Shown here in pieces: positions 1-64,000 of a stretch of 64,000 nt of DNA. The notes under the pieces are model-generated. The model was given only the letters and a program-made list of their open reading frames with translations, was not told the DNA's origin and did not search any database. Numbering within the stretch: position 1 is the stretch's first letter; the number at the start of each line of letters is the position of its first letter. This DNA is from Asanoa sp. WMMD1127 (GTDB lineage Bacteria > Actinomycetota > Actinomycetes > Mycobacteriales > Micromonosporaceae): positions 3,472,001-3,536,000 of the forward strand of contig NZ_JARUBP010000001.1 of the NCBI RefSeq assembly GCF_029626225.1, read 5' to 3'. A program made the position numbers and the translations under genes.

Positions 1-635
1 AGGCTCGACGAGAACGCGATCAGGCCGTAGCGGGACGTGCCACCGTAGGTCGGCTTGGCGCCCACGGTGCCGGTCACCGCGCCCGGCTGGCGGATCGAGC
101 CGCCGGTGTCGGTGCCGATCGCCAGCGGCGCCTCGTAGCCGGCGACCGCCGCGGCGCTGCCACCGCCGGACCCGCCGGGGATCCGGCCGAGGTCCCACGG
201 GTTGTTGGTCGGCCCGTAGGCGGAGTATTCCGTCGACGAGCCCATCGCGAACTCGTCCATGTTGGTCTTGCCGAGAATCACGGTGCCGGCGCGCCTCAAC
301 CGCTCGACGACCGTCGAGTCGTACGGCGGCCGCCAGCCCTCGAGGATCTTGGAGCCGGCCGTGGTCGGCACGCCGCGGGTGGTCAGCACGTCCTTGACGG
401 CGATCGGCACGCCGGCGAGCGGGCCGAGCTCCTCGCCGGCGGCGCGCTTGGCGTCGACCGCCCGCGCGGCCTCGAGCGCCCCGTCGGCGTCGACGTGCAG
501 GAAGGCGTGGACCTTGCCGTCGACGGCGGCGATCCGGTCGAGGTGCGCCCGGGTCACCTCCTCGGCGGAGGCGTCGCCGTCACTGATCCGCTTCGCGATC
601 TCGCTGGCGGTCAGCTGGGTGAGCTCGCTGGACAT
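1..635 (-). CDS. gatA: Glutamyl-tRNA(Gln) amidotransferase subunit A, 3' part beyond window
   Basis: Catalytic amidase subunit of GatCAB, which converts Glu-tRNA(Gln) to Gln-tRNA(Gln) (and often Asp-tRNA(Asn)) with ammonia from glutamine. The visible 211 residues carry the amidase-signature triad: Lys81 in GVPIAVKDV, cis-Ser156 in the PGGSGGGS loop, and nucleophile Ser180 in [11 protein letters not shown]. The cis-Ser to Ser spacing of 24 is that of the family. The start ATG overlaps the gatC stop by one base (TGATG), so the two are translationally coupled. The gene runs off the left edge, and the C-terminal half is not visible. gatB is expected beyond it but not seen. Confidence 0.97.
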
Positions 636-934
636 CACGCCTCCTCGTCCAGGATGCGCGGCACCCGGAACCGGTCTTCGGCGACATCGGGCGCGCCCGC
701 GAGGGCCTCTTCCCGAGTCAGGCAGGGGGTTTCGACGTCTTCCCGCAGGACATTGGTCAACGGCACGGAGTGCGAGGTCGGCGGGATGTCCGCCGCCGCG
801 ACCTCACCCACCCGTGCCACGGCCTGGAGAATCACGTCCAGCTGGCCGGCGAACGTGTCGAGCTCCTGCTCGGTCACGGCGAGCCGCGACAGCCGCGCGA
901 GATGCGCGACCTCATCGCGGGAAATGGCAGCCAT
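635..934 (-). CDS. gatC: Glutamyl-tRNA(Gln) amidotransferase subunit C
   Basis: Small (99 aa) GatC subunit that wraps around GatA and bridges it to GatB. The N-terminus [19 protein letters not shown] and the region [11 protein letters not shown] at the C-terminus are typical of the family, and the length is normal. It is the first gene of the gatCA operon and overlaps gatA by one base. Bacteria with this complex often lack GlnRS; the tRNA-Gln that would be its substrate lies at 55.5 kb in this window. Confidence 0.97.
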
Positions 935-1092
935 CAGTGCCCCCTTGCGTCGTGTGGGCGATTCCCATTGCGCTCCGCCGGCGAGCGTGACACGCCCACG
1001 GCGACCCGAGCGAGTCTATTTGTCCCGCCGAGGTGGCCCGCCGCGGGCCCTCTGGCTGTAAGCCATTCATTTCTACGCCCGAGACGTTTCTT

Positions 1093-1172
1093 CCCGGGTC
1101 CGTCGTGGGCGCGACCGTCGCTCCCGCCGGAGACCGGGCCGGGCCCCGGGGGGCCCGTCCCTGCCAGGTCCG
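1093..1172 (+). repeat. Dispersed intergenic repeat, copy A
   Basis: One of five copies in the window of an element starting CCCGGGT, with the core GACCGTCGCTCCCGCCGG and ending near GCCAGGTCCG. It lies in the 522-bp gap between gatC and the next gene and is inverted relative to copy B at the other end of the same gap. The middle of this copy diverges from the others. No gene is credible in this gap. Confidence 0.75.
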
Positions 1173-1287
1173 CGGCCGCGCGCGGTCAGGGCCGATCGTC
1201 CGGTTGTTCGGCGCCGCCCGAGAGGTTCGGACTCGGACGGCGCCGTCCGCGGGACTCTCTCCGCGAGCCGACATGCTTTCGCACGTA

Positions 1288-1309
1288 CGCACATGCCGAG
1301 GCATGTGCG
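1288..1309. repeat. Perfect 10-bp palindrome between repeat copies A and B
   Basis: Arms CGCACATGCC (1288-1297) and GGCATGTGCG (1300-1309) with a 2-nt centre. It sits between the two inverted copies of the dispersed repeat. It could be a regulator site or a cruciform element; nothing in the sequence decides between these. Confidence 0.5.
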
Positions 1310-1370
1310 GCCGCAGAAACACCCCCCACCGCTGCCGGGAGCCGCGCGCCGTTCGATGGGTGACCCAGGG

Positions 1371-1440
1371 CGGACCTGGCAGTGAAGCGGAGCGAGCGGT
1401 CCCCGGCGGGAGCGACGGTCGTGCCCACCGCGTACCCGGG
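1371..1440 (-). repeat. Dispersed intergenic repeat, copy B (inverted)
   Basis: Read on the minus strand it begins CCCGGGTACGCGGTGGGC, continues with GACCGTCGCTCCCGCCGG and ends GCCAGGTCCG. It lies just after the stop of the GGDEF-EAL gene. With copy A it frames about 200 bp of unique sequence, giving the spacer the look of a small element with inverted ends. Confidence 0.75.
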
Positions 1441-1456
1441 ACAGCTTGATCGGCTC

Positions 1457-4105
1457 TTAGTTCGGTTGGGTGAGGCGTTCGGCGAGGAAGGCCTCGAAGC
1501 GTTCGGCCGGCGCCGGGTGGGCGAGGGCGAAGCCTTGCCCGAGTTGGCAGCCGGCGGTGCGGGCCTGTTCGATCTGGGTGCCCGATTCGAGGCCTTCGGC
1601 GATGATCTCCATGCCGAGCCGGCGGCCCACGCTGACCACGACGTCGATCAGCGGCTTGGAGATGCCGCCGTTCTGCCGGCTGGTGCCGTGTTCGCCGACC
1701 AGCGCCCGGTCGACCTTGAGGATGTCGATCGGCAGGCGGCGCAGGTGGGCCAGGCTCGCCTGGGCGGCGCCGAAGTCGTCGAGGGCGGTGCGTACGCCCA
1801 GTGCCCGCAAACCGGCCAGCTGCGTCACGACCGTCGGGGTGTCGGCGCCGACGCGGCCCTCGGCGATCTCGATGACCAGGCGTTCGGGGGAGAGGCGGCT
1901 GCTGACCAGCGTGGAGGCCACATTGTTGACGAAGTCGGGGGCGGCCAGCTCGGCCGGGGAGACGTTGATCGACATCCAGAGTCGCGGGTCCCAGCCGGCC
2001 ATGCGGCGGCACGACTCCTGCAGCACCCACTGGCCGATCTCGCAGATGACGCCGAGGTCCTCCGCGACCGGGAGCAGCTCGCTGGGCAGCACCGTGCCGA
2101 GTGCGGGGCTGCGCCAGCGGAGCAGGGCCTCCGCGCCGACCGGTTGGCCGTCGTGCAGGCCGAGGATCGGCTGGAAGACCAGGTCGAGCTCGCCCCGGTT
2201 GGCGGCGCCGGGGAGTTCGCGCTCGAGGTCCATGCGGCGGACGAGCTGCTCTTCGAGGTAGGCGTCGTACCACTCGATGCGGTTGCGGCCCAGCTGGCCG
2301 GCGCGGCGGCGGGCCAGGTCGGCGCGGCGCAGCACGTCGTCGACGCCGTCGCCGCCCGCGAGTTCGGCCAGGCCGACGCTGACATAGAGGTGCACGGTGG
2401 CGCCGGGCAGCAGGTAGGGCTCGGTGAGCGCGGTCAGCAGCCGGGTGCCCAGGGCGTAGGCGACGACCGGGCCCTCGACGGTGACCACCGCGAACTCGTC
2501 GCCCGCCAGCCGGGCCGCCACGTCATCGGCGCCCACCGTCGCCCGCAGGCGGCGGCCCACCTCGATCAGAACGGCGTCGCCGACCTCGCGCCCGCGGGCG
2601 TCGTTGACGCCGGCGATGCCGTGCACGTCGATCACGAGCAGGGCGCCGGTGTGCCCCTCGACGGAACGCTGGGTGGCGATCGTGCGCATGAGCTCGCGGC
2701 GGTTGGCCAGGCCGGTCAGCTGGTCGGTGAACGCCAGCTTGTGCAGCGTGCGCTCCAGGCGGCGGCGCTCGCCGACGTCGCGGATGTGCACGACGAGCGC
2801 GGACACCTCGGGGACGCCGCGCTGGTCGCTGACCGTCGACTCGGTGTCGCGCCAGGCGCCGTGGCCGTCGCGCAGCCGGGCCGGCACGAGGGTGGGACGG
2901 GCGCCGTCGGGATCGTCCTGTTCGGACAGTGTCTGGTTGAGCACCGCGAGCACGTCGGCCGCGTCCTCCGGGTGCATGAGATCCGGGAACGGGCGGCCGA
3001 CGACGTCCGCATCGGACAGACCGAAGAGGCGCGCGGCGGCGGGCGACTGCCACCGCACGAGCAGGTCCTCGCCGACCACCATGGTGAGGTCGCCGGCGCC
3101 CGACACCAGCGAGCGGAAGTGTGCCTCCTGTGTGGACAATCGCTTGGCGTAGCGCCGGACGTCGGAGACCGCGAACACCTCGCGCGCGACGACGGTCGGG
3201 ATCACCGACAGGCCCAGCACGATCGACGTCTTGTCGAACTGCCCGACGGTGACCAGGTGCCACGCGGCGGCCAGGGTGGCGACGACGGCGGGGATGGTCA
3301 GCAACGGGTACGCCGACAGGTGCGACTCCGGCTCGCCGGTGGCCGGTGGGTCCACGCCCGCCTCCGTGAGCGCCGCGCCGCCGAGGATCAGGCCGGGGCT
3401 GACCACCACCGGCACGCCGGCGACGAGCAGCGCCCACGTCGGGCCGCCGTACGCCAGGATGATCGCCAGCGCGCCGACGCCGCCGAGGGCGATGCCGACG
3501 CCGGCGCCGCACAACCAGGCCGCCCGCCGGTAGCTGACCACGCGCAGCACGATCACCGTGGCGGTGGCCAGTCCGAACGACCCGAGCAGGGCGGCGGTCA
3601 GCGCGGCGGCCGGCATCGGACCCTGGGGCGGCAGCAGCCAGACCGCGAAGGCGATGCTGATGCCGAGGCTCACGCCGTCGAAGCAGCGGCGCAGCCGGGC
3701 GTGCGTGCTGGTGGCGGCGCCGGGCAGGAGCAGGAGGCCGATCACGTACAACACGGACGCGAACGCCAGCCCGATCGCGGCGATCAGCGCGCGGCCGCCC
3801 GCGGGCGCGACCGGCAGCAGCACCACGGACAGGCCCGTGGCCAGCGTGCCCATGCCGAGGTAGCCGGCGCCGCGACACGGCCCGAACGAATGCACGCGGG
3901 CGTGGATGCGCAGCGCCAGCCGGACCAGCCGGGTCGTGCCGACGGCGGCGGTCAGCGCCGTCGCGGCCGCGAGCGTGGGCAGCGCCGGCAGGACCCCGAA
4001 GCCCGCGCAGATCAGCGCCGCCAGGGCCGCCGTGGGCGGCCCGACTATGGCGACGATCCGCACGAACCGGGGCAGCTGTGGGGACCTAGATGACACGGCG
4101 GTCAT
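1457..4105 (-). CDS. Membrane PAS-GGDEF-EAL cyclic-di-GMP protein
   Basis: An 882-residue protein that probably makes and/or degrades cyclic di-GMP at the membrane. The first ~300 residues form a run of hydrophobic segments. A PAS domain starts near residue 325, GGDEF near 455 (DQLTGLANRREL, signature AGDEF) and EAL near 625. The EAL residues are mostly present: EALLRW, INVSP, LDDFG, LKVDR and IAEGLE. The stretch after DDFG is AAQASL rather than the usual TGYSSL. No RxxD inhibitory site precedes AGDEF. A GTG three codons in (4096) sits 9 nt after AAGGGG and may be the true start. A paralogue lies at 28.1 kb. Confidence 0.92.
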   Translation of the reverse strand: MTAVSSRSPQLPRFVRIVAIVGPPTAALAALICAGFGVLPALPTLAAATALTAAVGTTRLVRLALRIHARVHSFGPCRGAGYLGMGTLATGLSVVLLPVAPAGGRALIAAIGLAFASVLYVIGLLLLPGAATSTHARLRRCFDGVSLGISIAFAVWLLPPQGPMPAAALTAALLGSFGLATATVIVLRVVSYRRAAWLCGAGVGIALGGVGALAIILAYGGPTWALLVAGVPVVVSPGLILGGAALTEAGVDPPATGEPESHLSAYPLLTIPAVVATLAAAWHLVTVGQFDKTSIVLGLSVIPTVVAREVFAVSDVRRYAKRLSTQEAHFRSLVSGAGDLTMVVGEDLLVRWQSPAAARLFGLSDADVVGRPFPDLMHPEDAADVLAVLNQTLSEQDDPDGARPTLVPARLRDGHGAWRDTESTVSDQRGVPEVSALVVHIRDVGERRRLERTLHKLAFTDQLTGLANRRELMRTIATQRSVEGHTGALLVIDVHGIAGVNDARGREVGDAVLIEVGRRLRATVGADDVAARLAGDEFAVVTVEGPVVAYALGTRLLTALTEPYLLPGATVHLYVSVGLAELAGGDGVDDVLRRADLARRRAGQLGRNRIEWYDAYLEEQLVRRMDLERELPGAANRGELDLVFQPILGLHDGQPVGAEALLRWRSPALGTVLPSELLPVAEDLGVICEIGQWVLQESCRRMAGWDPRLWMSINVSPAELAAPDFVNNVASTLVSSRLSPERLVIEIAEGRVGADTPTVVTQLAGLRALGVRTALDDFGAAQASLAHLRRLPIDILKVDRALVGEHGTSRQNGGISKPLIDVVVSVGRRLGMEIIAEGLESGTQIEQARTAGCQLGQGFALAHPAPAERFEAFLAERLTQPN

Positions 4106-4208
4106 CCCCTTGGGTGGAGGGGCCGAGGGAGTCGCGGCGACAAGATACCGCGCCTCACACCGTCAACGAGCGCACCTGGCGGAAAGTTACGCCGACAGAT
4201 ACAGCGAG

Positions 4209-4622
4209 TCAGCCGAGGAGGGCGTAGACGGTGTGCGCCTGGGCCGCCGGGGCGGTCGCGCCGTCGGGGGTGAGGGCGATGTCGGCGAACGCCAGCGTGC
4301 GGCCGAGTTTGGTCACCCGGGCCAGCACCCGCACGTCGACGCCGGCGATCGGCCGCTGGAACGTCGTCGAGAGCTGCACGGTGGTCATCGGCACGAAGCC
4401 CGACCGGGCGGCGGAGATCGCGATGACGGTGGCCGTGTCGGCGGCGGCCATCAGCGCCTGTCCGCTCAGCGCGCCGCCCTCCCGGGCGAGCCGGTCCGAC
4501 CAGGGCAGCCGCAGCGTCGCGACACCGGGCTCGATGTCCTCGACGACCAGGCCGAGGTCGCGGACCCACGGTGCGAAGTTGTCGGCCAGGACCGCGTTCG
4601 CGTCTTCGACACTGAAACCCAC
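4209..4622 (-). CDS. PaaI-type hotdog-fold thioesterase
   Basis: 137 residues, one hotdog domain, probably hydrolysing an acyl-CoA or similar thioester. The central GGALSGQALMAAADTAT is the PaaI/4HBT-like active-site helix. VQLSTTFQRP and VTKLGRTLAFADI follow in the expected order. The GTG start is preceded by TACGCT at a 6-nt distance, so the mRNA is probably leaderless. The substrate is unknown, and neighbours do not suggest one. Confidence 0.85.
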   Translation of the reverse strand: MGFSVEDANAVLADNFAPWVRDLGLVVEDIEPGVATLRLPWSDRLAREGGALSGQALMAAADTATVIAISAARSGFVPMTTVQLSTTFQRPIAGVDVRVLARVTKLGRTLAFADIALTPDGATAPAAQAHTVYALLG

Positions 4623-4659
4623 GACCCGAGCGTACGGGTTGCGCGGGGCGCGAACCGGT

Positions 4660-5682
4660 TCAGCGGCTGGTGTGGGGTGGGGCGGGTGGCCCGTCGCCGG
4701 ACGCGGCGAGAGCGGCGCCGAGCGGGGTGTGGCGGTAGAGGACCGAGCGGCCGCTGCGGGCGCGGGTGACGAGGCCGGCGTCGCGGAGGACGGCCAGGTG
4801 GTCGCCGACGGCGCCGAGCGTCATGTCGAGGGCGCCGACGAGCTGGGTGGTGCTCGCGGGCTCGGCGAGGGCGCGGAGCAGGCGCGCCCGGGCCCGGCCG
4901 ACCAGGCGGTCCAGGCCGTCGCCGGCCGGTGTGTCCGGCGGGGCGGCGATGCCCCGGGCCGGGTAGACCAGGGCATAACCGTCGGGCGGGTTCGCGCCGA
5001 TCCAGCCACGGCCGAAACCGCCGGGCACGAGGACGAGGCGGGCGCCGGCGACGACGTACGGCGGCGAGTTCCAGTCGTTGATCCTGATCGCGCCGGTGTC
5101 GAGCCAGCGGAAGCCGTCGCGCAGGCCTTCCAGCGCGCCCGCCCAACCGTAGGTCGCCAGCCGCCCGGCGCGCTGCACGACGTCGCGTTCGAGCAGGGCC
5201 CTGCGCAGCGGCCACTCCGGCGCCAGCGTCCGCTCCCAGACGAGGGCCAGCGCGTCGGCCAGGCGGTCGAGCGCGCCCGGCGCGGTGAACGCCGCGGGCG
5301 GCTGCGCGCGGTCGATCCGGCCGGCGTTGTGCGGGTTGGCGTGCGCGGTGAGGACGAGATCGCGATGCACCCGCTTCAGCTCGGTGGCTCGGACCCGGGC
5401 CAGCTCGGCCTCGATCGTCGTGTCCATTCCGGACGGCGTCGGCAGGAGGAAGTCCGGTGTCCAGCGGGCGCCACGCAGCGCGGCCAGCAGGGCGGCGAGC
5501 GTCGGCTCCTCCGCCGCCACGGCGGCGAAGGTCGGGCGGTGCCGGTCGACCCAGGGCGCCAGCCAACCCGGACCGCCGCCGGGCTCGGCCACCGTGGCCA
5601 ACGCGCCCACGAGCTCGACCATCGGCGACAGCGCGAAGCGCGTGTTCGCCAGGTCGGTCGGGTCGACTTTCACCACGGTCAT
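4660..5682 (-). CDS. ArsR-type winged-helix regulator with a large N-terminal domain
   Basis: 340 residues. The C-terminal ~100 residues form an ArsR-like winged helix: LLRALAEPASTTQLVGALD, then LGAVGDHLAVLRDAGLV and the wing RSGRSVLYRHT. The first ~230 residues resemble the DUF5937-type domain often fused to it, probably for ligand sensing or dimerisation. No metal-binding cysteine motif is seen. The ATG at 5682 is chosen because a -10-like TAGAGT lies upstream of it. The gene is divergent from an MFS exporter 58 bp away, so it probably represses that transporter and itself. Confidence 0.85.
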   Translation of the reverse strand: MTVVKVDPTDLANTRFALSPMVELVGALATVAEPGGGPGWLAPWVDRHRPTFAAVAAEEPTLAALLAALRGARWTPDFLLPTPSGMDTTIEAELARVRATELKRVHRDLVLTAHANPHNAGRIDRAQPPAAFTAPGALDRLADALALVWERTLAPEWPLRRALLERDVVQRAGRLATYGWAGALEGLRDGFRWLDTGAIRINDWNSPPYVVAGARLVLVPGGFGRGWIGANPPDGYALVYPARGIAAPPDTPAGDGLDRLVGRARARLLRALAEPASTTQLVGALDMTLGAVGDHLAVLRDAGLVTRARSGRSVLYRHTPLGAALAASGDGPPAPPHTSR

Positions 5683-5711
5683 TTTCGGCTCCGGACGAAA
5701 CTCTACCGGTT
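5683..5711. promoter_or_regulatory. Divergent promoter and operator between ArsR-type gene and MFS gene
   Basis: The inverted repeat TTTCG...CGAAA spans 5683-5700 directly before the regulator start. TAGAGT (minus strand, 5700-5705) is a plausible -10 box for the regulator. TACCGGTT lies at 5704-5711. A repressor bound to the inverted repeat would cover the expected start of regulator transcription. The assignment is inferred from position. Confidence 0.5.
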
Positions 5712-5740
5712 CAGCGCGCGGGCGGCCGAGTGTGCGGGGC

Positions 5741-6949
5741 GTGACGACGTACCGCGAGATCTTCGGCAACCGCGAGTTCCGCGCGCTCTTCGCCGGCAAC
5801 GCCGCCTCGGTGTCCGGCAAGACGATCCAGATGCTGGCGCTGTCCGCGCTGGTCTACGCCTCAACCGGTTCACCCCTGCTGTCCGCGCTGGCGTTCCTCG
5901 GCGGCCTGCTGCCGCAGGCGTTGGGTGCGCTGACCCTCCTGGCGTACGCGGACCGCGTGCGTCCCCGCGGCTTCCTCGCGGCATGGGACCTCGCCAAGGC
6001 GGTCGCGGCGGTCGTGCTGGCCACCGGCGTGCTGCCGGTCTGGGGCATGCTCCTGCTGATCATGGCCTTCGGGGCGGTCGACGCGCTGAGCGGCGGCGTG
6101 CGCAACGCGATCATCGTCGACGTGCTGCCCGGCGGCTTCGTCCTGGGCCGGGCGACGCTCAACGTCTCGGTCGGCGCGATGCAGATCCTCGGCTTCGCCA
6201 CCGGCGGCACGATGATCGCGACCCTGGGCCCGCACCGCGCGCTCGCGGTCGCCGCCGCGCTGATCGCGGTCTCGGCCCTGGTCACCTTCACCGGCCTGCG
6301 TACCCGCGCGCCGCGCGCGACCGGCCGGGCCGGCGTCGCCGCGACCTGGCACGGCAACCGGACGCTCTTCGCGAACCGGTCCACCCGCGCGATCCTGCTC
6401 GCCAGCTGGGTGCCGAACGGCCTGATCGTCGGTGCCGAGGCCATGTACGTGCCGTACGCCGGCGACCTGGCCGCCGTCCTGTTCGTCGCGGCCGCCGCCG
6501 GAATGCTCGCCGGCGACCTGGTGATCGGCCGCTTCATGCCGGCCGCGGTGCTGGACCGGTTCATCACCCCACTGCAGGCGTTGCTTGCCGTGCCTTATCT
6601 CGTGTTCTTCCTCCACCCCGGCCCGGTCGTCGGGTCGGTTGCGGTCTTCGTGGCGTCGTTCGGCTACGCCGGGACGCTCGGCCTGCAGCAACGGCTGGTC
6701 GACCGCACTCCCGACAACCTGCGCGGCCAAGCCCTGGGCCTGGACAGCAGCGGCCGGATGACGTTCCAGGCGGTCGGCGCGAGCGCGGTCGACGTGGTGG
6801 CGGAGGCCACCGGCGCGGCGATCGCGATGACGGTCGCGGGCCTGGCCAGCCTGGCCGTCACGGCGCTGCTCCGCCCCCAACTCCGGCCGAGCGCCCGCTC
6901 GTCGAGCGTGATCGCCGAACCGGCCGATGCCGGCGCCCGCATCCCCTAG
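5741..6949 (+). CDS. MFS-family efflux transporter
   Basis: 402 residues with about 10-12 hydrophobic segments, beginning VTTYREIFGNREFRALFAGN, a common N-terminus of actinobacterial MFS exporters. It presumably exports a small molecule by proton antiport. The GTG at 5741 is the natural start, since an upstream extension would run through the divergent regulator; a weak GAGTGT -10 ends 7 nt before it. Regulation by the divergent ArsR-type protein is likely. The substrate cannot be told from sequence. Confidence 0.88.
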   Translation: MTTYREIFGNREFRALFAGNAASVSGKTIQMLALSALVYASTGSPLLSALAFLGGLLPQALGALTLLAYADRVRPRGFLAAWDLAKAVAAVVLATGVLPVWGMLLLIMAFGAVDALSGGVRNAIIVDVLPGGFVLGRATLNVSVGAMQILGFATGGTMIATLGPHRALAVAAALIAVSALVTFTGLRTRAPRATGRAGVAATWHGNRTLFANRSTRAILLASWVPNGLIVGAEAMYVPYAGDLAAVLFVAAAAGMLAGDLVIGRFMPAAVLDRFITPLQALLAVPYLVFFLHPGPVVGSVAVFVASFGYAGTLGLQQRLVDRTPDNLRGQALGLDSSGRMTFQAVGASAVDVVAEATGAAIAMTVAGLASLAVTALLRPQLRPSARSSSVIAEPADAGARIP

Positions 6950-7016
6950 GGCGGCCAAGATCAGTTCTGGCACCGGGTGGGTGTCGGAGCGTCGCGCGCG
7001 TGAGAGACTGCCCCGC

Positions 7017-8615
7017 GTGGCGATCCTGACCGGTGCGGAGACCTCAACGCCCGCGGCGTCGCCCAGCACGGCCGGGCGGCGGCCCGGGGCGGCGGCGGTC
7101 ACCGCTTTCCTCATCGGGCTGGCGGCGCTCGGCTACCGGATCGCGATCCTGCTCGCCGGCGCGCCCCCGACCAACAGCGACGAGGGCACGATGGGCCTCG
7201 CGGCGCTGCACATCGGCCAGGGTCGCGGGCTGCCGGTCTATTTCTACGGCCAGAACTACATGGGCACGCTCGAGGCCTACCTCGCCGCGCCGCTGGTCGC
7301 GCTGGCCAACGGGTCCGTGCTCGCGCTGCGGCTGCCCAACCTGCTGCTCTTCGCCGCGTTCCTGGCGGCCATGTGGGCGTTGACGAAGCGGCTCTACACG
7401 CCGTGGTTCGCGACCTTCGTCGTCGGACTACTCGCGCTGGGGTCCGACCGGGTCCTGAAGAACCAGCTCATCTCCGGTGGCGGGTACCCCGAGATCAACC
7501 CGGCCGGCGCCGCGCTGATGCTGCTCGCGGTCGCCCTGGCCATGCGCTCGCGGGACGAAGCGCGCGACGATCGGTCGGCCCTGGCTGGTTACGCGGCGTT
7601 CGGGCTGCTCACGGGCCTGATGGTGTGGATCGACTGGCTCGTCCTGCCCTACCTGGCCGCCGCGGCGTGCGTACTCCTGCTGAAGAAGCCGGCGAGACGG
7701 GCGTGGATCGCGCTCGCGGGCGGCCTCGTGGTCGGGGCCGCGCCGCTCCTGATCCACGACCTGACCTCGTCGTGGCGGCACAGCGCGATCCCGACGTTCC
7801 TCGGCCTCAACGGCGGCGGCGTCGAGGCGTCGTGGGGCGACCGCCTGCACGGCGGCGTGCTGACCGGCGTCCCGCTCGCGACCGGCATGTGCGCGCCCGG
7901 CCGCTGCGAGCCCTGGCAGCTCTGGTGGGCGCCGGCCTGGCTGGCCCTGCTCGCCGTCGCCGGTTACGCCGCGTGGCGGATGATCAGGACCGATCGCGTA
8001 CGCGCCGCCGGCCGCCTGGCCCTCGTCGGCGCCGCCCTGGTCAGCCTCCTGGTCTACGCGCGCAGCAACGCCGCCGGCAACACGCCCATGGAGAGCGGCC
8101 GCTACCTGCACTGCCTGCTGATCTCGACGCCGGCCGTGCTGTGGCCACTGTGGACCCTCCGCGGCCGGGTGACCCGCTGGCTCGGCGCGACCGGACTGGC
8201 CGCCGTCTGCGCGCTGGCACTGGTGGCGACCGGCATGGTGGTGTGTGAGCTGCCCCGGATCGCCGCCCTCGACGACAAGCAGGTGGGCCTGCTGGCGGAG
8301 CTCGACCGGCGCGGCGTGACCCACGTCTACTCGGAGTATTGGACCTGCAACTCAATCGCCTACATCTCGGCCGAGCGGGTGCGCTGCGCGGTGATCGCCG
8401 AGGACCTGACGCCGGGTTTCGACCGCTACCAGCCCTACAAGGAAGAAGTGGCGGCCGCGTCGACGCGGACGTTCGCGCTGCCGTCGGGGTCCGGTGAGAG
8501 CCGGGCGGTGCGGGCCTACCTCGACGCCCACCACCTGACCTACGTCGCGGCCGAGGCTTCCGGCTACGACCTCTACCAGCCGACCACCCACGTCGACCTC
8601 CCGCTGCCCGACTAG
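7017..8615 (+). CDS. Multi-spanning GT-C-like glycosyltransferase or glycan-related membrane protein
   Basis: 532 residues, about 10 membrane segments and a soluble C-terminal ~120 residues. The first external loop holds an acidic pair (NSDEGTMGL) followed by GQGRGLPVYFYGQNYMGTLE, the layout of GT39/ArnT-like GT-C enzymes where an acidic residue binds the polyprenyl-phosphate donor. The GTG at 7017 is chosen because GAGACT ends 7 nt before it. It may add a sugar to a lipid or protein outside the membrane; the acceptor is unknown. The neighbours do not form a clear operon with it. Confidence 0.65.
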   Translation: MAILTGAETSTPAASPSTAGRRPGAAAVTAFLIGLAALGYRIAILLAGAPPTNSDEGTMGLAALHIGQGRGLPVYFYGQNYMGTLEAYLAAPLVALANGSVLALRLPNLLLFAAFLAAMWALTKRLYTPWFATFVVGLLALGSDRVLKNQLISGGGYPEINPAGAALMLLAVALAMRSRDEARDDRSALAGYAAFGLLTGLMVWIDWLVLPYLAAAACVLLLKKPARRAWIALAGGLVVGAAPLLIHDLTSSWRHSAIPTFLGLNGGGVEASWGDRLHGGVLTGVPLATGMCAPGRCEPWQLWWAPAWLALLAVAGYAAWRMIRTDRVRAAGRLALVGAALVSLLVYARSNAAGNTPMESGRYLHCLLISTPAVLWPLWTLRGRVTRWLGATGLAAVCALALVATGMVVCELPRIAALDDKQVGLLAELDRRGVTHVYSEYWTCNSIAYISAERVRCAVIAEDLTPGFDRYQPYKEEVAAASTRTFALPSGSGESRAVRAYLDAHHLTYVAAEASGYDLYQPTTHVDLPLPD

Positions 8616-8647
8616 CGGGTCGTCCGGTCCCCGGTAGCGTGAGCGGC

Positions 8648-9568
8648 GTGAAGGTCTGGATTCCGAATCCGAACGGCCGTGCGCTGCTGGGCGACGTGCC
8701 CGACGGGGTGACGCTGGAGATCGCCGAGCGGCCCGACAGCCTGCCGTCCGATCCGGCCGACCTGGAGTTCTGGGTGCCGCCGTTCCTCGCGCAGGCCGAC
8801 TCGGTGCGGCTCGCGGCCAAGATGCCCGCGCTGCGGGTGGTGCAGCTGCTCAGCGCCGGCGCCGACGCCTGGTACGGCCAGCTGCCGGCCGGCGTCAGCC
8901 TCCACGACGCCCGCGGCGTGCACGACTCGTCGACGGCCGAGTGGGTGCTCACCGCGATCCTGTCCTACCTGCGCGCTTTCCCCGGCTTCGCCCGCGCCCA
9001 GGCGCGCCACGACTGGGCGTACGCGGCCTACGCCCCCACCGACGAGCTCGCCGGCAAGCATGTGCTGATCGTCGGCGCCGGCTCGATCGGCGCGGCGGTC
9101 AAGGCCCGTCTCGCCCCGTTCGAGGTGACCGTGACCTCGGTCGCCCGGTCGGCCCGCGACGGCGTGCACGCGGTGTCGGAGCTGCCCGACCTGCTGCCGC
9201 ACGCCGACGTGGTCGTGGTGATCGTGCCGCTCACCGCCGAGACCCGCGGCCTGATCGACGCCGACTTCCTGGCCGCGATGAAGGACGGCGCGCTCCTGGT
9301 CAACGCCGCCCGCGGCCCGGTCGCCGACACCGCCGCCCTGGTCGACGCGGTGGCCACCGGCCGGATCGGCGCGGCCGTCGACGTGACCGAGCCCGAGCCG
9401 CTGCCGGCCGACCATCCGCTCTGGGACCTGCCGAACGTGTTGATCACCCCGCACGTGGCGGGTTCGGTGCGCGGCCTGCACCCCCGCGCCTACAAACTGG
9501 TCGGCGAACAACTCCGCCGGTACGCGGCCGGCGAGCCGTTGGTCAACGAGGTCGTCGGCGGCTACTGA
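8648..9568 (+). CDS. D-isomer-specific 2-hydroxyacid dehydrogenase
   Basis: 306 residues of the D-2-hydroxyacid dehydrogenase family, reducing a 2-oxoacid with NAD(P)H. The nucleotide-binding motif is VLIVGAGSIGAAV. The catalytic Arg lies in VNAARGPVADTAAL, the Glu in DVTEPEPLP, and the His in LITPHVAGS. The perfect -10 TAGCGT (8635-8640) ends 7 nt before the GTG at 8648, so this is taken as a leaderless start, although GTG 8639 is also in frame. The substrate is not evident. Confidence 0.9.
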   Translation: MKVWIPNPNGRALLGDVPDGVTLEIAERPDSLPSDPADLEFWVPPFLAQADSVRLAAKMPALRVVQLLSAGADAWYGQLPAGVSLHDARGVHDSSTAEWVLTAILSYLRAFPGFARAQARHDWAYAAYAPTDELAGKHVLIVGAGSIGAAVKARLAPFEVTVTSVARSARDGVHAVSELPDLLPHADVVVVIVPLTAETRGLIDADFLAAMKDGALLVNAARGPVADTAALVDAVATGRIGAAVDVTEPEPLPADHPLWDLPNVLITPHVAGSVRGLHPRAYKLVGEQLRRYAAGEPLVNEVVGGY

Positions 9569-9624
9569 CGGCGTATGTGCCGGTGGCCGCCGGTCGCTCG
9601 ATCGGGTGTGGTGCCGGGCTTGCT

Positions 9625-9696
9625 ACGCGGACCTGGCTCGAAGCGGAGCGAGATTTCCCCGGCGGGAGCGACGGTCGTGCGCCCGACGGACCCGGG
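9625..9696 (-). repeat. Dispersed intergenic repeat, copy C
   Basis: On the minus strand it reads CCCGGGTCCGTCGGGCGCAC, then GACCGTCGCTCCCGCCGG, then GCTCCGCTTCGAGCCAGGTC. It fills most of the 132-bp gap between two convergent genes. Confidence 0.8.
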
Positions 9697-9700
9697 TCCG

Positions 9701-10129
9701 TCAGGTGTTCTTCTGCCGGACGATCCCTTGGCCGCTGGCTTCGATGAGGCGGTTGACGTCGTCGCGGCGGACCGAGGAGAGCGTCACCGCGTAGCCGTCG
9801 CGGAGCAGGACCACCGCGCGCCCGCGGTCGTCGGTGGCCAGCTCGCGCACCTCTGACCAGGGGATTCGCTTGGTGCCGAGGAGGCCCCGGACGCGCAGGC
9901 CGCTGGCGTCGGCGTCGGTCCCGGAGCGCAGAACCCAGACAAAAACGGCGATCGGGATGAGCAGCAGAGGTACGAAGATCCACCGCACGTCGGAGCTCGG
10001 CTCGGTCACGTTCGTGTCGGACGGCAGGCTCGGCCCGAAGGCGATCGGGAGGATGCCGACGAAACCGATGAACGCGGCGATCAAGATCGACTGGTGTGGA
10101 CGGAAACGTACCCTGTTCATGTCGGCCAT
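9701..10129 (-). CDS. Small membrane protein with a PH-like domain
   Basis: 142 residues with two hydrophobic segments near the N-terminus (about residues 12-30 and 50-70), then a soluble ~80-residue region. That region, GLRVRGLLGTKRIPWSEVREL followed by RAVVLLRDGYAVTL, resembles the bacterial PH-like domain (bPH_6 type). It probably sits at the membrane with its domain in the cytoplasm. The ATG at 10129 is chosen because GGTGGG lies just upstream; ATG 10120 is possible. The role is unknown. It is divergent from the BNR-repeat gene, 56 bp away. Confidence 0.7.
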   Translation of the reverse strand: MADMNRVRFRPHQSILIAAFIGFVGILPIAFGPSLPSDTNVTEPSSDVRWIFVPLLLIPIAVFVWVLRSGTDADASGLRVRGLLGTKRIPWSEVRELATDDRGRAVVLLRDGYAVTLSSVRRDDVNRLIEASGQGIVRQKNT

Positions 10130-10185
10130 CTTCCCACCATCCGTGCGGGCACTTTCTGTCGGTGGTCGGGCGCATACTGTCGCCC

Positions 10186-11268
10186 ATGACCGTCCTCCTC
10201 GCGATCGGCACAAGCAAGGGTCTGTTCCTCGCGACCAGCGGCGACCGGTCCGCCTGGGAGATCAGCGGGCCGCACTTCCCGATGACATCGATCTACGCCG
10301 TGGGCATCGACCGGCGCCGGGCCACCCCGCGGCTCCTGGCCGGGGTCGACAGCTCCCATTTCGGCCCGAGCGTCGCGACCAGCGACGACCTGGGCAAGAC
10401 CTGGTCGGAGCCCGACCACGCTCCCGTCTCGTTCCCGGCTGACACCGACACCTCGTTGACCCGCGTCTGGCAGCTGGCCCCCGGTCCGGCCAGCGAGCCG
10501 GACGTGGTCTACGCGGGCACCCAGCCGTCGGCGCTGTTCCGTTCCGAAGACGGCGGGCAGACGTTCACGCTGGTCCGGTCGCTGTGGGACCACCCGCACC
10601 GGCCCGACTGGGGCGCCGGCTTCGGCGGCCAGGCGATCCACACGATCCTGCCGCACCCCGACGACCCGGCCCGGGTGCTGGTCGCGATGTCGACGGGCGG
10701 GGTCTACCGCACCGACGACGGCGGCGAGACCTGGTCGCCGGCCAACAAGGGCATCCGGGCCGGCTTCTTCCCCGATCCCTACCCGGAGTTCGGGCAGTGC
10801 GTCCACAAGGTGGCCCGCGACCCCGGCGACCCGGCCCGGCTCTACGCGCAGAACCACGGCGGCGTCTACCGCTCCGACGACGAGGGCGCGAGCTGGTCGT
10901 CGATCGCGGAGGGGCTACCCAGCGACTTCGGCTTCCCGGTGGTCACCCACCCCGACCGGCCGGCGACGCTCTGGACCTTCCCGCTGGCCGCCGACAGCGA
11001 CCGCTACCCGGTCGACTTCCGGTGCCGGGTCTTCCGCTCCACCGACGCCGGCGGTTCGTGGGAAGCGATGTCGGCGGGCCTCCCCACGGAGCCGTTCTAC
11101 CCGACCGTCCTGCGCGACGCGATGTGCACCGACGACGCCACCCCGGGCGGCGTCTATTTCGGCACGCGGTCCGGTGAGGTCTGGGCGAGCCGCGACGAGG
11201 GCGAGTCGTGGGCGCGGGTGGCGAGCCACCTACCCGACGTGCTGTCGGTCAAGGCGGCCGCCCTATGA
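10186..11268 (+). CDS. BNR/sialidase-like beta-propeller protein
   Basis: 360 residues made of Asp-box repeats: SDDLGKTW, SEDGGQTF, TDDGGETW, SDDEGASW, STDAGGSW and SRDEGESW, about one per propeller blade. There is no signal peptide, so it is probably cytoplasmic, unlike true sialidases. No sialidase FRIP or Arg-triad is seen, so catalysis should not be assumed. TACTGT ends 5 nt before the ATG, suggesting a leaderless mRNA. Its stop overlaps the start of a MoaD/ThiS-like gene (ATGA), which points to a joint function that I cannot name. Confidence 0.85.
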   Translation: MTVLLAIGTSKGLFLATSGDRSAWEISGPHFPMTSIYAVGIDRRRATPRLLAGVDSSHFGPSVATSDDLGKTWSEPDHAPVSFPADTDTSLTRVWQLAPGPASEPDVVYAGTQPSALFRSEDGGQTFTLVRSLWDHPHRPDWGAGFGGQAIHTILPHPDDPARVLVAMSTGGVYRTDDGGETWSPANKGIRAGFFPDPYPEFGQCVHKVARDPGDPARLYAQNHGGVYRSDDEGASWSSIAEGLPSDFGFPVVTHPDRPATLWTFPLAADSDRYPVDFRCRVFRSTDAGGSWEAMSAGLPTEPFYPTVLRDAMCTDDATPGGVYFGTRSGEVWASRDEGESWARVASHLPDVLSVKAAAL

Positions 11269-11543
11269 CGGTGACGATCCTGTTGCCGGGGGTGCTGCGG
11301 GCCGAGGCCGCGGGGCAGAGCCGGCTGACGGTCGACGCGTCGGGGTCCGTGCGCGCGGTCCTCGACGCGGTGGCCGCCGACTGGCCGCGCCTGGAGCGAC
11401 GGCTGCGTGACGAGCGGGGCGATCTGCGGCGCTACGTCAACATCTACGTCGACGGTGACGACTGCCGTCGATCGGGCGGGCTCGACGCCCCGGTCCCTGC
11501 CGGCGCCGAGATCCAGGTGCTGCCTTCGGTCGCGGGCGGCTGA
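11265..11543 (+). CDS. MoaD/ThiS-family ubiquitin-like sulfur carrier
   Basis: 92 residues with the beta-grasp pattern of MoaD/ThiS and an exact C-terminal Gly-Gly (LPSVAGG) that would be adenylated and thiocarboxylated by an E1-like enzyme. The segments VTILLPGVLR, VRAVLDAV and VNIYVDGDD fit the fold. The ATG overlaps the stop of the upstream BNR-repeat gene by four bases, so translation is coupled. No moaE, thiG or E1-like gene is nearby, so the sulfur acceptor is unknown. Confidence 0.85.
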   Translation: MTVTILLPGVLRAEAAGQSRLTVDASGSVRAVLDAVAADWPRLERRLRDERGDLRRYVNIYVDGDDCRRSGGLDAPVPAGAEIQVLPSVAGG

Positions 11544-11559
11544 GGAACGGCGGCACGCC

Positions 11560-11730
11560 GGTCTGTGGCCGGCGTGCGGCCCCGACGTGCCGGCCTGTGG
11601 CCGCCGTCCCAACGAGCTTGTGGCCGGCGTGCTGTCCCGACGAGCCGGCCTGTGTGGCCGGCGTGCCGACGAGCTTGTGGCCGGCGTGCTGTCCCGACGA
11701 GCCGGCCCTTTGTGGCCGGCGTGCCGACGA
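11560..11730. repeat. 57-bp tandem repeat (about three units) downstream of the MoaD-like gene
   Basis: Units start at ACGAGCTTGTGGCCGGCGTG at 11612 and 11669, 57 bp apart, and the next begins degenerately at 11727. A third, diverged unit precedes them from about 11560. Each unit contains GTGGCCGGCGTGC twice. The period equals 19 codons, but no reading frame here has a convincing start or homology. It fills most of the spacer before the VOC gene. Confidence 0.8.
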
Positions 11731-11790
11731 GTCTGGGGTCGTGCGCGTTTCTTCCAATACGGGCCCTGTCGGCGGCGGGACGATGGCGGC

Positions 11791-12183
11791 ATGGAACTCG
11801 TGACTGAAGTGATCCCGCGCCTCGTGGTTGCGGATGGAGCCGGCGCCGTCGACTTCTACCAGCGGGCGCTCGGCGCCGCCGAAGGGAAGCGCTACACCGA
11901 CGACGACGGCCGGATCGTCCACACGGAACTCACCATCGGCAGCTCGCGGATCCACCTCAAGGAGCAGGGCGACGGCGACCCCGCCCCGACGTCGCTCGGC
12001 GGCACGCCCGTGATCATGCATCTCGGTGTCACCGACGCCGACGCGGTGGCGAAGGCGCTCGTCGACGCCGGCGCGACGGTGGTCTTTCCGGTGGCCGACC
12101 ACGGCTACGGGCTGAAGGATGGCCGGGTCGCCGACCCGTACGGACATCTCTGGATCGTGTCCGAACCCATCGTCGAGGCATAG
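11791..12183 (+). CDS. VOC-superfamily (glyoxalase/PhnB-like) protein
   Basis: 130 residues with paired beta-alpha-beta-beta-beta modules: PRLVVADGAGAVDFYQRALG at the start, HTELTIGSSRIHL, then MHLGVTDADAVAKALVDAGA and DGRVADPYGHLWIVS at the end. This is the PhnB/glyoxalase-like fold. The typical metal-ligand pattern is only partly clear. It may be a small-molecule binding or resistance-type protein. The start ATG is chosen by alignment to the family N-terminus; no clear ribosome site is seen. Confidence 0.85.
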   Translation: MELVTEVIPRLVVADGAGAVDFYQRALGAAEGKRYTDDDGRIVHTELTIGSSRIHLKEQGDGDPAPTSLGGTPVIMHLGVTDADAVAKALVDAGATVVFPVADHGYGLKDGRVADPYGHLWIVSEPIVEA

Positions 12184-12195
12184 GGGGTGCCGGCA

Positions 12196-12306
12196 CCCCG
12201 CCGGGCCCAGACGGCGTCCGACCGCACGCGGAGGTGGGCCGGATTCAACACAGGTATCCGACCCACCTCGGCGCACGCCCCGACGCCGTCTGGACCTCGC
12301 CGGGGC
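12196..12306. repeat. Long imperfect inverted repeat (arms of about 50 bp)
   Basis: The left arm 12196-12246 and the right arm 12254-12306 are largely complementary, including the exact pair CCAGACGGCGTC / GACGCCGTCTGG. They are separated by a short loop around 12247-12253. It lies 12 bp after the VOC stop. It would form a very long hairpin in RNA; it lacks a T-run, so simple termination is not obvious. Otherwise the 232-bp spacer holds only the promoter of the next gene. Confidence 0.7.
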
Positions 12307-12415
12307 ACCACCCTGATCCACCAGACACCCCCTGACCCGGAACCGCGCGACCACGACGGGGCTCCGTTGATGCGTGCACACCGTCTTGTCAGGGAGCCCC
12401 GCTAGGCTTTGCCGG

Positions 12416-13603
12416 GTGACGGGCCATCCCTCGTTCCGCCGACGCCGACGCCGCGGGTTTGCCGGCGTGGTCGTGGCTGCGTTGTTGTTCGCCGGTGGCT
12501 GCGCGTTCGGGCCGCCCGAGCCCGACGCGGCCGGCAAGCCGCCCAACCTGCCGACACCGTCGACCGACCCGTCGAAGTCCAGCGGGGGCGGCCTCGACCA
12601 GTCGATCGCCGTCTCGGTCGTCGCCAAGGGGCTCGAGGTGCCGTGGGGCATCGCGTTCCTGCCTGACGGTGCCGCCTTGGTGACCGAGCGCGACACCGCG
12701 CGGATCGTCAAGGTGGGTCCCGAGTCCGACAACAACGGCCTCAAGGTGACTCCGGTGCAGACGTTGGCGGCGGTCGACGCCCAAGGCGAGGGCGGGCTGA
12801 TGGGTATCGCCGTGTCACCGAAGTACGAAACCGACAAATCCATATTTGTCTACTACTCCACCACCGAGGACAACCGGATCGCCAAGCTGACGCTGGGCGG
12901 CGAGCCCAAGCCGATCGTCACCGGCATCCCCCTCTCCGGCATCCACAACGGCGGCCGGCTCGGCTTCGGCCCCGACGGCTTCCTCTACGCCACCACCGGC
13001 GACGCCTCCGAGCGCGGGCTCGCCCAGGACAAGGCCAGCCTCGGCGGCAAGATCCTCCGGATGACCGCCGACGGCAAGCCCGCGCCCGGCAATCCGTACC
13101 CCAACTCGCTCGTCTGGTCGATGGGCCACCGCAACGTGCAGGGCATCGCCTGGGACGCGGGCAAGCGGCTGTGGGCGACCGAGTTCGGGCAGAGCACCTG
13201 GGACGAGATCAACTTGATCCAGCCCGGCAAGAACTACGGCTGGCCGACGGTGGAGGGCAAGGCCGACGGCGCTGACGCAGGCACGTTCGTCGACCCGCTC
13301 GTCACCTGGCCGACCAACGAGTCGTCGTGCTCCGGCGCGGCGATCATCGACCGGGTGCTGGTCGCGGCCTGCCTACGCGGCGAGCGGCTGTGGGCGATGG
13401 AGCTGACCGAGTCCGGCACGATCCTCGGGGCGCCGCGCCCGCTGTTGCAGGGGGAATACGGCCGGCTGCGGGCCGCCGTCGCGGCGCCCGACGGCTCGTT
13501 GTGGATCAGCACCTCCAACAAGGACGGGCGCGGCGACCCCGGGCCCGACGACGACCGCATCCTCCGGCTCGTCTTCTCCGGCGGCGGCGCGGGAAAGAGT
13601 TGA
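12416..13603 (+). CDS. PQQ-dependent sugar (aldose) dehydrogenase-like lipoprotein
   Basis: 395 residues of the soluble glucose/aldose sugar dehydrogenase family (YliI-like beta-propeller), oxidising sugars with PQQ outside the cell. A basic N-terminus, a hydrophobic run and the lipobox LFAGGC predict a lipoprotein. Family motifs include [53 protein letters not shown] and [17 protein letters not shown]. The -10 TAGGCT (12403-12408) ends 7 nt before the GTG, supporting this leaderless start. PQQ binding is known for family members; no pqq genes are visible here. Confidence 0.9.
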
Positions 13604-13633
13604 CCGCGCCGCGGGCGGGTAAAGATGGATCAC

Positions 13634-15226
13634 GTGACTGAGGAGGGCGAGGCGAAGCCGTCGCGGCGGGCCAGGGTGTGGTCGACCGTCCGGCGGGGCG
13701 CCCGTTCCGGTTTCACCCGGCGCACCGGCGTGCTGTTCGCGGTCCTCGGCGTCGCCCTCGTCGGCCTGATCATCGGCGTGCTGCTCGGCGCCCGGGCACA
13801 GACCGACATCGGCCCGTTCCAGGCGGAGATGTCGGTGCGCCCGGCGGCCAGCGGTGAGACCGAGGTGGTCGTGCCGCCGCTGGGCGCCCTGCACCTCGAC
13901 AGCCACGACGGGCCGCTGCGGCTGACGGTCCGGCTCGGCGCCCTCGACCAGGGCCGCACCCAGGCACTGATCAGCGACCCGTCCGGCATCACGCGGGCCA
14001 GCCAGACCGTCGTCGACGATCTGCAGGACGGCCTGCTGCGCCTCGGCTTCCGTACGGTCGCCGTCTCGATCCTCGGCGCCGTCGTCATCGGGCTGCTGGT
14101 CTTCCGCAGCACGCGCCGCGCGGCCTGGTGCGGCGGCGTCGCGATGCTGGTCACCGCCGGCACGTTCGGCATCGCGGCCGGCACGCTCAAACCGGATTCG
14201 ATCGAGCAGCCGAGGTACGAGGGCCTCCTGGTCAACGCGCCCGCCATCGTCGGTGACGCGCGGCGGATCGCGCAGGACTACGGCAAGTACGCCGAGCAGC
14301 TCAAAGCCATCGTCGCCAACGTCAGCCGGATCTACACGACGGTCAACAAGCTGCCGATCTACGAGCAGGTCGACGGCGGCATCCGCATCCTGCACGTCTC
14401 CGACCTGCACCTGAACCCGTCGGCCTGGCCCACGATCCGCACGGTGGTCGAGCAGTTCGACATCGACGCGGTGATCGACACGGGCGACATCACCGACTGG
14501 GGCTCCGAGCCGGAAGCCAACTACGTCGGCTCGATCTCGCTCCTCGGCGTCCCCTACGTCTACATCCGCGGCAACCACGACTCCGCCGTCACCGCCGCCG
14601 CCGTGGGCCGCCAGCGCGGCGCAGTCGTACTCCAGAACCAGGTCGTCGACGTCGCCGGCCTCCGCATCGCCGGCATCGGCGACCCGCGCTTCACCCCCGA
14701 CAAGGAGACCTCCCCGGCCGGCTCGGGAAGATCACGACAGGTCATCGAGCAGGTGTACGACGCCGGCGCCCGACTGGCGACCACCATCCGGGCGAGCGGC
14801 AAACCGGCCGACGTGTGCCTGGTGCACGACCCGGAGTCGGCGCCGGCCCTCAACGGCGTCTGCCCGACGATCCTGGCGGGCCACATCCACCACCGCGAGG
14901 TCCGCGCGCTCCCGTCGGCGCCGGGCATCACGAAACCCAGCCGCGTGCTGGTCGAAGGCTCGACCGGGGGAGCGGGCCTGCGCGGCCTGGAAGGCGAGCA
15001 GCCGACGCCGCTGCAGATGTCGGTCCTCTACTTCGACGACGCGAAAACCCTGCAGGCGTACGACGACATCCAGCTCGGCGGCACCGGCCAGGCCCAGGTC
15101 ACCCTCAACCGCACCGTGATCGCCCGCCCATCCCCGACGGGCCCGCCGTCACCGACCCCCACGCTGCCGACCCCGACCCCCACCGCCACCACACCACCGC
15201 CGACGCCAACCCCGCAGGGCGACTGA
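13634..15226 (+). CDS. Membrane-anchored calcineurin-like metallophosphoesterase
   Basis: 530 residues. Hydrophobic segments near residues 30-50, 140-160 and 165-185 anchor it. The metal-dependent phosphoesterase core follows: VSDLHLN, DTGDITDWG, IRGNHDS, LVHDP and GHIHH, with all metal ligands of the family in order. The C-terminus is a Pro/Thr-rich low-complexity tail (PTPTPTATTPPP). The catalytic domain is probably extracellular. AAAGAT ends 6 nt before the GTG at 13634; an ATG at 13625 overlaps that -10, so the GTG is preferred. The substrate is unknown. Confidence 0.88.
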   Translation: MTEEGEAKPSRRARVWSTVRRGARSGFTRRTGVLFAVLGVALVGLIIGVLLGARAQTDIGPFQAEMSVRPAASGETEVVVPPLGALHLDSHDGPLRLTVRLGALDQGRTQALISDPSGITRASQTVVDDLQDGLLRLGFRTVAVSILGAVVIGLLVFRSTRRAAWCGGVAMLVTAGTFGIAAGTLKPDSIEQPRYEGLLVNAPAIVGDARRIAQDYGKYAEQLKAIVANVSRIYTTVNKLPIYEQVDGGIRILHVSDLHLNPSAWPTIRTVVEQFDIDAVIDTGDITDWGSEPEANYVGSISLLGVPYVYIRGNHDSAVTAAAVGRQRGAVVLQNQVVDVAGLRIAGIGDPRFTPDKETSPAGSGRSRQVIEQVYDAGARLATTIRASGKPADVCLVHDPESAPALNGVCPTILAGHIHHREVRALPSAPGITKPSRVLVEGSTGGAGLRGLEGEQPTPLQMSVLYFDDAKTLQAYDDIQLGGTGQAQVTLNRTVIARPSPTGPPSPTPTLPTPTPTATTPPPTPTPQGD

Positions 15227-15254
15227 CCGGACCGGTGGTGCAGAGCGACCGAGC

Positions 15255-15271
15255 GGCGGCAGCACGCCGCC
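15255..15271. terminator. Hairpin between convergent phosphoesterase gene and glyA
   Basis: GGCGGC and GCCGCC arms around AGCAC in the 63-bp gap between two convergent stops. There is no T-run, as is common in GC-rich actinobacteria. It could serve both genes. Confidence 0.5.
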
Positions 15272-15289
15272 GCCCGGCCGTTGCTCGGA

Positions 15290-16558
15290 TCAGGCGGCGC
15301 GGTAGCCCGGCATCGGGAACGCGGCGAGCAGGTCGCGGACCTCTCCGGCGACGCGTTCGATCGACGCCTCGTCGTCCTTGAGCGCCGCCGTCACGGCCTC
15401 GTCCATCCACGCCGCCACCTGGGGCATGTGCTCCTCGGTGAGGCCGCGCGTGGTCAGCGCCGCGGTGCCCAGCCGGATGCCGGACGGGTCGAACGGCTTG
15501 CGGGTGTCGAACGGCACCGTGTTGTAGTTGAGCTCGATGCCCGCCCGGTCGAGGGCCTGGGCGGCGGGCTTGCCGCCGATGCCCTTGCTGGTCAGGTCGG
15601 CGAGGATCAGGTGGTTGTCGGTGCCGCCGGAGATCAGCGTGAAGCCGTGCCCGGTCAGCGCCGCCGCCAGCGCCTTGGCGTTGGCGACGACCTGGTGGGC
15701 GTACCGGCGGAAGTCTTCCGTCGCCGCCTCCCGCAGCGCGACCGCGATGGCCGCGGTCGTGTGGTTGTGCGGACCGCCCTGCAGCCCGGGGAAGACCGCC
15801 TTGTCGATCGCCGTCGCGTGCTCGGCGGTCGTCATGATCATGGCGCCGCGCGGGCCGCGGAGGGTCTTGTGGGTGGTCGTGGTGATCACGTCGGCGTGGC
15901 CGACCGGCGACGGGTGGGCGCCGCCCGCGATCAGGCCCGCGATGTGCGCGATGTCGGCGACCAGGACGGCGCCGACCTCGCGGGCGATCTCGGCGAAGCC
16001 CGGGAAATCAATGGTCCGGGGTACGGCGGTGCCGCCGCAGAAGATCACCTTGGGCCGCTCGGCGCGGGCGAGGTCGCGTACCTCGTCGAGGTCGATCCGG
16101 CCCGTCTCCTGGCTGACGTTGTAGCGCACCGGGTTGAACCACTTGCCGGTCGCCGAGACCGACCAGCCGTGGGTGAGGTGCCCGCCCATCGGCAGCGACA
16201 TCCCCATCACCGTGTCGCCCGGCTGCAGGAACGCCAGGTAGACGGCGAGGTTGGCGGGCGAGCCCGAGTAGGGCTGGACATTGGCGTGGTCGACGCCGAA
16301 GACGCTCTTGGCCCGGTCGATCGCCAGCGTCTCGATCGGGTCGATCAGCTGCTGGCCCTCGTAGTAGCGCTTCCCCGCGTACCCCTCGCTGTATTTGTTG
16401 GTCAGCACCGTGGAGCTCGCCTCGAGCACCGCCTCCGACACGTAGTTCTCGGAAGCGATCATCCGCAGCTTGTCGTGCTGGCGCGTGGCCTCGGCCTCGA
16501 TCAGTGCGGCCAGGTCGGGGTCTTCGGCGGTCAGGTGGGGGATCGGTGGCACGTGCAC
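15290..16558 (-). CDS. glyA: Serine hydroxymethyltransferase
   Basis: 422 residues, a full-length SHMT converting serine and tetrahydrofolate to glycine and 5,10-methylene-THF with PLP. The PLP lysine lies in VITTTTHKTLRGPRG. ASENYVSEAV, the GSPANLAVYLAF region and HLTHGWSVS are also typical. The GTG at 16558 is chosen because AGGAG lies 5 nt before it and because upstream in-frame codons would run into the riboswitch. A ZTP-type riboswitch precedes it, linking one-carbon supply to ZMP/ZTP, the signals of folate shortage. Confidence 0.95.
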   Translation of the reverse strand: MHVPPIPHLTAEDPDLAALIEAEATRQHDKLRMIASENYVSEAVLEASSTVLTNKYSEGYAGKRYYEGQQLIDPIETLAIDRAKSVFGVDHANVQPYSGSPANLAVYLAFLQPGDTVMGMSLPMGGHLTHGWSVSATGKWFNPVRYNVSQETGRIDLDEVRDLARAERPKVIFCGGTAVPRTIDFPGFAEIAREVGAVLVADIAHIAGLIAGGAHPSPVGHADVITTTTHKTLRGPRGAMIMTTAEHATAIDKAVFPGLQGGPHNHTTAAIAVALREAATEDFRRYAHQVVANAKALAAALTGHGFTLISGGTDNHLILADLTSKGIGGKPAAQALDRAGIELNYNTVPFDTRKPFDPSGIRLGTAALTTRGLTEEHMPQVAAWMDEAVTAALKDDEASIERVAGEVRDLLAAFPMPGYRAA

Positions 16559-16588
16559 GTCGTCTCCTGAAGATCTGACGAACACCAC

Positions 16589-16668
16589 ACCCAGGCGCGC
16601 GGTGCGGCGTTGCCTGCGGTCGCTCCCCGGTGGTCAGTTCCACCTCGCTGCGCCAGTCGCGAGTACCC
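16589..16668 (-). promoter_or_regulatory. ZTP (pfl) riboswitch upstream of glyA
   Basis: On the minus strand the leader reads CTCGCGACTGGCG, then GAGGTGGAACTGACCACCG, then GGGGAGCGACCG and after a variable hairpin GCGCGCCTGGGTGT. These blocks match, from memory, the conserved parts of the pfl motif (GACUGGCG, the GGUGGA/CCACCGGGGAGCG junction, and CGCCUGGG). The RNA ends about 30 nt before the glyA start. pfl RNAs bind ZMP or ZTP and usually turn on one-carbon and purine genes. A covariance-model search would be decisive. Confidence 0.85.
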
Positions 16669-16730
16669 GGAAATGCTAACCGAGCGGGCCGCCCCGCAGC
16701 CGCCCGCAACCAAGGCATCGAAGACGGCAA

Positions 16731-16746
16731 AAGCAACCGGTTAAGT
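16731..16746. promoter_or_regulatory. Candidate LacI-family operator O1 (upstream site)
   Basis: AAGCAACCGGTTAAGT carries the palindromic core AACCGGTT and the right half of ACTTAACCGGTTAAGT. It lies 106 bp centre-to-centre upstream of O2, near ten helical turns. It probably binds the LacI-type protein encoded at 22.5-23.5 kb. Confidence 0.6.
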
Positions 16747-16804
16747 GGGTGCGCTCCCATTCGGGTGCCTGCGAGGACTTGGGGCAGGCATGGGAGCGCT
16801 CTTG
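16746..16804. promoter_or_regulatory. Two CebR/CelR-type boxes
   Basis: TGGGTGCGCTCCCA (16746-16759, one mismatch) and TGGGAGCGCTCTTG (16791-16804, three mismatches) match the operator TGGGAGCGCTCCCA known for CebR/CelR repressors of cellulose use in actinobacteria. The second overlaps the -35 box. They suggest a second LacI-family regulator, not encoded here, also controls the transporter operon. Confidence 0.65.
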
Positions 16805-16852
16805 ACGAAGGCATATTCGCGTGTTTCAGTGTGTCTACTTATCCGGTTAAGT
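16802..16852 (+). promoter_or_regulatory. Promoter and operator O2 of the sugar ABC transporter operon
   Basis: TTGACG (16802-16807), a 17-bp spacer and TTCAGT (16825-16830) form a likely promoter. Seven bases after it lies ACTTATCCGGTTAAGT (16837-16852), an almost perfect palindrome. The same 12-base left part, ACTTATCCGGTT, recurs 7 bp after the -10 of the GH2 gene promoter. Binding there would block early transcription. Confidence 0.7.
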
Positions 16853-16902
16853 GATCTACCTAACATCGCACGTCGAAGCTCCCTGCTCGGAGGAGGACGG
16901 CA

Positions 16903-18645
16903 ATGCATAGGCGGTCGAGGTGGCTGGTGGCGGGAGCGCTCGCGCTCACCCTCGGAGTGGCCGGGTGCACCGGCGGAGACGGCGGCGGCGCGGCGCCGGG
17001 CGCCGGCGGACTGCCCGGCCCGGGCGGCGCCGGCGGGGCCTACCCGCGCAACGAGACGCTCTACACCAGCGGCACCCAGTGGGGACCGCCCAACAGCTGG
17101 AACCCGATCATCCCCGGCTACGCGATGGGCACGGTCGGGCTCGCCTACGAGACGTTGTTCCTGTTCGACCCCGAGAAGACCGAGCTCACCCCGTGGCTCG
17201 CGGAGAAGGGCGAGTGGGCCGACAAGACCTACACGCTGACCCTGCGCGAGGGCGTCACCTGGAGCGACGGCAAGCCGCTGACCGCTGACGACGTGAAATA
17301 CACGGCCGAGCTGGGCAAAATCAAAGCCGTCCCGTACAGCAATCTCTGGACCTGGCTCTCCGCCGTCGACGTGGTCGACCCGCGCACGGTGCGGTTCACC
17401 TTCACCGACCCGCGGATCCAGGAGTGGGAGAACTGGCTCTTCGAGAACGCCATCGTCCCCAAGCACGTCTGGGAGACGCGCTCCGAGGCCGACATCACCA
17501 CGACCGCCAACGAGAAACCGATCGGCACGGGGCCCTACGAGTACCTGACGCACGACCAGGACCGCATGGTGTGGAAGAAGAAGGCCGACTGGTGGGCGAC
17601 TGAAGCGCTTAACCTCGCGGTCCAGCCGACCTACATCGTCGACATCGTCAACTCCAGCAACGAGGTCGCGCTCGGCCTGCTGCTGCAGGGCAACATGGAC
17701 CTGTCCAACAACTTCCTGCCGGGCATCGCCAACCTGGTCAAGGGCGACTTCAAGGTGAAGACGTACTACCCCGACCCGCCCTACATGCTCTCCGCCAACA
17801 CGGCGATGCTGATTCCCAACACCACCAAGGCGCCGATGAACGACGTCGCGTTCCGGCGGGCGCTGGCCAGCGCGATCGACACGAAGAAGATCGTCGAAGG
17901 GGTGTACGGCAACATCGTCCGCGCGGCCAACCCGACCGGTCTGCTGCCCGTCTGGGACCAGTTCGTCGACCAGGCCGTGGTCAGCCAGAACGGGTTCGGC
18001 TTCGACCCGGGCAAGGCGAAGAAGACGCTGGCCGACGCCGGCTACCGCGACGCCAACGGCGACGGGTTCGTCGAGGGCAAGGACGGTAAACCGGTCAAGC
18101 TGTCGCTGATCGTGCCGGCCGGGTGGACCGACTGGATGGAGGCGGCCCGGGTGATCAGCGCCGGTGCGCAGGCGGCCGGCATCAACGTGGTGGCCGAGTT
18201 CCCCGACGCCGGCGCGCTCGACGACGCCCGTACCGCCGGGAAGTTCGACCTCGTCCTCAACAACTGGGCCGGCCTGTCCAACACGCCGTGGCACTTCTAC
18301 AACTACATCTTCCAGCTGCCGGTCCAGCAGCAGCAGTTCAACGCCAACTTCGCCCGCTACGAGAACAAGGCCGCGTGGGAGCTGGTGCAGAAGCTCGCGC
18401 GCACGCCGCAGGACGCTCCGGAGTTCAAGACCACCATGAGCGAGCTGGAGCGCATCCAGCTGACCGAGTTGCCGATGATTCCGTTGTGGTACAACGGTTT
18501 GTGGGCGCAGTTCAACACCACACATTGGACCAACTGGCCGTCTGCGGCCGCTGACGCGCCCAAGGCTCTGCCGACCACGTGGAACAACCTCTGGGAGATG
18601 GGCAGCATCAAGATGCTGACCCAGCTGAAGCCGGTCGCCGGATGA
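16903..18645 (+). CDS. Family-5 substrate-binding lipoprotein of an ABC transporter
   Basis: 580 residues of the SBP_bac_5 family (oligopeptide, nickel and, in some members, oligosaccharide binding). The signal peptide ends in the lipobox GVAGC, so it is a lipoprotein. Family features are LREGVTWSDGKPLTADDVKYT, GTGPYEY and FRRALASAID. GGAGGAGG lies about 7 nt before the ATG. First gene of a five-gene transporter operon whose operators and neighbours (LacI repressor, beta-mannosidase) point to a beta-linked oligosaccharide as ligand rather than peptides. That substrate is inferred; family-5 proteins for beta-mannosides and cello-oligosaccharides are known in Thermotoga. Confidence 0.88.
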   Translation: MHRRSRWLVAGALALTLGVAGCTGGDGGGAAPGAGGLPGPGGAGGAYPRNETLYTSGTQWGPPNSWNPIIPGYAMGTVGLAYETLFLFDPEKTELTPWLAEKGEWADKTYTLTLREGVTWSDGKPLTADDVKYTAELGKIKAVPYSNLWTWLSAVDVVDPRTVRFTFTDPRIQEWENWLFENAIVPKHVWETRSEADITTTANEKPIGTGPYEYLTHDQDRMVWKKKADWWATEALNLAVQPTYIVDIVNSSNEVALGLLLQGNMDLSNNFLPGIANLVKGDFKVKTYYPDPPYMLSANTAMLIPNTTKAPMNDVAFRRALASAIDTKKIVEGVYGNIVRAANPTGLLPVWDQFVDQAVVSQNGFGFDPGKAKKTLADAGYRDANGDGFVEGKDGKPVKLSLIVPAGWTDWMEAARVISAGAQAAGINVVAEFPDAGALDDARTAGKFDLVLNNWAGLSNTPWHFYNYIFQLPVQQQQFNANFARYENKAAWELVQKLARTPQDAPEFKTTMSELERIQLTELPMIPLWYNGLWAQFNTTHWTNWPSAAADAPKALPTTWNNLWEMGSIKMLTQLKPVAG

Positions 18646-19634
18646 GGCGGTACTTCGGCCGCAAACTCGCGATCTACGTGCTGACCTTCGTGGTCGCGGT
18701 GACGCTCAACTGGATCATCCCCCGGTTCATGCCGGGGGACCCGGTCCTGCGGATGCTGACGCGCACGTCGGTCTCCAACCCCGAGGCGATCGCGCCGATG
18801 CGGGCCTATTACGAGAACGTCTTCGGCCTCGACGTTCCATTGTGGAAGCAGTACGTGAACTACTGGCTCGAGCTGTTCCAGGGCAACCTCGGTGTGAGCG
18901 TGTGGCTGTTCCCGGCGCCGGTCGCGGACGTCATCGTCCGGGCGGTGCCCTACACGCTCGCGCTGCTGCTGCCGTCGATCCTGCTGAGCTGGTGGGCCGG
19001 CAACAAGGTGGGCGCCCTCGCGGCCCGCCGGCGCTGGCTCGACAACACCGCCCTGCCCGTCTCGTACGCGCTGACCGCCACGCCCTACATGTGGCTCGGC
19101 ATCCTGCTGGCCTGGAGCCTCGGGATCGTCGCCGGCGTGTTCCCGGTGGCCGGGGGCTACAGCTTCGAGCTGCGACCGGCGTGGTCGTGGACGTTCGCCG
19201 CCAGCCTGGCCCAGCACTGGTTCCTGCCGTTCCTGTCGCTGTTCCTGGTGGCCTTCGGCGGCTGGGCCATCGGCATGCGCAACCTGATCATCTACGAGCT
19301 GGAAGCCGACTACGCCAGCTACCTGGCCGCGCTCGGGGCGCCGCGCCGGCTGATCCGCCGCTACGCGTTCCGCAACGCGCTGCTCCCGCAGTTAACCGGT
19401 TTGGCGCTGCAACTGGGTGTGCTGGTGGCCGGCGCGTTGGTGACCGAGATCGTGTTCGCGTACCCGGGTCTCGGTCACCTGATCCTGCAGGCCATCCAGA
19501 ACCAGGACTTCTTCCTGTTGCAGGGCGCGTTCCTGTTCATCGTGATCGGCGTGCTCGTGGCCAACTTCGTGATCGACGTCGTCTACGTCCTGGTGGACCC
19601 GCGCACCCGGACCGGCATGCAGGGGGCGACATGA
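18642..19634 (+). CDS. ABC transporter permease (DppB/OppB type)
   Basis: 330 residues with about six membrane segments. The N-terminus has the DppB-like pattern (IIPRFMPGDPVLRMLT), and the EAA loop reads ADYASYLAALGAPRRLIRRY. It forms the membrane channel with the next permease. The ATG overlaps the stop of the binding-protein gene (ATGA), and its own stop overlaps the next start in the same way, so the operon is translationally coupled. Confidence 0.93.
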   Translation: MRRYFGRKLAIYVLTFVVAVTLNWIIPRFMPGDPVLRMLTRTSVSNPEAIAPMRAYYENVFGLDVPLWKQYVNYWLELFQGNLGVSVWLFPAPVADVIVRAVPYTLALLLPSILLSWWAGNKVGALAARRRWLDNTALPVSYALTATPYMWLGILLAWSLGIVAGVFPVAGGYSFELRPAWSWTFAASLAQHWFLPFLSLFLVAFGGWAIGMRNLIIYELEADYASYLAALGAPRRLIRRYAFRNALLPQLTGLALQLGVLVAGALVTEIVFAYPGLGHLILQAIQNQDFFLLQGAFLFIVIGVLVANFVIDVVYVLVDPRTRTGMQGAT

Positions 19635-20530
19635 CGGACCCCGTTTCGGCGACATTGCTGGCTGAACCGGTTGAGCCACCGGTCGGTCGCCGCCGTGAGA
19701 CGCTGCACTTCGCGCTGCGAAACAAGAAAGTGGTCGGCGGATCGGCGGTGATCCTGGCGTTCCTCGTCCTCGGTCTGGTTGCCCCCTTGTTCACGGACCA
19801 CGGCCCCAACGAGTACGTGGGTCCGCCGGCCGCCCCGCCCTCGGCCGACTACTGGTTCGGCACCACCACGTTCGGGCAGGACGTGTTCCTGCAGTTCGCC
19901 AACGGGATCCGGTCGACGTTCCTGGTCGGCGTGCTCGGCGGCGGGCTCGCGGGGCTGGTCGGCATGACGGTCGGTTTCGTCGCCGGCTACCGCGGCGGGC
20001 TGGTCGACGAGCTGCTCAACATGCTGACCAACATCGTCCTCGTCCTACCGGCGCTGGCGGTCCTGATCATCCTGCACGCGTACGTCGGCATCACCTCCGT
20101 GCCGATGCAGGCCCTGTTCATCGGCCTGTTCTCCTGGCCCTGGGTGGCACGGGCCGTCCGGGCGCAGACGTTCTCGATCAGGTCCCGCGAGTTCGTCGAC
20201 CTGGCCCGGTTAAGCGGGATGCGCCCGCTGGCAATCATTCGCCGCGAGATCGCGCCCAACATGAGCTCCTACCTGTTCATGACGTTCATCCTGCTGTTCG
20301 GCGGGGCGGTGCTGATGGCGGCGACGCTCGACTTCATCGGCCTGGGTCCGACGAACGTGGTGTCGCTCGGGCTGATGATGAACAGCGCGGTGCATTGGAG
20401 CGCCCTGCATCTGGGGCTGTGGTGGTGGTTCGTGCCGCCCGGCGCGGCGGTCACCGCGATCGTCGGCGCGCTCTACGTGATGAACGTGGGCCTCGACGAG
20501 GTCTTCAACCCCAAGCTGCGGGAGATGTGA
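19631..20530 (+). CDS. ABC transporter permease (DppC/OppC type)
   Basis: 299 residues with an N-terminal hydrophobic segment followed by the DppC-like WFGTTTFGQDVFLQFANGIR and about five more segments. The EAA loop REFVDLARLSGMRPLAIIRR is typical. It overlaps the upstream permease by four bases and the next ATPase by four (GTGA). AACCGGTT at 19665-19672 lies inside its 5' end, one of several intragenic copies of the putative LacI core in this operon. Confidence 0.93.
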   Translation: MTDPVSATLLAEPVEPPVGRRRETLHFALRNKKVVGGSAVILAFLVLGLVAPLFTDHGPNEYVGPPAAPPSADYWFGTTTFGQDVFLQFANGIRSTFLVGVLGGGLAGLVGMTVGFVAGYRGGLVDELLNMLTNIVLVLPALAVLIILHAYVGITSVPMQALFIGLFSWPWVARAVRAQTFSIRSREFVDLARLSGMRPLAIIRREIAPNMSSYLFMTFILLFGGAVLMAATLDFIGLGPTNVVSLGLMMNSAVHWSALHLGLWWWFVPPGAAVTAIVGALYVMNVGLDEVFNPKLREM

Positions 20531-21486
20531 CCGTGGTGCTGAGGGTCGACGACCTGCGGGTCCACTACCGAACGCTCCGCGGCGACGTGCGCGCGCTGGA
20601 CGGAGTCTCGTTCACGGTCGCCGACGGCGAGATCATGGGCGTCGTCGGCGAGTCAGGGTGTGGAAAGTCGACCCTGGGCAAGAGCCTGGTCCGCCTCGAC
20701 AACCGGATGAAGCACGTCGGCGGGAAGGTCACGGTCGACGACGAGGCGCTACCCATCGACGACGACCAGGCGATGAACCGGTTCCGTTTCAAGACGGTCT
20801 CGGTCATCCCGCAATACGCGATGAGCGCCCTCAACCCGACGGTACGCATCCGCCGCCTGGTGTCGGACCTGCTGACCGCGCACGGCATCGACTTCACGGC
20901 GGCGCGCCCGGAACTGCTCCGCCGGCTCGACCTCGTCGGGCTGCCGGAGCGCGTCCTCGACAACTACCCGATCGAACTGTCCGGCGGCATGAAACAACGC
21001 GTGGTCCTGGTCCTGTCGACCCTGCGCGACCCGGCGGTCCTGGTGGCCGACGAGGTGACCTCGGCCCTGGACGTCTCGACCCAACGCGCGGTCGCGGAGA
21101 CGCTGGTCCAGTTCCGCGACCGCGGCTACGTGCGCAGCATGCTGGTCGTCACCCACGACATCTCGCTGGTCTACCAGATCGCCGACACGATCATGGTCAT
21201 GTACGCGGGCCGCCTGGCCGAGAAGGCACCCTCCGATGTGGTCGTAACGGAACCGCTTCACCCCTACACCCAGCTCTTGATCGGCGCGCTCCCCGAAGTC
21301 GGCGCCCGCTTCACGGACCGGAGGCTGACCGGTATACCGGGCCGACCACCGGGGCTGCGCAACCCGCCGCAGGGCTGCCGCTTCCGGGCCCGGTGCCCGC
21401 TCGCCTTCGACAAGTGCGCCGAACAACCACCCTTCGTCGAGGTAGCGAAGAACCACCAGGTCGCCTGCTGGAAGGCCGGCTCGTGA
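20527..21486 (+). CDS. ABC transporter ATPase (DppD/OppD type)
   Basis: 319 residues, cytoplasmic ATPase. Walker A is GESGCGKST, the signature LSGGMKQR, Walker B VLVADEVTSALD, and the H-loop VTHD. The C-terminal region GIPGRPPGLRNPPQGCRFRARC plus CPLAFDKC is the oligopeptide/dipeptide ATPase extension with its cysteine cluster. The GTG overlaps the upstream stop. Unlike the first four genes, it is separated from the next ATPase gene by 243 bp. Confidence 0.94.
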   Translation: MTVVLRVDDLRVHYRTLRGDVRALDGVSFTVADGEIMGVVGESGCGKSTLGKSLVRLDNRMKHVGGKVTVDDEALPIDDDQAMNRFRFKTVSVIPQYAMSALNPTVRIRRLVSDLLTAHGIDFTAARPELLRRLDLVGLPERVLDNYPIELSGGMKQRVVLVLSTLRDPAVLVADEVTSALDVSTQRAVAETLVQFRDRGYVRSMLVVTHDISLVYQIADTIMVMYAGRLAEKAPSDVVVTEPLHPYTQLLIGALPEVGARFTDRRLTGIPGRPPGLRNPPQGCRFRARCPLAFDKCAEQPPFVEVAKNHQVACWKAGS

Positions 21487-21729
21487 CGCGCCGGCGGGAT
21501 GGTCGGCAGCCGCCCCGGCTCCCGGCACATCCTGGCCGCGGCGACGTCGCCACGCGCGGAGTCCCGCGGACGGCCGACCGCTGGTCGGTCGGCGGGACAC
21601 CGGCGGTCTGCGAACCGCGGCGCGCGCGCCGAGAGCAGGGCGGTTCGCTGTTGAGCAGGCCAGCGGAAGACGGGAGGTCGAGCGGCGGCCGCCGACCGGC
21701 AAGAGATCCGCGACGGAGGGTGGGCTTCG
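21487..21729 (+). other. 243-bp gap inside the transporter operon
   Basis: No credible gene is seen. The sequence is GC-rich and contains CCGACC/GGTCGG repeats around 21580 that can pair. The other junctions of the operon overlap by 4 bases, so this gap stands out. It may hold a processing or termination hairpin that lowers expression of the second ATPase, or the remains of a lost segment. GGAGGG precedes the next start. Confidence 0.4.
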
Positions 21730-22524
21730 GTGTTGCGGCTTGACGGGGTTTGGAAGAACTACCGGCTCGGCGCGTTCGGGAGTCGCGAGCTGACCGCCGT
21801 CCGGGATGTCTCTCTGGAGGTGAGGCCCGGCGAGGTCGTGTCGCTGATCGGGGAGAGTGGCAGCGGCAAGACCACGATCGGGCGGATGGTTCTGGGGCTC
21901 GCGGCGCCTACGCGGGGTGAGATCACGTTCGACGGTGTCGCGGTGAACCGGTTGCGTGGTCGGGCCCTGCGCGGCTACCACCGCCAGGTGCAGGGCGTCT
22001 TCCAGGACCCGTTCAGCACCTTCAACCCCGTCTTCAAGGCCGACCGCGTCTTCACCCTCGTGAAGGACGGCTTCTTCCCGTCGACCACCGCGGCGCGGTG
22101 GCGGGAGCGGGTCGAGGCCGCCCTCGAAGGTGTGCGGCTCGAGCCCGCCGACGTCCTGCACAAATACCCGCATCAGCTCAGCGGCGGCCAGCTGCAACGA
22201 ATGCTGATCGCGCGGGCGCTCCTGCTGGACATCCGTCTCCTCGTCGCCGACGAGATCATCAGCATGCTCGACGCCTCGACGCGGATCGACGTGTTGAACC
22301 TGCTCGGTGATCTCAAGGCCGGCGGGCTCGGGGTTCTCTTCGTCACCCACGATCTGGCGCTCGGCACCTATATCAGCGACCGCACCGTCATCCTGCGCGC
22401 CGGCGAGGTGGTCGAGGCCGGGCCGACGGAACAGGTCTTCGACCGGCCGCGGCACGAATACACGCGCAATCTTCTGGCCGCCGTGCCGCATTTGCACACG
22501 CGATGGAATGAACCGGTTAAGTAG
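21730..22524 (+). CDS. ABC transporter ATPase (DppF/OppF type)
   Basis: 264 residues. Walker A GESGSGKTT, Q-loop VFQDPFSTFNP, signature LSGGQLQRMLIARALL, Walker B LLVADEIISMLD, H-loop VTHD. It lacks the C-terminal cysteine-containing extension of its partner, as is common for short DppF-like subunits. The GTG start is preceded by GGAGGG. Its last bases, AACCGGTTAAG then TAG, overlap the 3' end of the convergent LacI gene by 8 bp. Confidence 0.92.
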   Translation: MLRLDGVWKNYRLGAFGSRELTAVRDVSLEVRPGEVVSLIGESGSGKTTIGRMVLGLAAPTRGEITFDGVAVNRLRGRALRGYHRQVQGVFQDPFSTFNPVFKADRVFTLVKDGFFPSTTAARWRERVEAALEGVRLEPADVLHKYPHQLSGGQLQRMLIARALLLDIRLLVADEIISMLDASTRIDVLNLLGDLKAGGLGVLFVTHDLALGTYISDRTVILRAGEVVEAGPTEQVFDRPRHEYTRNLLAAVPHLHTRWNEPVK

Positions 22525-23536
22525 CGCGCGGCGGGGCCGTGCTCGCGCGGGGTGCCAGTTTCGCCGTCGTGTCCTGGACCGAGCCGACCGGTTGCCCGGC
22601 GATGGCGGACAGCAGTTGGCGGGCGGCCAGGGCGCCGTATGCCGGGATGTCGCGGGTCAGCGCCGTCAGCGCCGGATGGACCAGGCGGCACAGCGGCGAG
22701 TCGTCGAAGGCCACGATGGACAGATCGCCGGGCACGGTCAGGCCCATCTCCTGCGCGACACCGAGCCCGGCGATCGCCATCACGTCGTTGTCGTAGATCA
22801 CCGCCGTGGGCCGGTCGTCGGCGCTCAGCAGGCGGCGGGTGGCCCGCGCGCCCTCCTCGCCGGAGTAGTCGGTGCCCACCGTCAGCGAGCGCGTCACGCC
22901 CAGCCGCTTGCAGGCGCCGTGGAAGGCGCCGGCCCGCACGCGCGTGTGCCACAGGTCCGACAACCCCGCGACCCGGGCGATCCGGCGATGCCCGAGCGCG
23001 GCCAGGTACTCAACCGTTTCCACCAGCGCGATCGCGTCGTCGTTCCAGACGTGGGGCACGTCGCCGACGCCTTCCGGGCCGCCGACCACCACCGCCGGCA
23101 GGCGCAGCGACGTCACCACCGGGATCCGCGGATCGCTCACCCGCAGGTCGCAGATCAGCACACCGTCGACCCGGCGCTCGCCCCACCAGCGGCGGTAGAC
23201 GGCGACCTCCGCGTCGGCGTCGGCCACGATCTGCAGCATCAGCGCGTACGAGCGGGCGGACAGCTCGGCCTCCACGCCGCTGATGAGCTCCATGTAGAAC
23301 GGCTCGAAGCCCAGCACCTTGGCCGGGCGGCGCAGGGCCAGGCCGATCGTGTCGGCGGCCGCGCCGGACAGCGCGCGGGCGGCGCTGTGCGGGTTCCAGC
23401 CGATCTCCTCGGCGATGGCCAGGATCCGCCGCCGGGTGGTCTCGGAGACGCCGCGGTGGCCGTTGAGCGCGTAGGACACCGCGCCCTTGGAGACGCCCGC
23501 CCGCTCGGCGATGTCAGCGATCGTGGGCCGTTTCAA
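22517..23536 (-). CDS. LacI-family transcriptional repressor
   Basis: 339 residues. The N-terminal helix-turn-helix and hinge read TIADIAERAGVSKGAVSYAL, then GVSETTRRRILAIAEEIGWN; the periplasmic-binding-like sensor domain follows (DNDVMAIAG, PGDLSIVAFDDSPL). The TTG at 23536 is chosen because GGGAGG lies 5 nt before it and the HTH begins right after; an upstream ATG at 23584 lacks such a site. It is convergent with the transporter operon and divergent from the GH2 gene, so it probably represses both through ACTTA[A/T]CCGGTT[A/C]AG sites. The inducer is likely a short beta-mannoside or related sugar (inference). Confidence 0.93.
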   Translation of the reverse strand: MKRPTIADIAERAGVSKGAVSYALNGHRGVSETTRRRILAIAEEIGWNPHSAARALSGAAADTIGLALRRPAKVLGFEPFYMELISGVEAELSARSYALMLQIVADADAEVAVYRRWWGERRVDGVLICDLRVSDPRIPVVTSLRLPAVVVGGPEGVGDVPHVWNDDAIALVETVEYLAALGHRRIARVAGLSDLWHTRVRAGAFHGACKRLGVTRSLTVGTDYSGEEGARATRRLLSADDRPTAVIYDNDVMAIAGLGVAQEMGLTVPGDLSIVAFDDSPLCRLVHPALTALTRDIPAYGALAARQLLSAIAGQPVGSVQDTTAKLAPRASTAPPRAT

Positions 23537-23597
23537 CCCGCCTCCCAAGGAGAATGCCCGCCGAAGGGCAGACCTCACGGGCAAGCTACCACCGCCG

Positions 23598-23650
23598 TTG
23601 ACAGCATTCCCGCGGCCATCGTACCGTCAATTCCACTTATCCGGTTCAGC
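23598..23650 (+). promoter_or_regulatory. Promoter and LacI-type operator of the GH2 gene
   Basis: TTGACA (23598-23603), an 18-bp spacer and TACCGT (23622-23627) make a good vegetative-type promoter. ACTTATCCGGTTCAGC (23635-23650) follows at 7 bp. Its first 12 bases are identical to operator O2 of the transporter operon, at nearly the same place relative to the -10. This gives the two transcription units a common switch. Confidence 0.75.
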
Positions 23651-23678
23651 ACTACGGATCGGCGAAGGGTCGAAGCCC

Positions 23679-26084
23679 ATGCGGAAACCGCTTCATTCCG
23701 GCTGGGCACTGACGCCCGCGAGCGCCGACGGCGTGCCCGATCGGATAACAACGATCCCCGCGACCGTGCCGGGGTGCGTGCACACCGATCTGCTCGCCGC
23801 CGGCCTGATCCCCGACCCGTTCGTCGACGACAACGAGACGGCGCTGGCCTGGATCGGCGACGCCGCATGGCGATACACCACCACGTTCGACTGGCACGGG
23901 CCCGGCGGCCACGACCGGGTCGACCTCGTCTGCGAGGGCCTCGACACCGTCGCCGACCTCGAGCTCAACGGCGTCCCGCTGGGCAGCACGGCCAACATGC
24001 ACCGGTCCTACCGCTTCGACGTGCGCGACGGCCTCCGTCCCGGCGCCAACGACCTGCGGATCACCTTCCATCCCGCCCGGGAGTACGCCCGGCACTGGCA
24101 GGAGCGGCTCGGCGACCGCCCGAACGCGTACCCGGAGCCGTTCAACTTCATCCGCAAGATGGCCTGCAACTTCGGCTGGGACTGGGGTCCAACCCTGGTC
24201 ACCGCCGGCATCTGGCAACCGATCGGCCTCGACCTCTGGCACACCGCCCGCCTGGCCCAGGTCCGTCCATTGACGACGGTCAAGGACCACACCGGCCGCG
24301 TCGAGGTCCACGCCGATATCGAGCGAGCGAGCGAAGGCCCCCTCACGCTCACCGCCGCCATAGCCGGCCACCACGCCAGCACCACCGTCGACAACAGCAC
24401 CGCGACGGTCACGGTCGAGGTGGCCGACCCACGCCGCTGGTGGCCCCGCGGCTACGGCGACCCGGACCGCTACGACCTCGAGGTCACCCTCACCGACGCC
24501 GCCGGCACGAAACTCGACACCTGGCACCGGAAGGTCGGCTTCCGCGACGTCCGTCTCGACACGACCCCGGACGAGCACGGCACCCCGTTCACGGTGACGG
24601 TCAACGACCAACCGATCTTCGTCCGCGGCGTCAACTGGATCCCCGACGACCCGTTCCCGAGCCGCATCACCAAGCAGCGCCTCGCGAAGCGGCTCGACCA
24701 GGCCACCGAGGCCAACGTCAACCTCCTCCGCGTCTGGGGCGGCGGCCGCTACGAGTCCGACCATTTCTACGACCTCGCCGACGAGCGCGGCCTGATGGTC
24801 ACCCAGGACTTCCTCTTCGCCTGCGCCGCCTATCCCGAGGAGGAGCCGTTCGCCACCGAGGTCGCGGCCGAGGCGGCCGAACAGGTGGCCAGGCTCGCCA
24901 GCCACCCCAGCCTCCTCTGGTGGTGCGGCAACAACGAGAACATCTGGGGCCACGCGGACTGGGGCTGGCAGGAGCGCCTGCACGACAGGACGTGGGGCGC
25001 CGGCTACTACCACCGCGTCCTGCCCGAGATCGTCGAGCGACTGGACCCGACCCGCCCCTACTGGCCGGGCAGCCCGTGGTCCGGCCGCGCCGACCGCCAC
25101 CCCAACGACCCGGCCCACGGCACCATGCACATCTGGGACGTGTGGAACCAACTCGACTACCACCACTACCGCGACCACGAGCCGCGCTTCGTCGCCGAGT
25201 TCGGCTATCAGGCCCCACCGACCTGGGCCACCGTCAAGGAAAGCATCACCGACGACCCACTGGCCCCCGACTCACCCGGCATGCGCCATCACCAGAAGGC
25301 CGCCGACGGCGACAAGAAGCTCCACCGTGGACTGGCGCAGCACTTCGGAGACCCGGCCACCACCGACGACTGGCACTACCTTACCCAGGTCATCCAGGCC
25401 CGCGCGATCCAGGAGGCCGTCGAGCACTTCCGCGCCCTCCGCCCGTACTGCATGGGCGCCATCGTCTGGCAGCTCAACGACTGCTGGCCGGTCACCTCGT
25501 GGAGCGCGATCGACGGCGCCGGCCGCCGCAAACCGATGTGGTACGCCCTCCGCCGCGCCTACGCCGACCGCCTACTCACCCTGGACGACCACCGCGCCGT
25601 GCTCGTCAACGAAACAGCGGAACCATGGCGCACGACCCTGACCGTCACGAGATCCACACTGGACGGCAAGCGCCTGGCCGTCACCGACGCGACGATCGAG
25701 GTGGCGCCCCACAGTAAAGCCAGCCACGACCTGGCCGACGACCTCAGCCACGCGAGCGACCCGACCGGCGAGGTCCTCTGGGCGGCGGCCGACGGTCAAC
25801 GAGCCTGGTGGTTCTACGCCGAGGACAAGGACATCGCCTACCCCAAGGCGGAGTACGACGCGACCGTCCACCACCGACAGGGCGAGACGAAACTGGCGGT
25901 CACGGCCAGAACCTTCCTCCGCGACCTCACGGTCTTCCCGGACCGGCTGAACCCCGACGCCGAGGCCGACGACGCCCTCCGCACCCTCTTCCCCGGCGAG
26001 ACGGTCACGTTCACGATCCGCGGAGCGACAGCAGCGGAGGACGGGCTCACCACCAAGCCCGTCCTCCGCTGCGTCAACGACTGA
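23679..26084 (+). CDS. GH2 family beta-mannosidase
   Basis: 801 residues without a signal peptide, so it acts in the cytoplasm on imported sugars. It has the GH2 order: jelly-roll domain (WRYTTTFDW), Ig-like region, and TIM barrel. NFGWDWGPTLVTAGIW is characteristic of the mannosidase branch. The acid/base Glu lies in WWCGNNENIWG and the nucleophile Glu in FVAEFGYQAPPTW. The length fits beta-mannosidases (about 800-850). It lies beside the transporter and repressor and shares the operator, so it probably cleaves mannose from imported beta-mannosides. Confidence 0.92.
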   Translation: MRKPLHSGWALTPASADGVPDRITTIPATVPGCVHTDLLAAGLIPDPFVDDNETALAWIGDAAWRYTTTFDWHGPGGHDRVDLVCEGLDTVADLELNGVPLGSTANMHRSYRFDVRDGLRPGANDLRITFHPAREYARHWQERLGDRPNAYPEPFNFIRKMACNFGWDWGPTLVTAGIWQPIGLDLWHTARLAQVRPLTTVKDHTGRVEVHADIERASEGPLTLTAAIAGHHASTTVDNSTATVTVEVADPRRWWPRGYGDPDRYDLEVTLTDAAGTKLDTWHRKVGFRDVRLDTTPDEHGTPFTVTVNDQPIFVRGVNWIPDDPFPSRITKQRLAKRLDQATEANVNLLRVWGGGRYESDHFYDLADERGLMVTQDFLFACAAYPEEEPFATEVAAEAAEQVARLASHPSLLWWCGNNENIWGHADWGWQERLHDRTWGAGYYHRVLPEIVERLDPTRPYWPGSPWSGRADRHPNDPAHGTMHIWDVWNQLDYHHYRDHEPRFVAEFGYQAPPTWATVKESITDDPLAPDSPGMRHHQKAADGDKKLHRGLAQHFGDPATTDDWHYLTQVIQARAIQEAVEHFRALRPYCMGAIVWQLNDCWPVTSWSAIDGAGRRKPMWYALRRAYADRLLTLDDHRAVLVNETAEPWRTTLTVTRSTLDGKRLAVTDATIEVAPHSKASHDLADDLSHASDPTGEVLWAAADGQRAWWFYAEDKDIAYPKAEYDATVHHRQGETKLAVTARTFLRDLTVFPDRLNPDAEADDALRTLFPGETVTFTIRGATAAEDGLTTKPVLRCVND

Positions 26085-27932
26085 CTACTCGGGAACCTTC
26101 CGGTACGCCCCGTCGCTGGCCGACGTCGCCATCGACGCGTACGCCCGCAAAGCCGCCGACACCGGCCGCTCCCGATCCACCGGCGTGTAGGGCTTGTCGC
26201 GCTTCTCCTGCGCCACCCGCCGCGCGTCGAGCACCTCGTCAGGCACGTTCAGCGTCAACGACCGCGCCGGGATGTCGATGACGATCTCGTCGCCCTCCTC
26301 GACCAGCGCGATCAGCCCGCCACCGGCCGCCTCGGGCGAGACGTGCCCGATCGACAGGCCGGACGTACCGCCGGAGAACCGCCCGTCCGTGATCAGCGCG
26401 CACGCCTTGCCGAGCCCGCGCCCCTTGAGGAACGAGGTCGGGTAGAGCATCTCCTGCATGCCCGGCCCACCCCGCGGCCCCTCGTAGCGGATGACCACGA
26501 CGTCGCCCGGCTGGATCTCCTTGGCCAGGATCCCGTCGACGGCGGCCTCCTGCGACTCGAACACCTTGGCCGGCCCGCTGAACCGCCACAGCTCCTCGTC
26601 GACGCCGGCCGTCTTCACGACCGCGCCCTCGGGCGCCAGGTTGCCGTGCAGGATCGCCAGACCACCATCCGCGGTGTACGCGTGCGCGAAGTCCCTGATG
26701 CACCCGTCAGCGGCGTCGATGTCCAACGTGGACCACCGGTTCGCCGTGGAGAACGGCTCGGTCGTGCGCACCCCGCCCGGCGCCGCGTGGAACAGCTCCA
26801 CCGCGGCCGGCGACGGCGACCCGCCCCGGATGTCCCACGCGGCGAGCCACGACGACAGGTCGGGGGAGTGCACCGAGTGGACGGACGTGTCGAGCGCGCC
26901 GCCCCGGGCCAGCTCGCCCAGGATCGCCGGGATGCCGCCGGCCCGGTGCACGTCCTCCATGTGGTATTTCTGCGTGTTGGGCGCCACCTTGGCCAGGCAC
27001 GGCACCCGGCGCGAGATCGCGTCGATGTCGGTCACGCCGAAGTCGAGCTCCGCCTCCCGCGCCGCCGCCAGCAGGTGCAGCACGGTGTTGGTCGACCCGC
27101 CCATCGCCACGTCGAGCGCGACCGCGTTCTCGAACGCCGGCCGGGTCGCGATGTTGCGCGGCAGCACCGACTCGTCGTCGCCGTCGTAGTAGCGCCGCGC
27201 CAGGTCGACCACGGTGCGCCCGGCGTCGAGGAACAGCTGCCGCCGGGCCGCGTGCGTCGCCAGCGTCGAGCCGTTGCCCGGCAGCGACAGGCCGATCGCC
27301 TCGGTCAGGCAGTTCATCGAGTTGGCGGTGAACATGCCGGAGCAGGACCCGCAGGTCGGGCAGGCCGACTTCTCGATCTCGCTCAGCTCGGCATCGGTCA
27401 CCTCGTCGTTGGACGCCGCGATCATCGCGTCGATCAGGTCGAGCTTGTTGCGCACGACGCCGTCGACCGCGACGGTCTTGCCAGCCTCCATCGGCCCGCC
27501 GGAGACGAACACCGTCGGGATGTTGAGCCGGAGCGCCGCGAGCAGCATGCCGGGCGTGATCTTGTCGCAGTTGGAGATGCAGACCAGGGCGTCGGCGCAG
27601 TGCGCGTTGACCATGTACTCCACCGCGTCGGCGATCAGCTCCCGGCTCGGCAGCGAATAGAGCATGCCGCCGTGGCCCATCGCGATGCCGTCGTCGACCG
27701 CGATCGTGTTGAACTCGCGGCCCACACCGCCGGCCTCGGTGACGGCCTCGGAGACCAACGCGCCCATGTTGCGGAGGTGCACATGCCCGGGTACGAACTG
27801 CGTGAAGCTGTTGGCGATGGCGACGATCGGCTTGCCGAAGTCGTCGTCGGTCATACCGGTGGCCCGCCAGAGGGCTCGGGCGCCGGCCATCGTCCGTCCG
27901 TGTGTCGAGGTTCTGGAACGCAGCTCAGGCAT
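26085..27932 (-). CDS. ilvD: Dihydroxyacid dehydratase
   Basis: 615 residues; dehydrates 2,3-dihydroxy acids to the 2-oxoacid precursors of valine and isoleucine. Fe-S cysteines lie in CDKITPGM and [11 protein letters not shown]; the C-terminal [20 protein letters not shown] is typical. GAGACT lies 7 nt before the ATG, suggesting a leaderless mRNA. Its stop directly abuts the stop of the convergent GH2 gene. It is separate from ilvBNC, with a GGDEF-EAL gene between them. Confidence 0.97.
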
Positions 27933-28112
27933 GTTGTCAAGTCTCGCACCAGGAAACCGGAAGAGCGCGCGTCAGGTACGCCATACGTCCACCAGACGGG
28001 ACGACAGCCGACGTGATTCGCACCATATGCCGGAATGTGCGCTAACAGTTAGTACGCTACGCGTCGCACACAGAGTCCCCCATGGGTCAATTCGATCCGG
28101 CACAGTTGATGC
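27933..28112. promoter_or_regulatory. Divergent spacer between ilvD and GGDEF-EAL gene
   Basis: A 180-bp promoter region. It holds GAGACT as an ilvD -10 (minus strand, 27940-27945), a short palindrome CTAAC-A-GTTAG (28042-28052) and TACGCT (28053-28058), a possible -10 for the plus-strand gene. The palindrome could be an operator. No gene is seen. Confidence 0.4.
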
Positions 28113-30536
28113 GTGCACTTCGGGACCGGTGCCGCACTGGCCGCCGCCGCAGGCACCTTGGCGGCCGCGGTCGTCACGGTCCTGCTGGTCTCCTCCGCAC
28201 GCGCCCGTGTCGGCGCGGCCCGCCAGGCTCACCTCATGCTCGCGATCGGCAGCGCGCTCGCCGCGTTGACCACCGCCATCGCGCTCGTCGGCGTCCTCAC
28301 CTTCGCCGAGCACTGGAGCCACCACCAGTCGGCCCGCACCAACTTCGCGGTCGGCATCGGCATCGGCACCGCGATCAGCGCCGGCGTGATGTGCGCGGGC
28401 CTGCTCCGGCTGCCCTGGGCCGCCGGGACGCGGCGCATCGCCGGCCGGCACCTGCTCGACGCGCTGGTGATCGCGTTCGCCCTCTGGTTCGTGGGCTGGG
28501 TGCTGATCTCACCGCCGACCCAGGTCTTCGGGACAGCGACCCCGCGCCCGTGCGTCGGCATCTTCATCGCCGCCGGCGCCGCCGCGCTCGCCGTGGGCAT
28601 CGTCGTGATCGTCACCATGCGCGGCGCCGGCTCGCGGCTGCGCCTGCTGCTGATGGGCTGCGGCGCGGTCTCGGTCGCCGCGTGCGGTGTCGGGCTGACC
28701 GCCGGGCTGTGCCAGGCCGGTCCGGGCCTGGCCACGCTGAGCGGCGTCGTGATGCCGATCGCGCTGATGGTCGTCGCGTTCGCCGGTCGCGGCCGCGACA
28801 CCGAGGCCATCGCCGAGCTCGACGTGATCCGCCGCGGCACCACCTACGCGTTCGTGCCGATGATCGCGATGGCGGTCGCCGGCATGGTGCACGTGATGAC
28901 CGGCGGCCAGATCACCGCGATGGGCATCGCGCTCGGCAGCCTCGAGGGCTTCGCGCTGGTCGTGCGCCAGATGGTGGCGCTGCGCGACGTGCGCAGCTAC
29001 GCGATCCGCCTCCAGGACCGCGAGGCGCACTTCAAGGAGCTGGCCCACACCGACCCGCTCACCGGGCTGGCCAACCGGCGCGGCCTGCTGCGCGCGCTGG
29101 CCGAGGAGGTCGGCCCCGACAAGCCGTGCGTGCTGCTCGGCCTCGACCTCGACGGCTTCAAGAACGTCAACGACATGCGCGGCCACGACGTCGGCGACGA
29201 CGTGCTGGTCGAGGTCGGCCAGCGGCTCCGGATGAACCTGCGCCCCGGCGACCTGGCCGCCCGGCTCGGCGGCGACGAGTTCGCGGTGCTGATGTGGGCC
29301 AAGCCGCACGAGGCCCAGGGCGCCGCCGAACGCCTGCTCGGGGTGCTCAACAAGCCCTACGAGCAGGAGTCCGGCCGGGTCTTCCTGAGTGTCAGCATCG
29401 GCGTCGCGGGCGCCGACACCGCGGCCGACGACGCCACGCTGCTGCAGCACGCCGACCTCGCCCTGCGCTACGCCAAGCAGCGCGGCAAGAACCGGGTCGA
29501 GCGCTACCACGCCTCCTACGACCAGCTGCTGCGCCGGCGCACCACGCTCGAGCACGAGATGCGCGGCGCGATCGAGCGCGGCGAGCTCCACCTCGCGTTC
29601 CAGCCTGTCGTGATCATGCCGTCGGTCCGCCCGGTCGGCGCCGAGGCCCTGCTCCGCTGGCACCACCCCGAGCTCGGCGCGGTGCGGCCCGACGAGTTCA
29701 TCCCGATCGCCGAAGAGTGCGGGATGATCGCCAAACTCGGCGCCTGGGTCCTGCACCAGGCCTGTCACCAGCTCTCGCGCTGGTTGGCCGACGGGCACGA
29801 CGTCTGGGTCAGCGTCAACGTCTCGCCGCGCGAGCTGCACGCGCCCGTCTACGTCGACCAGGTCGCCGAGGCGCTGCGGGCCCACCGCGTGCCGCCGCAA
29901 CGACTGGTGCTCGAGGTGACCGAGCACGCGGTCGCCACCGACCTCGACGAGCTGATCAAGCGGCTGCGGGCGTTGCGGGCGATCGGCGTACGCATCGCGC
30001 TCGACGACTTCGGCACCGGTTACTCCTCGCTGGGCCAGCTGCGCCGGCTGCCGATCGACATCCTCAAGATCGACCACAGCCTGGTCGCCGAGAGCGACCC
30101 GGCCGACGACGGGTTCCCACCGCTGGTGACACTGGCGGGCGGCCTCGAGCCGCTGGGCCGCAACAAGGCCGTCCGCCCGCAGGGTGGTCCGCTCGTCGAC
30201 ATCGTCGTGCGGCTCGGCCATCGGCTCGGGCTCGAGGTGATCGCCGAGGGCGTCACCAACCAGCGCGAGCAGGCGGCGGTGGTCGGCGCCGGCTGCCGCT
30301 TCGGCCAGGGTCAGCTGTTCGGCTGGGGCGTGCCGGCCGAGCACCTGGAGGCCATGCTCGACGCCGCGACGTCACCCGGCGCGCGCCCCGACAAGGTCAA
30401 GCGGACCCCCACCGAGAAGATTGCTGATCGCCCTGCGTGTGGGGAGCTCGCGCCGCCCGCCCAGCGACCCGCCCCGACACCCGTCGCCCAAGATGTGGGA
30501 TCAGTTGACTCATCCCGCGAGATACGCCAGAGTTAA
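28113..30536 (+). CDS. Membrane GGDEF-EAL cyclic-di-GMP protein
   Basis: 807 residues. About eight hydrophobic segments in the first ~290 residues, GGDEF from about 310 (DPLTGLANRRG, signature GGDEF) and EAL from about 480 (EALLRW, VNVSP, LEVTE, LDDFGTGYSSL, LKID, IAEGV). Both active sites look intact. RPGD lies exactly five residues before GGDEF, the inhibitory I-site that binds c-di-GMP; the paralogue at 1.5-4.1 kb lacks it, and also has a PAS domain that this one lacks. The GTG start follows an in-frame stop almost at once, so it cannot be extended. The ilvB promoter overlaps its 3' end. Confidence 0.93.
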   Translation: MHFGTGAALAAAAGTLAAAVVTVLLVSSARARVGAARQAHLMLAIGSALAALTTAIALVGVLTFAEHWSHHQSARTNFAVGIGIGTAISAGVMCAGLLRLPWAAGTRRIAGRHLLDALVIAFALWFVGWVLISPPTQVFGTATPRPCVGIFIAAGAAALAVGIVVIVTMRGAGSRLRLLLMGCGAVSVAACGVGLTAGLCQAGPGLATLSGVVMPIALMVVAFAGRGRDTEAIAELDVIRRGTTYAFVPMIAMAVAGMVHVMTGGQITAMGIALGSLEGFALVVRQMVALRDVRSYAIRLQDREAHFKELAHTDPLTGLANRRGLLRALAEEVGPDKPCVLLGLDLDGFKNVNDMRGHDVGDDVLVEVGQRLRMNLRPGDLAARLGGDEFAVLMWAKPHEAQGAAERLLGVLNKPYEQESGRVFLSVSIGVAGADTAADDATLLQHADLALRYAKQRGKNRVERYHASYDQLLRRRTTLEHEMRGAIERGELHLAFQPVVIMPSVRPVGAEALLRWHHPELGAVRPDEFIPIAEECGMIAKLGAWVLHQACHQLSRWLADGHDVWVSVNVSPRELHAPVYVDQVAEALRAHRVPPQRLVLEVTEHAVATDLDELIKRLRALRAIGVRIALDDFGTGYSSLGQLRRLPIDILKIDHSLVAESDPADDGFPPLVTLAGGLEPLGRNKAVRPQGGPLVDIVVRLGHRLGLEVIAEGVTNQREQAAVVGAGCRFGQGQLFGWGVPAEHLEAMLDAATSPGARPDKVKRTPTEKIADRPACGELAPPAQRPAPTPVAQDVGSVDSSREIRQS
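30505..30533 (+). promoter_or_regulatory. ilvB leader promoter
   Basis: TTGACT (30505-30510), a 17-bp spacer and CAGAGT (30528-30533). It lies within the last codons of the GGDEF-EAL gene. The leader ATG is 7 nt after the -10, so transcription would begin at or next to that codon. Confidence 0.7.
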
Positions 30537-30540
30537 CCGC

Positions 30541-30576
30541 ATGTCGCCACGCTGGTCGTCTCGAGTACTTACCTGA
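30541..30576 (+). CDS. ilvB leader peptide (11 aa)
   Basis: An 11-codon reading frame, MSPRWSSRVLT, placed exactly where transcription should start. The codons before the stop include GTA (Val) and CTT (Leu), both uncommon in this GC-rich genome. The stop directly precedes a 10-bp hairpin. Val and Leu are end products of the pathway, so stalling here could control the terminator that follows. The position is strong evidence; the regulatory codons are few. Confidence 0.6.
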   Translation: MSPRWSSRVLT

Positions 30577-30635
30577 GCGCACTCTCGTTCCTGGAGAGTG
30601 CGCCGGCCCCGTGCATCTGCACGAGGGCCATTTTT
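30577..30635 (+). terminator. ilvB attenuator: pause hairpin and terminator
   Basis: First hairpin: GCGCACTCTC (30577-30586) and GAGAGTGCGC (30594-30603), perfect. Second: GGCCC-GTGCA (30605-30615) with TGCAC-GGGCC (30618-30629), followed by ATTTTTG. T-runs after hairpins are rare in such GC-rich DNA, so this is a convincing intrinsic terminator upstream of a gene, i.e. an attenuator. Confidence 0.75.
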
Positions 30636-30723
30636 GTGCCCGGACACACGTGACCCCCATCACGGGCGGTCACCACAGACCGCCAACACCACACGAGCGC
30701 AGCACCGAGCGAAGGCACCCGCC

Positions 30724-34153
<3,430 letters not shown>

Positions 34154-34218
34154 GCCCGACCACCCCCTCCGGGGCGAAAGCTCCCGTTGTGAGCCCAAAC
34201 ACGCCATAGGGAGAACCT

Positions 34219-34275
34219 GGGGCGCGGGCCGGCCGCCTACCATTTCAGTGGTAGGCAGCCGCTGCCGGCGCCCCT
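34219..34275 (+). promoter_or_regulatory. Long stem-loop in the ilvC-serA spacer
   Basis: An outer stem GGGGCGC / GCGCCCC encloses a perfect inner stem GCCTACCA (34235-34242) / TGGTAGGC (34249-34256). It ends about 20 nt before serA. No T-run follows. It may end ilvBNC transcripts partially or shape the serA leader. Confidence 0.5.
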
Positions 34276-34295
34276 TCCCTAATTTACGAGGACCT

Positions 34296-35894
34296 ATGAC
34301 TCCCGTCGTTCTTATCGCCGAAGAACTGGCCCCCGCCGCCATCGACGTGCTCGCGCACGACTTCGACGTCCGGCACGTCGACGGCTCCGACCGCGAGGCG
34401 CTGCTGCCGGCGCTCGCCGAAGCCGACGCGGTGATCGTCCGCAGCGCCACCCAGATCGACGCCGCCGCCATCGCGGCCGCGCCGCGCCTCAAGGTCGTCG
34501 CCCGCGCCGGCGTCGGCCTCGACAACGTCGAGGTGCCCGCCGCCACCGCGCGCGGCGTCATGGTGGTCAACGCGCCGACGTCCAACATCGTGTCCGCGGC
34601 CGAGCAGGCGGTCGCCCTGCTGCTCGCGGTCGCGCGCAACACGGCGAGCGCGAGCACCGCGCTCAAGGCGGGGGAGTGGAAGCGGTCCAAGTACACCGGC
34701 GTCGAGATCCAGGGCAAGACCGTCGGCGTGGTCGGCCTCGGCCGCATCGGCGTGCTGTTCGCCCAGCGGATCGCCGCGTTCGGCACGCGGCTCATCGCCT
34801 ACGACCCCTACGTGCAGCCCGCCCGGGCCGCGCAGCTCGGCGTGCGCCTCGTGGGTCTGGAGGAGTTGCTGCGGGAGAGCGACTTCATCTCCATCCACCT
34901 GCCGAAGACGCCCGAGACCGTCGGCCTGATCGGTGAGAAGGAGCTGGCGCTGGTCAAGCCGGGCGTCCGCATCGTCAACGCCGCGCGCGGCGGGCTGATC
35001 GACGAGCAGGCGCTGGCCGACGCGATCGCGGAGGGCCGGGTCGGGGGCGCCGGCATCGACGTGTACGCGAAGGAGCCGTGCACCTCCTCGCCGCTGTTCG
35101 CGTTCGACAACGTGGTCGCCACCCCGCACCTGGGCGCGTCCACAGCCGAGGCCCAGGACAAGGCCGGCCTCGCCGTCGCCCGCTCGGTCAAGCTGGCGCT
35201 GCAGGGCGAGTTCGTGCCCGACGCCGTCAACGTCCAGGCCGGCGGCGTCGTCGCCGAGGACGTGCGGCCGCTGCTGCCGCTCGCCGAGAAGCTCGGCCGC
35301 GCCTTCACCGCCGTCGCGGGTGGCGTCGCCGCCAGCGTCACCGTCGAGGTGTCCGGCGAGATCCTCGGCAACGAGGTGTCGGTGCTCAAGCTCGCCGCCA
35401 CCAAGGGGCTGTTCGCCTCCGTCGTCGAGGAGCAGGTCACCTACGTCAACGCGCCGCACATCGCGGCCGACCGGGGCGTCGAGGTCGACCTCGTCACGCT
35501 GGCCGACACCGCCGAGCAGCCCACGCTGGTCACCGTCCGCGGCGCGCTGCCCGACGGCCGCACCGTCAGCGTCTCCGGCACCGTCACCCTCTCGGGCAGC
35601 CGCGAAGTCGCCAAGCTGACCGAAGTGGACGGTTTCGCGCTCGAGCTGGCCGCCGACGGCATTCTGTTGTTCTTCCGCTACGCGGACCGGCCCGGCGTGG
35701 TCGGCGCGATCGGCTCGATCCTCGGCGAGGCCGGCGTCAACATCGCCGCCATGCAGGTCGCCCGGCGTGAGGCCGGCGGTGAGGCGCTGATGACGCTGAC
35801 CGTCGACAACGCCGTCGACGCGGAACTGCTGGCCGTGGCTCAGGAGAAGATCGGCGCCGGCTCGGCGAGCGCGGTCGACCTGCGCACCGAATAG
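34296..35894 (+). CDS. serA: D-3-phosphoglycerate dehydrogenase
   Basis: 532 residues, the long (type I) form: substrate and NAD domains, an allosteric-substrate-binding domain and a C-terminal ACT domain (FRYADRPGVVGAIGSILGEAG) for serine feedback. The first step of serine synthesis. NAD motif TVGVVGLGRIGVLFAQRI; catalytic Arg in NAARGGLIDE, Glu in YAKEPCTSSPLF, His in ATPHLGAST. ACGAGG lies just before the ATG. glyA, which uses serine, lies 18 kb away in the window. Confidence 0.97.
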   Translation: MTPVVLIAEELAPAAIDVLAHDFDVRHVDGSDREALLPALAEADAVIVRSATQIDAAAIAAAPRLKVVARAGVGLDNVEVPAATARGVMVVNAPTSNIVSAAEQAVALLLAVARNTASASTALKAGEWKRSKYTGVEIQGKTVGVVGLGRIGVLFAQRIAAFGTRLIAYDPYVQPARAAQLGVRLVGLEELLRESDFISIHLPKTPETVGLIGEKELALVKPGVRIVNAARGGLIDEQALADAIAEGRVGGAGIDVYAKEPCTSSPLFAFDNVVATPHLGASTAEAQDKAGLAVARSVKLALQGEFVPDAVNVQAGGVVAEDVRPLLPLAEKLGRAFTAVAGGVAASVTVEVSGEILGNEVSVLKLAATKGLFASVVEEQVTYVNAPHIAADRGVEVDLVTLADTAEQPTLVTVRGALPDGRTVSVSGTVTLSGSREVAKLTEVDGFALELAADGILLFFRYADRPGVVGAIGSILGEAGVNIAAMQVARREAGGEALMTLTVDNAVDAELLAVAQEKIGAGSASAVDLRTE

Positions 35895-35907
35895 GTCACA
35901 CGCACGA

Positions 35908-35936
35908 AAGCGGGACGGGCCTGGCCCGTCCCGCTT
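35908..35936 (+). terminator. serA terminator
   Basis: A perfect 13-bp stem AAGCGGGACGGGC / GCCCGTCCCGCTT with a CTG loop, then GCGTTTGT. It lies between serA and a convergent gene. Confidence 0.85.
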
Positions 35937-35952
35937 GCGTTTGTCAGTCCTC

Positions 35953-36303
35953 TCAGGACGTCATGGCGCCGGGCGGGTAGACCGTGTTGCCCTGGGGGTC
36001 GAACAACATCAGGCCGTGCTTGCCGGCGAGCTCCTCGACGGCCAGCAGCACCTCGTCCGGGCAGTCCTCGTCGAGCTTCATCTCGACGTGGTCCGTCGCC
36101 ACGTGCAGGGGCGTGACCGCCCAGGGCGAACCGTTCGCATCCCGGTCCGGGTACGACGCCGTCACCGCGGCGTAGAAGTCGGCGATCCGCGGGTGCGGCG
36201 CACCGTCATCGTGCTCGCCCTGTTGGCACAGCTCGAACGCCGCGCCCACATCGTCTGCCGAGGCGCCCGGGTCCATCGCCCAGACCACCAAATCGAAACT
36301 CAC
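35953..36303 (-). CDS. Uncharacterised small protein
   Basis: 116 residues from the GTG at 36303. It begins VSFDLVVWAMDP and ends LMLFDPQGNTVYPPG, with IADFYAAVTASYP in the middle. This pattern recurs in an unnamed actinobacterial family (N-terminal FDLxVW, C-terminal YDPQ), whose function I do not know. There is no signal peptide or membrane segment, and the protein is acidic. It is convergent with serA and stands alone. Confidence 0.7.
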   Translation of the reverse strand: MSFDLVVWAMDPGASADDVGAAFELCQQGEHDDGAPHPRIADFYAAVTASYPDRDANGSPWAVTPLHVATDHVEMKLDEDCPDEVLLAVEELAGKHGLMLFDPQGNTVYPPGAMTS

Positions 36304-36350
36304 ATCCCGTACTGTGCCATATGGCTTGGGCGCTTCGTGGCGCCGAGTAG

Positions 36351-36414
36351 GTCGTGTTCCGCGCCGCCGGGCCGCCCTTGCTTCGCTTGGCGGCCCGGCG
36401 GCGCGGAACACGAC
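36351..36414. repeat. Perfect 26-bp inverted repeat with 12-nt loop
   Basis: The arms 36351-36376 and 36389-36414 are exactly complementary and begin GTCGTGTTCCGCGCCGCCGG. The loop is CTTGCTTCGCTT. It lies 47 bp upstream of the start of the small uncharacterised gene, inside a 541-bp spacer (36304-36844) with no credible gene. There is no flanking target duplication that I can see. Confidence 0.85.
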
Positions 36415-36627
36415 CGCGCCACTACGCTTCCTCGCGTGTGCAGGCACCGCGGCGGGTGCCCACTAGTCGCCACGGTTTGCGGTTGACCGTCTTGGGTCTG
36501 GGACTCGCAAGGGCTTGTCGACTTTCGCCGCGTTGATCTGTGCGGGTGGTCTTTGGGTTGCGCAGTGGTCGCATCGCCGTTGACTAACAGTGCGGCTGGT
36601 GGATGCACTTTTCTTGCCCTAATGCGA

Positions 36628-36670
36628 TCAGCTCCCCCGACCGCCTCGGCAACGGCGGTGGGGGAGCTGA
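36628..36670. repeat. Hairpin in the 36.3-36.8 kb spacer
   Basis: TCAGCTCCCCC (36628-36638) pairs exactly with GGGGGAGCTGA (36660-36670), and an inner CCGCC/GGCGG extends the stem. The rest of the spacer has lower GC than the genes and shows nothing further. It may be the end of a lost or unannotated transcript. Confidence 0.6.
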
Positions 36671-36844
36671 CCTACGTTCGCGTGCGCTGGTTGCGCACTA
36701 CGGAGGGTGGTTACGAGCACGGCTTGGAGATGGTCACCCGAAGACCTTTCCTCGCCGAGAAACCTCACTGCGTAACCGCTCGAACACGCTATCGATTGTG
36801 CGCTCGGGGGCGCAAGGGTCAGTTGTGGTGCGCGTGTCGCGACG

Positions 36845-37630
36845 CTACTCGGCCAACAGGCTCGCGGTGTAGCCCGTGGGCGTCGGGAACCAGGTCATTC
36901 CAGCCTCGCCGGCCGCGTAGAGGGCCGTGGCGTAGGCGTCGGCCACCGCCAGGTCAGGGCCCATCACCGTGGCGGCGCGGACCTCGTCGACGGGGGCGGC
37001 GCTGTGTGGGTTGATCACGTGGCCGCGGCGGCCCGTTACGCCGCTCGTGCCGATGGCGCCGGCCGTCAGCTCCAGGTGCACCGGCTTGCGGCGCGCCTCG
37101 TACGGGTGGTGCACCGCCACTCGCCACGGGCCGCCGTGCGGGGCGTTTCCGCGTACCGTCAGGTCTCCGCCGCTCGCGACCGCGTAGTCGGTGATGCCCG
37201 CCGCCCGGACCCGCGCGGCGGCCCGCTCCATCGCCCAGCCCTTGACCAGGGCGCTGGGGTCGAAGCCGCCGGGGGCCGACCAGGCGTCGAACCAGCCGTC
37301 GGTGGCCGCGCGCATGGCGTCGCAGCGGGCGACCAGATCAGCCAGCGGCGCGTACGCGTCGGCGGAGACCTCGCCGCGACGCAGGCGCGCGACCAGGCTC
37401 GACTCTCTGATCGGGCTGTAGGCGACGTCGATCGCGCGGAGCTCGCCGACCGCGTCGGCGATGGCGGCCGCCAGGTCGCGGCGGCTCATCGCGGCCGGAC
37501 TGACGAGCGTCAGCGTGAAGCCCGCGGTCGAGGTCTGCACGGTGTGGTGTGCGACCAGGCCACCGTTGGCGGCGGCGGGGTGGGCGATGGTGGTGGCCGA
37601 GCCGCCGCCGAGGCGTAGGTCTGGGCGCAT
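36845..37630 (-). CDS. apbE: ApbE-like FAD:protein FMN transferase
   Basis: 261 residues; transfers FMN from FAD to a threonine of a target flavoprotein. Family motifs are FDPSALVKGWAMERAA, YAVASGGDLTVRG, HVINPHSAAP and ADAYATALYAAG. No lipobox is seen, so it may be cytoplasmic, as in other short actinobacterial forms. GGAAGGGGG lies upstream of the ATG at 37630. No target gene with an FMN-binding domain is visible nearby. Confidence 0.88.
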   Translation of the reverse strand: MRPDLRLGGGSATTIAHPAAANGGLVAHHTVQTSTAGFTLTLVSPAAMSRRDLAAAIADAVGELRAIDVAYSPIRESSLVARLRRGEVSADAYAPLADLVARCDAMRAATDGWFDAWSAPGGFDPSALVKGWAMERAAARVRAAGITDYAVASGGDLTVRGNAPHGGPWRVAVHHPYEARRKPVHLELTAGAIGTSGVTGRRGHVINPHSAAPVDEVRAATVMGPDLAVADAYATALYAAGEAGMTWFPTPTGYTASLLAE

Positions 37631-37831
37631 TGGGCCCCCTTCCGGCGTGGACTCCACTAAACCTAGGATTTGCAAGTGACGGGGGCATGAGCACCGGCTG
37701 AGAGTTTCCTGAGCGCATTGGCCGGATTCGGCGGCGCCTGGGCCCGATTCCGCATCGTGGGAGCCGCATACCGGTTGTCGGGACGATGGCTTAACGTTTG
37801 TTAGACCTTTCGCAGACGAAGGAGCTTTGAC

Positions 37832-38866
37832 GTGTCAGTGGCGCGGATCGCGGTGGTGGCCGGCGACGGCATCGGTCCCGAGGTGATCGGCCAGGCGCGC
37901 AAGGTGCTCGACGCGGTGCTCCCGGGAGTCGAGGCGACCGAATACGACCTCGGCGCCGCGCGCTACCACCGGACCGGCGAGGTGCTGCCGGACTCGGTCG
38001 TCGACGAGCTGCGGGGGCACGACGCGATCCTGCTCGGCGCCGTCGGCGACCCGACCGTGCCGCCGGGCGTGCTCGAGCGCGGGCTGCTGCTCAAGCTCCG
38101 GTTCGTCTTCGACCAATACGTCAACCTGCGCCCTTCGCGCCTCTTCCCGGGCGTGGCAAGCCCGCTGGCCGGGGTCAAGCCCGGCGAGATCGACATGATC
38201 GTCGTGCGTGAGGGCACCGAGGGTCTCTACGCCGGCGCCGGCGGCGGCCTCCACCGGGGCACGCCCGCCGAGATCGCGACCGAGGAGAGCCTCAACACCC
38301 GGCACGGCGTCGAGCGGGTCATCCGTGACGCGTTCGCCCGCGCCGAGCGCCGCCCGCGCCGCAAGGTCACCCTCGTCCACAAGACCAACGTGCTCACCCA
38401 CGCCGGATCGCTGTGGTCGCGCACCTTCGAGGCCGTCGCCGCCGAGCACCCCGACGTGGCGACCGAATACCAGCACGTCGACGCGGCCGCGATGTTCCTC
38501 GTGACCCAGCCGCAGCGCTACGACGTCATCGTCACCGACAACCTCTTCGGTGACATCCTCACCGACATCGCCGCCGCCGTGACCGGTGGCATCGGCATGG
38601 CCGCCAGCGGGTGCATCAACCCCGAGCGGACCCACCCGTCGATGTTCGAGCCGGTGCACGGCTCCGCGCCCGACATCGCCGGCAAGGGCGTGGCCGACCC
38701 GGCCGCCGCCGTGCTCTCCGTGTCGCTGCTGCTCGACCACCTCGGGCACGCCGACGCGGCACACCGAGTAGCCGAGGCGGTCGCCGCCGAGCTGGCCGGG
38801 CGCACGTCCGGCACGCCGCTGCGTACCGCCGAGGTTGGTGATCGGCTCGCTGCCGCGGCGGTCTGA
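37832..38866 (+). CDS. leuB: 3-isopropylmalate dehydrogenase
   Basis: 344 residues; NAD-dependent oxidation and decarboxylation in leucine synthesis and, with citramalate-derived 3-methylmalate, in isoleucine synthesis. [19 protein letters not shown] at the start, the substrate loop [35 protein letters not shown] and the metal region [16 protein letters not shown] are present. GAAGGAG lies 7 nt before the GTG. It precedes ilvE by 128 bp. Confidence 0.97.
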
Positions 38867-38994
38867 GCCCATTCTTCGCCCGCACCGGGTGACCGGTGCC
38901 CTCTCGCCCTTGAACGACCGTTCGGGGTAAGTTTCTTTCGCAGCCTTTACTGAGCGTTGCCGGCGCGCGCCGGCTTACCTGGAGGTCCAACGCG

Positions 38995-40089
38995 ATGAGC
39001 GGTGGTGACAAGCTCGACTTCGAGATTCGCCCGAATCCCCAGCCGGTACCCGCCGCCGAGCGCGCCGCGCTCATGGTCGACCCCGGTTTCGGGCGGGTCT
39101 TCACCGACCACATGGTGACCGCCCGTTACGCCGACGGAAAGGGTTGGTACGAGGCCCGCGTCGAAGCCCGCGCGCCGATCCAGATGGACCCGGCCAGCGC
39201 GGTGCTGCACTACGCGCAGGAGATCTTCGAGGGCCTCAAGGCCTACCGCAACGCCGACGGCACGGTCACCATGTTCCGCCCGGAGGCCAACGCGGCCCGG
39301 TTCACCACGTCGGCCACCCGCCTGGCGATGCCCCACCTGCCCGAAGGCGCGTTCGTCGACTCGCTGCGCCGCCTCATCAGCATCGACCGCGAATGGATCC
39401 CGCGGGACGACGAAGGCAGCCTCTACCTGCGCCCGTTCATGTTCGCCAGCGAGGTCTTCCTGGGCGTCCGCCCGGCGATGGAATACCTCTATGTCGTCAT
39501 CGCGTCGCCGGTCGGCTCCTACTTCAAGCACGGCATCAAGCCCGTCAACGTCTGGGTGAGCCCGAACTACACGCGTGCGGCGCCGGGTGGCACGGGCGCG
39601 GCGAAGTGCGGCGGCAACTACGCCGCGTCGCTGCTGCCGCAACAGGAGGCCGCCGCCAACGGCTGCGACCAGGTGGTCTTCCTCGACGCGGTCGAACAGC
39701 GCTGGATCGACGAGCTCGGCGGGATGAACATCTTCTTCGTCCACGACGACGGCACCCTCGTCACCCCGCCGCTCGGCACGATCCTCCCAGGCATCACCCG
39801 CGAGGCCATCATGCGACTGGCCAGTGAGGACGGTCGCGCGGTGATCGAGCGACCGGTGTCGTTCGACGAGTGGCGCGCCGACGCGGAGGCGGGCCGGATC
39901 CGCGAGGCCTTCGCGTGTGGCACGGCCGCGGTCATCACCCCGATCGGCGAGGTCCGCTTCGAAGGCGGCTCCTTCAAGCTCGGCGACGGCGGCTCGGGCG
40001 AGGTGACGATGGGGTTGCGCAAGCGCCTGGTCGACATCCAGCGGGGGCGCGTCGCGGATCCCTACGGTTGGGTGCACAAGGTCCTCTGA
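38995..40089 (+). CDS. ilvE: Branched-chain amino acid aminotransferase
   Basis: 364 residues, fold-type IV PLP transaminase making valine, leucine and isoleucine from their oxoacids. The PLP Lys is in GGTGAAKCGGNYAASL; QEIFEGLKAYR, YLRPFMFA and DELGGMNIFFV are typical. GGAGG lies 8 nt before the ATG. Preceded by a short GC palindrome (GCCGGCGCGCGCCGGC, about 38960). Confidence 0.97.
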   Translation: MSGGDKLDFEIRPNPQPVPAAERAALMVDPGFGRVFTDHMVTARYADGKGWYEARVEARAPIQMDPASAVLHYAQEIFEGLKAYRNADGTVTMFRPEANAARFTTSATRLAMPHLPEGAFVDSLRRLISIDREWIPRDDEGSLYLRPFMFASEVFLGVRPAMEYLYVVIASPVGSYFKHGIKPVNVWVSPNYTRAAPGGTGAAKCGGNYAASLLPQQEAAANGCDQVVFLDAVEQRWIDELGGMNIFFVHDDGTLVTPPLGTILPGITREAIMRLASEDGRAVIERPVSFDEWRADAEAGRIREAFACGTAAVITPIGEVRFEGGSFKLGDGGSGEVTMGLRKRLVDIQRGRVADPYGWVHKVL

Positions 40090-40102
40090 GGAATGTCGCT
40101 GC

Positions 40103-40131
40103 GGCGCGTCGGGAAGCTTTCCCGACGCGCC
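40103..40131 (+). terminator. ilvE terminator
   Basis: A perfect 13-bp stem GGCGCGTCGGGAA / TTCCCGACGCGCC with a GCT loop, followed by GTTTGCTG, 14 bp after the ilvE stop. Confidence 0.85.
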
Positions 40132-40141
40132 GTTTGCTGTG

Positions 40142-40202
40142 CCCGGGTTCGCGGTGGGCACGACCGTCGCTCCCGCCGGAACGCGGCGCCCGCGCCGGGT
40201 AG
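40142..40202 (+). repeat. Dispersed intergenic repeat, copy D
   Basis: CCCGGGTTCGCGGTGGGCAC, then GACCGTCGCTCCCGCCGG; the 3' part differs from the other copies. It lies right after the ilvE terminator. Confidence 0.75.
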
Positions 40203-40878
40203 CGCTCAGATCTATTGTGGACTTTGACGGCCGCGGTGCCCGGCCGCCGATGACTCGACCTGCGGCGCGCGGCGTGGGGTTCCCCTGGAGGGAGGGCTTC
40301 GCGCGGTGCGTTCGCCGGGTCCGCGCCATGTTGCTCCTCGCTGACCCTCCCACCACCCGTTGGCCGGCGCGGGCCGGCTGCCGCATTAGAGCCCAAGTCC
40401 AAGCGTTCGGCGGGCACCGCGCTTGGCTTCGAGGTCGCTGACACCTCATTAGGGCCGTCGGTGGTGAGCTATTCAACATTGTGGCTGCGGCGATGGCTGG
40501 CTGCGTCCCCTCGTCGCCTGGCGATGCGTTGTGGCGCGGCTGTCATCCGAGCAACCCCGTCTTGCCAAGGTTGGGTCGCCGTTGGGCGGGGGCCTAGGTT
40601 GGCGGAGCGTTGCATTCGAGGTCGGCCCAGGTGGCGGGCTATTCGCGTTGGGTGCTGGTTGGCTCCTCGCTTGCGAGGCCGGTGATCGCATCGGGGCAAG
40701 CAGGCCCGATGATGGCCGTCCGAAGTGGTCGGTCGCGCCGCGTTGCCGCTTCCCTACTCGTGCCGTGACCTAATCATTCGGGCAGGTGCATCCGCACCGA
40801 ACGGATGAGAAGGCGGGGCGACAGCCGTGCCGGGCATGATCTAGCGTCTCCCGTCGGAATCCATCGAAAGGAATATTC
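40203..40878. other. 676-bp spacer without a credible gene
   Basis: No reading frame here has coding character. The GC content is visibly lower than in genes. The last ~40 bp hold the promoter of the next gene (TAGCGT about 30 bp upstream) and its ribosome site GAAAGGAA. Nothing else stands out. Confidence 0.5.
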
Positions 40879-41328
40879 GTGTCCGACGAGGTCACCACCC
40901 CTCCGCCCGCCGCACCGGTCGCTGCCCCGCCCGCCACCGGCCCGCAGCCCGGCGCGCCGGCCCCTGAACCGGTCAAGTCCGGCAAGGGCAAGCAGATCCG
41001 GAACCTCATCCTGCGCATCGTCGCGGTACCGGCGGTCCTGATCGTGGGCGGCATCATCTGGGCGTTCGCCAGCGGCGACCCCACCATGGCCAAGTCCGGC
41101 GACTGCCTCATCGGCCAGCAGGCAGACGACATCAAAATCGTCGGCTGCGACGACGCGACCGCCGAATGGAAGGTCGTGGGCAAGGTCGAGGGCGTCAGCG
41201 AAGCGGACTACAACGCGACGCAGGACGACACCAGCTGCACCTCCTACACGACCGCAACGGCATCGTTCTGGTCAGGCAAGAAGGGCGGCAGCGGCGACGT
41301 GCTCTGCCTGGAGCCGCTCAAGAAGTGA
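40879..41328 (+). CDS. Membrane-anchored LppU/SCO3897-like protein (copy 1)
   Basis: 149 residues. A Pro/Ala-rich cytoplasmic N-terminus (~35 residues) leads to a single membrane segment (about 42-65) and a ~80-residue external domain with four cysteines: GDCLIG, VGCDD, SCTSY and DVLCLEP. This resembles the LppU/SCO3897 family of secreted actinobacterial proteins, of unknown role. The GTG start has GAAAGGAA before it. A paralogue with the same promoter layout lies 880 bp downstream. Confidence 0.8.
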   Translation: MSDEVTTPPPAAPVAAPPATGPQPGAPAPEPVKSGKGKQIRNLILRIVAVPAVLIVGGIIWAFASGDPTMAKSGDCLIGQQADDIKIVGCDDATAEWKVVGKVEGVSEADYNATQDDTSCTSYTTATASFWSGKKGGSGDVLCLEPLKK

Positions 41329-41435
41329 TACCGACCGACGCCGGCCATCTACGGATGGCCGGCGTCGCGCCGTCAGTGCGGCCCGGGCCTGTCGACCGCC
41401 GCCTACGGCGCCGCTGTGCCAACCTCGGTCACATA

Positions 41436-41815
41436 GGTCGCGGTGCGTCCTTTGCCGCAGGGGGCTGGGCGGCTGGGCGATGGTCTTCTGAGTTGCGGCT
41501 TGGCCGGTGGCTGCGCTTTGGTCTGGTGGGTTGCGGTGCGTGCCTTTGCGGCGGCTTGGCTGGGCGGCTGCGCCTCGGTCACTTAGGTCGCGGTGCGTGC
41601 CTTTGCGGCGGCCTGGCTGGGCGGGCGCGCGTTGGGATTCGTGGTTTGCGGTGCGTGCCTTTGCGGCAGCCTGCTGGGTGGCTGCGCCTTGGTTTTGCGG
41701 GTTGCGGTCCGTGCCGCTGCGGCGGCTTGGCTGGGCGGCTGCGCCTTGGTTTCGTGGGTTGCGGTGCGTGCCTTTGCGGCAGCCTGGCCGAGCGTCTCGG
41801 CCTCGGTCACGTCGG
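41436..41815. repeat. Roughly 57-bp minisatellite, five clear plus two degenerate units
   Basis: Units beginning TTGCGGTGCGTGCCTTTGCG start at 41531, 41588, 41646, 41702 and 41759, with spacings of 57, 58, 56 and 57 bp; two degraded units precede them. The usual unit continues GGCGGCTTGGCTGGGCGGCT. The period is 19 codons, and one minus-strand frame gives repeats like QAAAKARTATHETKAQPPS, but unit lengths of 56 and 58 break the frame. It lies between the two LppU-like genes in an 880-bp spacer that has no other gene. Confidence 0.85.
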
Positions 41816-42130
41816 CCGCCGCGATTGCCTCCACGACAGCGCTGTAGCGGCCGGCGCCATCGCCCAGACCGGTGCGCCGGGCGCTCCCGACCGGCAACAC
41901 TTCGAACCAACCGCGCCATCCACTGATGTATCAATTTGAATGTAAGCGGCTGGTGCTCAACGCTTCCACGACCCTGATGCGGACGACGCGACCGTAATAC
42001 ACGCCGAATCCGGGTGGCGGATCGCAGGGCGGAAGCGCGACCGAGCGCTCCCGGGGGCGTCGGCGACGCGCGACCGGCACGCAGACGCGGCATCGACCTC
42101 ATCCGTTAGATGGCTGATGTTCGCCGAATA

Positions 42131-42169
42131 GATGATCAACCCGGTGCGGCGCGGTTGGGATTGATCATC
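42131..42169. promoter_or_regulatory. Inverted repeat and promoter of LppU-like copy 2
   Basis: GATGATCAA (42131-42139) and TTGATCATC (42161-42169) are exact complements 21 bp apart. The second directly precedes TAGCCT, a likely -10, and lies ~40 bp before the GTG. A regulator could bind here. Copy 1 has a similar ATGATCTAGCGT at its promoter but not the full pair. Confidence 0.55.
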
Positions 42170-42208
42170 TAGCCTCCCGTTCGGAGTTTGATCTTCGAGA
42201 GGAACATC

Positions 42209-42721
42209 GTGTCCGAGCAGTCCACGACCCCGCCGCCCGCGCCGCAGCAGCCGCAGCAGCCGGCGGGGGCGCCTACGCCGCCGCCCGGCGGTACGTTGCC
42301 CACCTTCACCCCTCCGCCTCCCGGCGCGTTTCCCGCGGATGGGCCGCAGATGGCCGATCCGACCAGGCCGAGCAACAAGCGGATCGCCCTTCGGAAATTC
42401 CTGTTCAGCATCGTCGGGCTGGTTCTGGTGTTGGTGGTCGGCTTCATCTGGTCGGTCGCGACCGGTGACCCGTCGATCGCCTCGACCGGTGACTGTCTGG
42501 TCGGGCAGGAGTCGGACAAGATCAAGGTTGTCGGTTGCGACGACGCGGCCGCGGAGTGGCGGGTCGTGAGCGAGGTCGAAGACGTCCGCGAGGAGGACTT
42601 CGACGCCGCCGGCGAGAACTTCAACGGCTGTGTCGCTCAGCCCAGCGCGACCGCGTGGTTCTGGTCGGGGACCGAGGGCGGCAAGGGCGACGTGCTCTGC
42701 CTCGAGCCCATCAAGAAGTAA
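42209..42721 (+). CDS. Membrane-anchored LppU/SCO3897-like protein (copy 2)
   Basis: 170 residues. Same plan as copy 1: Pro/Gln-rich N-terminus (~60 residues), one membrane segment (about 70-92), then an external domain with GDCLVG, VGCDD, NGCVAQ and DVLCLEP. ATGDPSIASTGDC here parallels ASGDPTMAKSGDC in copy 1, so they arose by duplication. GAGAGGAA precedes the GTG. The four conserved cysteines suggest two disulfides outside the cell. Function unknown. Confidence 0.8.
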   Translation: MSEQSTTPPPAPQQPQQPAGAPTPPPGGTLPTFTPPPPGAFPADGPQMADPTRPSNKRIALRKFLFSIVGLVLVLVVGFIWSVATGDPSIASTGDCLVGQESDKIKVVGCDDAAAEWRVVSEVEDVREEDFDAAGENFNGCVAQPSATAWFWSGTEGGKGDVLCLEPIKK

Positions 42722-42744
42722 CGCCAGGACGGGGAGCGGCGCGG

Positions 42745-43476
42745 CTACGGGCGCTCCCCGTCTGTCAACAGGTGCGACCGCAGGGCGGCCAAATCTTCGG
42801 GAGTCAGGCCGGCGTGACGGGCGTACGCCTCGACCGAGCCGTGCCGATCCCGCAGCTCCTTCAGGAACAGCAGCATCGCCGCCGCGGGGGAGGCCATGAA
42901 CGGGGCCGGCAGCGGCTCCGACGTCGGGATTGTCGAGCGTATCCACGCCGAGAAGCGTTCCGACGCCTCGGTGCTCAGGGCGTAGTCCGCCGCCACGTCG
43001 TCGTCGCTCACGCCGAGCAAGGACAGCGTCAGCGCGCACACCACGCCGGTGCGGTCCTTGCCGGCCACGCAGTGGACGAGCACCGGCGCCGCGTCGGGGT
43101 CCGCGATCACCTTCAGCGCCGCGCCGATGCCCGCGGTGCCCAGCTCCGCGAGCTCCCGGTAGCGGTCGGCGATGAACCGGTCAACCTCTTCCGAAGGCCC
43201 CGACACCGCCCACTCGGGGTGCTCCGGGTGGATGTGCCGGTAGGACAGGCCGGGATAGTCGACCACCCGGCCGTCGCGGGCCACCTCGCGTGGGCGGCGC
43301 AGGTCGAGGACCGTGCGCACGCCCAGCGCGGGCAGCTCCGCCGAAGACACGCGGTGCACCGAGTCGGATCGGAACACCCGCCGCCACCGGACGGTGCGGC
43401 CGTCCAGGGCGGCGTAGCCACCGATGTCGCGGAAGTTGAAGACGCCGTCGAACGAGTAGGACCGGTTCAGCTCCAT
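42745..43476 (-). CDS. Protein tyrosine phosphatase (PTP-like, Y_phosphatase3)
   Basis: 243 residues. FNFRDIGGYAALDGRTVRW near the N-terminus and the signature HCVAGKDRTGVVCALTLSLLG with nucleophile Cys and Arg are those of the MptpB/IphP-like phosphatases, which act on phosphotyrosine or phosphoinositides. DLRRPREVARDGRV supplies the upstream Asp region. TAATCT lies 7 nt before the ATG, so the mRNA is probably leaderless. No secretion signal. Confidence 0.9.
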   Translation of the reverse strand: MELNRSYSFDGVFNFRDIGGYAALDGRTVRWRRVFRSDSVHRVSSAELPALGVRTVLDLRRPREVARDGRVVDYPGLSYRHIHPEHPEWAVSGPSEEVDRFIADRYRELAELGTAGIGAALKVIADPDAAPVLVHCVAGKDRTGVVCALTLSLLGVSDDDVAADYALSTEASERFSAWIRSTIPTSEPLPAPFMASPAAAMLLFLKELRDRHGSVEAYARHAGLTPEDLAALRSHLLTDGERP

Positions 43477-43530
43477 GCCGAGCAGATTATCCCACCCGGC
43501 ACACTCCACATCGGACACGAACAACGGCGG

Positions 43531-43941
43531 CTACAGCCCGCCGTACGTCCCGCCGTAGTAACCACCGACCCGGTTCCGGTAGGTGTCGTCAGCGGGCGCC
43601 GACTCGTCGTACTCCGGCGCGTCCTTGATCTGGTCCTTGCTCCGGTCGACGTGCACGCGCCGCTCCGCGTGGTCGACGCTCTTGACCACACCGGCGGGCA
43701 GCATGACCTTCTTGCCGAAGATCCACGTGCCGGTGTCGACCACCAGGAAGCTGGCGGCCACCTCGTCGCTCGCACTGTCGATCTTGCCAGTGTCGCCGTC
43801 GCTCGCCGACACCTTGTAGCCCACCAGGTCCGAGCCCGTCACGCCCGCCTCGTCGCGGAACGACCACGGGTCGAAGGCGCCGGTCGGTACGCCACCGGAG
43901 GCGCCGGACGGTGGGGTCGGCGAAGGGTTAGTGGAATCCAT
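43531..43941 (-). CDS. PRC-barrel domain protein
   Basis: 136 residues. After a Pro/Ser-rich start, the PRC-barrel fold follows: GSDLVGYKVSASDGDTGKID, FLVVDTGTWIFGKKVMLPAG and RRVHVDRSKDQIKDAPEY. Such proteins are common in actinobacteria, and their function is not known. The C-terminus is Tyr/Gly-rich (VGGYYGGTYGGL). It may form a small unit with the phosphatase gene downstream, 54 bp away. Confidence 0.85.
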   Translation of the reverse strand: MDSTNPSPTPPSGASGGVPTGAFDPWSFRDEAGVTGSDLVGYKVSASDGDTGKIDSASDEVAASFLVVDTGTWIFGKKVMLPAGVVKSVDHAERRVHVDRSKDQIKDAPEYDESAPADDTYRNRVGGYYGGTYGGL

Positions 43942-44010
43942 CGCAAGCTCGTACCCGGCACACCAAGGGCGAAAACCACCAACGGGTGATCCCGACATGT
44001 GGTCAACCGT

Positions 44011-44039
44011 TTGGTGTCACGGCGTGGCCATGGCAAAGT
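44011..44039 (+). promoter_or_regulatory. cimA leader promoter
   Basis: TTGGTG (44011-44016), a 17-bp spacer and CAAAGT (44034-44039). The leader GTG lies 7 nt after the -10, the same spacing as in the ilvB leader. Confidence 0.65.
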
Positions 44040-44046
44040 ACGGAGC

Positions 44047-44079
44047 GTGACACCGCTTGCCCTCATTATTGGCAGCTAG
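44047..44079 (+). CDS. cimA leader peptide (10 aa)
   Basis: A 10-codon frame reading (V/M)TPLALIIGS, starting where transcription should begin. It contains CTT, CTC and two adjacent ATT codons for isoleucine; ATT is uncommon in this genome. cimA makes an isoleucine precursor, so ribosome stalling at Ile-Ile when isoleucine is low would be expected to prevent termination. The stop is the left edge of the first hairpin. Confidence 0.75.
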   Translation: MTPLALIIGS

Positions 44080-44140
44080 CGCGCCGGCATCCCACACCGC
44101 CGAGCGCGCAGACCTCCCGCATTCGCGGGGGGTCTTTTTG
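44079..44140 (+). terminator. cimA attenuator: pause hairpin and terminator
   Basis: First stem: GCGCGCCGGC (44079-44088) with GCCG-A-GCGCGC (44099-44109). Second stem: GACCTCCCGC (44111-44120) / GCGGGGGGTC (44125-44134) followed by TTTTTG. It lies 44 bp before the cimA start. Confidence 0.8.
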
Positions 44141-44183
44141 TTGCGGCGCCAGGCCCCACCGCTTCCGGAGAGGAACCAGGACC

Positions 44184-45773
44184 ATGCCCTACCAGGTGTA
44201 CGACACCACGCTGCGCGACGGGGCACAGCGCGAGGGGATCAGTTACTCGGTGGTCGACAAGCTCGCCGTCGCCCGCCTGCTCGACGAGTTCGGCGTCGGT
44301 TTCATCGAGGGCGGCTGGCCCGGCGCGATGCCCAAGGACACCGAGTTCTTCCAGCGCGCGGGCAAGGAGCTCGACCTCAAGCACGCACAGCTGGTCGCGT
44401 TCGGGGCCACCCGCAAGGCCGGTGTCGGTGTCGACGAGGACCCGCAGGTGCGCGCGCTGCTCGACGCCGAGACGCCGGCCGTCTGCCTGGTCGCCAAGTC
44501 CGACATCCGCCACGTGGAGCGGGCGCTGCGCACCACCGGCGACGAGAACCTCGCGATGGTCCGCGAGACGGTCGCCCACTTCGTGAAGAACGACCGCCGC
44601 GTCTTCCTGGACTGTGAGCACTTCTTCGACGGCTTCCGGCACGACCCGCAATACACGGCGGCCGTCGTGCGGGCCGCGTTCGACGGCGGCGCCGAGCGGG
44701 TCGTCATGTGCGACACCAACGGCGGGATGCTGCCGAGCCGGATCACCGCCGCGATCGAGGACCTCTCCGCGCGCCTGGGCGTGCGCCCGGACCAGCTCGG
44801 CATCCACTGCCAGAACGACACCTCCTGCGCGGTCGCCAACACGGTCGCCGCGGTCGAGGCCGGCGTCGAGCACTTCCAGTGCACCGCCAACGGCTACGGC
44901 GAACGCCCCGGCAACGCCGACCTGTTCGCCGTCGTCGCGAACCTGCAACTCAAGCTGGGCCTGCCTGTCCTACCGGAGGGCTGCCTGGAACAGGCGATGC
45001 GGGTCTCCCACTCCATCGCCGAGATCGCCAACATCGCACCCGACACCCACCAGGCGTACGTGGGAGCGGCGGCGTTCGCCCACAAGGCGGGCCTGCACGC
45101 GAGCGCGATCAAAGTGGATCCCCTGCTCTACAACCACGTCGAGCCCTCGGTCGTCGGCAACGACATGCGGATCCTGGTCACCGAGATGGCCGGCCGGGCC
45201 AGCATCGAGCTCAAGAGCCGCGAGCTCGGCATCGACCTGGCCGGCCATCCGACCGAGCTGTCCCGGGTCACCCAGCGGGTCAAGGACCTCGAGGCCGGCG
45301 GCTGGTCGTTCGAGGCCGCCGACGCGAGCTTCGAGCTGCTCGTCCGCGGCGAGCTCGGCGAGGTGCCGCGGCCGTTCGCGCTGGAGTCCTACCGGGTGCT
45401 GGTCGAGCACCGCGAGGACGGCGCGGTGGTTTCCGAGGCGACGGCCAAGGTCCGCGTACGCGGCGAGCGCGTCATCGCCACCGCCGAGGGCAACGGCCCG
45501 GTCAACGCGCTCGACGAGGCGCTGCGGCTGGCCCTGTCGAAGCACTACCCGGAGCTGGCCAGCTTCGTGCTCGCCGACTACAAGGTGCGCATCCTCGAAG
45601 GCTCGCACGGTTCCGAGGCGGTCACCCGCGTGCTGGTGGAGACCCACGACGGCAAGGGCCGCGACTGGACCACGGTCGGCGTGCACGAGAACGTGGTCGA
45701 GGCGAGCTGGCACGCCCTCGTCGACGCGCTCACCTACGGCCTCAACCGGCAACCGGCCGCCAACAACAGCTAG
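44184..45773 (+). CDS. cimA: Citramalate synthase
   Basis: 529 residues of the HMGL-like/2-isopropylmalate synthase superfamily. Condenses pyruvate and acetyl-CoA to citramalate, from which LeuCD and LeuB make 2-oxobutyrate for isoleucine. The N-terminal YDTTLRDGAQREGIS, FIEGGWPGAMPKD, the metal site IHCQNDTSCAVAN and AFAHKAGLHASAI fit the CimA branch; the C-terminal LeuA-type regulatory domain (residues ~390-525) probably senses isoleucine. GGAGAGGAA lies before the ATG. The attenuator upstream is consistent with isoleucine control. Confidence 0.93.
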   Translation: MPYQVYDTTLRDGAQREGISYSVVDKLAVARLLDEFGVGFIEGGWPGAMPKDTEFFQRAGKELDLKHAQLVAFGATRKAGVGVDEDPQVRALLDAETPAVCLVAKSDIRHVERALRTTGDENLAMVRETVAHFVKNDRRVFLDCEHFFDGFRHDPQYTAAVVRAAFDGGAERVVMCDTNGGMLPSRITAAIEDLSARLGVRPDQLGIHCQNDTSCAVANTVAAVEAGVEHFQCTANGYGERPGNADLFAVVANLQLKLGLPVLPEGCLEQAMRVSHSIAEIANIAPDTHQAYVGAAAFAHKAGLHASAIKVDPLLYNHVEPSVVGNDMRILVTEMAGRASIELKSRELGIDLAGHPTELSRVTQRVKDLEAGGWSFEAADASFELLVRGELGEVPRPFALESYRVLVEHREDGAVVSEATAKVRVRGERVIATAEGNGPVNALDEALRLALSKHYPELASFVLADYKVRILEGSHGSEAVTRVLVETHDGKGRDWTTVGVHENVVEASWHALVDALTYGLNRQPAANNS

Positions 45774-46771
45774 GCCGGCGGCAACGAGACTTCCGCGAAG
45801 ACGGCGCTGTGGTCGCTGCCCGGCAGCGGCCACACCTCGTAGGAGCGGACGGCCAGGCGTGGGTCGATGAGGATGTGGTCGATCGCGATCGGCGGCAGCG
45901 AGAAGCCGTGGTCGATCGGTCGCCACGTCCCGCGCAGGCCCCGCCCGGTGTTCGCCGCCGCGTCCTCGTAACCGGTGGCCAGCAACGCCCGCATCGGTGA
46001 GTGGTCCAATGTGGCGTTGAAGTCGCCCATCAACAGCCGCACCGGACCGTCCGGTGTGGCCGGTTGCTGGCCGCGCAGCCCGGCGAACCAGCACGGCACG
46101 TCGGCCAGGCTCAGCGGCGCGCAGGAGTGCACCGACTCGATCACCAACGGCGCGGCACCGTCCACAGTGACCGTCGCGTAGGCCTGCGTGAAACCCGAGT
46201 CGTCCTTGTGCACCCCGACGCCCGTCAACGGCAGCCGGGAGTAGAGCCCACCGTTGACGTAGATCGCCGGGTCGTCGACGATCCGGTGCGGCAGCACAGA
46301 TTGGATCCCCGCCGCGTCGAACGCCTTGATGAACTCCGCGTTGAGCTCCTGCACGGCGAGCACGTCGACCCGGTGCCGGCGGACCAGCTCGACCAGCGCC
46401 GCCGGATCGGCCTCACCGTGCTTGATGTTGGCGGTCAGCACCCGCAGCCGCGGCCCGCCCACATCGGCCGCCGTCCCCGCCACCGCCCGCGGCAGCACCA
46501 CGCCGGTCAGCGCGACCAGTGCGGCCGCCGCCACCGCGGCCGCCCGCCACCGCCGCATCGCCAGCGCGCCGACAAGTGGCAGCACGCTGAGCCCCGCCGC
46601 GTACGGCGTGTAGGCCACCAGGTGCACCAGCGGGCCGCGCTCGAGCCCGGCGAGTCGTACGGCCGCCAGCGCCGCACCCGGTGTGACGGCGAGCCAGCAA
46701 CCCACTGTCGCCGCGACCGACCGCCCCCGCTGGTCGGGCGCGGCGCCGATCTGCTGGCCCGTCGTCCACAC
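45770..46771 (-). CDS. Membrane protein with endonuclease/exonuclease/phosphatase domain
   Basis: 333 residues. Three hydrophobic segments in the first ~100 residues, then an EEP domain: LTANIKHGEAD, VLAVQELNAEF, LMGDFNATLDHSP, IAIDHILID and GSDHSAVFAEV, with the full set of metal and catalytic residues. The domain is probably outside the membrane; it may act on a phosphodiester lipid or nucleic acid. TAGCGT lies 7 nt before the GTG at 46771. A larger EEP paralogue lies at 60.9 kb. Its 3' end overlaps cimA by 4 bp. Confidence 0.88.
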   Translation of the reverse strand: MWTTGQQIGAAPDQRGRSVAATVGCWLAVTPGAALAAVRLAGLERGPLVHLVAYTPYAAGLSVLPLVGALAMRRWRAAAVAAAALVALTGVVLPRAVAGTAADVGGPRLRVLTANIKHGEADPAALVELVRRHRVDVLAVQELNAEFIKAFDAAGIQSVLPHRIVDDPAIYVNGGLYSRLPLTGVGVHKDDSGFTQAYATVTVDGAAPLVIESVHSCAPLSLADVPCWFAGLRGQQPATPDGPVRLLMGDFNATLDHSPMRALLATGYEDAAANTGRGLRGTWRPIDHGFSLPPIAIDHILIDPRLAVRSYEVWPLPGSDHSAVFAEVSLPPA

Positions 46772-46856
46772 ACAGAGCACGCTAACCAGCCCGTGTGGAG
46801 GAATGGTGCGCTTCCAGGGAAGATCCACCCTGCGGATGTGGCGGTATGGTCGCCCG

Positions 46857-47765
46857 GTGCCCGTCGAGGTGGAAGCCGTCTGCGCCGCCTTCGGCCTGCC
46901 CGCCGAGCGCGCCACGCTCCGCCCGCACGCGTACTCCAGCAGCCGCACCTGGCAGCTGACCACTGACGGCCGACAGTTCCTGGTCAAGGACGTCCCGGGG
47001 GACTGGCCGGCCGAGCGCGCGGCGGCGATGGCTTTCGAGAAGGACGCCGCCGCGGCCGGCATCCCGGTGCCGCGCCAGCTCGCGCCCCTGAGCCCCGCGT
47101 TCGGCTGCGCCACCCGCCTGCCCGACAACAGCCTGGTACGCGTGTCCGAATGGGTCGACGGCCGCCCGGCGCGGCCCACGGACGACCTGGCCGACTGGCT
47201 CGGCACCACCCTGGCCCGGCTGCACGCCCTGCGCCCCCTGCCGGAGGCGGAGCCGGTCGTCTACGGCATCCACCCGCCCGAGCGTTGGGCCCAGTGGCTG
47301 GCGGCCGGCCGGCGCCGCCCCTGGGCCGACATCCTCGCCCGCCGGCTGGACGACCTCGCCGAGACGACGGACTGGGTGGCCGCCGCCTTCCGCGCCGCCG
47401 GCGACTACGTGTTCACCCATCGCGATCTCGAGCCTTGGAACGTCCTGCTCACCCCGACCGGCCCGGTGATCATCGACTGGGACGGCGCCGGCCCCGACAG
47501 CGCCGGCCTCGTCGCCGCCCACGCCGCGTACTCCTTCGGTGTCGACGCCAACGCCTACGAAGCCCATGGCGGCCGTCTCCCGCCGGTGGGGGACCGCCTC
47601 GCCCGGCGGGCCGGACTCATGCTGAGCCGCCTCGCCGAGCGTCTCCAACGGACGCTCGGCGACCTTGATCCAGGGCCGTTCGCCATCGACGACCTCGACC
47701 GCACGGCCACCGAGCGGCTGCGCGATCTGCCGACTTTCGTGGCTGAGCTGCGCAAATTAAAATGA
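46857..47765 (+). CDS. Aminoglycoside phosphotransferase-family kinase
   Basis: 302 residues with the APH/protein-kinase-like fold. FLVKDVPGDW gives the ATP-binding Lys, THRDLEPWNVLLT the catalytic Asp loop, and VIIDWDGAGP the metal-binding Asp. The substrate is unknown; family members phosphorylate aminoglycosides, choline, homoserine or sugars, and a role in resistance should not be assumed. TATGGT lies 6 nt before the GTG, a leaderless arrangement. Divergent from the EEP gene with two separate promoters 85 bp apart. Confidence 0.82.
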   Translation: MPVEVEAVCAAFGLPAERATLRPHAYSSSRTWQLTTDGRQFLVKDVPGDWPAERAAAMAFEKDAAAAGIPVPRQLAPLSPAFGCATRLPDNSLVRVSEWVDGRPARPTDDLADWLGTTLARLHALRPLPEAEPVVYGIHPPERWAQWLAAGRRRPWADILARRLDDLAETTDWVAAAFRAAGDYVFTHRDLEPWNVLLTPTGPVIIDWDGAGPDSAGLVAAHAAYSFGVDANAYEAHGGRLPPVGDRLARRAGLMLSRLAERLQRTLGDLDPGPFAIDDLDRTATERLRDLPTFVAELRKLK

Positions 47766-47826
47766 TCACCAACAAATTGGGCTAAAAGGGCTACCAAGCC
47801 GGTGGTCAACCGGGAGTCTCGACATC

Positions 47827-48918
47827 ATGACGCCCAGCCTGCCGCCTCCGTCCGAGTTCGACTTCGCGGAGGAGACTCCCGACGAGGCATACGCGGCCGG
47901 CTCCGACCCGGCCGCCGCGCACCGCACCGGCGCCGTGCTGGAAGAGGTGCTCTTCGAGGTCAAACGGGTGATCGTCGGGCAGGACAAGCTGGTGGAGCGC
48001 TTGGTCGTCGCCCTGCTGGCCGACGGGCACTGCCTGCTGGAGGGCGTGCCTGGCGTGGCCAAGACGCTGGCGGCGCAGACGCTGGCCGAGACGGTCGGCG
48101 GCACCTTCAGCCGCATCCAGTTCACCCCCGACCTGGTCCCGTCCGACATCGTCGGCACCCGGATCTACCGGTCGTCGACCGAGTCCTTCGACGTCGAGCT
48201 CGGCCCGGTGATGGCCAACCTCGTCCTGGCCGACGAGATCAACCGGGCCCCGGCCAAGGTGCAGTCGGCGCTGCTGGAGGCGATGGCCGAGCGCCAGGTC
48301 TCGATCGGCGGCCGGAGCTGGCCCGTACCCGAGCCGTTCCTGGTCCTGGCGACCCAGAACCCCATCGAGTCGGAAGGCGTCTACCACCTCCCGGAGGCGC
48401 AACGCGACCGCTTCCTCATGCGGGTCGTCGTCGGCTACCCGACCGACGAGGAGGAGCTCGGCATCCTCTACCGGATGAGCGGCGAGCGGCCTCAGCCCCG
48501 CCGCGTGCTCGACCCGGCCCGCCTGCGCGAGCTGCAGGGCCTCAACCGCAAGGTCTTCGTGCACCACGCCATCGCCGAGTACGTCGTCCGCCTCGTGCTG
48601 GCCACCCGCGAGCCGACGCGGTTCGGCCTGATCGAGGTGGCCAAGCAGCTCGCGTACGGCGCGAGCCCGCGGGCCACCCTCGGCCTGGTCGCCGCCGCCC
48701 GCGGGCTGGCCCTGCTGCGCGGCCGGGACTACGTGGTGCCGGACGACGTCCGCGAGCTGGCCACCGAGGTGATCGCCCACCGGCTGGTGCTGTCCTTCGA
48801 CGCCGTCGCCGACGGGGTGTCCGCGGAGTCCGTCGTGGACAAGCTCGTCGAGGTGGTCCCGCCGCCGCACCTGGCCACGGAGACCGACGCGGAGCTTCGG
48901 GGACTGGCGGCGGCGTGA
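47827..48918 (+). CDS. MoxR-type AAA+ ATPase
   Basis: 363 residues. MoxR-family AAA+ ATPase: Walker A GVPGVAKT, Walker B LVLADEINRAPAK, sensor ATQNPIESEGVYHLPEAQ and the C-terminal lid. MoxR proteins act as chaperones for partners with VWA domains; two such partners follow directly. The stop overlaps the next start (GTGA). First gene of a four-gene unit. Confidence 0.95.
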   Translation: MTPSLPPPSEFDFAEETPDEAYAAGSDPAAAHRTGAVLEEVLFEVKRVIVGQDKLVERLVVALLADGHCLLEGVPGVAKTLAAQTLAETVGGTFSRIQFTPDLVPSDIVGTRIYRSSTESFDVELGPVMANLVLADEINRAPAKVQSALLEAMAERQVSIGGRSWPVPEPFLVLATQNPIESEGVYHLPEAQRDRFLMRVVVGYPTDEEELGILYRMSGERPQPRRVLDPARLRELQGLNRKVFVHHAIAEYVVRLVLATREPTRFGLIEVAKQLAYGASPRATLGLVAAARGLALLRGRDYVVPDDVRELATEVIAHRLVLSFDAVADGVSAESVVDKLVEVVPPPHLATETDAELRGLAAA

Positions 48919-49877
48919 GCGGGCGCGCGGCCGCGACGACCGTGCGGCAGCTGGCGCCGGAGGAGCGGCTGCGCCGGCTCGAGCTGATGGTCACCCGCCG
49001 GCTCGACGGGATGTTGCAGGGCCAGTATCTCGGCCTGCTGCCGGGTCCTGGGTCGGAGTTCGCGGGGTCGCGGGAGTACCGGCCGGGTGAGGACGAGGTG
49101 CGCTGGATGGACTGGGCCGTCACGGCTCGGACCAATGTGCCGCACGTGCGGGAGGTCGACGCCGACCGGGAGCTGACCACCTGGGTGCTGGTCGACGGTT
49201 CGGCCAGTATGGACTTCGGCACCGCCGAGGTGGAGAAGCGGGAGTTGGCCGTTGCGGCCGTGGCGGCGGTCGGCTTCCTGACCGCCGGCGCCGGCAACCG
49301 GCTCGGCGCGCACGTGCTGCGGCGCGACGGCATCCGGCGGGTCCCGCCGCGCACCGGCCGCGTGCACCTCCAGGCCCTGCTGCACGACCTGCTCGGCGCC
49401 GACCGGGACGCGGCCGACACCGTGACGACCAACCTGGCCACCGCCATCGAGGGGCTGCAGCGTTCCGCGATCCACAGGGGACTGGCCGTGGTCGTATCCG
49501 ACTTCCTCGACGACGACCTCGGTTGGGAACGACCGCTCAAGCTGCTCGCCGCGCGCCACCAGGTGCTGGCCGTCGAGGTGACCGACCCGCGCGAGCTCGA
49601 CCTGCCGGACGTCGGCCTGATCACGCTCGTCGACCCGGAGACCGGCCGCCGGCGCGAGGTCTCGACGGGCAACCGCAAGCTGCGCGAGCGCTACGCGGCG
49701 GCCGCCAAGGAGCAGCGTGCGGCGGTGGCCGCCGCCCTGCGCCGCACCGGTGCCAGCCACCTTCCACTGCGGACGGATCGGGACTGGGTCGCCGACATCG
49801 TGCACTACGTGCTCCACCAGCGCCGGCGGGCCGCGGCCGCGCCGGCCCGCCCGCGGCCCGCCGGAGGTGCCGGGTGA
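48915..49877 (+). CDS. DUF58 (VWA-like) protein
   Basis: 320 residues. DUF58 signature GSEFAGSREYRPGEDEVRWMDW followed by a VWA-like region with the MIDAS-type DGSASMDFG. It is soluble, and is the usual partner of MoxR. The GTG overlaps the moxR stop, and its own stop overlaps the next GTG (GTGA), so the three proteins are probably made in fixed ratio. Confidence 0.93.
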   Translation: MSGRAAATTVRQLAPEERLRRLELMVTRRLDGMLQGQYLGLLPGPGSEFAGSREYRPGEDEVRWMDWAVTARTNVPHVREVDADRELTTWVLVDGSASMDFGTAEVEKRELAVAAVAAVGFLTAGAGNRLGAHVLRRDGIRRVPPRTGRVHLQALLHDLLGADRDAADTVTTNLATAIEGLQRSAIHRGLAVVVSDFLDDDLGWERPLKLLAARHQVLAVEVTDPRELDLPDVGLITLVDPETGRRREVSTGNRKLRERYAAAAKEQRAAVAAALRRTGASHLPLRTDRDWVADIVHYVLHQRRRAAAAPARPRPAGGAG

Positions 49878-50854
49878 ACGGCGTGCCCGACGTCGCGTTC
49901 CTCAACCCCGGCCGGCTCTGGCTGCTGGTCGGCGTGGCCGCGCTCGCCATCGCGTACGCCGTCATGCAGCGGCGGCGCAGCCGCTATGCCGTGCGCTTCA
50001 CCAACCTGCGGCTCCTCGACAAGGTCGCGCCGACCCGCCCGGCCTGGCGCCGGCACGTGCCGGCCGCGCTGTTCCTGTCGATGCTCGCGCTGCTGGTCGT
50101 CGGCTTCGCCCGCCCGACCGACGAGGTGCGGGTGCCCAAGGAACGCGCGACCGTGATGATCGCGGTCGACGTGTCGGCGTCCATGCTCGCCACCGACGTG
50201 CATCCCGACCGCCTGCAGGCGGCCAAGGAGGCGGCCCGCGAGTTCGCCGACGAGCTGCCCGGCCACTTCAACGTCGGCCTGGTCGCGTTCGCCGGCAACG
50301 CCACCGTGGTCGTGCCGCCCAACACCGACCGGGACGTGTTCAAGGCCGGCGTGGACCGGCTATCCGAGACCACGGCCGGCCTCGGCGGCACCGCGATCGG
50401 CGAGGCGATCACCACCTCGCTGGACGCGATCCGCAGCATCGACGCGCGCGCCGACAAGGACCCGCCGCCCGCCCGCATCGTGCTCCTCTCCGACGGGGCC
50501 AACACGTCCGGCCGCGACCCCGACGAGGCGGCCGTCGAGGCCGACACCGCGGGCATCCCGGTCGACACCATCTCCTTCGGCACCACCGCCGGCGAGATCG
50601 CCCGCCGCGGCGGCGTCGCGATGTCGGTGCCCGTCGACGGCGAGACGCTACGCGGCGTGGCCGAGAAGACCAACGGCAGCTACCACGAGGCCGACTCCAA
50701 AGAGGAACTGCGCGCGGTGTACGCCGACATCGGCACGTCGGTGGGCTACGTGCACGAGCGCGCGGACGTCTCGGCGCGCTACATCGGACTGGCGCTGATC
50801 CTGGCGATGATCACCGCGCTCGCGTCGATGCTCTGGTTCTCCAGGATCCCGTGA
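49874..50854 (+). CDS. Membrane VWA protein (BatA-like)
   Basis: 326 residues with membrane segments near residues 12-30, 60-78 and at the C-terminus (~300-320). The VWA domain between them has the MIDAS residues DVSASM, the Thr in LGGTAIGEA and Asp in LLSDGANTS. In other bacteria MoxR-DUF58-BatA sets affect envelope stress and fitness; here it overlaps the DUF58 gene by four bases. The ligand is unknown. Confidence 0.93.
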   Translation: MNGVPDVAFLNPGRLWLLVGVAALAIAYAVMQRRRSRYAVRFTNLRLLDKVAPTRPAWRRHVPAALFLSMLALLVVGFARPTDEVRVPKERATVMIAVDVSASMLATDVHPDRLQAAKEAAREFADELPGHFNVGLVAFAGNATVVVPPNTDRDVFKAGVDRLSETTAGLGGTAIGEAITTSLDAIRSIDARADKDPPPARIVLLSDGANTSGRDPDEAAVEADTAGIPVDTISFGTTAGEIARRGGVAMSVPVDGETLRGVAEKTNGSYHEADSKEELRAVYADIGTSVGYVHERADVSARYIGLALILAMITALASMLWFSRIP

Positions 50855-50868
50855 GGAGGAGCGAGGCG

Positions 50869-51767
<899 letters not shown>

Positions 51768-51771
<4 letters not shown>

Positions 51772-52529
51772 CCCGCCAGCTTCGCGGTCAACCAGGCCTC
51801 CCGGTCGGCCCGTGCGGCCGCGTCGAGCTCGTGGCCGGCGCCCGGGTAGAGGCGGCAGTCGGTGGGCGGCGCGGCCACCGACAGGAGCGCCCGGCGCGTG
51901 GAGTCGGGCACGAACGGGTCCGGCACGCCGAACTGGAGCAGCAGGGGCACGCCGCCGCGGTCCGCGAGGAACCGGATCGGGTCGACCGCCGTGAAGAGCC
52001 GCTCGTAGGCGACCGTGGCGTCGGCGGCCAGGCCCAGGAAGTAGGTCGCGAACCAGTTGCCGAAGGTGGCGTCGACGTTCATCGCGACCACGGCGCGCAG
52101 CTGCTCGGGCGCGGCGGAGGCCAGCAGCAGCCCGTACATGCCGCCGTAGTCGTGCCCCACGATCGCCACCCGGTCGACGTCGGGCCGGGCGGTGAGCAGG
52201 TCGAGGCCGGCCCGCAGCTGGGCCGTCTGCGCCAGCACGCCGTCGAGGTCGCGCTGGTCGCCGACCACCTCTCCGGCCCACGGGAAGCGCAGGTCGGGCA
52301 GCAGCGCGACGGCGCCCTGCCGGGCCCGGGCCACCGCCTCGTCGAGGAACTCCTGGCGGCTGCTGGTCGGGTTGGGTGGCTCGTACCAGTGGAGGTAAAG
52401 CACCCCCGGGTAACGGCCCGGCGCCGCCGGCTCGACCAGCCAGGCGTGGACGGGCTCGCCGGTCGGTCCCGGATAGCTGACGTCCTGGATCAGGACGTCG
52501 CCTTCTAATGAGCGTGACGTCGAATACAC
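51768..52529 (-). CDS. Alpha/beta hydrolase (dienelactone-hydrolase-like) with Asp at the nucleophile position
   Basis: 253 residues, alpha/beta-hydrolase fold, cytoplasmic. The nucleophile elbow is VGHDYGGMYG, with Asp where most esterases have Ser or Cys; the His is in GAGHEL. Asp nucleophiles are known in haloalkane dehalogenases and epoxide hydrolases, so the chemistry may differ from an esterase. TACCGT lies 7 nt before the GTG, so the mRNA is probably leaderless. Its stop overlaps that of the protease gene. Confidence 0.8.
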
Positions 52530-52585
52530 GTTAGGGACGGTACGGCTCGCCGGTTTAACAGGTCAAGCCTCCTAGACTCGTTAGG

Positions 52586-53206
52586 GTGTTGAGCGTCGAA
52601 CTGCGGCCCGCCCGGCCGATCGCGCACGCCCTGGGCGGCCGGCTGTCGCTGGCGTTGGTCAACAGCGTGCTGTGGCGCCGCTCCGGCGAGCCGATCGAGC
52701 GGCTCGCCGACTACCACGGGCTCGCCGGCTACGTGCGCGACGCGGGCGGGATCGACGACGCCGCCCTGGCCGCCCTGGAGGCCGAGGCGACCGCCGACCC
52801 GACCGCTGCCCGGGCCGCCCTGGAGAGGGCGCTCAACCTGCGGGAGGCGCTGTTCCGGCTCTTCTCCGCGGTCGCGGCCGGCGTGGAGCCCGACGGCGCC
52901 GACGTGGCCGTGCTGGACCGGGCGTTCCGGGCCGGCCTGCGCCAGGTGCGGGTGGGCGTGGGCGCCGGGCGCGGCTTCCGCCCCGGCTGGACCGGGCTCG
53001 ACGTGCCGGCCTGGGAGGCGGCCGTGGACGCGGTGGCGGTGCTCGGCTCACCCGACGCCCCGCCGCTCAAGCAGTGCCCGGGGGAGACCTGCGGCTGGCT
53101 GTTCGTCGACGAGAGCCGCAACCACAGTAGACAGTGGTGCGACAGCCGGATGTGCGGCAACCGGGCCCGGGCCCGGCGGCACTACCAGAAGCAGCGGGCC
53201 GGCTAG
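52586..53206 (+). CDS. CGNR zinc-finger regulator
   Basis: 206 residues. An N-terminal ~140-residue domain (ABATE-type, possible stress sensor) and a C-terminal zinc finger KQCPGETCGWLFVD, then SRQWCDSRMCGNRARARRHY with the CGNR motif and four cysteines. It presumably binds DNA. TAGACT lies 7 nt before the GTG. It is divergent from the alpha/beta hydrolase gene with only 56 bp between starts, so it may regulate it. Confidence 0.9.
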   Translation: MLSVELRPARPIAHALGGRLSLALVNSVLWRRSGEPIERLADYHGLAGYVRDAGGIDDAALAALEAEATADPTAARAALERALNLREALFRLFSAVAAGVEPDGADVAVLDRAFRAGLRQVRVGVGAGRGFRPGWTGLDVPAWEAAVDAVAVLGSPDAPPLKQCPGETCGWLFVDESRNHSRQWCDSRMCGNRARARRHYQKQRAG

Positions 53207-54054
53207 ATCGCGTCGATCGCGGCGACCAGGCGGGCGCGCAGGCTCGCGGCCGCGTCGGCGAACGCGCGTTGGGCGGTGGCGTACTCGGCCCGCCCGGCCG
53301 CGGTCTCGATCCGCACCGGCGCATAGCCCAGCTCCGCCAGGTCGTACGGACTCGCCCGCATGTCCAGGGCCCGGATGTCGCGGGCCAGCGCGAAACAGTC
53401 GGCCACGAGCTCGCTGGGCACCAATGGGGAGAGCTTGTAGGCCCACTTGTAGAGGTCCATGTTGGCGTGCAGGCAGCCCGGCTGCTCGAGCTCATGCTGG
53501 CGCTCGCGGGTCGGGGTCAGCACGTTGAGGGGCCGGGCCGGCGCCGTGAAGAACCGGTACGCGTCGAAGTGGCTGCACCGCACCCCGCGCTCCTCGACCA
53601 CGGCCGCGGTGGCCGCGGGGGAGAGCCGCAGCGGCCAGGCGTCGTGCCGGATCTCCTGCTGGGTCTGCCGGTAGACCATCGCCCACTCGTGCAGCCCGAA
53701 ACAGCCCAGTTGGGCCGGGCGGGCGGCGGTGTTGGCGAGCAGGGCGCGGATCCAGGGGATCGAGTCGGCCCGCCGCGCGCGTACCCCCTCGATGTCGACG
53801 GTGACGCCCGCGGGCCCGGCGACGTAGTCCCGGCCGAGGTCCTCGACGGTGGCATCGGCCAGCACCACGCCGGCGCCCGGGTGCCAGCGGCGCAGCTGGG
53901 CCGGCCGGTGGGAGTAGTAGGTGAACAGGAAGTCCTCGACGGGATGCCGGCGGCCGGCCTTGCGGCGGCTCAGGTGCGGGCCGGTCCACCCGTCGACCCG
54001 CTGCTCGTGCGCGTGCCGGCGGGCGACCCAGATGTGCCGCGCCAGAACCGTCAT
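53203..54054 (-). CDS. Conserved hypothetical protein (sometimes labelled 3-methyladenine DNA glycosylase)
   Basis: 283 residues, soluble. HPVEDFLFTYYSHRPAQLRR, CFGLHEWAMVYR and CLHANMDLYKWAYKLSP are marked patches rich in aromatic and His residues. I recall this actinobacterial family being annotated as a DNA glycosylase, but no helix-hairpin-helix or other glycosylase motif is visible, so I do not endorse that. TACGCT lies 6 nt before the ATG. Stops of this and the CGNR gene overlap by 4 bp. Confidence 0.7.
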   Translation of the reverse strand: MTVLARHIWVARRHAHEQRVDGWTGPHLSRRKAGRRHPVEDFLFTYYSHRPAQLRRWHPGAGVVLADATVEDLGRDYVAGPAGVTVDIEGVRARRADSIPWIRALLANTAARPAQLGCFGLHEWAMVYRQTQQEIRHDAWPLRLSPAATAAVVEERGVRCSHFDAYRFFTAPARPLNVLTPTRERQHELEQPGCLHANMDLYKWAYKLSPLVPSELVADCFALARDIRALDMRASPYDLAELGYAPVRIETAAGRAEYATAQRAFADAAASLRARLVAAIDAI

Positions 54055-54121
54055 CGGCCCAGCGTAGCCAGCGGTGGCGCCGCGTCCTGGAGTGCCCGCG
54101 GCGCCACCGCCGACGCTCGGG

Positions 54122-54532
54122 TCAGGCGCCCAGCGCGGACCGGATCTTGTTGATGGTGGCCATCTCGTTGCCGCTGACCCCACCCTGCGCGTTCGCGACC
54201 TGGTCGCAGACGTTCATGATGGTGCTGCGGAAGTTCTGCAGGTCCTGCGGCGACTTCGCCAGGATCTGCTGCGACTGCTGCAGCATCGACATGACGTTGT
54301 TCTCCATGTCGGCCGACGAGCCCTTGGGCATCTTCGGCATGCCGCCGCTGCCCTTGAAGATCTCCTGCATCTCGGGGGAGGCGCTGCGGAGGGCCTTGCC
54401 GCCCGCCATCATCTCCTTGATCGTGCTCATGATCCCTGGATCGGACTTGGAAACCAGCATCATCGCGCCCATCGCCGCGTTGCGCAGGGTGTCGCGCTCC
54501 TGGTCGGTGTAGCGCATAGCTTTGTCAGTCAT
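54122..54532 (-). CDS. Uncharacterised helical protein
   Basis: 136 residues, predicted mostly alpha-helical with many Met, Gln and Ser: LRNAAMGAMMLVSKSD, STIKEMMAGGKALRSA and SMLQQSQQILAKSPQDLQNF. No signal peptide or membrane segment. I do not recognise the family. The GAGGAT before the ATG could be a -10 or a ribosome site. It is divergent from the FAH-family gene. Confidence 0.7.
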   Translation of the reverse strand: MTDKAMRYTDQERDTLRNAAMGAMMLVSKSDPGIMSTIKEMMAGGKALRSASPEMQEIFKGSGGMPKMPKGSSADMENNVMSMLQQSQQILAKSPQDLQNFRSTIMNVCDQVANAQGGVSGNEMATINKIRSALGA

Positions 54533-54635
54533 GCCCAGATCCTCACGTGGCCGGAGTGCCCCGGGTGCGAAAACCGAACAAGGTCGATGTGCCGCCCCGG
54601 ATGGGAGCGCTGGGCCCGGCCGCTAGATTTGAGGC

Positions 54636-55439
54636 GTGCGTATCGCTTTGTTCGCCCATTCCAACGGGCAGTCCTTCGGCGTGGTCGAGGGTGAGGCCGG
54701 CGCGGGACCCGAGGCGCTGACCGTGGCCGAGATCGAGGGCCTGCCGTTCGGCGAGATCAAGTTCACCAACCGGCGCTGGGCCCTGGCCGACGTGCGGCTG
54801 CTGCCCCCGATGCTGCCCCGCAAGATCATCGCGGTGGGCCGCAACTATGTCGAGCACGCCTCCGAGCTGGGCAACGAGGTGCCCAAGGAGCCGCTGCTCT
54901 TCCTCAAGCCCCCGTCGTCCGTCATCGGGCCCGGTGACGCGATCGAGCTGCCGATCCAGTCCAAGCAGGTCGAGCACGAGGCCGAGCTGGCCGTGGTGAT
55001 CGGCCTCCAGGGCGCCCGCCGGGTCGACCGGGCCGGCGCCGAGCGGGCCATCTTCGGCTACACCTGCGCCAACGACGTGACCGCGCGCGATCTCCAGCGC
55101 ACCGACGGCCAGTGGACCAGGGCCAAGGGATTCGACACCTTCTGCCCGATCGGCCCGTGGATCGTCACCGACCTGGACGTCAGCAACCTGGAGGTCCGCT
55201 GCGAGGTCGGCCGGCCACCGGAGGAGCTCGAGGTCCGCCAACTCGGCAACACCCGCGACATGGTCTTCGACATCCCGACGATCGTGTCCTACGTCTCCCA
55301 CGTGATGACCCTCGGCCCGGGCGACGTGATCCTGACCGGCACACCCGCCGGAGTCAGCCCCATCCTCGCCGGCGAAACCGTCTCGGTGCGGATCGAAGGC
55401 ATCGGTGAGCTGGTCAACCCGGTCACAGCCATCGAATGA
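54636..55439 (+). CDS. Fumarylacetoacetate hydrolase-family protein
   Basis: 267 residues. FAH-fold enzyme that hydrolyses or decarboxylates 2-oxo diacids with a divalent metal. Metal ligands: Glu-x-Glu in EHEAELAVVIG and Asp in CANDVTARDLQ; KGFDTFCPIGPW and LTGTPAGVSP are typical. The exact substrate is not evident (acylpyruvate, oxaloacetate and hydroxyhepta-dienedioate enzymes all look like this). TAGATT lies 6 nt before the GTG. A stem GGGGGTGG / CCACCCCC (about 55450-55481) after the stop may be its terminator. Confidence 0.9.
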   Translation: MRIALFAHSNGQSFGVVEGEAGAGPEALTVAEIEGLPFGEIKFTNRRWALADVRLLPPMLPRKIIAVGRNYVEHASELGNEVPKEPLLFLKPPSSVIGPGDAIELPIQSKQVEHEAELAVVIGLQGARRVDRAGAERAIFGYTCANDVTARDLQRTDGQWTRAKGFDTFCPIGPWIVTDLDVSNLEVRCEVGRPPEELEVRQLGNTRDMVFDIPTIVSYVSHVMTLGPGDVILTGTPAGVSPILAGETVSVRIEGIGELVNPVTAIE

Positions 55440-55516
55440 CGTCGACCCGGGGGGTGGTGGATTTGGCGGCCGCCACCCCCTCCGGTAAAGTTCTCACTCG
55501 GCGCTTCCAGCGCCAT

Positions 55517-55588
55517 TGGGGTATGGGGTAATTGGCAGCCCAACTGATTCTGGTTCAGTTAGTCTAGGTTCGAGTCCTGGTACCCCAG
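55517..55588 (+). tRNA. tRNA-Gln (anticodon CTG)
   Basis: Acceptor stem TGGGGTA / TACCCCA with U1-A72, D-arm, anticodon stem ACTGA/TCAGT around TTCTGGT (CTG), T-loop GTTCGAGTC and discriminator G, as expected for bacterial tRNA-Gln. CCA is not encoded. TAAAGT about 30 bp upstream may be its -10. Its charging probably runs through GatCAB, part of which opens this window. Confidence 0.97.
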
Positions 55589-55664
55589 CAACGATGCCGA
55601 GATGGCACCGGTGTTGGACTCTGGTAGAGTTCGGCTCCGTCGCCACCGCGACATCGGAAGTCCT

Positions 55665-55737
55665 GGCCCCGTCGTCTAGCGGCCTAGGACGCCGCCCTCT
55701 CAAGGCGGTAGCGTGGGTTCGAATCCCATCGGGGCTA
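55665..55737 (+). tRNA. tRNA-Glu (anticodon CTC)
   Basis: Acceptor stem GGCCCCG / CGGGGCT (a G1-U72 wobble at the end), D-arm TCTAGCGGCCTAGGA, anticodon stem CCGCC/GGCGG around CTCTCAA (CTC), T-arm GTGGG-TTCGAAT-CCCAT, discriminator A. CCA is not encoded. A TAGAGT box lies ~35 bp upstream. Follows tRNA-Gln by 76 bp. Confidence 0.96.
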
Positions 55738-55747
55738 CACAGGGAAA

Positions 55748-55779
55748 CCCTCCGAGATTGCTCGGGGGGTTTTGCTTTT
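55748..55779 (+). terminator. tRNA-Glu terminator
   Basis: CCCTCCGAG and CTCGGGGGG around ATTG, followed by TTTTGCTTTT. It starts 10 bp after the tRNA. Confidence 0.85.
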
Positions 55780-55808
55780 GTCTTGGATCCAGATCAAGAG
55801 CGGGCTTT

Positions 55809-55880
55809 CCCGGGTCCGCCGTGGGCGCGACCGTTGCTCCCGCCGGGGATCGCTGCGCTTCGCTCCGCTTGCCAGGCCCG
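55809..55880 (+). repeat. Dispersed intergenic repeat, copy E
   Basis: CCCGGGTCCGCCGTGGGCGC, then GACCGTTGCTCCCGCCGG (one base different), then GCTTCGCTCCGCTTGCCAGG. It follows the tRNA terminator, at the head of a 1.4-kb spacer. Confidence 0.8.
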
Positions 55881-55908
55881 CGGTAGCCGTGCGCACCTGA
55901 ACCTTGGC

Positions 55909-56060
55909 CATGATCGTGTGCAATTGGTCTGGCGGCTGGCCCATTGCCTTCATGATCAAGTGCAGCAGGTCTGGGCGACGCGCCGTGAAGCATCCCGGTG
56001 AGCTTCACACGATCATGCGAATCGCCCCCACGTGTCCTGGTGCGATGCACATGATCTGTG
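55909..56060. repeat. Cluster of four CATGATC-type repeats
   Basis: CATGATCGTGTG (55909-55920), CATGATCAAGTG (55951-55962), its complement CACACGATCATG (56006-56017) and CATGATCTGTG (56050-56060). The first two are embedded in longer similar stretches (TGGTCTGG and AGGTCTGG follow). The first and third form an exact 12-bp inverted pair. The role is unknown. Confidence 0.6.
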
Positions 56061-57198
56061 AAGAGCCCGGCGCGTCCGGAAGCCACCGCCAGCGCAGTCA
56101 GACCGTGCACCGCAGGAGCCAGCGCGCGCCACCCGCGCAGCCAGAGCCTTGCCCGGTGAGACCGACCACCACCGCGCAGCCGCAGCCAGACCGCCCCAAC
56201 CGGCGCTCGCCTGGCAACCTCGTGATCCCGGCCCCGGCGCCGCCGCCCTGCGGGGCCTTGCCACGCGATCGGCCTTACAGCGCCGCGGCTTTGTCGCTTC
56301 GGGGCCTTGGCGGCGTCGCCGGCCTACCGGCCCTGCCCTACAGCACAGTTCCGCCGCTTAGGCAGCCGGAAGGTCAGGGCGATTCGCCGCCTCGCCGCCC
56401 CCGCTGGCCGCGTGATCGACCGGCTCATGACCTTTCCGGTCATAACGTTTGCGGCGACGCTGCGGGCCACGTGCTCGCGGCTTCGCGGCTCCGCTGTCCC
56501 GTAGCCTCGCCGCCGTGCGGGTCGCGGGCTGGCTGCCCTGCTGCCCTGCCGCCCTGCCGCCCTGCCGCCCTGCCGCCCTGCCGCCCGCGGGCTCGCTGCC
56601 GCACGGCTTCGCGGCCCCCACCACCTTGCGGTGTTTGTGGCCCGCCGCCTCGCGTCTCCACCGCCTTGCGCCCCCGGGCCGTCGTATCGCGGCTGTGCGG
56701 CCTGCACCACCGCTGCTTCGCGGCCCGCCAACATGCGGTCTTATGACCCGCCCCCTCGCGGTCCTGAAGCCTTCCGCCTTGCGGTCCTGAAGCCTTCCGG
56801 CTTGCGGCACCGCCGTTTCGTGCCGCGCCGCGGTTTGAGCGCTTGCGGCCTTGCGGGTCCTGCGGTCCGCCGTCTCGCGTCCGCGACAATGCCGCCTTGC
56901 GGCTCGTCGTCTCGCGGCCACGCGGTCCCGTCGTCTCGCGCCAGTGCCGCGTTGCGGTCCGCAGCCTTGCGGTGTTGCGGCGTGCCGCGTCGCGGCCCTG
57001 GCGGCGTGTGGGCCCGCGGTCCTGCGGCTGCCGCCTCGGGCCGTGTGGCCCCGCCGCTTTGCGGTTCTCGGGGCCTGCGGTCCTGCAGCCCGCCGCCTCG
57101 CGGGTCCTGCTGGAGCCGTGGCACGGCCGGTCGCCTCATCTCGTCAGCAGACTCGCCTTGTGCAAGGGAAATCGCTAAGCGGGCCCTGTCCTAAAAGG
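56061..57198. other. 1.1-kb low-complexity spacer without a credible gene
   Basis: All six frames are rich in Arg, Pro, Ala and Cys with no family resemblance. The DNA is built of short related words such as CTTGCGGTCCTG and CCGCCTCGCGG, including a 23-bp tandem copy of TGCGGTCCTGAAGCCTTCCG at about 56766-56811. It looks like sequence grown by local duplication. It ends just before the IclR gene stop. Confidence 0.55.
56533..56588. repeat. 8-bp microsatellite
   Basis: About six copies of GCCCTGCC in a row, the first with one base changed (GCCCTGCT). An 8-bp period rules out a stable reading frame. Confidence 0.85.
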
Positions 57199-57885
57199 TC
57201 AGAGGCCGGAGAGGCGTTGGCCGGCGCGGACCACAGCCATCGCGTGGCGGTCGCCGGGGCGGCGGCCGAGCCGCTCGATGGGTCCCGAGACGCTGATCGA
57301 GGCGATCACGCGCCCGGTCCGGTCACGGATGGGGGCCGAGACGCTGGCCACGCCAGGCTCCCGCTCGGCAACGCTCTGGGCCCAACCGCGACGCCGGACC
57401 TCCGCGAGTGTCCTGCCGGTAAACTTGCAGCGTGGCAGCAGGGGCATGACCGCCTCCGGCGGCTCCCAGGCGAGCAGGATCTGGGCGGCCGAGCCGGCCG
57501 TCATCGGTAGGACCGAGCCGACCGGCACCGTGTCGCGCAGGCCACTGGCGCGTTCCGCGGCGGCGACGCAGATCCGTTCGTCGGCACGGCGCAGATAGAG
57601 CTGGGCGCTCTCGCCCGTCGCGTCTCGCAATGCGGACAGCAGCGGCTCGGCGGCGGTGAGCAGCACATCGGGCGCCGCGTTGGCCAGCTCGCCCAGGCGG
57701 GGGCCGGGGCGCCAGCGTCCCTGTGTGTCGCGCACGAGCATGCGATGGATCTCCAGCGCCTGCGCCAAGCGGTGGGCGGTGGCCCGGGGCAACCGGGTCC
57801 GCTCCACGAGTTCGGCCAGGCTGGCGCCGTCGACACAGGCCGCGAGGATCACCACCGCCTTGTCGAGGACGCCGACACCGCTCAT
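57199..57885 (-). CDS. IclR-family regulator (LtbR/NdgR type)
   Basis: 228 residues. N-terminal winged helix (VGVLDKAVVILAACVDGAS, LAELVERTRLPRATAHRLAQ) and C-terminal IclR effector domain (VPVGSVLPMTAGSAAQILLA). The N-terminus MSGVGVLDKA and its place divergent to leuCD match LtbR/NdgR, which represses leuCD in corynebacteria and controls amino acid genes in Streptomyces. The ATG at 57885 is chosen on that basis. The 49-bp spacer to leuC should hold its site. Confidence 0.92.
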   Translation of the reverse strand: MSGVGVLDKAVVILAACVDGASLAELVERTRLPRATAHRLAQALEIHRMLVRDTQGRWRPGPRLGELANAAPDVLLTAAEPLLSALRDATGESAQLYLRRADERICVAAAERASGLRDTVPVGSVLPMTAGSAAQILLAWEPPEAVMPLLPRCKFTGRTLAEVRRRGWAQSVAEREPGVASVSAPIRDRTGRVIASISVSGPIERLGRRPGDRHAMAVVRAGQRLSGL

Positions 57886-57934
57886 ACTGTGTCCCACAAG
57901 CCGAAACATACCTCCCAGAATTTAGGATGTCCAG

Positions 57935-59389
57935 ATGGTGGGAGTCACTCCGAAGCCAACGACGCCGAGGACCCTGGCCGAGAAGGTCTGGGACGCTCAC
58001 GTGGTGCGATCCGCCGAGGGCGAGCCGGATCTGCTCTTCATCGACCTGCACCTCCTGCACGAGGTGACGAGCCCGCAGGCGTTCGACGGGCTGCGCACCG
58101 CGGGCCGCACGGTGCGGCGCACCGATCTCACGCTGGCGACCGAGGACCACAACACACCCACGGGTTACAGCGACCCGGCGTTCAACCTTCGGCGCGGCGA
58201 CCCGTTGACGATCGCCGACCCGACGTCGCGGACCCAGATCGAGACGCTGCGCCGCAACTGCGCCGAGTTCGGCATCCGGCTGCACCCGCTGGGCGACGAC
58301 AACCAGGGCATCGTGCACGTCATCGGCCCGCAGCTCGGGGTGACCCAGCCCGGCATGACGATCGTGTGCGGCGACTCACACACCGCCACCCACGGCGCTT
58401 TCGGCGCGCTGGCGTTCGGCATCGGCACGAGCGAGGTCGAGCACGTGCTGGCCACCCAGACGCTGCCGCAGAGCCGGCCGAAGACCATGGCCGTCAACGT
58501 GGTCGGCGACCTGGCGCCCGGCGTGACCGCCAAAGACCTTGTGCTGGCGCTGATCGCGCAGGTGGGCACCGGCGGCGGCCGCGGCCACATCGTGGAATAC
58601 CGGGGCGAGGCGATCCGCAACCTCTCGATGGAGGGGCGGATGACGATCGCCAACATGTCCATCGAGTGGGGCGCCAAGGCCGGCATGATCGCGCCGGACG
58701 AGACCACCTACGCCTACCTCAAGGGCCGGCCGTACGCGCCGCAGGGTGACGCCTGGGACGCCGCCCTGGACCACTGGCGCAGCCTGCCGACCGACGACGG
58801 CGCGGTCTTCGACACCGAGGTGACCCTCGACGCCACCCGGATCAGCCCGTTCGTCACCTGGGGCACCAACCCCGGCCAGGGCGTTCCGTTGAACAGCAGC
58901 GTCCCGGCGCCGGCCGATTTCGAGTCCGACGCGGAACGCGTGGCGGCGACGCGGGCGCTGGAATACATGGCCCTGACGCCCGGCACGCCGATGCGCGACC
59001 TCGCGGTCGACGTGGTGTTCGTCGGCTCCTGCACCAACGGGCGGCTGGAGGACCTGCGCGCCGCGGCCGAGGTGATCCGCGGCCATCGGGTCGCCGAGGG
59101 CGTACGCATGCTCGTGGTGCCCGGTTCCGCCGCGGTGCGCGAGGCCGCCGAGATGGAGGGCCTCGACAAGGTCTTCGCCGACGCGGGCGCCGAGTGGCGG
59201 TTCGCCGGCTGCTCCATGTGTCTGGGCATGAACCCCGACACGCTCTCGCCCGGCCAGCGTTGCGCCTCCACGTCCAACCGCAACTTCGAGGGCCGTCAGG
59301 GCCGCGGCGGCCGCACCCACCTCGTCTCGCCACCCGTCGCCGCCGCCACCGCCGTGCGCGGTCGGCTGGCGTCGCCGGCGGACCTGTGA
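57935..59389 (+). CDS. leuC: 3-isopropylmalate dehydratase, large subunit
   Basis: 484 residues; aconitase-family enzyme isomerising 2- to 3-isopropylmalate, and citramalate-derived substrates for isoleucine. [4Fe-4S] cysteines in VGSCTNGR and [25 protein letters not shown] and [20 protein letters not shown] are typical. TAGGAT lies 6 nt before the ATG, so the mRNA is probably leaderless and is likely blocked by the divergent IclR protein. Confidence 0.97.
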
Positions 59390-59418
59390 CGTCGGCGACA
59401 CCAGGGAGAGAAGGAAAC

Positions 59419-60006
59419 ATGGAGAAGTTCACCGTGCACACCGGCACCGCCGTCCCGCTGCGGCGGTCCAACGTGGATACCGACCAGATCATCCCGGCGG
59501 TGTACCTCAAGCGGGTGACCCGCACCGGCTTCGCCGACGGTCTGTTCAGCGCCTGGCGCGAGGACCCGTCGTTCGTCCTCAACGACCCGGCGTACGCCGG
59601 CGGCACGGTGCTCGTGGCCGGTCCGGAGTTCGGCACCGGGTCATCGCGCGAGCACGCGGTGTGGGCCTTGCGGGACCACGGTTTCCGCGCCGTCGTCTCG
59701 CCGCGGTTCGGCGACATCTTCCGTGGCAACGCCCTCAAGGAAGGCCTGCTGCCGGTCGAGCTCGAACTGCCCGCTGTGGAACAGCTGTGGGCGCTCGTCG
59801 AAGCGGATCCGACCACGTCGGTGACCGTCGACCTGGAGCGCCGCGAACTCCGTGCGGGTGACCACGTTTGGGCGTTCCCGCTCGACGATTTCAGCCGTTG
59901 GCGGCTCCTCGAAGGGCTCGACGACATCGGCCTGACCTTGCGCCACGAGGCGGAAATCACGGAGTATGAGCAGCGTCGACCGGCTTTTCTGCCGGCAATC
60001 GGCTAG
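59419..60006 (+). CDS. leuD: 3-isopropylmalate dehydratase, small subunit
   Basis: 195 residues, the swivel-domain partner of Leu[32 protein letters not shown] and [20 protein letters not shown] are family hallmarks. AGAAGGAA precedes the ATG, 29 bp after leuC. Confidence 0.97.
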
Positions 60007-60042
60007 CCCTTCCTCGGCCCTACGGCCGATCCCAGCGCCGAA

Positions 60043-60115
60043 TTCGCCCCCTCCGGTCCCACCGGAGGGGGCGAATCCGTTACGACACAACGGCTTTTTT
60101 CGGCGAGATGTTTGT
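60043..60115 (+). terminator. leuCD terminator (two hairpins)
   Basis: A perfect 15-bp stem from TTCGCCCCCTCCGGT (60043-60057) to ACCGGAGGGGGCGAA (60061-60075), then a second short stem CCGTT/AACGG followed by a run of six T. Together they are among the strongest terminators in the window. Confidence 0.85.
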
Positions 60116-60189
60116 GTACCGATGACAATGGGCATACGGTGCGCGCAGAATGGCTCGCGTTGAGGCCATGAAAACATCGGAGGGAAGTT

Positions 60190-60768
60190 GTGAACAAAGC
60201 CGAGCTCATCGAGGCGCTCGCCGCTCGCCTGGGGGACCGGAAGACGGCGACGGCGGCGCTCGACGCGGTCCTCGCCGAGGTCCAGCAGGCGGTCACCAAG
60301 GGAGACCGGGTGGCCATCACCGGTTTCGGTGTCTTCGAAAAGCGCGTGCGTGGTGCCCGAACAGCCCGCAACCCGCGCACCGGTGAAGCGGTGAAGGTCA
60401 AGAAGACGTCCGTTCCGGCGTTCCGCGCCGGCGCCGGCTTCAAGGAGATGGTCGCCGCCGGCCGCGTGCCGAAGGCGGCCGCCGCCAAGAAGACCACCGC
60501 CAAGGCCACCACGGCGAAGGCGACGCCCGCGAAGTCGACGACCGCCACGAAGGCGGCCGCGGCCAAGAAGACCGCCACCGCGACGAAGAAGGCCGCTCCC
60601 GCCAAGACGGCCGCCAAGTCGACGGCGACGAAGTCGACGACCGCCCGCAAGGCGGCCACCGCCAAGAAGACCAGCAGCGCGGCCGCCAAGAAGACCACGA
60701 CGGCCCGCACCACCGCCGCGGCCAAGAAGGCTCCGGCCCGGAAGGCGCCGGCCAAGAAGGCCCGCTGA
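60190..60768 (+). CDS. hup: HU-type DNA-binding protein with lysine/alanine-rich tail
   Basis: 192 residues. The first ~92 are a canonical HU domain ([39 protein letters not shown]); the last ~100 are repeats of AAKK, TAKA and TATKK, like histone H1, as in actinobacterial HupB/HupS. It compacts the chromosome. GGAGGGAAG lies before the GTG. The tail is a strong low-complexity signal and not an error. Confidence 0.96.
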
Positions 60769-60782
60769 CCGGACGAGACGGG

Positions 60783-60812
60783 GAAGGCGCCCACCGGATG
60801 GTGGGCGCCTTC
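60783..60812 (+). terminator. hup terminator
   Basis: A perfect 13-bp stem GAAGGCGCCCACC / GGTGGGCGCCTTC with a GGAT loop, 14 bp after the hup stop. Confidence 0.85.
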
Positions 60813-60889
60813 GTCTGTGCCCGGTCCGCTGTGGACCCCTGACCGACAGGCGGTAGACGGCGGCCCGCGGGCTGCCGAGAATTGCTCGG

Positions 60890-62749
60890 GTGCGCCGCCC
60901 TTTCCTCACCACCGCCGCGATCGCGCTGGGCATCGTCCTGCTGACGGACGTGCTGCGCGTCTGGCTCCCGTCGATCATCACCATCTTCGGCCAGGCCGCG
61001 TCGACGCCGGCCGAGCTGATGGGTGGGTTCGCGCTGCTCTGGTTCGTCGGCGCGATCGCCGTCGTCCCGTTGCTGCGGCCCCTCGGCCCGCGCGGTGTGG
61101 CGCTGGCCGCCGGTGTCGCCCTCGCCGGCTGCCGGCTCGGGCTGCTCGCCACGAACGGTGGACAGGCACAGCTGTACGTCGCCAGCGCCGGTCTGTTGGC
61201 CGGCCTGGTGTGGCTGGCGGCGGTCGCCGTCACCGGCCCGACACCGGTGCCGGGACTGGTTTCCGGCCTCGCGGTGGGCACCGCGCTGCACGCCGCCGTC
61301 GGCACGTTCGACCTCACCTGGCGCGGCGGGGTGTTCGCATGGTCGGTGATTGCCCTGCTGTGCCTGGCATTCGTCGTCGCACAGCCGGCATTGACCGACC
61401 AGCCAAGCGGATCGGCGGCCTGGTTCGCCGTCGGGCCGGTGCTGCTGCTGTGGACGATGGTCGCCGGCTCGCCCGCGCTGGCCGGCACGGCGGTCTCCTA
61501 CGCGCTCGGCGAGGAGCCCGGGATCGCCGGTCCGGGCCCGGGTTTCCCGGTCGCCACCGCCGTCCTGTCGGCGCTGTCGGTCGGCCTGCTGGCGGCGGGC
61601 GCGTTGCTGCCGCGGCCCGGCGCGTTGGTGGCGGTGGCCGGTGCGGCCGTCCTCGTCGCCGGCACACTGGCGTTCGCGCTGTCCTGGGGCGCCGGCCTCA
61701 TGGTGGCCATCCCCACCACCGCGCTGGGTCTCGGCCTGGTGCTGTGCGCGACCGGCGTGCGTGCCGTCGGCACCGAACTCGCGCCGGTACGCGGATACGC
61801 GGCGGTCGGCGGCATGACGGTGTTCGCCGTCGCGGCGGTCGCCTACTACGCCTCCTACGACATCGGCTACCCCAACGAGTGGGTGCCGCCCGCGGTCGCG
61901 GCGCTCGTCGCGATCGTCGTGGCCCGGCCCCCGTACCGCTTCGTCGAGGTGTCCCGGTCCTGGGCCCTTGCCCCGGCCGCCGTCGTGGTCACGTTGCTGG
62001 CCGGGCTGCTGATGCCGATCGGGGCGAGCGCAGCCGGTGGCACCGCGACGCCGGGCGCGATCCGGGTCGTGGCCTACAACATCCGGATGGGCTTCGGGCT
62101 CGACGGGCGGTTCGACCTGCCTGGACTGGCGGACGCGATCCGCGCCGAGCGGCCGGACGTCGTGCTGCTGAGCGAGGTCGACCGCGCCTGGCTGCTCAAC
62201 GGCGGCCATGACACGGTCGCGCTGCTGGCCGACCGGCTCGGCATGCCCTACCGGTTCGCCCCGGCGGCCGACGCGGTGTGGGGCGACGCGGTGCTGACCC
62301 GGCTGCCGGTGGTCTACACCGCGACCACCCGGCTGCGCTCGGTCGGCGCGCCGACGGGGGCCCAGGCCCTCGGTGTCGTGCTCGACGCGGGTGGGACGGA
62401 GGTGGCGGTCGTCTCGACCCACCTGCAGCCGCCGCCGGACGGTGGCCCGGTGAGCCAGGCGCGGGAGGTGGCCGCGTTCGCCCGCGGGTTCGCGGCCGGC
62501 CGTCCGCTGGTCGTCGGGGGAGACCTCAACACCCAGCCGGGCGACCCGGCGTTCGCGGTCTTCACGGACGCCGGGCTGGTCGACGGGTTCGCGGCCGCAC
62601 GGCCGGTGCCGACGTCGCCCGCCGACGCGCCGCGTGAGCAGATCGACCACCTGCTGGTGTCGCCGGCCGTCGCGGTGACCGACGTCGTCGCGCCGCGCAC
62701 CGAGGCGTCCGACCACCTGCCGATCGCGGCGACGCTGACAGTGGGCTGA
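60890..62749 (+). CDS. Polytopic membrane protein with C-terminal endonuclease/exonuclease/phosphatase domain
   Basis: 619 residues. About ten membrane segments in the first ~380 residues, then an EEP domain from about 390: VVAYNIRMGFG, VVLLSEVDRAW, STHLQPPP, VGGDLNTQPGDPAF, IDHLLVSP and SDHLPIAA, with the metal and catalytic residues intact. The domain probably faces outward. It may act on a membrane phosphodiester. The smaller EEP protein at 45.8 kb has the same active-site order. The GTG lies ~80 bp after the hup terminator; AGAATT just before it may be a -10. Confidence 0.88.
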   Translation: MRRPFLTTAAIALGIVLLTDVLRVWLPSIITIFGQAASTPAELMGGFALLWFVGAIAVVPLLRPLGPRGVALAAGVALAGCRLGLLATNGGQAQLYVASAGLLAGLVWLAAVAVTGPTPVPGLVSGLAVGTALHAAVGTFDLTWRGGVFAWSVIALLCLAFVVAQPALTDQPSGSAAWFAVGPVLLLWTMVAGSPALAGTAVSYALGEEPGIAGPGPGFPVATAVLSALSVGLLAAGALLPRPGALVAVAGAAVLVAGTLAFALSWGAGLMVAIPTTALGLGLVLCATGVRAVGTELAPVRGYAAVGGMTVFAVAAVAYYASYDIGYPNEWVPPAVAALVAIVVARPPYRFVEVSRSWALAPAAVVVTLLAGLLMPIGASAAGGTATPGAIRVVAYNIRMGFGLDGRFDLPGLADAIRAERPDVVLLSEVDRAWLLNGGHDTVALLADRLGMPYRFAPAADAVWGDAVLTRLPVVYTATTRLRSVGAPTGAQALGVVLDAGGTEVAVVSTHLQPPPDGGPVSQAREVAAFARGFAAGRPLVVGGDLNTQPGDPAFAVFTDAGLVDGFAAARPVPTSPADAPREQIDHLLVSPAVAVTDVVAPRTEASDHLPIAATLTVG

Positions 62750-62808
62750 AACAGGCGCGGAAGCCGGCTGAGATCCACGAGGAGGGGTCAGAGACGGTGA
62801 CCCAGGGG

Positions 62809-63693
62809 TCAGAGCCGGTCCGCGGCGACGGTGCCGTCCGCGGCGAAGGCGAGCAACCAGCCGCCGCCCTTGGGGGTGCGGTAGTCGTCGGCGGCGCCGT
62901 GGTCGACCAGCTGGGCCAGCGCGCCCGGCATGACCTTGCCCTGGCTGCAGGCCACGAAGTCGACTCCCGCCGCGGCCAGCTCGGCCAGCCGGCCCGCGGT
63001 CGACAGCACCCGCTCGTCCTCGTTCTGGCCCGGCACCGGCTCGTCGAGGGCGGAGTCCGCCGCGATGGGAAGGTCGACGAGCGCGGCCAGCGGCTCGAGC
63101 GTCTGCCGGCAGCGCAGCGGCGTCGCCGACACCAGCTGGGCCGGCCGCAGCAGGGCGAGCAGGCGGGCCAGCTCGCCGGCCCGCGCCCGCCCCTCCTTGT
63201 CGAGCGGGCGGGCCGAGTCGGGGCCGGACCAGGTGCCGCGTTTGCCCGCGTGGGCGTGCCGGACCAGCCCGCAGACGGCGTTGATCGCCGGCAGGACGGC
63301 GAAGTCGCGTACGACGCGGGTGTCGTGTGAATAGGTCAGCAGCGCCAGCGCGTCGTCGACCGGCAGCCAGCGGACCTCGTTGACCTCGTCGGACTCGGCC
63401 ACCAGGGCGGGCTCTTCGCTGACGTAGCGCATCGACCAGTAGTCGACGGTCTTCGGGAAGCCCTCCCGCACCGTGTAGCGGGCGCCGGCCAGGCGCACCT
63501 GCGGCACGGCGTGCACACCGGTCTCCTCGGCCACCTCGCGCACCGCGGCGGCCAGCGGGTGCTCGCCGGACTCCAGCTTGCCCTTCGGCAGCGACCAGTC
63601 GTCGTAGCGCTCCCGGTGGACGAGGCAGATCTCGAGGCCGTCGCCAACCGGTCGCCACACCACGCCGCCGGCGGCGCGGATCAGGGTAGCCAT
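62809..63693 (-). CDS. NUDIX hydrolase fused to histidine phosphatase (MutT1-like)
   Basis: 294 residues. An N-terminal NUDIX domain with the box GKLESGEHPLAAAVREVAEE followed by TGV, and a C-terminal histidine-phosphatase domain starting LVRHAHAG. This two-domain form matches mycobacterial MutT1, which removes 8-oxo-(d)GTP and diadenosine polyphosphates. In this case the RHG motif of histidine phosphatases reads RHA. The ATG at 63693 lies within the 3' end of the upstream CHAD gene (13-bp overlap). Confidence 0.92.
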   Translation of the reverse strand: MATLIRAAGGVVWRPVGDGLEICLVHRERYDDWSLPKGKLESGEHPLAAAVREVAEETGVHAVPQVRLAGARYTVREGFPKTVDYWSMRYVSEEPALVAESDEVNEVRWLPVDDALALLTYSHDTRVVRDFAVLPAINAVCGLVRHAHAGKRGTWSGPDSARPLDKEGRARAGELARLLALLRPAQLVSATPLRCRQTLEPLAALVDLPIAADSALDEPVPGQNEDERVLSTAGRLAELAAAGVDFVACSQGKVMPGALAQLVDHGAADDYRTPKGGGWLLAFAADGTVAADRL

Positions 63694-64000
63694 CGCGTCC
63701 TTGTCGGTTCCGCGGCCACGGCCCACGCCTCCGGGAAGGCGGCCCGGGCGGCCCGGATCGCGGCCCGCTCCCGCTCGAACAGCCGGCCGGCGACGGCCGC
63801 GAGCTCCGTGTCACCGGGCGACTCGGCGGCCAGCGCCACCCACGTGTCGGCCGCCACGGCGGCGTCCTGGTGCTCACCGAGCAGGTTCTGCACGCGTCCG
63901 AGGGCCTTGGCCAGCTTGGCCGCCGGCCCGCCGATGACGGAGGCGACGGCGTCCACCGCGTACCTCGCCCGCTTGCCGTTGATGCGCACCGCGTGCCAGC
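63681..64000 (-). CDS. CHAD-domain protein, C-terminal end (start beyond window)
   Basis: About 105 residues visible, reading WHAVRINGKRARYAVDAVAS at the edge, then LGRVQNLLGEHQDAAVAADT. These are the last helices of a CHAD domain, a His-rich helical domain that binds polyphosphate and is often fused to CYTH. The start lies beyond 64000, so domain order is unknown. It overlaps the MutT1-like gene by 13 bp; together they could handle polyphosphate and nucleotide pools. Confidence 0.85.
   Translation of the reverse strand, partial: WHAVRINGKRARYAVDAVASVIGGPAAKLAKALGRVQNLLGEHQDAAVAADTWVALAAESPGDTELAAVAGRLFERERAAIRAARAAFPEAWAVAAEPTRTRWLP

Follow-up and report, generated by a model that had tools for sequence, protein, structure and literature searches.

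The locus considered here raises the question of whether an Opp-type transporter operon, a LacI-family repressor gene and a GH2 beta-mannosidase gene, found side by side in Asanoa sp. WMMD1127, form a single regulon, and what that regulon takes up. The following genes were located in the window, by which the whole analysed stretch of 64,000 nucleotides is meant (positions count from its first letter):

16903-18645, plus strand: family-5 (SBP_bac_5) solute-binding lipoprotein (SBP), predicted to be of the mannoside-binding kind (domain and PDB matches; lipobox by eye)
18642-19634, plus strand: Opp-type permease B (domain match)
19631-20530, plus strand: Opp-type permease C (domain match)
20533-21486, plus strand: Opp-type ATPase 1 with oligo_HPY C-terminus (domain match)
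21730-22524, plus strand: Opp-type ATPase 2 (domain match)
22517-23536, minus strand: LacI-family repressor gene, ManR-like, TTG start (start codon picked from alignment with relatives)
23679-26084, plus strand: GH2 beta-mannosidase gene (no signal peptide by eye; E420 and E507 as putative acid/base and nucleophile)

The lacI gene lies between the transporter operon and the GH2 unit, as the first-pass annotation had it, and its product possesses both an N-terminal LacI HTH and a sugar-binding domain. The GH2 protein contains GH2 domains and shows long similarity to beta-mannosidases (E 4e-151), with E420 within CGNNE and E507 within AEFG (numbering from the alignment), the putative catalytic Glu pair; the first catalytic position is occupied by another residue in the 5n6u chain and by Glu in the 6bye chain.

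From the sequence, it is very probable that these genes belong to a regulon for the utilisation of beta-mannan, perhaps also of glucomannan, under the control of the local LacI repressor and CebR, through which this soil actinobacterium would induce import and breakdown of plant mannan sugars jointly. A beta-mannoside regulon, in which one LacI-type operator serves both the transporter operon and the beta-mannosidase gene, had been proposed before and is borne out, as a prediction, by sequence and conservation. In the proposed mechanism, a secreted GH5 mannanase, whose gene lies outside the cluster, would release manno-oligosaccharides, the family-5 lipoprotein and the Opp-type ABC transporter would import mannobiose and short oligomers, and the cytoplasmic GH2 beta-mannosidase would cleave the imported mannosides to mannose. 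The LacI protein would occupy its operators, which cover the -35 in the mannanase promoter and the expected transcription start in the transporter and GH2 promoters, and would block transcription until a mannoside binds it; a CebR-type box would act as a second lock on the transporter promoter.

Operators and promoters

Four operators and two candidate promoters were assigned around these genes:

16731-16746, no strand: operator O1, AAGCAACCGGTTAAGT, distal, upstream of the transporter operon; present in 5/5 Asanoa loci (window included)
16802-16830, plus strand: candidate transporter operon promoter TTGACG-17-TTCAGT, by eye; -35 TTGACG at 16802-16807; conserved block in Asanoa loci
16837-16852, no strand: operator O2, ACTTATCCGGTTAAGT, located where transcription of the transporter operon should begin; conserved in Asanoa loci
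22507-22522, no strand: operator O3, AATGAACCGGTTAAGT, within the 3' end of the ATPase 2 gene, meeting the lacI 3' end
23598-23627, plus strand: candidate GH2 gene promoter TTGACA-18-TACCGT, by eye; -35 TTGACA at 23598-23603; conserved in 5/5 loci
23635-23650, no strand: operator O4, ACTTATCCGGTTCAGC, between lacI and GH2

The two 16-mers named in the first-pass annotation, ACTTATCCGGTTAAGT at 16837 and ACTTATCCGGTTCAGC at 23635, were both found there and exceed chance. That annotation overlooked the sites at 16731-16746 and 22507-22522, as well as the CebR-type box spanning 16746-16759 and an unlinked site that precedes a mannanase gene. A scan for sigma-70 promoters returned nothing above threshold, so the promoter hexamers rest on conservation among the five Asanoa loci, in which the operators appear as conserved islands. 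A gap of 7 bp between the -10 and each operator had been claimed; this fits the GH2 operator, which starts 7 nt past the -10-like TACCGT, whereas the transporter operator starts 6 nt past TTCAGT.

The symmetric form of the operator has five matches in the window (up to 3 mismatches) versus none in 100 dinucleotide shuffles, and matches 12 places in the whole genome against one for the reversed control pattern. The conserved operator is usually not the perfect palindrome but the imperfect one ACTTA[TC]CCGGTTCAG[CT], the form that the LacI protein is predicted to recognise. The perfect palindrome was also rejected as the main operator form in the 80 named loci described below, where 38 of the 50 plus-strand matches to ACTTA[TC]CCGGTT[CA]AG[CT] are ACTTATCCGGTTCAGC. 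Within O3, the stretch ATGAACCGGTTAAGTAG is identical across 5/5 Asanoa loci, and the region employs the rare Val codon GTT (8 of 223 Val codons). Further genome sites of the operator pattern lie at 1150555, 1159721, 2037378, 2510698 and 7939073; at another, window position 40963, the three neighbouring ORFs gave no Pfam match.

Conservation was followed in two surveys. Among 354 genomes searched, 300 have an orthologue of the LacI protein, and all 30 of the best-scoring loci, which were read, carry the operator (up to 3 mismatches) in the 500 bp ahead of lacI. Among 80 named loci with a close SBP relative, 65 have the operator no more than 700 bp ahead of the SBP match and 15 do not, with controls of 0/80 for the reversed pattern, 0/80 within the gene and, for shuffles, 0.02 on average; in 20 of the 80, no LacI orthologue above the score limit was detected in the stretch examined. 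Neither an operator-like site nor GH2 was found in L200, one of 20 larger LacI loci. A palindromic operator is hence conserved across genomes at the promoters of targets and regulator, with misses, and the motif search around orthologous clusters, which the first-pass annotation had named as a refutation test, detected the motif.

CebR-type boxes and the distant mannanase

Two further elements lie in the region of the transporter promoter:

16746-16759, no strand: CebR-type box TGGGTGCGCTCCCA, 13/14 to TGGGAGCGCTCCCA, one base common with O1
16791-16804, no strand: further CebR-like box TGGGAGCGCTCTTG, weaker with 3 mismatches; overlaps the -35; kept in 4/5 Asanoa loci, degraded in L026

The TGGGAGCGCTCCCA box is given as a CebR site in the passages of one report (PMC4898821). 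Such a box thus lies near the promoter, as expected for the CebR regulon, and was detected in 5/5 Asanoa loci, with one mismatch in four and two in L027. The genome holds 19 CebR boxes against one control; the count in the window at 3 mismatches gave no above-chance excess. Judged by position, a LacI gene adjoining a perfect CebR box and a sugar SBP elsewhere in the genome (G000:C1 near 1760165) is a candidate CebR. Cellobiose and mannobiose are named as known ligands of the Streptomyces SsCebR in the passages of PMC12772271. The transporter promoter carries a CebR-type box, and therefore cellobiose or mannobiose sensing by CebR would also gate uptake.

The unlinked operator is followed after 106 bp by a gene, about 0.56 Mb from the cluster, that encodes a secreted GH5 protein with the beta-mannanase 1bqc as its best PDB match (E 8e-135). 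An operator (up to 3 mismatches) lies upstream of the GH5 match in 5/6 Asanoa genomes and in 16 of the 30 loci read, 14 being without one and the controls giving 0 and 0/30, where 'upstream' is measured from the match start, a point that coincides with a start codon in only about half of the loci. In the sixth Asanoa genome, G003, a close LacI orthologue is lacking (40-43% identity at best), as is any SBP match; its GH2 matches reach just 51-54%, and its mannanase operator is decayed. A GH26 mannanase was discarded as a candidate, the two genome matches both being partial and of 22-27 bits.

These data bear on the reading that cellobiose or mixed gluco-manno-oligosaccharides are the principal ligand, with CebR rather than the local LacI protein as the chief regulator of uptake. 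The CebR-type box adjoins the operator in all five Asanoa loci and occurs in 45 of the 80 named SBP loci, and a perfect CebR box without an upstream operator occurs in L086, L087, L091, L092, L100 and L120. Yet the LacI operator is present in 65/80 loci, no CebR box was found upstream of the 30 GH5 matches (up to 2 mismatches) or in the five Asanoa lacI-GH2 gaps (up to 3 mismatches), and the hydrolase is a beta-mannosidase, which makes this reading rather unlikely.

It is very unlikely that a different LacI paralogue acts on the palindromes while the neighbouring LacI protein controls something else. With an E-value limit of 1e-20 the genome yields 35 LacI matches, and a AACCGGTT-core site with 2 mismatches adjoins at least one other LacI gene (G000:C1:3239848); AACCGGTT cores are accordingly predicted to serve other LacI paralogues as well. 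All 30 loci of this LacI orthologue nevertheless have the upstream site although the adjacent genes vary, and in the sole Asanoa genome without this LacI the mannanase promoter no longer carries the site either. Both observations favour control by the local LacI protein.

Probable ligand of the binding protein

The SBP matches the SBP_bac_5 domain with E 4.5e-64. Its three nearest solved relatives align over residues 47-578 with about 488, 487 and 476 bits (E 3.7e-145 to 1.8e-141), of which only the 476-bit sequence (4pfu, 4pfw, 5hm4; 1.8e-141) is named 'Mannoside ABC transport system, sugar-binding protein'. The other two, which we take to be a Thermotoga mannoside binder, have general or 'oligopeptide' record names without a mannoside name, and a further solved relative at 3e-65, presumably a cellobiose binder, is recorded as 'oligopeptide'. 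Because of these record names the ligand could be broader. The SBP is nonetheless predicted to be of the mannoside-binding kind of SBP_bac_5. The first-pass annotation had considered a family-5 protein unusual here, the class being linked to peptides; this oddity disappears, since the three nearest solved relatives include a named mannoside binder.

It is highly improbable that the operon serves for peptide or nickel/metallophore transport and merely neighbours the mannosidase: the top NCBIfam matches of SBP and permeases are Opp/Nik families, several close PDB relatives of the SBP carry 'oligopeptide' names and the T. fusca counterparts are termed peptide ABC transport elements in the passages of PMC4880297, but the NCBIfam matches are all far under their cut-offs and the closest solved proteins include the named mannoside binder, at 1.8e-141 versus only 1e-17 to 1e-15 for the peptide binders AppA (1xoc) and DppA (1dpp), 60 of the 80 SBP-bearing loci contain a GH2 relative and 9 contain one of the GH5 mannanase, and transporter and beta-mannosidase have an operator in common.

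Related systems and possible exchange of the transporter

The module had been held to be undescribed in this group of bacteria. It is not rare, however: close SBP relatives occur in 80 named loci, and a Thermobifida fusca cluster is in print, for which the passages of PMC4880297 list man5A, cel5A, 'peptide ABC' genes, regulator genes and the intracellular, mannobiose-cleaving beta-mannosidase ManB, with no operator description. Its counterpart in our survey (L131) shares the SBP (58%), permeases, ATPases, GH2 (56%), LacI (54%) and, within that stretch, a GH5 mannanase relative. In T. fusca, LacI lies upstream in the same orientation and the mannanase is linked to the cluster, whereas in Asanoa LacI is on the minus strand and the mannanase is distant; the operator-like sites of T. 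fusca are mostly of the AAACCGGTTTA type, with none within 3 mismatches in the 700 bp before the SBP.

The Thermotoga maritima sugar transporters CelEFGKL, MtpEFGKL and GloEFGKL are likewise Opp-type. In the passages of PMC3750489 they are cellobiose, mannoside and gluco-oligosaccharide transporters with CelR, ManR and GloR, and the glo locus has separate operators for its local LacI regulator and the distal CelR. The Asanoa transporter promoter would share this two-lock design. Thermotoga ManR belongs to the ROK family and responds to mannose, in contrast to the local LacI protein and candidate distal CebR of Asanoa. Streptomyces SsManR (SirexAA-E) is a mannose- and mannobiose-responsive regulator, reported to act on alpha-mannosidase genes via a 12-bp palindrome. 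GlyR2 of Clostridium thermocellum, from a different lineage, is a LacI-type, mannobiose-responsive repressor of a mannanase gene, the one confirmed target named in the passages of PMC10766802. The gene set and the kind of system are thus already familiar from T. fusca and Thermotoga and less novel than first held; for the operator, its wide conservation and its pairing with CUT1-type transporters, no description was found in the open-access literature, subscription papers lying mostly outside the search. A 'peptide transporter' annotation would become a testable mannan-uptake system in many actinomycetes, with operator and regulator named, and the proposed two-lock promoter lets crosstalk between cellulose and mannan sensing be tested directly.

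There is about an even chance that Micromonosporaceae have retained one LacI repressor together with its operator but swapped the controlled transporter for an unrelated one, Opp-type with ATPases of its own in Asanoa, Rhizocola and Allorhizocola as against CUT1-type, with a two-lock gate involving CebR in Asanoa and O3 as an auxiliary site for looping between operators. On a LacI tree of 83 rows (64 labelled Opp, 19 other), the labels need four changes, three of them forced by well-supported branches, counts that fix neither direction nor number of swaps because the named rows came from the Opp-SBP search. One label change is false, since L203 has Opp-type ATPases and was wrongly counted as 'other' because its contig stops short of the SBP. 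In seven of eight other Micromonosporaceae loci tested, the same repressor and operator adjoin a CUT1-type transporter, a case in which repressor and site seem to outlast the transporter they control.

Putative operators of the probable mannoside cluster

The first-pass annotation had proposed that a palindromic operator is common to an Opp-type transporter, a LacI repressor and a beta-mannosidase, and both of its 16-mers were found where it had placed them. The symmetric form, ACTTAACCGGTTAAGT, allowing up to three mismatches, matches five times in the window and in none of 100 shuffles. Twelve such places are found in the whole genome versus one for the reversed control pattern, and four of the 12 fall in the cluster as putative operators O1 to O4, starting at 16731, 16837, 22507 and 23635. 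The genes concerned are the following.

Genes of the cluster (window positions)
16903-18645, plus, binding lipoprotein (SBP)
18642-19634, plus, permease
19631-20530, plus, permease
20533-21486, plus, ATPase
21730-22524, plus, ATPase 2
22517-23536, minus, LacI, TTG start
23679-26084, plus, beta-mannosidase (GH2)

The cluster is flanked upstream by a minus-strand serine hydroxymethyltransferase gene and downstream by an IlvD/Edd-type dehydratase. The latter, also next to GH2 in several relatives, is followed by a GGDEF/EAL protein, a thiamine-diphosphate enzyme and a ketol-acid reductoisomerase, in that order (26085-27932 and 28113-34153), so that a branched-chain amino-acid region adjoins the mannan genes. 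The gap between the two ATPase genes measures 243 bp in the window (21487-21729) and about 390-600 bp in the Asanoa loci L026, L028 and L029; many named loci from other families have the two genes almost abutting.

Among solved chains, the nearest to the SBP are 1vr5, 4pft and 4pfu (with 4pfw and 5hm4), at E values of 3.7e-145 to 1.8e-141. Of these three, only the 4pfu/4pfw/5hm4 sequence is named 'Mannoside ABC transport system, sugar-binding protein', 1vr5 being recorded as an oligopeptide binder and 4pft as an ABC substrate-binding protein; all three are taken here to be Thermotoga mannoside-binding proteins. The next-nearest relative (2.6e-65), named 'oligopeptide', is presumably a cellobiose binder. 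Chitin-oligosaccharide or 'peptide' binders follow at 4.8e-47, and the peptide binders AppA and DppA are farther still (1e-17 and 1e-15). GH2 matches beta-mannosidases with up to 508 bits, and two of its glutamates, assumed to be the catalytic residues, are in place in the alignment.

In the five Asanoa loci compared, much of the middle of the stretch upstream of SBP is variable, with conserved islands between: O1 joined to a CebR-type box, the -35 together with another CebR-like box (4/5), the -10 region and O2. Sequence next to glyA is conserved as well, and the lacI-GH2 gap keeps its -35, -10 and O4. The starts of O1 and O2 are 106 bp apart, about 10 helical turns, a spacing that would suit looping. 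At O3, which overlaps the final codons of ATPase 2, 17 identical bases (ATGAACCGGTTAAGTAG) occur in all five loci and use GTT, the codon of 8 of the 223 valines in the six plus-strand genes; because these loci are close relatives, the conservation of O3 is suggestive only.

Outside the cluster, the fifth window site (40963-40978, CCTGAACCGGTCAAGT, three mismatches) is operator-like, and nearby ORFs have no Pfam match. Another site, the fully symmetric ACGTAACCGGTTACGT (locus L002 1501-1516, G000:C1:3239848 of the host genome), precedes the match to a different LacI paralogue (34% identical) by about 100 bp and is perhaps that paralogue's own operator. LacI paralogues may share a AACCGGTT core with differing flanks.

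An unlinked mannanase and a CebR-type box

The genome holds three GH5 (PF00150) matches. The one at genome positions 4053522-4054898 reads like a secreted protein with a C-terminal part resembling cellulose-binding-type chains; its best PDB match is the beta-mannanase 1bqc (E 8e-135), presumably from T. fusca. The start codon of this gene lies 106 bp beyond the end of a site at 4053400-4053415 (ACTTAACCGGTTGACC), and the right half of this site forms a TTGACC -35, with TAATGT 18 nt further on. Of 61 genomes searched for relatives of the mannanase, 28 contain at least one. Among the 30 loci kept, some of them paralogues or just 49-60% alike, the operator (up to three mismatches) occurs within 350 bp upstream of the match in 16, including 5 of 6 from Asanoa (reversed pattern 0/30, in-gene control 0/30). 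In a Rhizocola locus (L083), the mannanase relative at 19868 lies downstream of an operator-like site at 19661. The Asanoa genome lacking the mannanase operator (G003) reads CCGACCGGTTGACC there; it has no close LacI orthologue (best 40-43%), no SBP match at the limit used and GH2 matches of 51-54% only. In this one case, the loss of the regulator and the decay of its site are mutually consistent.

In the proposed mechanism, the repressor bound to O2 and O4 would stop transcription at its start points; bound to the site before the mannanase gene, it would cover the -35. Mannobiose, which we infer to be the effector, would enter at a low basal rate and release the repressor, and uptake would also be gated by CebR, as a second lock. 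The two-lock design resembles that of the Thermotoga glo locus, where a local LacI regulator and CelR each have a site of their own (PMC3750489). Known CebR ligands are cellobiose and mannobiose, according to PMC12772271.

The box TGGGAGCGCTCCCA, given as the CebR site in PMC4898821, occurs with at most one mismatch at 19 places in the genome versus one for the control. Nine neighbouring proteins, typed at 8 of the 15 places returned as loci, comprise three GH9, three sugar SBPs, a GH1, an LPMO10 and a LacI protein. At three mismatches, the window count is no more than chance; the case for the box rests on its single mismatch, its position and its presence in all five Asanoa loci. Neither the regions upstream of the GH5 matches nor the five gaps between lacI and GH2 yielded a CebR box, and the second lock therefore seems confined to uptake.

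Repressor, operator and transporter classes in other genomes

Species genomes were scanned with an SBP alignment, and the best 80 of 433 relatives were kept. In 65 of these 80 named loci the operator lies no more than 700 bp ahead of the SBP match; the CebR box (at most one mismatch) occurs there in 45 and both in 37. Over the score limits, the fetched stretch holds a LacI relative in 60, a GH2 relative in 60 and both in 49. Controls for operator and CebR box in the 80 loci gave 0/0 with reversed patterns, 0/0 in genes and shuffle means of 0.02/0.00. The upstream 700 bp contain no operator in L086, L087, L088, L091, L092, L100, L106, L111, L119, L120, L126, L128, L131 and L148, nor does the 177 bp covered in L135.

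A search of 354 Micromonosporaceae genomes gave a LacI orthologue (E <=1e-110) in 300 and the binding protein (E <=1e-150) in 33. All of the 30 best-scoring LacI loci carry the operator (up to three mismatches) within 500 bp upstream of lacI, the shuffled expectation for one flank being 0.02 loci. Among 20 larger LacI loci picked across several genera, 19 have an operator-like site (up to four mismatches, CCGG core) and only L200 has none. Ten operator-adjacent proteins from eight of the 20 were typed: the neighbour is an SBP_bac_1/8 protein in seven, with a BPD permease beside it in both loci where a permease was typed, a combination suggesting a CUT1-type importer. The remaining 12 comprise two with an Opp-type transporter (L190, L203), five with GH2 directly after the operator (L191, L192, L201, L205, L206), four with an untyped gap (L188, L194, L197, L198) and L200, with neither. 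One repressor and operator thus adjoin different transporter classes. The LacI tree built for these classes has one mislabelled row and biased sampling.

The gene set has already been published for Thermobifida fusca (PMC4880297), and PMC4052901 lists a class of LacI-type regulators for mannose and mannosides. No description of a ACTTAACCGGTTAAGT-type operator or of transporter exchange beside LacI was found in the open-access papers searched.

In the eighth typed locus (L199), the same LacI and operator adjoin a different SBP_bac_5 transporter, whose binding protein is 29% identical. The glyA gene adjoins the LacI gene in 9 of the 20 family loci (L188-L207); in Asanoa it adjoins the transporter promoter instead, and an insertion or rearrangement at the glyA place may have given rise to the Asanoa cluster.
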